Source: a virus. Taken from it: a DNA stretch of 22,490 bases. Position numbers and translations under genes: made by a program. Each line of letters starts with the position of its first letter. Positions within the stretch are counted from its first letter, which is position 1. Shown piece by piece: positions 1-22,490 of this stretch. The notes under the pieces are model-generated. The model saw nothing but the letters and a program-made list of their open reading frames with translations. It was not told the origin of the DNA and ran no database searches. The DNA lies in IMG/VR virus record IMGVR_UViG_3300036820_000069, positions 1-22,490 of that record. One strand, given 5' to 3'.

Positions 1-59
1 AGCGAGGACAGGATGACGGGCAGGGTGTCGCCGGCCTTTATGAAGAAATCGACGTCCAT
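1..59 (-). CDS. Baseplate/tail protein, N-terminal fragment (cut by window edge)
   Basis: The first 19 or so residues are visible and read MDVDFFIKAGDTLPVILSS. The pattern [FI]xIKxGDTxP is typical of the N-terminus of BppU-like baseplate proteins and related phage tail proteins. The ATG lies one base after the TAG of the LamG tail protein, so the two are probably co-transcribed and made together. The rest lies outside the window, so the family is suggested by a short motif only. Confidence 0.5.
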   Translation of the reverse strand, partial: MDVDFFIKAGDTLPVILSS

Positions 60-60
60 G

Positions 61-2631
61 CTATTCCTCTGCCGTGTAGGTTGACGAGGGCGCTGTCGCG
101 ACATGCCCCTGGGCGTCGGGGTACTTGCGGTAGAAGCGGCCGATCTCCTCTATCGTACCCTCGTCGTGGTCGCCCACGCCGAGGGCCTCCGCGTCGGCGG
201 CCGAGCCGGAGTCGGCATCCGCGATCTCCGCGGTCAGGCCGGCCGCGTCGGCGATCGCCCCCTGGTCCGAGTCCCCGAGGACCGCGGCGAGAGTCGCGGA
301 GTCGGCGAACGAGCCTGTGTCGCTGTCGTGCTCTGATACCGCCAGGAATGCAGCATCAGCCCCTGTCACGAAATCCGTGCTGAGGATGCCGAGGATGCCG
401 GAGTCGGCCCCGGACCCGAGGTCGGCGTCGGCCAGCCCGAGCCAGGCGGCATCCGCGCCCAGGCCGGCGTCGGCGGAGCCGAGGCTCGCGTGGAGGGCCC
501 AGGAGTCCGCGGTCGGGCTGCTGTCGTCCGCGGAGGACACCTCGGCCAGGAGCGACCAGGCGTCCGCGGCCGGGGCGCTCGCGTCGGCATCGGGGACTGC
601 CGCGTGGAGCGACCAGGCGTCCGCGGCCGGGGCGCTCGCGTCGGCATCGGGGACTGCCGCGTGGAGCGACCAGGCGTCCGCGCAGGAGCCGGCGTCCGCG
701 CCGGACATCGGAAGCGAGACATCAGAGCAGAGCATTGAGTCGACGTAAACGACAAGGCCGTTATACGGCTGCTGAAGGCCTATGTCGACGTACTGGAATG
801 ATGCCGAGGCGACGGTCGCTGTCTGAACGCTCTCGATGAACGCGCCGGTAAGCCCGTTGTAGATGTTCATCTCTGCATAGCCGGAAACCGGATCTACATG
901 GAAGTGCGCATCGACTCGGTACCAAGTCGCGGCCTGGCAGGTGAACACGGTATGCGCGGCCTTTGATGCCATCTGAATGAGCACCACGCCGCTTGTCCCA
1001 ATTAGGATGTAATTCTGGCTGTTCCCGGTCTCGTCAATGCAGTCGACGAGAAGCGTGTTGGACGTTACCGGCAGACTCGGGAAGTAGAACCCGAACCGGA
1101 CGTAGACATCGAAGGTCGCATTGACGTTCCCGAAAAACCAGTTCCCGTAGACGCCGCTTGTCGAGGTAGCCGAGCACTTGTAAGAGAGCGAGCCGTCCAT
1201 CGCCTCAGTATTGCTGAACGTGAAGTTCGCAGAGCCAAGTGGGATATCAAACGGGTCGCCTGACGCGCCGCCGGAGTTCCCTGCCGTGGCGGCCGTTGCG
1301 TTGGTGCCGCCCTCTGCGTTATTCTGCTTCGCGAACACAAGCGGCCAGGTTCCCGGCATCGCGGCGCCTATCCAGCCCTGGTCAGAGACCGCGACGTCGT
1401 CGAAGTAGTACTTTACCGTCGTCTGGCCGCCCTGGTTCCCGAACGAGACGAACCCGCCAGCCGCGGTAGAGAGCGTGCCGCCTGTCGCGATCGTAGCCGA
1501 GTCGAGCAGATTACCGGAGTTATCGTAGAGCCGGACTCCCGCGCTCGCGGTGCCGGCGCCCGGGGTATACGTCATCTCGACCCGGTACCAGGTATTCGCT
1601 GACAGCGCATAGGAGCCGTTCGCAGTTGTCGCGCCGGTCAAGGTAATCGAGATCTTGCTGTTTGTCCCGAGCAGCACGGATACAATGCCGACACTCGCGT
1701 CATGATAGCGAGTGAGGTAGAGTTGCGTTCCCATCGCAGTAACGTAAACCCAGGTGCGGGTAAAGAGCGAAACATTATATGGAACATTCCAGGCGATCTG
1801 CGGGAACTGTGCGATGGTCGCGGCATTCGGGTTGCAGGCCATGGAGTACGCACCGGAGTGCGAGACCATGGTCGAATAGAGAGGATTCCCCTGCGTATTC
1901 GCCAAATCCACGCAGTAGCCTGACCTGAGGCCGCTGTTTGCCACGGCTATGACTGGGCCGTCAGTGTCAGGCGGTACCGGACTTGTTGAGATAGCAAGGT
2001 TTGTCATCCAGAATATTCCAGTGATATTTCCAGAAGCATTCCCGAAGTAAATTATTGAGTTCGTCGCTGTAGTGCCGCCGGTCGCAATCAGCGCCTCGAT
2101 GAGGTTTCCAGACGAGTCATAAATTCGCGCGATGCAGTACCCAGAGGTCCCGTTCGGGCAGATTGCAAGTGTTATCTGATACCAGGTATTCGCGGCAGGA
2201 GTCGATACGCTTGTCGCGATAGTCCCAGAGCCAGCTCGCGCAGACCAGTGGGTCCCGTCGAATTTGAGATAATATGCCGGTGTCGCAGCCTCGATTAGAT
2301 AGGCAGCTGTCGCACTCGTCGGGAGCAGCCCGAGATTTACCATCGCCGACGCATACTGGATTGTCGCGCTGCCGAGAACAGTCGTTGACCACTCAACAAG
2401 CGCCGTTGAAGCCACGGCAGTAAATTTATACGAAAGCGGCGATGCTCCGAATGACTGCGTGCTGTCGAAGGTTACTCCTCCGCCTACGCCGTTAAATGCC
2501 GTGCCTGAGCTCCCGCCGGAGTTCCCGGTCGTTACAGCAGTTCCGTTAGTGCCGCCGGCCGCGTTGTTCCCGTACCCGGACGCGGCAATCGACGCGGCGC
2601 CCTCGAAGCAGTTGAACCGGGTGAAGCTCAT
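61..2631 (-). CDS. Minor tail / receptor-binding protein with three LamG-like domains and an Ala-Asp repeat tail
   Basis: This 856-residue protein probably sits at the tail tip and binds the cell surface. Three successive units of about 200 residues (roughly 30-215, 225-425 and 430-635) each contain a strand pair of the type NTWYRVxxxY followed by RLYDxSGNLLxS, which is characteristic of concanavalin A/LamG-like jelly rolls. Units 1 and 3 begin with the same Gly-Asn-Ser-rich linker (GGTNGTA..GNSGG.SG). Residues ~640-825 are an acidic repeat of units such as ADAWSLHAAVPDADASAPA, part of it encoded by a perfect 57-base tandem repeat. The C-terminus (IGRFYRKYPDAQGH) is not repetitive. AGGAAGGG lies before the ATG. 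The position after the capsid genes and before a baseplate-like gene fits a tail role; the exact function is inferred. Confidence 0.7.
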   Translation of the reverse strand: MSFTRFNCFEGAASIAASGYGNNAAGGTNGTAVTTGNSGGSSGTAFNGVGGGVTFDSTQSFGASPLSYKFTAVASTALVEWSTTVLGSATIQYASAMVNLGLLPTSATAAYLIEAATPAYYLKFDGTHWSARAGSGTIATSVSTPAANTWYQITLAICPNGTSGYCIARIYDSSGNLIEALIATGGTTATNSIIYFGNASGNITGIFWMTNLAISTSPVPPDTDGPVIAVANSGLRSGYCVDLANTQGNPLYSTMVSHSGAYSMACNPNAATIAQFPQIAWNVPYNVSLFTRTWVYVTAMGTQLYLTRYHDASVGIVSVLLGTNSKISITLTGATTANGSYALSANTWYRVEMTYTPGAGTASAGVRLYDNSGNLLDSATIATGGTLSTAAGGFVSFGNQGGQTTVKYYFDDVAVSDQGWIGAAMPGTWPLVFAKQNNAEGGTNATAATAGNSGGASGDPFDIPLGSANFTFSNTEAMDGSLSYKCSATSTSGVYGNWFFGNVNATFDVYVRFGFYFPSLPVTSNTLLVDCIDETGNSQNYILIGTSGVVLIQMASKAAHTVFTCQAATWYRVDAHFHVDPVSGYAEMNIYNGLTGAFIESVQTATVASASFQYVDIGLQQPYNGLVVYVDSMLCSDVSLPMSGADAGSCADAWSLHAAVPDADASAPAADAWSLHAAVPDADASAPAADAWSLLAEVSSADDSSPTADSWALHASLGSADAGLGADAAWLGLADADLGSGADSGILGILSTDFVTGADAAFLAVSEHDSDTGSFADSATLAAVLGDSDQGAIADAAGLTAEIADADSGSAADAEALGVGDHDEGTIEEIGRFYRKYPDAQGHVATAPSSTYTAEE
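551..682. repeat. 57-bp perfect tandem repeat inside the tail gene
   Basis: Copies begin at 551, 608 and 665 with the same AGCGACCAGGCGTCCGCG start. The first two are complete and identical and the third covers 18 bases. One unit encodes 19 residues, so copy number can change without loss of frame. Weaker repeats of the same kind continue on both sides at the protein level. Confidence 0.9.
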
Positions 2632-2650
2632 TCAGCGAACCCTTCCTGGC

Positions 2651-2681
2651 GGGCGAGAACGGCCCTGCGCCGTCCTCGCCC
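2651..2681 (-). terminator. Hairpin between the structural gene and the tail gene
   Basis: GGGCGAGAACGGC (2651-2663) and GCCGTCCTCGCCC (2669-2681) form a 13-bp stem with one wobble pair and a 5-base loop. It fills the gap after the stop of the 205-residue protein. No U-rich tract follows in the leftward direction, so it may attenuate transcription or mark an mRNA end rather than stop transcription fully. Confidence 0.5.
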
Positions 2682-2686
2682 TGCCG

Positions 2687-3304
2687 TCAGGACAGCGTGA
2701 GCGTCCCGGTGAACACCCAGACCGCGCCGGCGACCTTCGTCCCGAGCGCGGCCGGCGCCTTGTGATCCCAGATCGAGAAGCCGGTGATCCCGGACTTCAC
2801 GTCAGCCGCGGTGATCGCGGCGGTCGCGGTGAAGATGCACCACTCGGCCCAGGTCATCGCGTTATTCGAGATCGCCGTGAACGTCGAAACGACCGTAAGG
2901 ACGCCGTTCGCCTGGGTGGGCGCGGAGTCGACGACCTGGTACCAGGCGCCGACTGTGCCGTTCGCCGCTGTCCCGTCGGCCCCGAGCTGCGTGTCGGCCG
3001 CGGCCGCCGCCGTAGCCGTGGAGCCGACGCCGACGCCCGTCCGGGTCGCCGTGAGGGCCTGGGCTCCGCCGGTGGCCGTCAGGAGCTTGGTGATCTGGTC
3101 CAGCCCGCTGGTGCAGAGAACGTTGCCCGCGCACTCGGCGACGCTCTCCGGCCTCTTGAGGAGCCTCTCGAGGTGCGGCCTGCGAATAAGCGGGACCGCG
3201 ATCCCCGTGCGGCGCGCCGTATAGGCGACCTGCTCCGCCGACCACTGGTCGACGCGGACGTGCGGCGTCCACTTGATCGAGTCCCGCGCTATCGTGTCCG
3301 TCAT
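2687..3304 (-). CDS. Phage structural protein, 205 aa, encoded just after the major capsid protein
   Basis: The protein has a basic, helical N-terminus (residues 1-50), then a Thr/Ala/Gly-rich, beta-type body with the series VGVGSTATAAAAADTQLGAD. That series resembles a segment common in phage tail-fibre and head-accessory proteins, in which a vGxGxtA stretch precedes a TxL. Long Val/Thr strands (VLTVVSTFTAIS, GAVWVFTGTLTLS) suggest a jelly-roll or Ig-like fold. AAAGGAG lies nine bases before the ATG, a strong ribosome site. The gene is separated from the capsid gene by a strong hairpin. A virion part is likely; whether it belongs to the head or the tail cannot be decided here. Its codons for AECAGNVLCT form one arm of a 29-base near-repeat with 17581-17609. 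Confidence 0.55.
   Translation of the reverse strand: MTDTIARDSIKWTPHVRVDQWSAEQVAYTARRTGIAVPLIRRPHLERLLKRPESVAECAGNVLCTSGLDQITKLLTATGGAQALTATRTGVGVGSTATAAAAADTQLGADGTAANGTVGAWYQVVDSAPTQANGVLTVVSTFTAISNNAMTWAEWCIFTATAAITAADVKSGITGFSIWDHKAPAALGTKVAGAVWVFTGTLTLS
3111..3139. repeat. 29-base near-repeat, copy 1 (partner 17581-17609)
   Basis: GTGCAGAGAACGTTGCCCGC and the following GCACTCGGC match 17581-17609 with two transitions in 29 bases. Here the minus strand encodes AECAGNVLC. In that frame both differences in the other copy would be silent (AAC/AAT, GTT/GTC). Confidence 0.7.
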
Positions 3305-3331
3305 GGCATCTCCTTTGCTCTTAAGCGAGAG

Positions 3332-3371
3332 CCGCCGCCTCGCCCCTGGCCATTCAGGTGCGAGGCGGCGG
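3332..3371 (-). terminator. Strong hairpin after the major capsid gene
   Basis: CCGCCGCCTCGC (3332-3343) and GCGAGGCGGCGG (3360-3371) form a perfect 12-bp stem with a 16-base loop, seven bases beyond the capsid stop codon. There is no clear U tract. It may partly terminate transcription or protect the 3' end of the capsid mRNA, which would lower expression of the downstream genes relative to capsid. Confidence 0.6.
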
Positions 3372-3377
3372 ATGCCG

Positions 3378-4340
3378 TTAGGACCCGGTGTACTCCAGGC
3401 AGGCCCAGGCCTGCGGGAAGCCGGTGTGGAAGCCGCGGCGGGAGCGGTACATGAGCTCGATCGTGTCCTGGCCGGGCAGGCGCTCCTGCTTCGTCTCAGG
3501 GCCGGACCGGACGCCGAGGATCAGGTGATCCCGGTTTCCGACGAACAGGAGCGGGTTGCCGGTCGGCGAGTTGGACGGAACGCCGCCGGTCGCGACCATC
3601 GCGCCGAGGCTCCAGAGCGCCGGGGTGTCGAGCACCTGCACCGCGGTGCGGGTGGAGGCCTCGTCGGCGTAGCCGGTCACCGAGGTCTCGCCGGCCGCGT
3701 CGGTGAAGAGCGGGCGGCCGAGGTTGTCGGTGCAGGTCCGGAGAAGCCGCTTGAACCGCGGGTGGGCGATCACGATCGAGCGGTCGGGCGAGAAGAAGCG
3801 CGACTCCTCGTAGAGCGCGAAGGTGTTCATGATCGTGTTGTAGCCCGCGGTCCCGGCCAGCGTCGCGGTCGTCTTGTAGTTCGCGTTCGCGGTGTAGCCG
3901 GCGCCGCTGTCGTTCGTGGTGACCCCGGAATAAAGCGAGGTGAACGGGGTCGAGGTCTCGCGGACGCCCGTGCCGGTCGCGCCGAGGCAGGCGTTATCCA
4001 GGTGGATCGCGTACGAGCCGGCCCAGTCGGCGCCCCTCGTCGAGATCACGTCGATGATGCCGGCCAGGTCGGAGAGGTCCTCATCCGACAGCGGGACGCC
4101 CTGCGCGAACTTGCTCGCCTGGAGGGTTACCTCGTCGTCAGTCGAGGTGTCGTTCGTGTAGGCCACGCCTCGGGCGGTCACCGAGGAGCCGACGCCGCCG
4201 GACCGCGGGACGGCCCTGGCGTTCGTGCCCATCATGACCCTACGGGCGATGAACTCGACGGCGGACGTCTGCACGATCCGCGTGATTACGCCGGAGTCCA
4301 TCTCGATCGGTATCCATGAGGACTCATCCCTGGTGGTCAC
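3378..4340 (-). CDS. Major capsid protein, HK97-like fold
   Basis: This 320-residue protein forms the capsid shell. Its pattern is that of HK97-type capsid proteins: an N-terminal segment ending in SGVITRIVQTSAVEFIARRV, a loop and strand with TNDTSTDDEVTLQASKFAQG, then VPLSDEDLSDLAGIIDVIS and a helix in which AIHLDNACLGATGTG matches the usual 'aiD.a.l.G.G' signature. The C-terminal part (GRPLF, GNRDHLILGVRSG, RRGFHTGFPQAWACLEYTG) resembles the family's P- and A-domains. No protease domain precedes the fold. Start is GTG. The gene has its own promoter at about 4460, a leader of about 110 bases with two hairpins, and a strong hairpin after its stop. This makes it a separately controlled, probably highly expressed unit. 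Confidence 0.85.
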   Translation of the reverse strand: MTTRDESSWIPIEMDSGVITRIVQTSAVEFIARRVMMGTNARAVPRSGGVGSSVTARGVAYTNDTSTDDEVTLQASKFAQGVPLSDEDLSDLAGIIDVISTRGADWAGSYAIHLDNACLGATGTGVRETSTPFTSLYSGVTTNDSGAGYTANANYKTTATLAGTAGYNTIMNTFALYEESRFFSPDRSIVIAHPRFKRLLRTCTDNLGRPLFTDAAGETSVTGYADEASTRTAVQVLDTPALWSLGAMVATGGVPSNSPTGNPLLFVGNRDHLILGVRSGPETKQERLPGQDTIELMYRSRRGFHTGFPQAWACLEYTGS

Positions 4341-4398
4341 GGGAGCCTCACCTTCCCTTCCGGGGATGCGATTGCGGTCAGGTCGGGCATCGCGCCCC

Positions 4399-4433
4399 GG
4401 CAGGAGGTGCCTGCCAGCCCCCGGACTCCGGGG
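4399..4433 (-). promoter_or_regulatory. Double hairpin in the capsid 5' leader
   Basis: GGCAGG-AGGTG-CCTGCC (4399-4415) and the adjacent CCCCGGA-C-TCCGGGG (4419-4433) are two perfect inverted repeats in the transcribed region between the predicted start near 4452 and the capsid start codon. They could stabilise the mRNA or control translation. Their role is inferred from position. Confidence 0.5.
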
Positions 4434-4458
4434 TCCCCGTCACGGGAATTATGGCTTA

Positions 4459-4464
4459 ACTATA
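4459..4464 (-). promoter_or_regulatory. Predicted -10 box of the capsid promoter
   Basis: The minus strand reads GGGG-TATAGT. GGGGTA before the box matches the portal and terminase sites, but no good -35 box is seen. Unlike those sites, no start codon lies six bases downstream. The transcript would begin near 4452 and carry a leader of about 110 bases to the GTG at 4340. Confidence 0.5.
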
Positions 4465-4500
4465 CCCCGCGAGCGCGCGCCGGCGGAGCAGCGCCCGGGG

Positions 4501-4635
4501 TTATCCCTCCTCCGGGCCGTCGCTTCCGTCGTCGTCATCCTGGGACTCCTGGAGGTAGACCGGGTCGAAGGGCTTGCCGCCGGCCGCGATAAGGTCGGTC
4601 AGCAGGGCCGGCTTGCTGCCGTCGTTTACCGTCAT
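4501..4635 (-). CDS. 44-aa peptide with KPFDPVYLQ motif
   Basis: A small acidic-tailed protein whose ATG overlaps the stop of the upstream ART by four bases (ATGA), with GGAGC seven bases upstream. The sequence LLTDLIAAGGKPFDPVYLQE is paralogous to the N-terminus of the 54-residue peptide that follows the other ART, and the same FxPVYLQES is found in the 200-residue protein at 15683-16285. The end is acidic (DDDDGSDGPEEG). It lacks the targeting-like tag seen at the end of the 54-residue peptide. The repeated ART-plus-peptide order suggests a partner, immunity or assembly role, but none is proven. Confidence 0.75.
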   Translation of the reverse strand: MTVNDGSKPALLTDLIAAGGKPFDPVYLQESQDDDDGSDGPEEG

Positions 4636-5558
4636 CCTATTGCTCCTATCTGCTCCACGCTGACATGCCACTCGCTGCCCTGCTGCACCGCGCTCTTCAC
4701 GCGGTACCGCCCGCCAGAGATCATCTCCTGCTCATACGAGATGCCGCCGCGCTTCTCGATATCCAGGCCGCGGGCGCTCGTCGCCGTGAGCACGACCTTT
4801 ACCGCGAAGCCGCCGGTATCATGACCGGCATCCGCGAACCGGTTCGCGATAAGCTTGCTTTTCGACCAGGAGGCCGCGCCGATGTCGAACTCAGCACCGG
4901 GGCCCTGCCTGAACGCGTCGAACAGCTTCTTCGCGTCGCCGGTCTGCGTCTGCGCCGCGGTTATCCATTTCATGCCGCGATGCAGCTCGCCGCCGGGGGC
5001 ATCCTCAGATTTCGTCTTAATAGCATCGATTAGGGTCTGAGCATACGAGCCCCAGTCAGTTCCCCTGGGCAGGCCAGCGGGCTGATTGCCGGTGATTATC
5101 CCGGTCATCGCCTGCGAGATATAGGACGAGCTCATCCGCCAAACGCCGACGGCCTTATTCAACTCGGCAGCTCGCGGCGCCTTGGTCTTTGCTGCCTGAG
5201 CCTTATGTGGCTCTTGCGGGAGTATCTGCGCCGCGAGCTTCTCTGCGTGGCCGCTGTCTCCCTTCGGCAGCTTGGACCGCTTTGACGAGATCGTCGCCTT
5301 GAGCGCCCCAGCATTTCCGCCAGTTGCCGCCGCCAGGGCATTCGTCAGGTGATGCCGTGCCTCATCGTTCTGCCCGGCCGCGATCGCCCGCTGAGCCGCC
5401 TGAAGGTGCGCGCCTATCTCGTTCTTCGCAGGGTGCGCGTCGAACTCGCCGCGCGCCGCTGACCCGGCCTTGATGACCTTCTCGCCGGCTGCGCCGCCGC
5501 CCGATGTCCAGTGCCCGTGCGCGTCGCGGTGCTCGAGCGGGCTAAACATCCAGCTCAC
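4632..5558 (-). CDS. ADP-ribosyltransferase effector with shared N-terminal module (308 aa)
   Basis: Predicted to transfer ADP-ribose from NAD+ to a host protein. The catalytic domain (residues ~135-308) has the three R-S-E landmarks: LHRGMKW with Arg194, the strand FDIGAASWSKS with Ser230-x-Ser232, and SYEQEMI with Glu276-x-Glu278, the ExE form found in arginine-directed toxins. The N-terminal ~97 residues form the module shared with both upstream effectors (HGHW, HPAKNEIGAHL, HLTNAL, ATISSKRSKL). It is followed at once by GHAEKLAAQIL (103-112), a match to the tag that ends the scaffold. GTG start, overlapping the preceding stop (GTGA). T4 Alt is a known ART carried in the head; packaging of this protein is my inference. 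It has no signal peptide or membrane segment. Confidence 0.85.
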   Translation of the reverse strand: MSWMFSPLEHRDAHGHWTSGGGAAGEKVIKAGSAARGEFDAHPAKNEIGAHLQAAQRAIAAGQNDEARHHLTNALAAATGGNAGALKATISSKRSKLPKGDSGHAEKLAAQILPQEPHKAQAAKTKAPRAAELNKAVGVWRMSSSYISQAMTGIITGNQPAGLPRGTDWGSYAQTLIDAIKTKSEDAPGGELHRGMKWITAAQTQTGDAKKLFDAFRQGPGAEFDIGAASWSKSKLIANRFADAGHDTGGFAVKVVLTATSARGLDIEKRGGISYEQEMISGGRYRVKSAVQQGSEWHVSVEQIGAIG

Positions 5559-5719
5559 TGCTTCCCGCGCATTATCTGCCTGGCGATCTGCTCGGCATGC
5601 CCGCTGTCACCGCCTGCATCGCCTGCATCGGCATCGTCCGCGGCATCCATGTTCTGAAGGTACAGCGGATCAAACGGCTTGCCGCTCTTCTTGACGACAT
5701 CAGCAAGAAGGTCCGTCAT
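5555..5719 (-). CDS. 54-aa linker peptide: KPFDPLYLQ motif plus scaffold-like C-terminal tag
   Basis: This peptide is made of three parts: LLADVVKKSGKPFDPLYLQN, an acidic Asp/Ala/Gly stretch, and the end GHAEQIARQIMRGKQ. The first part matches the 44-residue peptide and a segment of the 200-residue protein. The end is nearly the same as the scaffold C-terminus (GYAEQLARQIAGS). ATGA overlap with the larger ART upstream, GTGA overlap with the smaller ART downstream, and a GGAGC ribosome site support real translation. It may be an adaptor that brings a partner to the procapsid; this is inference. Confidence 0.8.
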   Translation of the reverse strand: MTDLLADVVKKSGKPFDPLYLQNMDAADDADAGDAGGDSGHAEQIARQIMRGKQ

Positions 5720-7842
5720 CCGAATGCTCCTATATGCTCCGCCGTAACATACGAGATATTATATTGCGTGACAACTTTCGTGATCTTGAACCGGCCGCCG
5801 GAGATCATCTCAGCCTCATGCGCGAACCCGCCGCCGGCATGCTGGATGTCGAACCCGCGCGCATTTGTCGTCGTCAGGACAAGGACGCGCGCGTAGGAAT
5901 CAGCGCTTTTTGCGCCAGAGAATGTCATCGCGATATCCGATTTCTTAGAGAAGGACGCGGCGCCGATGTCGAACTCGGTGCCTGCCCCTTTGTCGATCGC
6001 ATCCCAGAGCTTCTGCGCGCCTGGCTTGTTAAGGTCATTCGCGTTCCACTTCATCCCGCGGTAGAGCTTGCCGTCCGGAGCCGCCTTTGTCTTCGTCTTT
6101 AGCGCCTCCCACATCACGGCCGAATGCACGCTCAATGGCTCTTTGCCGTTGATTATATCCGTGATGCCCATGGAAATTGCAAATGAGCTTCCCTTCCAGG
6201 CCGAAATCGCCTGCGCAAGGGTTACAGGAGTATCATCTGCGCTCTTCGCCTTCTTCGGCTTGGCGACGGCGGCTTCCTTTGCCGCTGTAAGCGCTTTGCT
6301 CACCGCGATCGCAGCCACGTCATGGTCATTGTCGCTTGCCCACTTGCCGAGTTCCGTAAGCTGGTCGACGCTAATCGGCTTGAGGAATGCCTTGACATCA
6401 TTGCTCGCTGCCGTCCAGGCCGCAAAGTCACCGTACTTCGACGCGGCCTTCGCCGCAGAGTACTTTGTGATAAGCTCGACGAGCTTCGCCCGCTGGGCAT
6501 CGACTTGCGCGTGCGTAAGTTCCGGCGCCGGCGCGGACGAGGCGGCTGGCGCGACAGTCGCCAGGAGATCGGCCTTGTCCTTGTCCGCGCCCTTGACGCC
6601 GAGCTTCGACCTGCGGGACGAGATCGTCGCCTTTAGCGCGGGTGAGCTGTCGCCGCCTATCGACTTCAGCGCGTTCGTCAGGTGCGCATGCGCCGCGACA
6701 ACGTCGCCGGACTTCATGGACTTCCACGCCGCGTCGAGGTGCGTCCCGATCTGGGCCTTGTTCGGGTGGGCCATGAACTGCTCGTACGCAGCCGTCCCGG
6801 GGAGAAGCGTCTGCTCACCGGCATGCTCGTCCAGGACCGGCACTGGCTCTGCTGCTTCTGGGATGTCATCAGGCGCCGCGATCGCCGCCTTAAGGTGCTT
6901 CGCCGCCTCACTTGTGGAAGCTGCGTGCTGAGCGGCTTCAAGATGCTCAGCCGCGAACTTGCTTGTCACTGCCTTATTCTTAGCCGCCGCATGCAGGTCA
7001 GCGAGCTCAACCATTGTCACGACATGCTCTTCTGGCTTATCATCAGGCGCAAGCCCCAGGTTACTGGGATGACTTATTACCGCCGTGATCTTGTCCATCT
7101 TCGCCTGAAGGTTATCCGTCTTGATCTGCGCCTTGAGGCCCTCGGCCATCTGGGTGTGGTAGTGGGCATTCGTGGCCTCGCCCGGCTGATTCGCATAGGC
7201 AGCGGCAGCGATCTCATGCGCGTCGGCGGCCTGCTGCTTCAGGCTCTTGTCCTTTACGGCCGCGATTGACAGGCTGTTTGCCGCCTCTGAGAGCTTCTGG
7301 GCTTTTGGCTTGCCCTGATCAGCATTCTTCTCTTTAAGCTCTTTCATCAGCGCGCGGAGCTTGTCGATGGTCTTATCGGTAACCTGGTTAGGCTGGACGC
7401 CGAGAAGTTTTACCATCTCCTTTGCCTCGGGCGTGTTTATCTGTGTCCCCGCCTGGGCATGGAGCATGCTGCTCGACTTCGGCTTGATCCCTTTCGGCCC
7501 GGGCGTATTCCCTGGCAAGCTCTCACCAGCCGCTGGCTCATTCAGCCCGCCGAGTTTTGACCGGCGCGAAGAAATTGTGGCACGAAGGGCGCCGGCGTTC
7601 TTCCCGTACGACGCGACCAGGGCGCTGGTAAGGTGGTGCTTGGCCTCTACGGCGGAGCCGGCCTTTATCGCCTTCTGCGCGGCCTCGAGGTGGGCGCCGA
7701 TCTCATTCTTGTTCGGGTGGGCGGCGTACTCGAGGTGGGCATTTGATCCGTGCACAAGAGCCTTGTCGCCGGCAAGGCCGCCGCTCGACATCCACTCGCC
7801 ATGAGGGCTGCGATGCTGGAACGGGTCGAAATGCCAGGCCAT
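5716..7842 (-). CDS. Large multi-module ADP-ribosyltransferase effector (708 aa)
   Basis: The C-terminal domain (residues ~540-708) is an R-S-E ADP-ribosyltransferase paralogous to the 308-residue ART: LYRGMKW with Arg595, FDIGAASFSKKS with Ser630-x-Ser632, and AHEAEMI with Glu676-x-Glu678. The N-terminal module (1-97, PHGEW..HPNKNEIGAHL..ATISSRRSKL) is repeated at ~348-414 (HPNKAQIGTHL..ATISSRRSKL), with a degenerate piece at ~297-321 (AAEHLEAAQHAAS..AAKHLKAA). The middle (~130-340 and 430-540) is Ala/Lys-rich and helical and may be extended, with no recognised domain. No signal peptide or membrane segment is seen. The stop overlaps the next ATG. The protein is long for a phage ART, near the size of T4 Alt, a known packaged enzyme; delivery with the DNA is inferred. 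Confidence 0.85.
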   Translation of the reverse strand: MAWHFDPFQHRSPHGEWMSSGGLAGDKALVHGSNAHLEYAAHPNKNEIGAHLEAAQKAIKAGSAVEAKHHLTSALVASYGKNAGALRATISSRRSKLGGLNEPAAGESLPGNTPGPKGIKPKSSSMLHAQAGTQINTPEAKEMVKLLGVQPNQVTDKTIDKLRALMKELKEKNADQGKPKAQKLSEAANSLSIAAVKDKSLKQQAADAHEIAAAAYANQPGEATNAHYHTQMAEGLKAQIKTDNLQAKMDKITAVISHPSNLGLAPDDKPEEHVVTMVELADLHAAAKNKAVTSKFAAEHLEAAQHAASTSEAAKHLKAAIAAPDDIPEAAEPVPVLDEHAGEQTLLPGTAAYEQFMAHPNKAQIGTHLDAAWKSMKSGDVVAAHAHLTNALKSIGGDSSPALKATISSRRSKLGVKGADKDKADLLATVAPAASSAPAPELTHAQVDAQRAKLVELITKYSAAKAASKYGDFAAWTAASNDVKAFLKPISVDQLTELGKWASDNDHDVAAIAVSKALTAAKEAAVAKPKKAKSADDTPVTLAQAISAWKGSSFAISMGITDIINGKEPLSVHSAVMWEALKTKTKAAPDGKLYRGMKWNANDLNKPGAQKLWDAIDKGAGTEFDIGAASFSKKSDIAMTFSGAKSADSYARVLVLTTTNARGFDIQHAGGGFAHEAEMISGGRFKITKVVTQYNISYVTAEHIGAFG

Positions 7843-7846
7843 GCTG

Positions 7847-8848
7847 TTAACCCGTCTGCTTATCGAACTCGGCCATCAAGGATTTATGCCAGTCAGCTCG
7901 GCCGAGCGCCGCATACTGCGGGGCAAGCGCATTCAAGCCAGCACGCCACTCTGCCTTCTGCCCGGCAGACCAGCTTGCGCCTGAACCAGCGAGGGCTTTC
8001 GTAAACCTCCCGGTGCTCTGCAATGGCTTATGCTCATACCTGGCATGGCTGTGATCAATCGGCACAGGCTCGCCGCTGGTGTCGATCATCCAGTTCTTGT
8101 CTGTCCGGTCTGTATTGCCAGTGATCGCATCCAGCAGGCCGATGCGCTTGCCGCGCTCTGATGATGAAAACGGCTCAGCCCGTGCATTGCGGTCTGCTGG
8201 CGCAATGCTAAAGTCATCCAGTCCGAGAGCTTCTGATCCGGTCTTTCCTTTTATCTCTGCCGTATGAATGCGACTGCCCTTTACAACAACTGCCGGCGCG
8301 CCCGTGCCGAGCACGCGCGATACTTCGCCGGCGAGCACCTCGGCATCGCTTGTCGTCTTGTCGCTGTTCTTGCTGTACCATACTTGCCCGTTATTGTACT
8401 CAGTTCGCTTGACGACATGCGAGGCCTTACTCGCTGTCTCAGCTTTCACGCCTGATGCAATCGCATCTTTAAGCGACGACCCGCCGCTCGGATCAGCAGG
8501 AAGCGGCGGCGGGGCAATTTTCGCTGGCACCGGCTTGAGCTGCGCCGCGAGCTCTGCGACATGCCCTGTCGCCGGCAGCTTGGACCGGCGACTCGAGATA
8601 GTGGCACGAAGGTTCGCCGCGTCCTTGCCGCCGGCAGCCGCGAGCGCGTTCGTCAAGTGCGTCTTCGCGGAGGCATTATCGCCGGCCTTGATCGCGCCTG
8701 CCGCGCGGCCGAGGTGCTCGGCTATCTTGTCCTTGCCCGGGTGGGCCAGGAATTCGGCGTGGGCGGCCGAGCCGGGCTTGAGAGCGGCAGCCCCCATGGC
8801 GATCCACTCGCCGTGGGGGCCCCTGAGCTCATCCGGGTGGAATGCCAT
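7847..8848 (-). CDS. HipA/PI-kinase-like effector with shared N-terminal module (333 aa)
   Basis: Residues 1-91 are the same module as in the two ARTs (RGPHGEW, HPGKDKIAEHL, THLTNAL, ATISSRRSKL). They are followed at once by GHVAELAAQL (95-104), a variant of the scaffold-type tag. Residues ~143-333 resemble HipA and PI3/PI4-kinase-like folds: a lobe with Lys and AEVLAGEVSRVLG, the catalytic loop LLDAITGNTDRTDKNWMI (Asp247, Asn252) and a metal-binding VPIDHSHA (Asp265). A protein or small-molecule phosphotransferase acting on the host is likely, but the substrate is unknown and the glycine-rich loop is not obvious. First gene after the divergent ligase pair, with a -10 box (TATGAT) nine bases before the ATG. 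Four bases separate it from the large ART. Confidence 0.7.
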   Translation of the reverse strand: MAFHPDELRGPHGEWIAMGAAALKPGSAAHAEFLAHPGKDKIAEHLGRAAGAIKAGDNASAKTHLTNALAAAGGKDAANLRATISSRRSKLPATGHVAELAAQLKPVPAKIAPPPLPADPSGGSSLKDAIASGVKAETASKASHVVKRTEYNNGQVWYSKNSDKTTSDAEVLAGEVSRVLGTGAPAVVVKGSRIHTAEIKGKTGSEALGLDDFSIAPADRNARAEPFSSSERGKRIGLLDAITGNTDRTDKNWMIDTSGEPVPIDHSHARYEHKPLQSTGRFTKALAGSGASWSAGQKAEWRAGLNALAPQYAALGRADWHKSLMAEFDKQTG

Positions 8849-8857
8849 CTTGCGCGA

Positions 8858-8863
8858 ATCATA
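8858..8863 (-). promoter_or_regulatory. Predicted -10 box for the effector operon
   Basis: The minus strand reads GCGG-TATGAT, with nine bases to the ATG at 8848, so the leader would be only a few bases. The bases upstream form the palindrome ACCGCGCGCGGT. No clear -35 is seen. It would restart leftward transcription beyond the ligase insertion. Confidence 0.5.
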
Positions 8864-8902
8864 CCGCGCGCGGTGCTTCCCCGGGGGCTGTCTTCCGTAC
8901 TG

Positions 8903-8970
8903 GGCGTTTACAACTGCCTGATCTCGCGGTATAATGAAGAAGTACGTAGGAACAAGAGCAAGGGGAAATC
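8903..8970 (+). promoter_or_regulatory. Promoter-leader cassette P1, rightward, for the 48-aa protein and ligase
   Basis: GGCGTTTACAACT (8903-8915) contains -35 TTTACA (8907-8912). After exactly 17 bases comes TATAAT (8930-8935), a consensus -10. The predicted start is near 8942. The leader then reads GTACGTAGGAAC, two bases, GAGCAAGGGG and six bases to the ATG. The same promoter and leader, at the same 68-base distance to the start codon, occur at 18036-18104, and a close copy occurs at 18500-18569. Confidence 0.85.
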
Positions 8971-9117
8971 ATGAACAAGGTTCTGGACGCGGACGGCAGC
9001 GAGCTCGGGTACTGGTTCTACTGCAACCTCAGCAAGTGCTATATCGCAGTCAAGGCAAGCGGCGAGCGCGCGTCGGCCCGCGACATGTACCTGGCCGAGA
9101 GGTTCGTGCGGTCATGA
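8971..9117 (+). CDS. 48-aa protein of unknown function, first gene of the ligase unit
   Basis: Sequence MNKVLDADGSELGYWFYCNL continues to a basic end with AERFVRS. Two Cys (18 and 23) sit in an aromatic stretch, WFYCNLSKCYIAV. It starts just after the conserved leader with an AAGGGG ribosome site, and its TGA overlaps the ligase ATG by four bases (ATGA), so the two are translated together. No family is recognised. Confidence 0.8.
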   Translation: MNKVLDADGSELGYWFYCNLSKCYIAVKASGERASARDMYLAERFVRS

Positions 9118-10046
9118 TCGAGCCGATGAAGGCCGACTCAAGCCTCAAGCCGCTTATTCGCTGGGGCACGGCAGACCTGTTCCGCGACATCGCGGGCGAG
9201 TTCTTCAACGACCAGTGGGTCATGGAGCCGAAGATCGACGGCTGCCGCGCCCTGCTCGAGATGAAGGCGGACAGGTCCCGCTTCGGCGGCATGCGCGCGT
9301 CGTCGTTCCCGCAGTTCGGCAGCATCGCGATCGCCGACCTTGCTGGCACCGTCCTAGACGGCGAGTTCGTCGCGCCGGCCCTTCCGGGCCGCGACAAGGC
9401 ACTGCTCAAGCACTCGACCGCGCTGTTCAACTCTGGCCCGGCCGCTGCGATGAAGTGGCGCATGTACGGGCCCGCGCGCTTCGTGATCTTCGACGTCCTC
9501 GCAATTGCGGGCAAGGATGTTACCGGCTACTCCTATGACCAGCGGCGAATCCTGCTCGGGCAGGTCTACGAGATGATAATGCTCGAGTACCCGGACTGCG
9601 GGATCGAGATCATTGAGCAGGGGCCGGCGACCGCGGAGTACGCGAACAAGATCCTGGTCGCGGGCGGCGAGGGCGTCATGCTCAAGCTCCGCGCCGGCGC
9701 CTACGAGCACGGCAAGCGCTCTCTCAGCTGGCGCAAGGTAAAGCGGTTCGACACGGTCGACTGCTTCCTGACCGGCGAGGCCAGGCCTCACGAGCGCAAT
9801 CCCGAGATCGACGGGTCCGTGCAGGTCGCCGTCGCCGGCGCAGGCGGCCAGCCCGTTATCGTCGGCCATGTCAAGGTCGAGGAGGCATTCCGTGCCTATA
9901 TGCGAAAGGGCGTCGTCATCGAGGTCATGACGCAGGGGATAACCGAGGCCGGCGTCCTCCGCCACCCGCACATGCTCGCCCTTCGCCCGGATAAGAAGCC
10001 GGCCGACTGCGACGAGACCCAGCTGCTGTTCCTCGCGAAAGTCTGA
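9114..10046 (+). CDS. ATP-dependent DNA ligase (310 aa)
   Basis: Seals nicks in DNA using ATP through a covalent lysyl-AMP. The nucleotidyltransferase motifs are in order: motif I PKIDGCR with the adenylated Lys40, motif III VLDGEF, motif IIIa FVIFDVLAI, motif IV EGVMLK and motif V SWRKVKR. The C-terminal ~80 residues (VDCFLTG, GHVKV, VVIEVM) fit a compact OB-fold domain. At 310 residues it is a minimal phage-type ligase without the DNA-binding domain of larger ligases. The chosen ATG overlaps the stop of the 48-residue gene; a longer upstream frame is open but lacks protein-like composition. It is transcribed opposite to the surrounding head genes and ends before a terminator, so it looks like an inserted unit. 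Confidence 0.93.
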   Translation: MIEPMKADSSLKPLIRWGTADLFRDIAGEFFNDQWVMEPKIDGCRALLEMKADRSRFGGMRASSFPQFGSIAIADLAGTVLDGEFVAPALPGRDKALLKHSTALFNSGPAAAMKWRMYGPARFVIFDVLAIAGKDVTGYSYDQRRILLGQVYEMIMLEYPDCGIEIIEQGPATAEYANKILVAGGEGVMLKLRAGAYEHGKRSLSWRKVKRFDTVDCFLTGEARPHERNPEIDGSVQVAVAGAGGQPVIVGHVKVEEAFRAYMRKGVVIEVMTQGITEAGVLRHPHMLALRPDKKPADCDETQLLFLAKV

Positions 10047-10055
10047 AAAGAAAAG

Positions 10056-10140
10056 GAGAGGGCGCGCCGGCGGGTGACGTCGCCCGGCTTCCCCGCCGGC
10101 CGCCGGCCAAGGCGACAAGAGGTCCGGCTCGCGCCCTCTC
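10056..10140 (-). terminator. Nested hairpin terminator between convergent genes
   Basis: GAGAGGGCGCG (10056-10066) pairs with CGCGCCCTCTC (10130-10140), and inside it GCCGGCGGG (10066-10074) pairs with CCCGCCGGC (10092-10100). For leftward transcripts the stem is followed by CCTTTTCTTTTC, a U-rich tail, so it should end the portal-to-88-aa operon. It also lies after the ligase stop and may act on both strands. Confidence 0.75.
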
Positions 10141-10144
10141 TGGC

Positions 10145-10411
10145 TTAAGGCTTCTTGATCTGCGTGGCGACTGTCGCCGCGTGATCGGCGCCCTCGCCGG
10201 GCCCGTGACCGGGCCAGCCGCCGGTTGCCCGGTGATGCAGGTTCGCGCACAGGCCGGCCAGCTCGCGCGGGTCCGGGACGTACTTCCCGAGCTCGGCCCT
10301 GCACCGGTCGAAGTCGCCCGGGGTATCCCACCCGATCTTCGCCGCGCCGGCTCCCTCAGCCCAGTAGGCCATAAGCCGCTCAGTCGCCGCCGGCGCCTTG
10401 TCGTCTGCCAT
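10145..10411 (-). CDS. 88-aa head-operon protein with C-terminal tag
   Basis: The body (ERLMAYWAEGAGAAKIGWDT, then a segment with DFDRCRAEL and LCANLHHRATGGWPG) resembles, from memory, a small conserved protein type of actinobacterial phages and genomes, but I know no proven function. The last residues, ADHAATVATQIKKP, match the H-A-x-x-V-A-x-Q-I tag of the scaffold and MuF-like proteins. The ATG overlaps the MuF-like stop (TAATG), with GGGAG upstream. It is the last gene before the terminator. Location and tag suggest that it assembles with the procapsid. Confidence 0.75.
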   Translation of the reverse strand: MADDKAPAATERLMAYWAEGAGAAKIGWDTPGDFDRCRAELGKYVPDPRELAGLCANLHHRATGGWPGHGPGEGADHAATVATQIKKP

Positions 10412-10791
10412 TATCGTGCTCCCATTATCTGCTGCGCGAGCGCCATCGCATGCCCCTGCAGAGGCTTGACCTCGCGGAAGCCGGCCGGCATGATCTGGTT
10501 GGCCAGCGTCTCGGCCGCGGACCAGTACCGCTCCCTGAGCTGGAGGTGGCATTTGCAGTTCGGGTGGAGCGGCGGCCCGTCGACCCCAGACCACGTCTCG
10601 TCCGCGTCGATCTCGCTGCCGTCCAGATGCTCACATGCGTCGCACGGGTCGTCCTCGGTGTCCCACGTCTTCATCCAGGTACCGTTGGGCGGCTGATGAT
10701 CGAGCGCGTACTGGAGGGTATTGTCCGTCTTCGTCTCGGACGCGGCAGTCCGCGCATTCCTCTGCGCCGGGGTCTGGACCATATCAGGCAT
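10411..10791 (-). CDS. MuF-like minor head protein, short C-terminal-type form (126 aa)
   Basis: Contains the MuF head-morphogenesis signature: WDTEDDPCDACEHLDGSEI, then a short loop and GPPLHPNCKCHL (residues ~43-82), with four Cys and a His that could bind metal. MuF (SPP1 gp7-like) proteins bind the portal and are present inside the head in few copies. The usual N-terminal helical region is missing, so this is about half the size of most members or less. The C-terminus has two copies of the shared tag, AAETLANQIM (92-101) and GHAMALAQQIM (113-123). The start overlaps the zinc-ribbon gene by eight bases. MuF proteins are often fused to toxins in other phages; here the effectors are separate genes downstream. 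Confidence 0.8.
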   Translation of the reverse strand: MPDMVQTPAQRNARTAASETKTDNTLQYALDHQPPNGTWMKTWDTEDDPCDACEHLDGSEIDADETWSGVDGPPLHPNCKCHLQLRERYWSAAETLANQIMPAGFREVKPLQGHAMALAQQIMGAR

Positions 10792-10984
10792 TCGGATAAG
10801 GCGACAGCGGCATGCTCGCGCGGGCGTACTTGAAGCCACCCGGCGATTTCTTCCGGATTATCGCCGTGATCGCGCCGCATTTCGCGCACGTCCGGAACCG
10901 GCAGCCTTTCGCAGGGCAGTGCGGCGCGATCGTCCTGGACTCGCATGACGCGCAGCAGACCGGGAGCGGCCAGCCCTGGGCCAT
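10784..10984 (-). CDS. Small zinc-ribbon protein (66 aa)
   Basis: Six Cys and one His are arranged as VCCASCESR, APHCPAKGC and RTCAKCGA within residues 9-40, which fits a treble-clef or zinc-ribbon fold. The rest is basic (IIRKKSPGGFKYAR). The ATG lies two bases after the DUF1003 stop and the gene runs into the MuF-like gene. It may bind nucleic acid or protein during head assembly; no family could be named. Confidence 0.75.
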   Translation of the reverse strand: MAQGWPLPVCCASCESRTIAPHCPAKGCRFRTCAKCGAITAIIRKKSPGGFKYARASMPLSPYPNA

Positions 10985-10986
10985 GG

Positions 10987-11475
10987 CTATTCCCCGGCAG
11001 GCGGGTGACGGCGGCCGCGCTGCTGCGGGCCGGGGGTGATCGTCACCGGGACGACCTGGTTCTTGACCATGTCCCGGACCTGCGTCGCCAGCGAGTGCAC
11101 CTGCTCGGTGAGCGCCGTGTTCGCCTCGATCAGCGCGCAATGCCTCTGCGCGATCTCCTCGCGGTGCGCCGCATCCGCGGCGATCGCGGCCTTGTCCCTG
11201 TCGGCCTGCCTTGTCTGCGCGAGCAGGATAAGCGGCGCCGCGTACGCCGCCTGCGTGGAGAAGCACAGGTTGAGCAGGATGAACGGGTACGGGTCCCACT
11301 TGTGAACGATCGCAAGCGCATTCAGGGCGATCCAGATCGCGACTACGAAAGTCTGGCCTACGATGAACCCGGGCGTCCCGAAGGCGCGGGCGAACTTCTC
11401 GGCGATCTTGCCAAAGCCGCCGGCGCCGAACGGGGCTTCCAGGTGCGCGTAATTGTGGTGCCTGCTTATGCTCAC
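10987..11475 (-). CDS. DUF1003 family membrane protein
   Basis: Two membrane helices (about residues 36-57 and 65-87) surround the family's typical DPYPFILLNL loop, followed by APLILLAQTRQADRD. This is the signature of DUF1003 proteins, which are common in bacteria and occur in phages; their function is unknown. Residues ~90-137 are likely a coiled coil, so the protein may oligomerise at the membrane. GTG start with GGAGG six bases upstream, overlapping the 104-residue gene's stop (GTGA). A membrane protein inside a head operon is unusual; a role in host membrane change or superinfection exclusion is speculation. Confidence 0.85.
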   Translation of the reverse strand: MSISRHHNYAHLEAPFGAGGFGKIAEKFARAFGTPGFIVGQTFVVAIWIALNALAIVHKWDPYPFILLNLCFSTQAAYAAPLILLAQTRQADRDKAAIAADAAHREEIAQRHCALIEANTALTEQVHSLATQVRDMVKNQVVPVTITPGPQQRGRRHPPAGE

Positions 11476-11786
11476 AATTGCCTCCAGGTATTGCCCTCGT
11501 CAAGGTACCCGTGCCAGTAGTAATCCGGCGCGAACCCGCAGCCGATCGACTCGCGGATCTCCAGCGACCCGTCAGCGCACTCGCGGAAGACCCACGGCGG
11601 CTCGTAGACGCCGTGAATTGCGTTCCCTGGCGCGTACTCGGCCATGCCGCCCTGGTGGACTGGCAGAAGGAACCAGACGACAAGGCGCTTGCCCTTGGCG
11701 TCCTCCTGCTCATGCGGCCCGGTGTAGTCGCCGGCCAGCTCGAGGTCGTTGAACGAGGCGACCCTCCGGGCCGGCGACAGGATCAC
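11472..11786 (-). CDS. 104-aa protein of unknown function in the head operon
   Basis: A mixed alpha/beta protein with aromatic-rich stretches (KRLVVWFLLPVHQGG, GVYEPPWVFRECADG, PDYYWHGYLDEGNTW). The end, ADGSLEIRESIG followed by WHGYL and NTW, recalls a C-terminal pattern of small phage proteins that I cannot assign. GTG start inside the scaffold stop (GTGA) and GTGA overlap with DUF1003 make it part of a tightly coupled set. Confidence 0.7.
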   Translation of the reverse strand: MILSPARRVASFNDLELAGDYTGPHEQEDAKGKRLVVWFLLPVHQGGMAEYAPGNAIHGVYEPPWVFRECADGSLEIRESIGCGFAPDYYWHGYLDEGNTWRQL

Positions 11787-12436
11787 GAGCCGGCGATCTG
11801 CCTGGCGAGCTGCTCCGCGTACCCCGCCGGCGGCTTTGCCGGCGCCCTGCGGCTCCCGATCGCGACGCGGCCGGCAGGCGCGGTCGCGCCGTTCCCGTTC
11901 GCGCCTGGCTCGCCATCGGCCGGCGCGGCCGGCGTGACTGGCGCGGCAGCTTGGAACAAGCCGGGATACTCAGTCTTGAGCGCCTCGATCTGCTCGTCGA
12001 TGCCGCTGAGCTCGCCGTCCGCGGTGACCGTCACGGTCTCGCCGAGATCGAGCAGGGCGATCAGCTTGGACGGGCTTCCCTGAAGGCCGGCCTGCGCGAG
12101 CGCGCTCCTGGCGGCGACCTTCTTAAGCGTGGCCTCGCCCTCGGCGGCGGTCGCGTCGACCTTGTCCTGCCAGGCCTTGTCCTGCGCGGACATTCCCTGC
12201 GCCTGGAGCGCCGCGAGGGTCGCGGCGGTCTTCCGGTGCTGCGCGCGCTCCGCGTCGAGCGCCTTCTTCAGCCCGGTGGCCGGGTCGGCGAGGACGGCCG
12301 GCTTCTTGGCCGGGTCGGCGGCGGGCGGCTCCGCGGGGTCCGCGGGATCCGCGGGGTCCGCGTCGTCGACTGTCTCGTCGTCCTCGGGCGGGTCGACGAA
12401 GTCGTCAGCTGGATCATGGACTGGTGGCATGGTCAT
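11783..12436 (-). CDS. Scaffold protein (217 aa)
   Basis: Scaffolds guide capsid protein into procapsids and then leave. This protein is typical in composition and place: an acidic, Asp/Pro-rich N-terminus (residues 1-45), a helical middle (LKKALDAERAQHRKTAATLA, through LKKVAARSALAQAG), then a flexible Pro/Ala/Gly linker and a short C-terminal helix, GYAEQLARQIAGS (205-217). C-terminal helices of scaffolds commonly bind the capsid protein. This same end recurs in five other proteins of the window. The gene follows the portal. No strong ribosome site precedes the ATG at 12436, which lies 20 bases after the 53-residue gene. Confidence 0.8.
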   Translation of the reverse strand: MTMPPVHDPADDFVDPPEDDETVDDADPADPADPAEPPAADPAKKPAVLADPATGLKKALDAERAQHRKTAATLAALQAQGMSAQDKAWQDKVDATAAEGEATLKKVAARSALAQAGLQGSPSKLIALLDLGETVTVTADGELSGIDEQIEALKTEYPGLFQAAAPVTPAAPADGEPGANGNGATAPAGRVAIGSRRAPAKPPAGYAEQLARQIAGS

Positions 12437-12456
12437 GTGCTTAAGCGGCCTTTCTC

Positions 12457-12618
12457 TCAGGAGTCCATGTCCATGTCCGAGCAGCCCGCCGAGGCGATTT
12501 GCTCGTGCTGGCCCTTGGACGAGGCGGCGGCAGAGCCGTCATCCGGCACCGCATCTGACTGCGCGACGTCGAATGACTGCGCGCCGTCCGACGACATGTC
12601 CTGCATCGGGTGGCTCAT
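12457..12618 (-). CDS. 53-aa Ser/Asp/Met-rich protein between portal and scaffold
   Basis: An acidic, low-complexity small protein (MSHPMQDMSSDGAQSF at the start, SDMDMDS at the end). It has a good ribosome site, GGAGAAAAC, directly before the ATG, and lies nine bases after the portal stop. KGQHEQIASAG (36-45) loosely resembles the shared tag but lacks the Gln-Ile end. Function unknown. Confidence 0.7.
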   Translation of the reverse strand: MSHPMQDMSSDGAQSFDVAQSDAVPDDGSAAASSKGQHEQIASAGCSDMDMDS

Positions 12619-12627
12619 TGTTTTCTC

Positions 12628-14400
12628 CTAGTTCGGCATGGAGCGCGTGTGCGCCGGGACGTGAACCGTCTTTGTCGCCGGGGCGGCAGGGGCCGGTGTC
12701 GCGGCAGTCGGCGCCGGGGCGCCTGGTCCCGCGGCTGGCGGCGCCGGCGCGCCCGGGGCGGCAGGCTGCGGCGGGAGCTGCGACGGCGCCGGCGCGTTCA
12801 CGGTCGTGCCGGTATGCTGCTCCTCCTCCGCGGTCGCCTGCTGCGCGGCTGGCGTGTCCGCGGATTTCGGCCAGAGCTCGACGGGCGTGGCGAGGTCGTC
12901 CTCCGGGCCGAGGCCCCACGAGTCCATCTGGGTCTCGGAGTACCCCATCGCCCGGAAGACCTCCTTGCGCGGCACCCCGAGCCGGATCTTCCACACGGCG
13001 ATCGGCATGCCCGCGGTGTCCTGGTCGTCAGACGGCGATGACGGCTCCCACTGGATCATGACCTCGTCGACCGGGATCTTGGAGAGCTTCAGCGCGAACG
13101 TGAAGGCCTCTTCCCAGGACGCGGCGAACGACAGCGACCTGGTCCTGATCTTCTGCTTAAGCGGGTAGTCTGACGCGCGGAGCGAGTCGCCTGACGGGTG
13201 CTGGCCGCCGGGATCCTGGAAGAAGCGCATCGGGGTCCCGGTCGCCGCGGACATCGCACTGATGCACTGGTTCCAGGTCTGCACGAAGCCGTCGACCGGC
13301 GCCGGGGTGAACTGCCCGACCTGGCTCGCCCGGAGCGTCCAGAGCTCGCCTGGGCCTTGCCGGAGGCCGCTCGTGCGGCCGGCGTCGTCGGTGATGAAGG
13401 CGTCAGGTTGCTGGAGATCGAAATCGGAGAACTCCGCAGTCCCGCTCGCGCTCGCGGCCTCGATTAGCGCGTACCTCTGGGGGAACCCGAGGAAGTCGAG
13501 CGTCGCGAACAGGGTGTTGGCCGCCTTGATCAGGCCGTCCTGCGGGCCGTAGGCATTTGCGTGCTCCGGCGTCCCGTACGGAACCGAATCCCCGGCGCGC
13601 CAGTGGAAGACGGGTATCTCGCCGTAGGGGTTGTCCATCGGCCAGGTGCCGTTTGGCTCCGTGACCTCCTGCCAGCGCCGGCCGCTGTTGTTCGAGATGA
13701 ACTTGTAGACGTAGCCGGGGAAGTAGATGTCGGCGCGGATCGTCTTCGCGTCGGTCGCCCATGCCTTGAGCGCGTAGAGCTTCGTGCGCCCGTCCTCCGG
13801 GTCGTAGAAGACCCTCGTGGTAAGCGGGTTATTCGGCTGCATCTGCACGGTGCCGTCGTCGCGCGGCCAGATGATCATGTAGTTGTCGCCGTACCTGAGC
13901 GAGTCGACCGTGAACCCGTGCTCCTCGACATGGAGCTTGTTCGTCTTCCAGAGCTTCTCCGCCGCTGCGGTCGCGGTGCTGTTTCCGGGGACGGATATGC
14001 TCGAGATGTTCATCCTGTTGGCGACCGCGGTAACCGGGATCGCCGCGTAGTTTAGCGCGTAGACGTCCTCGCTGAGGCCGAGCAGCCGGCGCAATTGCGG
14101 GTCGGAGAAGACCTCGGGGCTTATGCCGCGGAAGTACTGGTCGGCGCGGTCGTAGGCTTCTTTTGCCTCGAGCAGGTCCTTGTACGAGCTCGCCAGGATC
14201 GGCAGCATCTCGGCCAGGGAATACGAGTCGCCGGTCTCGCTGTCCTCGCCCGGCGGGGACTGGAGGATCTGCGCGACGATATCCGCCTCGGGCACGCCGG
14301 ACATCGAGGCCTCGGCGCCGGGCTGCATCGAGGCCGGCATCCGCCTTCCGCTCAGAGACGGGGCGGGAGGCGGCGCGCTGCTTAGCGTAGGCTCCGTCAC
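12628..14400 (-). CDS. Portal protein, SPP1 gp6-like (590 aa)
   Basis: Forms the dodecameric DNA channel at one head vertex. Signs of the SPP1 gp6/actinophage portal family are the N-terminal helical region ending LRRLLGLSEDVYALNYAAIP, then the wing, HGFTVDSLRYGDNYMIIWPR, the PFAM-type GEIPVFHWRAG, and the stem/clip segment around NTLFATLDFLGFPQRYAL and QCISAMSAATGTPMRFF. The C-terminal ~80 residues are a Pro/Ala linker. The start is taken as the GTG at 14400, six bases after a TATGAT -10 box, giving a leaderless message. An in-frame extension upstream runs antisense-like through the HTH gene and is Arg-rich, so it was not used. Confidence 0.9.
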   Translation of the reverse strand: MTEPTLSSAPPPAPSLSGRRMPASMQPGAEASMSGVPEADIVAQILQSPPGEDSETGDSYSLAEMLPILASSYKDLLEAKEAYDRADQYFRGISPEVFSDPQLRRLLGLSEDVYALNYAAIPVTAVANRMNISSISVPGNSTATAAAEKLWKTNKLHVEEHGFTVDSLRYGDNYMIIWPRDDGTVQMQPNNPLTTRVFYDPEDGRTKLYALKAWATDAKTIRADIYFPGYVYKFISNNSGRRWQEVTEPNGTWPMDNPYGEIPVFHWRAGDSVPYGTPEHANAYGPQDGLIKAANTLFATLDFLGFPQRYALIEAASASGTAEFSDFDLQQPDAFITDDAGRTSGLRQGPGELWTLRASQVGQFTPAPVDGFVQTWNQCISAMSAATGTPMRFFQDPGGQHPSGDSLRASDYPLKQKIRTRSLSFAASWEEAFTFALKLSKIPVDEVMIQWEPSSPSDDQDTAGMPIAVWKIRLGVPRKEVFRAMGYSETQMDSWGLGPEDDLATPVELWPKSADTPAAQQATAEEEQHTGTTVNAPAPSQLPPQPAAPGAPAPPAAGPGAPAPTAATPAPAAPATKTVHVPAHTRSMPN

Positions 14401-14406
14401 GAGCTC

Positions 14407-14412
14407 ATCATA
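14407..14412 (-). promoter_or_regulatory. Predicted -10 box of a leaderless portal promoter
   Basis: The minus strand reads GGGG-TATGAT, six bases, GTG. The transcript would start at or next to the start codon. A GC-rich palindrome (CCCGCGCGGG) lies just upstream. No ribosome site is seen before the GTG, which agrees with leaderless translation. Confidence 0.6.
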
Positions 14413-14435
14413 CCCCGCCCGCGCGGGAACAGGGG

Positions 14436-14828
14436 CTAGCCGTCGCCCGCCGCGATCGCGGCGACCTGGGATCGCCGCCGGAGCCCGAGCTTCGCTAGCA
14501 CGGCCGAGACGTAGTTCTTTATGGTCGACTCGGAGAGGAACATCTGCTCGGCGATCTCGTGGTTGGAGAGGCCCTGCCGGAGCAGGCGCAGGACCGCGCG
14601 CTCCTGGACGGTCAATGACTGCATGCCAGGGAGCGAGTGGCCCGGCAGGCGAAGCTGCTCGGCCGTCCAGGAGCCCGAGAGCTCGATCGCGGCCAGATGA
14701 CCGGGGCCCTCGCCGCAGGCGCAGCGCAGGAGCACGGTCGTCCTGCCGTCGCCTGACGGCCGCGCGTCGGCGACCTCGAGCTGGTGGTCGTGCGCCGGCC
14801 GACGACGACGGGAGAGCCTGATCCTCAT
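14436..14828 (-). CDS. LuxR-type HTH transcription regulator (130 aa)
   Basis: The C-terminal ~56 residues (71-126) are a clear GerE/LuxR DNA-binding domain: LTVQERAVLRLLRQGLSNHE, then IAEQMFLSESTIKNYVSAVL and AKLGLRRRSQVAAIA. The N-terminal part (1-65) contains VLLRCACGEGPG and is not a receiver or known sensor domain; it may bind metal through CxC. Only the HTH is typical of response regulators, so activation is probably by other means or by amount. The gene lies directly upstream of the portal and has its own leaderless promoter. It is a candidate switch for the late genes; that role is inferred. Confidence 0.85.
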   Translation of the reverse strand: MRIRLSRRRRPAHDHQLEVADARPSGDGRTTVLLRCACGEGPGHLAAIELSGSWTAEQLRLPGHSLPGMQSLTVQERAVLRLLRQGLSNHEIAEQMFLSESTIKNYVSAVLAKLGLRRRSQVAAIAAGDG

Positions 14829-14834
14829 GGCATA

Positions 14835-14840
14835 ATCCTA
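14835..14840 (-). promoter_or_regulatory. Predicted -10 box of a leaderless HTH-gene promoter
   Basis: The minus strand reads GCGG-TAGGAT, six bases, ATG. Same geometry as the portal, terminase and zinc-protein sites. No convincing -35 box. Confidence 0.55.
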
Positions 14841-14876
14841 CCGCGGAATGCGCAGCCGCCTGTCTGCTCTGCGCTG

Positions 14877-15338
14877 CTAGCAGGCCTGGGCGTCGGACGC
14901 GTCCATCGCTTTGGTCCATGCGGCATCATCCTGCGCGGTGGTCCCGTAGCCAGGGCCGGGCTGGAGCAGGTCGGCGACGACCACGAGGTCATTGAGCCAG
15001 CTGACGTAGCCGGCCTTGCCGACGTGCTGCGGCTCGAGCGACGGATGGGCGAGGACGTAGTCGGCGCTGGCGCGGACCGCGCGCGCGTCGGCCTCGAACT
15101 TCAGGTGATTCGCCGCGGACGGGTCGCCGCTCTCGACGTACAGGGCATATGCCAGCGTCGAGACCTGGTCGTTGATGATGTCCTGGTCCTGGCCGCCCTC
15201 GGAATTCAGCCAGGCGATGTCCTGCGCGTTGGTGCATGACGCCGCCGGCGACTTGGTCGCGGCCTGCGAGCCGCCTGCGAGCCCCGCGAGCGCGCCCGCG
15301 GCGATCGCGATGACCGCCGCCGTCTTTGCTGCCCTCAT
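14877..15338 (-). CDS. Secreted protein of unknown function (153 aa)
   Basis: The N-terminus has a signal peptide: a basic start (MRAAK), a hydrophobic core (TAAVIAIAAGALAGLAGG) and a likely cut after SQA at about residue 26. The mature part is helical, with Cys35 and a final Cys153 that could form a disulfide. It contains ADYVLAHPSLEPQHVGKAGY and LNDLVVVADLLQPGPG. No family is recognised. It has its own promoter of the GGCGTTTACAA type and a ribosome site (AAAGGA) upstream. The reading frame is also open into the preceding gene, so a single long protein is possible, but the signal peptide and the promoter favour this start. A host-surface or fitness gene of moron type is likely. Confidence 0.7.
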   Translation of the reverse strand: MRAAKTAAVIAIAAGALAGLAGGSQAATKSPAASCTNAQDIAWLNSEGGQDQDIINDQVSTLAYALYVESGDPSAANHLKFEADARAVRASADYVLAHPSLEPQHVGKAGYVSWLNDLVVVADLLQPGPGYGTTAQDDAAWTKAMDASDAQAC

Positions 15339-15686
15339 GTCCCTGTCCTTTCGTTGCCGTCTGCCCAGCATATCATGCCCGGGGCAAGCTTGTAAACGCC
15401 GGTCTTCGGCAGTCCTTCCTTTGCGGAACTTCTCCGGGACGACCGCCTCATAAAGCGCCCTGATCTCGTCCCACCGGTTCGACACGCCGTAGTACGTTTG
15501 CTTCTGGTCGAACCGGATGAGCATGTCGGCGGCGTCGATCTCGAGATCGCCGATGATCGCGTGGATCGCATGCCTGAGGAAGCCGGCATCGGACTTGCGA
15601 TGCGGCTCGCGCTCAGGCTCCCGCACCTCGATGATTATGTACGTCAGCCGGGGCCGGTCAGCCGGCTCTGTCACGGTCACGGTCAT
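15335..15686 (-). CDS. Operon protein of unknown function with unresolved 3' end
   Basis: The start (MTVTVTEPADRPRLTYIIIE) overlaps the stop of the 200-residue gene by four bases, so the N-terminus is well supported. Residues up to about 85 are protein-like (FLRHAIHAIIGDLEIDAADM, RALYEAVVPEKF). Beyond this the same frame becomes Arg-rich with unusual codons and stays open into the secreted protein. The +1 frame instead continues with KEGLPKTGVYKLAPGMICWA and ends with a TGA that overlaps the next ATG, exactly as its neighbours do. Either a frameshift (biological or sequencing error), two overlapping frames or a fusion could explain this. The end given here is that of the +1 frame. Confidence 0.5.
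15367..15400 (-). promoter_or_regulatory. Promoter P5 of the secreted-protein gene
   Basis: GGCGTTTACAA on the minus strand (from 15400) contains TTTACA. TATGCT at 15367-15372 follows after 18 bases. It shares the extended -35 with the other four sites but not their leader; 62 bases separate the element from the ATG at 15338. Confidence 0.65.
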
Positions 15687-16285
15687 ATCTCGCGCACCTC
15701 GTAGGCCGGCGGGAGATCGACGTAGCCGTTCTCCGGGATGACCCGGCTCCAGCCCCGCCACGGCGGCCGGTCATCGGCCAGCATGCCCCGCATGATCGCG
15801 TGCCTGTGGAGCCTGCTGATAACCTCGACGCGCTTCCCGCCGTCCGGCGCGGGGCAGGCCTGCACAGACGCGAGCGCGATCCGCTGAACCTGCTTCGCGG
15901 AAAGCTTCGCGTCGCGGCTCGCGCTGAAGTTCCTGAACCTGAAGTAGAGCGCGATGCTCCCGTCAGGCATCGCAGTGAACGATATCATGTTCGCGGGCGA
16001 GCTTTCCTCCTCGCTCTCCTGAAGGTAGACCGGGCTAAACTCCGGCATGCCCTCGTTCTCCAGGGAGGAGTCGAATGACGCGTCCCGGGCGACTTCCTCT
16101 GCCTGCGCGACGACCTCGGCATCCCAGAGCTGCACTCGCCTGTCGAGTATCCTCGTGATCTCGGCGCAGATCTGCTCCCTGGCGCCAGCGAACAGCGTGC
16201 CCGGAAGAATCGCCAGGGCTATCTCCGCCGCCGCCTCGTCGCTTGCCTGGATCTTGCGCAGCGCCCTTTGCTCTTGCGTGCTCAT
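15683..16285 (-). CDS. 200-aa protein with FSPVYLQES motif, function unknown
   Basis: An alpha-helical N-terminal half (LRKIQASDEAAAEIALAILP, ICAEITRILDRRVQLWDAEV) is followed by an acidic hinge, EFSPVYLQESEEESS (about 82-96), and a beta-type C-terminal half (ISFTAMPDGSIALYFRFRNF, VISRLHRHAIMRGMLADD). The hinge matches the KPFDPVYLQES of the peptides encoded beside the two ARTs, the only link seen between this operon and the effector locus. Both ends overlap neighbours by four bases (ATGA). No family is recognised. Confidence 0.75.
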   Translation of the reverse strand: MSTQEQRALRKIQASDEAAAEIALAILPGTLFAGAREQICAEITRILDRRVQLWDAEVVAQAEEVARDASFDSSLENEGMPEFSPVYLQESEEESSPANMISFTAMPDGSIALYFRFRNFSASRDAKLSAKQVQRIALASVQACPAPDGGKRVEVISRLHRHAIMRGMLADDRPPWRGWSRVIPENGYVDLPPAYEVREI

Positions 16286-16503
16286 ATCGCTTCCCTTCCC
16301 GTGTGGTCTTCCACCGTGTAATTACCGCCGCCCGTCGCGGTGACGAGCGCGTAGCCGCCCTCTGTCGGCTCCGCCTTGGAGCCCGGCTGGACCTGGCGCG
16401 CGATCTCGAGGACGCGGATGCACCTGTCCAGCGGCCAGCGGTACGTCTTCCCGAGGAACGCGGCGGCATCCTGCGAGGCGACGCGCCTTGCGGGGTACGC
16501 CAT
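16282..16503 (-). CDS. 73-aa protein of unknown function
   Basis: Begins MAYPARRVASQDAAAFLGKT and ends with a small beta hairpin, GGYALVTATGGGNYTVEDHT. The ATG overlaps the stop of the membrane peptide upstream (TGATG) and its TGA overlaps the next ATG. No family is recognised; the coupling pattern supports expression. Confidence 0.7.
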   Translation of the reverse strand: MAYPARRVASQDAAAFLGKTYRWPLDRCIRVLEIARQVQPGSKAEPTEGGYALVTATGGGNYTVEDHTGREAI

Positions 16504-16661
16504 CAGAACAGGCCGAGAGCCCACAGGGCCGGCCACGCCGCCACCCACACGGCGTAAGCCATCAGGGCCAGGGCGGCGAGCCCCGCGACGGCCTCGGCCG
16601 CGCGCAGGGCGCTTTCTCGTCTGACTGCCACCCGCACATAGTACGCCGTGACTGCGCTCAT
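16503..16661 (-). CDS. 52-aa single-pass membrane peptide
   Basis: The basic N-terminus (YYVRVAVRRESALRAAE) is followed by one long hydrophobic stretch rich in Trp and Ala (AGLAALALMAYAVWVAAW, then PALWALGLF). The N-terminal charge suggests the N-terminus faces the cytoplasm. The TGA/ATG overlaps at both ends and an AGGAA site upstream support translation. It could be a holin-like or membrane-anchor peptide, but no lysis gene is nearby, so no function is claimed. Confidence 0.65.
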   Translation of the reverse strand: MSAVTAYYVRVAVRRESALRAAEAVAGLAALALMAYAVWVAAWPALWALGLF

Positions 16662-16837
16662 TGCTTCCTTGTCTCCTCTTGGATCTCGCTTACGCTCTTG
16701 CGCCCCTCGCGGATCGCGATCTCGAGCGCATGGACTCTGTCGGCATGCTGCTGCCAGTAGGACTCGCCGCCGGCGCGCGGGACAGCCAGCGCGGGCTTGC
16801 CGTCAACGTGGAGCATGATGTCCTGCGGCCCGTTCAC
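16658..16837 (-). CDS. 59-aa protein of unknown function
   Basis: GTG start overlapping the upstream stop (GTGA), stop overlapping the next ATG. A short beta segment, DIMLHVDGKPALAVPRAGG, precedes a helix, SYWQQHADRVHALEIAIREG, and a charged end. A longer frame exists upstream but is Arg-rich and overlaps the 116-residue gene, so it was not used. Confidence 0.65.
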   Translation of the reverse strand: MNGPQDIMLHVDGKPALAVPRAGGESYWQQHADRVHALEIAIREGRKSVSEIQEETRKQ

Positions 16838-17184
16838 GTGTGCATCTCCGCGCCAAGGGAAATATCGAAGGTCATGCGGGAGTCTTCGTCGTTCATCATC
16901 TCGACGATCCCGAGACCCAGCTTGCAGGCCCACGTCGTCACCTTCGCGATCGCGTCGCTGCGGTCGATGGCGTCGATATTGCGCGCGACCTTGACGACGC
17001 GGCGCTCGAGGCCGCGCCCGGTTATGATCTGGAGCTTGCAGCTGAAGGCGCTGGTCTTCTGGCGCGCCGCCTCCTCTGCCACGACTTCATCGAGCGCGGA
17101 CAGGTCATTCGACGCTTTCTCTGCGGCGATCTCGCCTTCTTCGTCATCGCGCACGTGGTTGGTGCCCTCGCCGTAGCGCTTCAC
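16834..17184 (-). CDS. 116-aa protein of unknown function
   Basis: An acidic helical N-terminal part (DDEEGEIAAEKASNDLSALD) leads into a beta/alpha domain with SCKLQIITGRGLERRVVKVA, DAIDRSDAIAKVTTWACKLG and MTFDISLGAE. GTG start overlapping the previous stop (GTGA). No family is recognised. Two Cys residues are present without a metal-site pattern. Confidence 0.7.
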   Translation of the reverse strand: MKRYGEGTNHVRDDEEGEIAAEKASNDLSALDEVVAEEAARQKTSAFSCKLQIITGRGLERRVVKVARNIDAIDRSDAIAKVTTWACKLGLGIVEMMNDEDSRMTFDISLGAEMHT

Positions 17185-17420
17185 GCGCCTGCCTCCTTGT
17201 TCTCTGTCCTCTGCGGCGGGATGCCGCCGAGCCCCTCGAGCGCCGCCTCTGCGACGGCGATGAGGCGGAACAGCCCGTCGCGCATGCCCGCTATGGTGAA
17301 GCCGTCTATCGGCCTGCCGGCGAGCGCGCGGCGAGTCGCGGTGGCCAGGTCGGGCGTGATGCCCGCCTGGGTAACGAGCGTCGCGACCTGCTCGAGCGTC
17401 AGCGCGGCCTGCTTCCTCAT
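17181..17420 (-). CDS. 79-aa helical protein of unknown function
   Basis: Sequence MRKQAALTLEQVATLVTQAG continues with DLATATRRALAGRPIDGFTI and helix LFRLIAVAEAALEGLGGI. The start overlaps the 50-residue gene's stop by four bases. Mostly helical by composition; no named family. Confidence 0.7.
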   Translation of the reverse strand: MRKQAALTLEQVATLVTQAGITPDLATATRRALAGRPIDGFTIAGMRDGLFRLIAVAEAALEGLGGIPPQRTENKEAGA

Positions 17421-17569
17421 GATTCCTCGATCTCGTCTGCGGCGAAGCCGGCGGGGAGCTCGAGCGCGCTCTGCCCGTCGAGGCGGACCCACGTCATCTG
17501 CCTGTCAGCGCCGGCCGGGGCCGGCACGATTACCCCCGCGCCGCGGGGCGTAACCACGCGGCGGTTCAC
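17417..17569 (-). CDS. 50-aa protein of unknown function
   Basis: GTG start inside the stop of the 156-residue gene (GTGA) and TGA overlapping the next ATG. The sequence is beta-type: VVTPRGAGVIVPAPAG, MTWVRLDGQSALELPAGF and an acidic end, ADEIEES. No family is recognised. Confidence 0.65.
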   Translation of the reverse strand: MNRRVVTPRGAGVIVPAPAGADRQMTWVRLDGQSALELPAGFAADEIEES

Positions 17570-18036
17570 TGCTGCTCGCCGTGCAGAGGACATTGCCCGC
17601 GCACTCGGCCGAACTCGTCGGCATGCGCGACATCGCAGTTGGCGGGATCGCAGGTCGGGTTGCAGGCATGCGCCTCGGGATCGCGCGCAAGCGTGCAGGC
17701 AGTGATGAAGGCAGCGAGCGTCTCCTTGCCGACGAGCGCGGCGAGCATCTCGAAGGCCGCGTTGTAGACGGCGGCGGCGGCCTCGAAGTCATTCGCGTGC
17801 TGCGCGACATTCTGGGTGAGCGCGTAGCCGGCCTTGAAGCTGCGGTCGGCGTCGTCGAGGTTGCCGCGCATCCACTTCTGCGCGTCGCGGATCTTGTTCT
17901 CAGAAACGCGGATGCTCTGGAGCGCGCCGTAGACCGCGTAGCGAATGGTCTCGCCCTGGTCCTGCACGCTCGCCTCGACAGCGCGCGCCGCGGCGTAGAG
18001 CTTCTTCTCGCGGGTCTGCTCGGCCTTCGCGTTCAT
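17566..18036 (-). CDS. 156-aa protein with C-terminal Cys/His cluster, function unknown
   Basis: Residues 1-115 are helical (LYAAARAVEASVQDQGETIR, MLAALVGKETLAAFITAC). Residues ~112-152 carry a Cys/His cluster, ACTLARDPEAHACNPTCDP, ANCDVAHADEF and GQCPLHG, which could bind zinc. This is the first gene of the overlapping chain and has the conserved promoter-leader cassette 68 bases upstream, with GGGGAG as ribosome site. The codons for RVRGQCPLH contain the second arm of the 29-base near-repeat. No family is recognised. Confidence 0.75.
   Translation of the reverse strand: MNAKAEQTREKKLYAAARAVEASVQDQGETIRYAVYGALQSIRVSENKIRDAQKWMRGNLDDADRSFKAGYALTQNVAQHANDFEAAAAVYNAAFEMLAALVGKETLAAFITACTLARDPEAHACNPTCDPANCDVAHADEFGRVRGQCPLHGEQQ
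17581..17609. repeat. 29-base near-repeat, copy 2 (partner 3111-3139)
   Basis: Two transitions separate the copies. Here the bases are read in another frame (GRVRGQCPLH), while the AECAGNVLC frame of copy 1 is present but not the coding frame. Confidence 0.7.
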
Positions 18037-18104
18037 TTTCTCCCCTTGCTCGTGTTCCTGCGTACATCTCTACTATACCCTGCGGGGCGACAGTTGTAAA
18101 CGCC
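18037..18104 (-). promoter_or_regulatory. Promoter-leader cassette P3, leftward, for the 156-aa gene
   Basis: GGCGTTTACAACT (18104-18092), TTTACA at 18100-18095, 17 bases, then TATAGT (18077-18072). The leader GTACGCAGGAAC, two bases, GAGCAAGGGG matches P1, and the distance from element to ATG is the same 68 bases. The element lies within the last codons of the upstream 95-residue gene. Confidence 0.8.
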
Positions 18105-18360
18105 CGCTGGACGGAAGCTTCATGGCCTCCTCGCAGAGGCGGGAGATCGAGTCCTCGAGGGCGCTGATCTCCGCGTCGGCGCGGCGCTTCACCTCGCGGT
18201 GGTATGCGAGCGCGAACATCGCGTATGCCTTCGCGACCTGCGGGTTGGCGGGGTCGAATCCCTTTTTCTCCGCGTGCGCGATCCAGGCGGCGACCGGGGA
18301 CAGCGCCGCCGCGCCGGCCGCCGCGCCGGCGCGGCGCGCACTGTGAAGGTCCGGCCTCAT
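18073..18360 (-). CDS. 95-aa helical protein of unknown function
   Basis: The ATG overlaps the stop of the 47-residue gene by four bases. The protein is helical: AWIAHAEKKGFDPANPQVAK, YAMFALAYHREVKRRADAEI and SALEDSISRLCEEAMKLP. The last 13 codons overlap promoter P3. A longer frame upstream is out of step with the 47-residue gene and Arg-rich, so the inner ATG was chosen. Confidence 0.65.
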   Translation of the reverse strand: MRPDLHSARRAGAAAGAAALSPVAAWIAHAEKKGFDPANPQVAKAYAMFALAYHREVKRRADAEISALEDSISRLCEEAMKLPSSGRLQLSPRRV

Positions 18361-18500
18361 GACTCGGGGCCGGTCATGCGGAGGCCGGGAAGCGGCCAGA
18401 CCATCGCGTTGACGTCGATGAACTCCTGGGCGGCCTCGGCCGTGTCGAACGCGCGGGAGACGCGGTAGCCCTTCAGGTGGATGTAGCTGACCTTGAACAT
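18357..18500 (-). CDS. 47-aa protein of unknown function
   Basis: Reads MFKVSYIHLKGYRVSRAFDT, then AEAAQEFIDVNAMVWPL and an end in TGPES. This strand-helix layout, in which a beta strand is followed by FDTAEAAQEFID, resembles small actinophage proteins I cannot name. It directly follows cassette P4, with AAGGGG seven bases before the ATG. Confidence 0.75.
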   Translation of the reverse strand: MFKVSYIHLKGYRVSRAFDTAEAAQEFIDVNAMVWPLPGLRMTGPES

Positions 18501-18569
18501 TCACTGCCCCTTAGCTCGGTTCCTGCGTACCTCCTCATCGTACCGCATCGAACGGAAGTTGTAAACGCC
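18501..18569 (-). promoter_or_regulatory. Promoter-leader cassette P4, leftward, for the 47-aa gene
   Basis: GGCGTTTACAACT (18569-18557), TTTACA at 18565-18560, 17 bases, TACGAT (18542-18537). The leader has GTACGCAGGAAC and GAGCTAAGGGG before the ATG at 18500, 69 bases from the element. Confidence 0.8.
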
Positions 18570-18613
18570 CGTGGGCAGGGAACTCCGGGGCTCCCGCAAG
18601 CCGGCGGGCGCGG

Positions 18614-18619
18614 CATGAT
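18614..18619 (+). promoter_or_regulatory. Possible -10 box of a leaderless rightward promoter
   Basis: GCGG-CATGAT, six bases, ATG at 18626. The spacing equals the leftward leaderless sites but the first base of the box is C rather than T, so support is weak. Confidence 0.35.
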
Positions 18620-18625
18620 GCGCGC

Positions 18626-18787
18626 ATGGGGAATAAGAAGAGGAACCTGCTCGTCCAGTTCATGTGGGTGCTCGCCGCATGGGCGGCGTACGTCCGGGCG
18701 CTCGCCCTGGTCTTCGGGACCGGCGACGCCGCCGCGGAGGCCTACGCGGTCTGGCGAATCTGCCGGCGCGGCGGGATGTTCGCCTGA
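18626..18787 (+). CDS. 53-aa membrane-associated peptide
   Basis: A basic start (MGNKKRN) is followed by a hydrophobic helix, LLVQFMWVLAAWAAYVRALA, and a basic end (RICRRGGMFA). One membrane pass is likely. It reads divergently from the 47-residue gene. Codon use fits the rest of the window. No family is recognised. Confidence 0.55.
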   Translation: MGNKKRNLLVQFMWVLAAWAAYVRALALVFGTGDAAAEAYAVWRICRRGGMFA

Positions 18788-18864
18788 GCGGCGCGCACGG
18801 CCCGCGGGCTGACTGGGCGTGGCTCTTCGCCAGGGCGCGGGCCGGCGTCGCCTCCCGCGGGCCG

Positions 18865-19116
18865 GTGCTGGACACCGCCGTCCCCGCCTGGCCGTGCGAG
18901 ATCAGGCTGGCCATGCGCAAGGGCGGGAACGGGAAGGTCCTCAACGTCAGGTGCGCGTGCATGGCGCAGACGCGGGAATGGCCGTCGCCGCGGTTCACCG
19001 GGTACGACATCCTCGGCACCGCCGGGTCGCTCGCGGAGGCGGTCGCGCTCTGGCGCGAGCACGCGGGAAAGGGGAAGCCGGGCGCCTTACGGGCGGCGCC
19101 CGGCTTTCTCGCTTAA
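18865..19116 (+). CDS. 83-aa protein of unknown function; start uncertain
   Basis: The middle (CEIRLAMRKGGNGKVLNVRC, then FTGYDILGTAGSLAEAVALW) resembles, from memory, a small protein type in actinobacteria and their phages, with a CxC and a GYDxLGT..SLAEA helix. The GTG at 18865 is the first in-frame start codon that keeps the beta strand; the frame is open further upstream, but that region overlaps the previous gene. The last residues are encoded by the terminator stem. Function unknown. Confidence 0.5.
   Translation: MLDTAVPAWPCEIRLAMRKGGNGKVLNVRCACMAQTREWPSPRFTGYDILGTAGSLAEAVALWREHAGKGKPGALRAAPGFLA
19077..19104 (+). terminator. Intrinsic terminator
   Basis: GCCGGGCGCC (19077-19086) and GGCGCCCGGC (19095-19104) form a perfect 10-bp stem with an 8-base loop, followed by TTTCTC. 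It overlaps the last codons of the rightward gene and lies between convergent genes, so it may also stop leftward transcripts of the beta-helix gene. Confidence 0.75.
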
Positions 19117-19126
19117 GCGGCCCGGG

Positions 19127-20086
19127 TTACGGGCAGTCCACCTCCGTGCCGTCGTCGGTGTAGTTGCCGGCCCACTCATTCCCCGAGTCGGAGCACGCGT
19201 AGTCCGTGACCTCGCCGAACTCGCCGCTCGTCGTGTAGAAATCCTGGCTGAAGTCGTTGCCCTCGACGACGACGTTCGCGGTCGGGTCGGTGCCGCCGGG
19301 GCTCGCATACCTGTCGCCGCCGTAGAGCGGGTAGCCCGCGCCGCCGAGCAGGTTGTAGAGGACGAACTTGTTGGCCGTCTCTCCCTCGTAGGTCGAGTCG
19401 AGGTTGATCGCGTCCGTCTGCGTAAGCTGGTCGAGGATCGTGTTGTTCGATATGATCAGCTGGCCGACCCCGCCGTCAGCGAAGATGCCATTGTCGTGGT
19501 CGCCGGTCGCGTACCCGAAGTTATGCAGGTAGTTCCCCGCGATTAGGCCGGTCGAGATCTGAATCCCGGTCTTGAACGCGCTGAGGTTGTCGTCGATCAC
19601 GGACGTGTAGGACGAGCTGCCGGAATCCAGGATCGCGGACCCAACGCGCCCGGAGCCGTCATTGTAGCCCGTGATCGTGGAGTGCTCGATCGTCGTCCCG
19701 GTCACGCCCTGGAGCTCGATCGCCCAGCTCGCCGCGGACGCCGGGGACAGGCTAACGTCCTGGATAGAGACGTCGGCCGCCTGGACGACGATCCCGCACG
19801 AACAGGAGAGGCCGGAGACTGCGGCGCCCGCCGTCTTCGCGTAGATCGCGCCGTGCGCGGAGTCCCAGCTCCAGCCCGGCCCGCTCGTCGCGCTCCCCGG
19901 GACCGCGGTTAGCGCGACATCGGACGGGACGCCGGTGTTCGTCGCGTCCGGGAAGCCGCACGAGGACGGCGTGGTATCGCATCCCGTCGGGGACGCCTTC
20001 GCGGGGCCGGCGAGCGCCAGCGCGCCGGCCAGAAGCGCGGCCGCGGCCGCGGCGGCCCCCGTTATCTTGATTTTCCGCCTGGTCAT
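19127..20086 (-). CDS. Secreted right-handed beta-helix protein (319 aa)
   Basis: A signal peptide is clear: MTRRKIK, an Ala/Leu core and a likely cut after AKA at about residue 31. The mature protein has the pattern CGFPDATNTGVP, then repeated short strands with Asn/Asp turns (VVQAADVSIQDVSL, TTIEHSTITGYNDG, QLIISNNTILDQ, ANVVVEGNDFSQD), as in pectate-lyase-like beta helices. Related proteins occur in actinobacteria and some of their phages. It may bind or cut a polysaccharide, but no catalytic residues could be fixed. Being exported by a signal peptide, it is more likely made by the infected cell or lysogen than carried on the virion. GGAAA precedes the ATG. Confidence 0.75.
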   Translation of the reverse strand: MTRRKIKITGAAAAAAALLAGALALAGPAKASPTGCDTTPSSCGFPDATNTGVPSDVALTAVPGSATSGPGWSWDSAHGAIYAKTAGAAVSGLSCSCGIVVQAADVSIQDVSLSPASAASWAIELQGVTGTTIEHSTITGYNDGSGRVGSAILDSGSSSYTSVIDDNLSAFKTGIQISTGLIAGNYLHNFGYATGDHDNGIFADGGVGQLIISNNTILDQLTQTDAINLDSTYEGETANKFVLYNLLGGAGYPLYGGDRYASPGGTDPTANVVVEGNDFSQDFYTTSGEFGEVTDYACSDSGNEWAGNYTDDGTEVDCP

Positions 20087-20120
20087 GGCATTTCCTTTCG
20101 CTTGACTGCCTTGACCTGGC

Positions 20121-20261
20121 TTACGGTAGCATGCCCGGGGAGCCGGCGGAGCCCTTATCCCGGCTTATTTCCTCTTTCGGGCAGTCGCACCAGCATGCGA
20201 GATCCCCGCAGCCGTGCTCGCCTGCGGGGAGGAGCTGGCATCGCGTGCAGGTGAACTCCAT
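20121..20261 (-). CDS. 46-aa cysteine-rich protein
   Basis: Six Cys in the first 27 residues, FTCTRCQLLP and HGCGDLACWCDCPKE, fit one zinc-binding knuckle pair. The ATG lies six bases after TAAAGT in the same layout as the portal and terminase sites, with no ribosome site, so it is probably leaderless. The promoter overlaps the last codons of the terminase gene. Function unknown. Confidence 0.65.
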   Translation of the reverse strand: MEFTCTRCQLLPAGEHGCGDLACWCDCPKEEISRDKGSAGSPGMLP

Positions 20262-20267
20262 ATGGCT

Positions 20268-20273
20268 ACTTTA
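20268..20273 (-). promoter_or_regulatory. Predicted -10 box of a leaderless promoter for the cysteine-rich protein
   Basis: The minus strand reads GCGG-TAAAGT, six bases, ATG. It overlaps the TAA stop of the terminase. Confidence 0.5.
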
Positions 20274-22028
20274 CCGCGCTCTTAAGCGAACGTAAGACGC
20301 CCGGGAGACGACTATGCCTCTCGCGGAGGCCGCGGCGGAGATTCCGGCGTTGTTCCTGCGATCCGCGCGGACGCGCTTGCGGATCTCGATGATCCCGGAC
20401 GTGATCGCGTCAACCAGGTCGTCATGCAGGACGCCCGGGAAGGCCGCGAGGTCGCGCTCGGCCTCCGGGAGGCCGTCCGGGGGCTCAATGAAGACCTTGT
20501 GGTTCTGGAATTCGGCCGACGCGAGCTCCGCGCGGGCCTCCTTCGCGAGCTTCTGGTGCACCGTGAGGACCTTGACGCGCGGCAGGCCGTGGAAAACGCC
20601 GTCGTCGTCCGTCCAGAGGTCCCCTCCCTGGTTCGTCTCGATAAGCACGGCCGTTATGTCGGGGAACCTGGCCAGCAGCGTCTCGACGCGGGCCCTCAGC
20701 TGCTTGCCGGACATGCGGACCTTGGTCGCGTAGCGAAGCCCGAAGCGGTCGGAGGACTTCGAGTAAGAGATAACGGCCAGCCCGGTCCAGTCGGAGGTCG
20801 ACTTCTTGCTCACGGCGGGGTCGACGGACAGCAGCGCGAAGCTCGTCGGGGCGACTATCCCCCTCTGGAAGTCGTCCGGGTCGAAGTAGATGCCCGTCTC
20901 GTCGAGCGGCTTGTTGTCGAAGTTCTTCGCGTAGGACCGCGGGGAGCGCAGGCGCTCCGCCATGAGCCACTCCGCGGACCACTTCCCCGGCCAGACGGAG
21001 ACAAGGCCGTCTCCGGACTGGTCCGGGCGCAGCGCGGGGCTGTAGGAGACGGCGATCTTCTCCGACGCGACCCACGCGTTGGTCTCGTCGTCTGCGCCGG
21101 CGGCGTGGCGGGCCAGGTCGTCCATCACGGAGCCCGCCATCGTGGTCGTCCCGGCCATGAGGACCGTCGCGTTGAGGCGGAGCGGGAAGATCACGTCCTG
21201 GACGGTGCGCAGGCGCTTCCTGGCCTGCGCCGCGGAATAGGCGGACTCGCCCTTCTCGATGTCGTCGAGGCAGATCAGGTCCGGCCGGATGTTCCCCTCC
21301 TTCATCCCGAGCACCGCGGAGTCTATCCCGCGCGCCTTGATGATGCCGGACCTGCTCCTGTACTCGTATTTTGAGTCGCCGGTCACGACGCCCCTGCGGG
21401 TATGCGGCGTGCAGAGCGCCGGCGCGTCCTCGCGGAGCAGCCGGTTGGACTCGATCTCCGCGCGGATCCCCTCGAGGTGCTCGGACGCCTGGGTGCCGGA
21501 GTCGGCGAAGCACGCCGCGAACTTCGCGTGGCCGAACACCAGCGCCCAGAGCGGCAGGATCTTGAAGACCCACGTGCTCTTGCCGCTATCCCTCGGCGCG
21601 AGGTAGGCGAAGCGCGGGCGGCTCGTCTCGGTGAGAGGCCCGCCCTGGCGGCGCAGCAGCGCCCACTCCCTCGCGTCGCGGCACATCTGGAGGTGCGAGT
21701 CGGCGAACCCCTTCTCCCCCCGCGCGACGGAGTCCGGGAGGTAGAGCATCGCGAACATCAGCGGGTCCCACCGGCACAGCGCCCGCCTGGCCCGGGAGAA
21801 GGCCAGCATGTCCGGGTCGGGGCAGCGGGACGCGGCGTAGCGCGCGGGGTCGAGGCCGGCGCCGCGGGCCGGCTCGCCGCCCGGGAGGACGAGGTACGGC
21901 GGCTCGGCGGCCAGCAGGGACGCGGCCTCCGCCCGGGACCTGCCGCCGCCGGGGGGCGGGCTGCGGCGCGACGGCCGGAGCGGGGGAAGCTCGCGGCGCG
22001 GGCGGTCCTGGATCCTGGTGGCGGGCAC
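20271..22028 (-). CDS. Terminase large subunit (585 aa)
   Basis: The DNA-packaging motor and nuclease. The ATPase part has Walker A LAPRDSGKST (about 143-152), Walker B LICLDDIEKG (251-260) and a coupling-type segment, LMAGTTTMAG (289-298). The nuclease part has the RNase H-like acids: SVDPAVSKKS (Asp403), VLIETNQGG (Glu464) and HDDLVDAI (Asp536, Asp537, Asp540). Residues 1-45 are a Pro/Arg-rich tail. The start chosen is the GTG six bases after TACGAT; a longer frame upstream crosses the promoter and is Arg/Pro-rich. No small terminase is recognised; it may be one of the small genes to the right or outside the window. Confidence 0.95.
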   Translation of the reverse strand: MPATRIQDRPRRELPPLRPSRRSPPPGGGRSRAEAASLLAAEPPYLVLPGGEPARGAGLDPARYAASRCPDPDMLAFSRARRALCRWDPLMFAMLYLPDSVARGEKGFADSHLQMCRDAREWALLRRQGGPLTETSRPRFAYLAPRDSGKSTWVFKILPLWALVFGHAKFAACFADSGTQASEHLEGIRAEIESNRLLREDAPALCTPHTRRGVVTGDSKYEYRSRSGIIKARGIDSAVLGMKEGNIRPDLICLDDIEKGESAYSAAQARKRLRTVQDVIFPLRLNATVLMAGTTTMAGSVMDDLARHAAGADDETNAWVASEKIAVSYSPALRPDQSGDGLVSVWPGKWSAEWLMAERLRSPRSYAKNFDNKPLDETGIYFDPDDFQRGIVAPTSFALLSVDPAVSKKSTSDWTGLAVISYSKSSDRFGLRYATKVRMSGKQLRARVETLLARFPDITAVLIETNQGGDLWTDDDGVFHGLPRVKVLTVHQKLAKEARAELASAEFQNHKVFIEPPDGLPEAERDLAAFPGVLHDDLVDAITSGIIEIRKRVRADRRNNAGISAAASARGIVVSRASYVRLRAR

Positions 22029-22034
22029 AGGATA

Positions 22035-22040
22035 ATCGTA
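22035..22040 (-). promoter_or_regulatory. Predicted -10 box of a leaderless terminase promoter
   Basis: The minus strand reads GGGG-TACGAT, six bases, GTG. CCCCGGGG and a longer GC-rich inverted repeat lie just upstream. It is divergent from promoter P2. Confidence 0.6.
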
Positions 22041-22079
22041 CCCCGGGGAGCGCGCCGGGGGAAGGGGACGGCGGAAACG

Positions 22080-22112
22080 GGCGTTTACAACTGGGCTGCG
22101 GCGCGGTAGGAT
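22080..22112 (+). promoter_or_regulatory. Promoter P2, rightward, for the 74-aa gene
   Basis: GGCGTTTACAACT (22080-22092), TTTACA at 22084-22089, 17 bases, TAGGAT (22107-22112). The ATG follows after six bases, so this site joins the extended -35 of the P family with the leaderless layout of the virion-gene promoters. Confidence 0.8.
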
Positions 22113-22118
22113 GGAGAC

Positions 22119-22343
22119 ATGCAGGAACACGGAATCTGGTCAGGCGCGGCAGGCGGCTTCATCGCTTCTCAGCTAACTGAGGCGGAGGCACCTAGCGAGC
22201 TCGCGCGGCTTGTCGCCGGCGGCGAAGACGCAGATGACCTCGAGATCCTGCGTGCCTGTCCCCAGCCGGGGCATGACGAGCAGCCGGAAGACGGGTGCGA
22301 GGACTGCGCTGAGGACGACGACTGCAAGACAGAGGAGGCCTGA
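22119..22343 (+). CDS. 74-aa acidic protein of unknown function
   Basis: An N-terminal helix (AAGGFIASQLTEAEAPSELA) is followed by an acidic, Cys-containing end (ACPQPGHDEQPEDGCEDCAE). Three Cys and a His could bind metal. The ATG is six bases after the -10 box, with GGAG in between, so leaderless translation or a very short leader is expected. No family is recognised. Confidence 0.7.
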   Translation: MQEHGIWSGAAGGFIASQLTEAEAPSELARLVAGGEDADDLEILRACPQPGHDEQPEDGCEDCAEDDDCKTEEA

Positions 22344-22344
22344 G

Positions 22345-22490
22345 ATGAGAGACCCGCAGACATTGCGGCATGACTTCGTCAGGCGGCCGGCGCGGCCGCT
22401 AATGCCGCCGGCGACGCGCGGGGCGATCCGGGATCACGCCGCGGCCGCGCTGATGTGCGGGGCGAGGACCGCGGCTGGGATGTGCGGCGC
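22345..22490 (+). CDS. Small basic protein, 3' end beyond window
   Basis: The ATG lies one base after the preceding TGA, with AGGAGG nine bases upstream. The visible part is Arg/Ala-rich (MRDPQTLRHDFVRRPARPLM) and runs off the edge. It is co-transcribed with the 74-residue gene. Function unknown. Confidence 0.5.
   Translation, partial: MRDPQTLRHDFVRRPARPLMPPATRGAIRDHAAAALMCGARTAAGMCG

Follow-up and report, generated by a model that had tools for sequence, protein, structure and literature searches.

A motif found seven times in six proteins encoded between the portal and capsid genes of this phage appears, on well-supported sequence evidence, to be a copy of the C-terminal tail of the phage's own scaffolding protein. 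The best explanation, which we consider probable, is a mimicry of the scaffold tail that docks passenger proteins inside the procapsid. The window is the whole virus record of 22,490 bases, from an actinobacterial-type phage whose late genes lie on the minus strand. The motif copies, at the positions given in a preliminary description of this DNA, and the genes around them are listed below. Ranks refer to a set of 73 distinct scaffold tails, the phage's own and 72 others.

22130-20271, minus strand: terminase, identified by reading of the translation, without a Pfam match
ends at 12628, start uncertain, minus strand: portal
11783..12436, minus strand: scaffolding protein, 217 aa (PF06810, E 2e-15; phrog_194, E 9e-15)
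11786..11824, minus strand: C-terminal tail of the scaffold, GYAEQLARQIAGS, the presumed original
between the scaffold and the short MuF gene in the listed late gene order, minus strand: DUF1003 protein
10411..10839, minus strand: short MuF-like minor head protein, 142 aa (PF04233, E 4e-8)
10489..10518, minus strand: inner copy of the MuF-like protein, AAETLANQIM (shuffle p 0.005)
10414..10455, minus strand: C-terminal tag of the MuF-like protein, GHAMALAQQIMGAR (own scaffold ranks first of 73 tails; shuffle p 0.004)
10145..10411, minus strand: 88-aa protein with a phrog_6439 domain (E 2e-27)
10148..10186, minus strand: possible, weak C-terminal tag of the 88-aa protein, DHAATVATQIKKP (shuffle p 0.083)
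7847..8848, minus strand: kinase-like protein, 333 aa, presumed passenger (PI3_PI4_kinase, E 1.2e-5)
8564-8848, minus strand: shared N-terminal module, copy of the kinase-like protein
8537..8566, minus strand: inner tag of the kinase-like protein, GHVAELAAQL, directly after the shared module (own scaffold ranks second of 73; shuffle p 0.012)
5716..7842, minus strand: big ART-like protein, 708 aa, two modules, no tag
7543-7842 and 6583-6822, minus strand: shared module, copies of the big ART
5555..5719, minus strand: 54-aa peptide gene, overlapping the big ART gene (ATGA), with a GGAG ribosome-binding site 7 bases upstream of the ATG
5558..5602, minus strand: C-terminal tag of the 54-aa peptide, GHAEQIARQIMRGKQ (own scaffold ranks first of 73; shuffle p 0.001)
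4632..5558, minus strand: small ART-like protein, 308 aa, presumed passenger
5259..5558, minus strand: shared N-terminal module, copy of the small ART
5220..5252, minus strand: inner tag of the small ART, GHAEKLAAQIL, directly after the shared module (own scaffold ranks first of 73; shuffle p 0.002)
3378..4340, minus strand: major capsid protein, presumed binding partner (PF25209, E 7e-7)

The motif is far more frequent than expected by chance. Within the 29 real or likely genes of the window (6,874 aa) it was matched 7 times, against 0.0255 expected and a maximum of 1 in 2,000 trials in which residues were shuffled within genes. Its confinement to head-region genes, proposed in the preliminary description, was borne out, the earlier pattern having no further match in the six frames of the 22,490 bases. 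The motif search in related phages pointed the same way: with scaffold and capsid genes excluded, the genes of about 90 related loci (372,581 aa) gave 7 matches to a slightly wider pattern (0.19 per 10,000 aa), none of them at a C-terminus. Because the pattern had been drawn up from its own hits, the scaffold tail alone was also used as a fixed query. The 54-aa peptide (score 41), the small ART (33) and the C-terminal copy of the MuF-like protein (26) all exceeded the 95% shuffle maximum of 25. Taken individually, neither the kinase-like tag nor the inner MuF copy (22 each) reached this value; both are supported by their position and by their likeness to scaffold tails, the inner MuF copy resembling tails of the scaffold family such as SAETLAERLL (contig L056). 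The 88-aa protein, with a score of 15, was within the noise. Its designation as a tag carrier is doubtful, since the pattern is present but its shuffle p value is high.

The scaffold, MuF, 54-aa and 88-aa copies end 3 to 5 residues before the stop codon, and those of the small ART and the kinase-like protein are internal. Some of the copies are not independent of each other, as one N-terminal module is common to the small ART and the kinase-like protein and is followed in both by the tag. In addition, the sequence GDSGHAE is common to the small ART and the 54-aa peptide. The tags keep the peptide while synonymous codons differ; for example, 3 of 7 third bases are shared between the 54-aa peptide and the small ART. 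DNA patterns designed for the tag retrieved 4 and 12 stretches from viral_contigs, with readable matches in unrelated or spurious frames, and no scaffold or capsid match was found in the 12 stretches.

The scaffold matches PF06810 above the curated cut-off (57.6 bits against 35). Relatives were collected by an alignment search with the capsid protein, which gave 80 related viral contigs, by a second capsid alignment, which gave 12 prophage loci in actinobacterial genomes (genome_contigs), and by tblastn, which gave 19 phage records, mostly of Streptomyces phages. Among the scaffolds encoded upstream of the related capsid genes, most have a C-terminus made up of a linker and a short helix rich in Ala, as in KSSAERIAARLAG, KTSAETLAERLLG and LTAAERVANRLRG. 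Across the family the tail consists of a disordered linker followed by a short helix of the form [ST]-[ST]-A-E-x-x-A-x-[QR]-[LI]-x-G, and AlphaFold2, run with 18 scaffolds, predicts that in this scaffold the linker is disordered and residues 206-215 are helical. The scaffold tail is therefore a conserved terminal helix in related phages. The start of the helix is mostly [ST][ST]AE in the scaffolds of other phages, and G[HY]A in the scaffold and tags of this one. Of the 73 distinct tails, that of the phage's own scaffold gave the best fit to three tags, namely those of the 54-aa peptide, the MuF C-terminus and the small ART (p 0.001-0.004). This comparison replaced a first generic profile of scaffold tails, which was too weak to rank the tags of this record alone. 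In about 100 related loci, few proteins other than the scaffold end in a tag, and the multi-tag state was seen in one genome only; no tagged passenger was found in the 12 prophage loci retrieved with the capsid query from genome_contigs.

The nearest precedent for such a shared tail is provided by phage 80alpha and the satellite SaPI1. Within its procapsid, the C-terminal 16 residues of the 80alpha scaffold fold into an amphipathic helix of 11 residues followed by a hook (PMC5644958), and L194, I197, A198 and K201 contact the N-arm helix of the capsid protein, as seen by cryo-EM (PMC5644958 Table 2). The SaPI1 protein CpmB, of 72 residues, carries a scaffold-like C-terminal helix; this shared tail docks on the capsid protein as that of the scaffold does, and the two proteins compete (PMC5644958). 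When aligned on I-A-R-Q of the 80alpha scaffold (gp46) tail, PQNLAEIARQKRIIKN, the contacts at i, i+3, i+4 and i+7 have the spacing of A, L/I, A and I here. These positions are A, L/I/V, A and I/L in all copies, with V at the first in the kinase-like copy, and Q is found at i+6 in 80alpha, in CpmB and in every copy of this phage. The capsid protein, which is 38% identical to Zukovirus capsid proteins, aligns with 80alpha gp47 over residues 12-316, N-arm helix included (hhalign probability 94.6). The two systems thus have in common a C-terminal amphipathic helix on a flexible linker with an [IL]-A-x-Q core, one tail borne by two otherwise different proteins, and a related capsid protein fold with its N-arm. 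However, several passengers would be involved here instead of one, some copies are internal, and the carriers are encoded by the phage and not by a satellite. Furthermore, the RIIK hook following the helix is absent (IAGS, IMRGKQ and IMGAR here, RIIKN in 80alpha). Membership of the scaffold in the 80alpha scaffold family was not supported, hhalign giving no significant relation and the two proteins falling into different Pfam families. With the hook missing and the families different, the resemblance is one of working and not of membership.

We then considered the proteins that carry the tags. The MuF-like protein is certain from its PF04233 match. Its relatives are 286-352 aa long and end without a tag, while the 142-aa protein consists of the MuF domain and the tags only, with no toxin domain fused to it. 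Single-protein scans of viral_contigs with the capsid and MuF proteins returned no relatives. The PI3_PI4_kinase match of the kinase-like protein is just under the curated cut-off, and a match to gp82 of Microbacterium phage Pumpernickel covers its residues 99-333 (E 5e-5). Between the small ART and the C-terminal domain of its big counterpart, identity is 46%; motifs read by eye in the small ART comprise R (LHRGM), S (GAASWSKS) and E-x-E (YEQEMISGG). These motifs and the identity of the two domains suggest that the proteins are ART-like. An ART structure predicted from two sequences was poor (pLDDT 46); neither a family-library nor a structure match was found for the small ART, and no relatives of the ART or kinase were found in the PDB. 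The copies of the shared module are 52-61% identical to the first copy, and none of its relatives was found in viral_contigs. Scans of phages with the kinase-like and big ART proteins returned no relatives.

The big ART has no tag, despite its two module copies and a C-terminal domain like that of the small ART. Since its gene overlaps that of the 54-aa peptide, it is thinkable that the tag is supplied in trans by this peptide, which is composed of an N-terminal element, an acidic stretch and the tag. The phrog_6439 domain of the 88-aa protein occurs in 158 phage records and is common in actinobacteriophages, either alone or fused to head protease-MuF proteins. Inheritance of the 88-aa tag from this domain family was rejected, as 24 distinct stand-alone homologues have no such tail. 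None of the genes scanned was recognised as encoding a prohead protease.

The arrangement recurs in a second lineage. In Streptomyces phage Yara and contigs L111, L112, L113 and L114, a DUF305-like protein of about 86 aa is encoded between the scaffold and capsid genes. It ends in sequences of the AAxRLxG or ADRLxG type (AAARLMGGYDY, ADRLMGREAY, ADRLRAGYEY and the like), and the scaffold just upstream of it ends in ADRLRG or ANRLRG. Scores of single proteins overlap with those of the best antisense ORFs (34), but this scaffold-like tail is kept among DUF305-like proteins whose pairwise identity is only 33-39%. When a general scaffold-tail profile was applied, no upstream GC-rich ORFs scored above 9 except two, both DUF305-like.

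These data partly support the earlier reading of the motif as a capsid-targeting tag: it resembles the scaffold tail closely enough to be a copy, its occurrence is restricted to head genes, the tail is conserved, and the spacing of its contact positions is that of 80alpha and CpmB. By analogy with 80alpha, the scaffold tail would bind this capsid protein. The motif itself is best explained as a short amphipathic helix copied from the C-terminal tail of the phage's own scaffold. During procapsid assembly the scaffold tail, on its flexible linker, would dock on the N-arm helix at the inner face of the capsid protein, and the tagged proteins would compete for these docking sites and be built into the procapsid alongside the scaffold, ahead of DNA entry. 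Expansion of the shell would shift the N-arm and release the tags, leaving the passengers inside the head, from where they may enter the host together with the DNA.

Other readings of the same tags were weighed against scaffold-tail mimicry for cargo loading. The tagged proteins might be assembly regulators and not cargo, tuning head size or scaffold density by a CpmB-like competition. The best candidate would be the 54-aa peptide, which is similar in size and layout to CpmB, itself a 72-residue scaffold competitor with a scaffold-like helix (PMC5644958), and the DUF305-like proteins of the Yara group are likewise small. We regard a regulatory role as unlikely, because two of the tagged proteins are enzyme-like, a feature for which a size regulator has no use, and no dimerisation domain is apparent in the 54-aa peptide. 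Binding of the tag to the portal or to the core of the scaffold, instead of to the capsid protein, is quite improbable. Such a partner would recall the T4 targeting sequences, which draw internal proteins into the core (PMC9026906, PMC3012670), and MuF proteins are known partners of the portal (PMC5576092); a copy of the scaffold tail is, however, more simply a ligand of the scaffold's own partner, which in 80alpha is the capsid protein.

Chance or convergence would produce Ala-rich amphipathic helices in GC-rich coding sequence, some copies having spread by recombination of modules or neighbouring genes. The weakness of the 88-aa tag, the module shared by the small ART and the kinase-like protein, and the chance occurrence of the peptide GHAExxAxQI in 12 viral contigs are in keeping with such an origin. 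The excess of copies over expectation, their absence from the other genes of this record, their low frequency in relatives and the same arrangement in the Yara lineage make it very improbable.

Among known loading systems, the 80alpha/CpmB tail and the T4 targeting sequence are the closest to scaffold-tail mimicry. The T4 sequence lies at the N-terminus, from which it is removed by cleavage, and its partner is the scaffolding core (PMC9026906; PMC3012670); it is sufficient to load foreign proteins (PMC3012670; PMC9026906). The analogy to T4 made in the preliminary description therefore holds for a short sequence common to otherwise unrelated head proteins, but not for its place and partner, since the T4 sequence is cleaved by gp21 and core-binding, whereas the tags here are mostly C-terminal, some of them internal, and apparently copied from a scaffold tail. 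In phage P1, a short terminal signal sends large antirestriction proteins such as DarB into the head (PMC9024508); this signal is formed by the N-terminal 30 residues, P1 has no separate scaffold identified, and no sequence likeness is claimed. MuF polymorphic toxins are thought to be injected (PMC5576092). As in these systems, a MuF gene and ART-like proteins lie within one head module here, but neither the ART-like nor the kinase-like domains form fusions with MuF, and the tag is the shared element. In encapsulins and in engineered P22 scaffold fusions, a short and usually C-terminal peptide or piece of scaffold brings cargo inside a shell of the HK97 fold. The encapsulin peptides, however, are not derived from a scaffold, and the P22 cargo fusions are man-made.

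To our knowledge, how proteins are chosen to ride in the phage head is understood for few systems (T4, P1, P22). Scaffold-tail mimicry might be a general and evolvable cargo-loading code of actinobacterial phages, in which unrelated neighbours of the scaffold would gain a local copy of its tail and then change together with it; we put this forward tentatively, as somewhat short of an even chance. If it is true, the cargo of the phage head would be readable from the scaffold tail sequence, giving a simple rule for predicting injected proteins that is testable in named isolates, e.g. Streptomyces phage Yara. A tag copied from the scaffold would also offer a short peptide of natural origin with which proteins could be loaded into phage shells, and would mean that phages themselves imitate the scaffold, as SaPI1 CpmB does, in order to carry cargo.

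A pattern search of the related loci L002-L104 picked out an N-terminal element resembling G-Y-R-A-D-G-R-P-I-x-x-I-A-G-G in 12 of their capsid proteins and in 12 of their scaffolds. At each such locus the element belonged either to the capsid protein or to the scaffold, and at none to both. Besides the scaffold-tail tag, three proteins of the window share another recurring element, F[DS]P[LV]YLQ[EN] with acidic residues after it:

5719-5555, - strand, the 54-aa peptide
4671-4501, - strand, the small acidic protein directly preceding the capsid gene
16285-15683, - strand, a protein of 200 aa that lies upstream of the portal

The scaffolds of two relatives open with a similar sequence, FSPFWYA[DS]GDDD.

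A module of approximately 95 residues recurs in the kinase-like protein and in each of the two ART-like proteins, and its copies lie in the window at:

5259-5558
7543-7842
6583-6822
8564-8848

No relatives of this module were found among the viral contigs. The window MuF protein (10411-10839) is about half as long as the MuF proteins of its relatives, having lost their C-terminal part.

Within the head operon, and oriented opposite to it, sits a gene (8934-10046, + strand) carrying the ligase-like motif E-P-K-I-D-G, which probably encodes an ATP-dependent DNA ligase. The last gene of the window (61-2631, - strand, 856 aa) closes with a set of imperfect repeats, for example DADASAPAADAWSLHAAVP. 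In L114, a contig grouped with Streptomyces phage Yara, the DUF305-like gene (4001-4258) has an in-frame stop immediately ahead of its scaffold-like tail. Two satellite phages, MiniFlayer (OQ357865) and Mulchroom (OQ784832), possess short scaffolds together with capsid proteins belonging to the same family as that of the window.

Follow-up and report, generated by a model that had tools for sequence, protein, structure and literature searches.

We sought to determine why three promoters of an actinophage-like tailed virus are followed by almost the same short transcribed leader, and whether this leader is a piece of copied DNA or a signal held in place by selection. The window, i.e. the whole 22,490-base IMG/VR virus record analysed here, contains recognisable genes for terminase, portal, major capsid protein (assigned via homology to capsid genes of relatives) and ATP-dependent DNA ligase, and its best terminase matches, at 37-41%, are to Streptomyces and Microbacterium phages. 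The exact 14-mer GGGCGTTTACAACT is present four times, at 8902 (+), 18105 (-), 18570 (-) and 22079 (+), and five sites match it with at most three mismatches, against 0.75 expected. All four exact copies read as the extended -35 block of a sigma-70-type promoter, TTTACA-N17-TAnnnT.

Three of these promoters, P1, P3 and P4, share the leader. In P1 the block (8902-8915, +) is followed, 17 bases 3' of TTTACA, by the -10 TATAAT (8930-8935) and then by the leader GTACGTAGGAACAAGAGCAAGGGGAAATC (8942-8970), the first base of which, 8942, is the +1 predicted from spacing. On the minus strand, P3 consists of the block at 18092-18105, the -10 TATAGT at 18072-18077 and the leader GTACGCAGGAACACGAGCAAGGGGAGAAA at 18037-18065, and P4 of the block at 18557-18570, the -10 TACGAT at 18537-18542 and the leader GTACGCAGGAACCGAGCTAAGGGGCAGTGA at 18501-18530. 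The order is the same in each: -10, six bases, GTACG[CT]AGGAAC, one or two bases, GAGC(T)AAGGGG and the start codon, an ATG at 8971, 18036 and 18500, respectively, with AGGAAC beginning 23-24 bases 5' of it. The preliminary description, according to which these sites share both promoter and leader, with the start codon 68, 68 and 69 bases from the element, thus holds base for base. Exact GTACG[CT]AGGAAC occurs at 8942-8953 (+), 18065-18054 (-) and 18530-18519 (-) and nowhere else in the window, and, at 66% GC, chance falls far short of explaining a 12-mer common to three sites at a fixed position. A fifth, imperfect promoter block, CGGCGTTTACAAGC (15388-15401, -), has a leader without AGGAAC.

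P1 precedes a 48-aa ORF (8971-9117, +), the stop codon of which overlaps, through ATGA, with the start of the ligase gene, the second gene of the P1 unit (9114-10046, +; PHROG 114, 4.3e-26; Pfam PF01068). The longest mechanical ORF near P1 (8934-10046, +; 370 aa) begins within the P1 -10, and the arrangement of a 48-aa ORF plus ligase gene is more plausible than this single ORF. Downstream of P3 lies a 156-aa ORF without family match (17566-18036, -), and downstream of P4 a 47-aa ORF (18357-18500, -). Elsewhere in the window (4632-8848, -), three adjacent proteins begin with related HGxW...AHPxKxxIxxHLxxA domains (repeat families D1, D2 and D6), apparently a tandemly duplicated domain.

Identical block order at three loci on both strands could be taken as the mark of a promoter-leader cassette that is mobile or was copied recently, as had been proposed earlier. 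Comparison of P1, P3 and P4 block by block does not support such an origin: identity is 14/14 in the -35 block and 11-12/12 in the leader, but only 5-7/14 in the spacer and 2-4/6 in the discriminator, and no end repeats were seen. Recent copying would have preserved the spacer, and, therefore, either selection maintains the leader, or duplication happened long ago and nothing but the useful parts has survived. Moreover, unrelated phages have the same leader behind other promoter variants (see below). Recent copying, refuted by the spacer divergence, is highly improbable, while ancient duplication would still be compatible with the data; the sharing of the leader among several genes and with unrelated phages speaks for a start signal kept by selection, and against copied DNA.

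A search of IMG/VR with the terminase alone gave no close relative, family alignments gave relatives at the 43% level without the leader, and a scan of IMG/VR with the exact promoter and leader patterns yielded chance matches within coding DNA only. The closest relative, IMGVR_UViG_3300044814_000051 (34 kb; G001), was found through capsid alignment and is 79% identical to the window in the capsid, 63% in the portal and 60% in the terminase over the matched parts. In G001 the TTTACA-N17-TAnnnT promoter and TACGNAGGAAC are both absent, and its two strongest promoters, which are different TTGACA promoters, carry AAGGAAGAAC(AC)GAG leaders; a search for TT[GTC]AC[AT]-type promoters matched two sites, with ACAAGGAAGAACGAGAACCAGGGAGAACATC-ATG and ATAAGGAAGAACACGAGCACACGGGGGGAATC-ATG. 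These leaders are recognisably of the same kind as that of the window (compare AGGAACACGAGCAAGGGG). The preliminary description had named relatives with the promoter but a random leader as the case that would count against it; G001 presents the opposite, a recognisable leader without the GGGCGTTTACAACT promoter, indicating that promoter and leader evolve separately.

The leader might nevertheless be nothing more than the ordinary purine-rich ribosome site of actinophages, with a compositional likeness between phages, given that AGGA resembles a Shine-Dalgarno sequence and that purine leaders are favoured in high-GC phages. Other terminase and capsid relatives make this quite unlikely: in 827 kb and 959 kb of their GC-rich DNA, AGGAAC was found in leaders 0 times and once, respectively, and its counts are at or below the mean of the 60 permutations of the hexamer. 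The dinucleotide shuffle test described below also argues against it. Two of the terminase relatives have repeats of their own. IMGVR_UViG_3300049988_000059 carries a threefold promoter cassette, TTGCGCCRTGCCGGATTAGGTGTAnnnTGGAnCCATGACC, at 11470, 12293 and 12807, in which the ATG comes soon after the -10, so that it looks leaderless, and in which the spacer, in contrast to the window, is conserved; in another (L061), GCCTCCTTGGGGC is repeated before TA-rich segments at 1006, 1351 and 2234.

A relaxed scan matched a 111-kb record of 68% GC, IMGVR_UViG_3300025928_000005 (G002). It contains 30 TTTACA-N17-TAnnnT promoters, nearly all of which lead into leaders such as AGAACGCAGGAACGAGGAACCGGAGGA-start, while the reversed pattern occurs 0-1 times. 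G004 to G010 came from another scan and from searches of whole records. Seven GC-rich records (G002 and G004-G009) contain 88 such promoters, 67 of which have AGGAAC no more than 45 bases from the -10, or, since records were admitted via at least one AGGAAC site, a fairer 60 of 81 after removal of one selecting site per record. Of the 88 promoters, 66 had the motif in leaders cut at the start codon, whereas dinucleotide-preserving shuffles of these leaders gave 5.6 on average and never more than 12. Among other permutations of the hexamer, CAGGAA apart, the highest count was 25, owing to overlap with the extended motif. The leader is thereby supported as a conserved functional unit distinct from the Shine-Dalgarno sequence, with AGGAAC as the part in need of explanation, in agreement with the preliminary description.

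Proteins of the window, compared with the available parts of G002 and G004-G010, showed no similarity at E<1e-10, and lower stringency gave only a weak 26% terminase match. The records themselves fall into about two lineages, one with G002, G010 and G007 together with G009 and G008, the other with G004, G005 and G006, so that, counting the window and G001, the leader is common to at least three phage lineages. Among the cultured phages examined, the sole convincing copy is in Streptomyces phage Yara, where TTTCCA-N17-TAGAGT is followed by GTAAGCAGGAACACCAACGAGGAGGACACC-ATG before gene 32 (copy GTAAGCAGGAAC, at 26804); the Yara leader region had no other match among isolates, and a 33-base BLAST search against isolates gave nothing meaningful. 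In 396 genomes from the phylum of a Streptomyces strain, a strict pattern of promoter plus leader was not matched, and no host was identified. Among the 80 loci listed in a leader-free promoter scan of IMG/VR, four had a GC of at least 0.52 and none of the four had AGGAAC; among such loci, then, the promoter also exists without the leader. No description of the motif was found in the literature searched, where six letters search poorly, so that an earlier description may exist.

What could such a leader do? In the set of 88 promoters, leaders are about 31 bases long and consist of 37% A, 36% G, 22% C and 5% U; the T share is 3-6% in +1 to +20, against 23% in spacer plus discriminator. Predicted folding energy over +1 to +40 averages -4.7 kcal/mol, as compared with -12.2 kcal/mol for random G002 40-mers, i.e. 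the leaders are nearly unfolded; no conserved pairing was predicted in them, and Rfam covariance models found no match in the window. Two GGAA units are present in 47 of the 88, with a spacing peak at 7 bases. The AGGAAC copies in the leaders of the window are all sense to their own genes, as are the 18 of 18 copies in a 6-kb stretch of G002, every one of them in a leader. The motif is sense-strand, transcribed, single-stranded, position-tolerant, sometimes tandem and 5' of the ribosome site. The reading that best fits such properties is a sequence-specific RNA element that acts in translation initiation, and to this reading we give about even credence on the strength of sequence comparison. 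Transcription would start about 7 bases after the -10, and AGGAAC would come within roughly the first twelve bases of the RNA; 5' of the main Shine-Dalgarno sequence, the U-poor, almost unfolded leader would present between one and three GGAA units, spaced by about 7 bases. The leader would most likely raise translation initiation, by holding the 5' end single-stranded and by serving, ahead of the true ribosome site, as a landing place for either the 30S subunit or a protein that binds RNA; it would act on RNA rather than on DNA. Retention of the leader while spacer and discriminator drift, its position behind different TTGACA promoters in G001, the 67 of 88 promoters of unrelated records, the U depletion and the weak folding are all consistent with a translation element. 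A plain second Shine-Dalgarno sequence is unlikely, as the pairing of AGGAAC with the 16S tail is weak (-4.3 kcal/mol, against -7.4 kcal/mol for AAGGGG of the window). The weakness of this pairing also counts against the translation element in general, and implies that any effect must depend in large part on unstructuredness or on a bound protein.

The same U depletion and weak structure, restricted to the leader, could instead protect the mRNA, in that a U-poor, unstructured 5' end would evade host or phage endoribonucleases and stabilise the message, which would suit a leaderless message as well. Since U depletion needs no AGGAAC, and composition-preserving shuffles yielded 5.6 of 88 against 66, we regard protection as an unlikely function of the motif. 

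Position offers another way of looking at the problem. In the other phages, leaders contain from 0 to 5 copies of AGGAAC. The beginning of the first copy is at a median distance of 7 bases (standard deviation 7.1) downstream of +1 and of 23 bases (standard deviation 7.7) upstream of the start codon. Such nearly equal scatter does not favour a translation element, and position alone cannot separate anchoring at the 5' end from anchoring at the start codon. A possible, if doubtful, alternative is an initially transcribed DNA element that works as part of the promoter, RNA polymerase or a phage regulator recognising it in promoter escape, pausing, repression or activation. It would account for the constant interval between -10 and leader in the window (N6, GTACG), but not easily for the wide variation of this distance and of copy number (0 to 5) in other phages, nor for the separability of leader and -35 block in G001. 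G002 bears on both readings. Most of its AGGAAC copies are directly 3' of TTTACA promoters, as expected of a DNA element: over 75 kb, 40 copies are in promoter leaders. About ten copies, against a permutation mean of 2.2, precede starts of internal genes without a recognisable promoter, although a few of these ten may have promoters that the search missed. These latter copies speak for translation and against a DNA element; genes of G002 that lack their own promoter are, however, mostly without AGGAAC, and the motif follows promoters more than starts.

The fourth perfect promoter, which was not in the preliminary description, is an awkward case for a translation element. Its block (22079-22092, +) and -10 TAGGAT (22107-22112) are followed by GGAGAC-ATGCAGGAACACGGAATC, with the ATG of a 74-aa ORF (22119-22343) 7 bases 3' of the -10, and AGGAAC lies within the ORF at 22123-22128, inside ATGCAGGAACACGG. 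As the ATG is at the expected transcription start, the message is probably leaderless, with AGGAAC nonetheless kept. A matrix built solely from the leaders of other phages placed this site (ATGCAGGAACACGGA, 22119-22133) first among about 44,950 window positions and the leaders of P4, P3 and P1 second, fifth and eleventh, although this ranking rests largely on the shared hexamer AGGAAC. Without a downstream Shine-Dalgarno sequence, the leaderless copy misfits a pure landing pad and better fits a role at the 5' end or at the DNA level, the ATG itself being at +1; control of initial transcription and 5'-end protection, therefore, stay alive. A further, rather doubtful reading is a phage-specific RNA code, in which tandem GGAAC units at the 5' end would be bound by a dedicated factor that favours phage messages in translation or protects them, unrelated actinobacterial phages having converged on it; such a factor would, with the same reserve, be either phage-encoded or a host protein common to the hosts of these phages.

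Comparison with known systems shows that the likeness to the start-associated sequences (SAS) of cluster K mycobacteriophages, drawn in the preliminary description, is apt as an analogy, while sequence, position and repeat structure differ. In both cases a short phage sequence is repeated in one direction 5' of the start codons of non-homologous genes, as in the window and in the 18 of 18 copies of G002, and conservation extends past the Shine-Dalgarno core; in addition, the ESAS subset is joined to a SigA-like promoter, a type of promoter also present in the window. However, the 13-bp SAS consensus GGGATAGGAGCCC is not matched with two or fewer mismatches by the leader, which reads GTACG[CT]AGGAAC-n-GAGC(T)AAGGGG instead. 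SAS lie 3-7 bases before the start codon and contain the ribosome site, whereas AGGAAC begins 23-24 bases before it and is separate from and 5' of the ribosome site, near the 5' end; SAS are single-copy and nearly confined to cluster K, whereas the AGGAAC leader is often tandem and common to unrelated lineages. The carrier, with a terminase nearest to those of Streptomyces and Microbacterium phages (37-41%), does not resemble a cluster K mycobacteriophage. The ESAS promoter has a 17-bp imperfect inverted repeat 5' of the element; an inverted repeat can be seen by eye in some G009 copies, and none is evident in the window. By sequence, start distance and carrier, the leader falls outside the SAS, but in a comparable location.

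Position-tolerant enhancer motifs upstream of the Shine-Dalgarno sequence are established in enterics, where ACA motifs enhance translation without fixed position or spacing (yifK, dppA; PMC3879156), in support of a translation element. They are likewise short and sometimes multiple and may be regarded as the closest tested precedent for position tolerance, but they differ in sequence, belong to enteric chromosomal genes and were shown by mutation, whereas the AGGAAC leader is known from sequence alone. The leader and ribosome-site enhancer of phage T7 gene 10 (PMC8748333) is likewise a phage leader element that augments a downstream Shine-Dalgarno sequence; it is of different sequence, comes from one phage and was experimentally tested, while the AGGAAC leader is U-poor, has repeated GGAAC units and is present in several phages.

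The cluster K SAS have been a puzzle since 2011, partly because they seemed limited to one cluster, and a second, distinct leader motif in at least three unrelated lineages, and once in a cultured phage of Streptomyces, suggests that actinobacterial phages use repeated leader signals more widely. The Yara gene is a tractable case for testing how such leaders act. The AGGAAC leader could also flag co-expressed phage genes, assist promoter and start calling in uncultured phages, and help to sort phages by host.

Several other promoter features deserve mention. In G002 and G004-G010, many TTTACA promoter spacers end in TGG before TAnnnT (extended -10-like), a promoter type common to GC-rich soil virus records of 29-147 kb. 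In G009 (IMGVR_UViG_3300032898_000004), TTTACA promoters at 42250, 41900 and other sites lie within inverted repeats, e.g. CCTCTCAGGTG-TTTACATTTGA-CACCTGAGAGG, the sequence of which suggests an operator over the -35. Three promoters of the satellite phage MiniFlayer (11689, 11826 and 13692) have TTGACAnCATAAnA in common, another extended -35 block specific to one phage.
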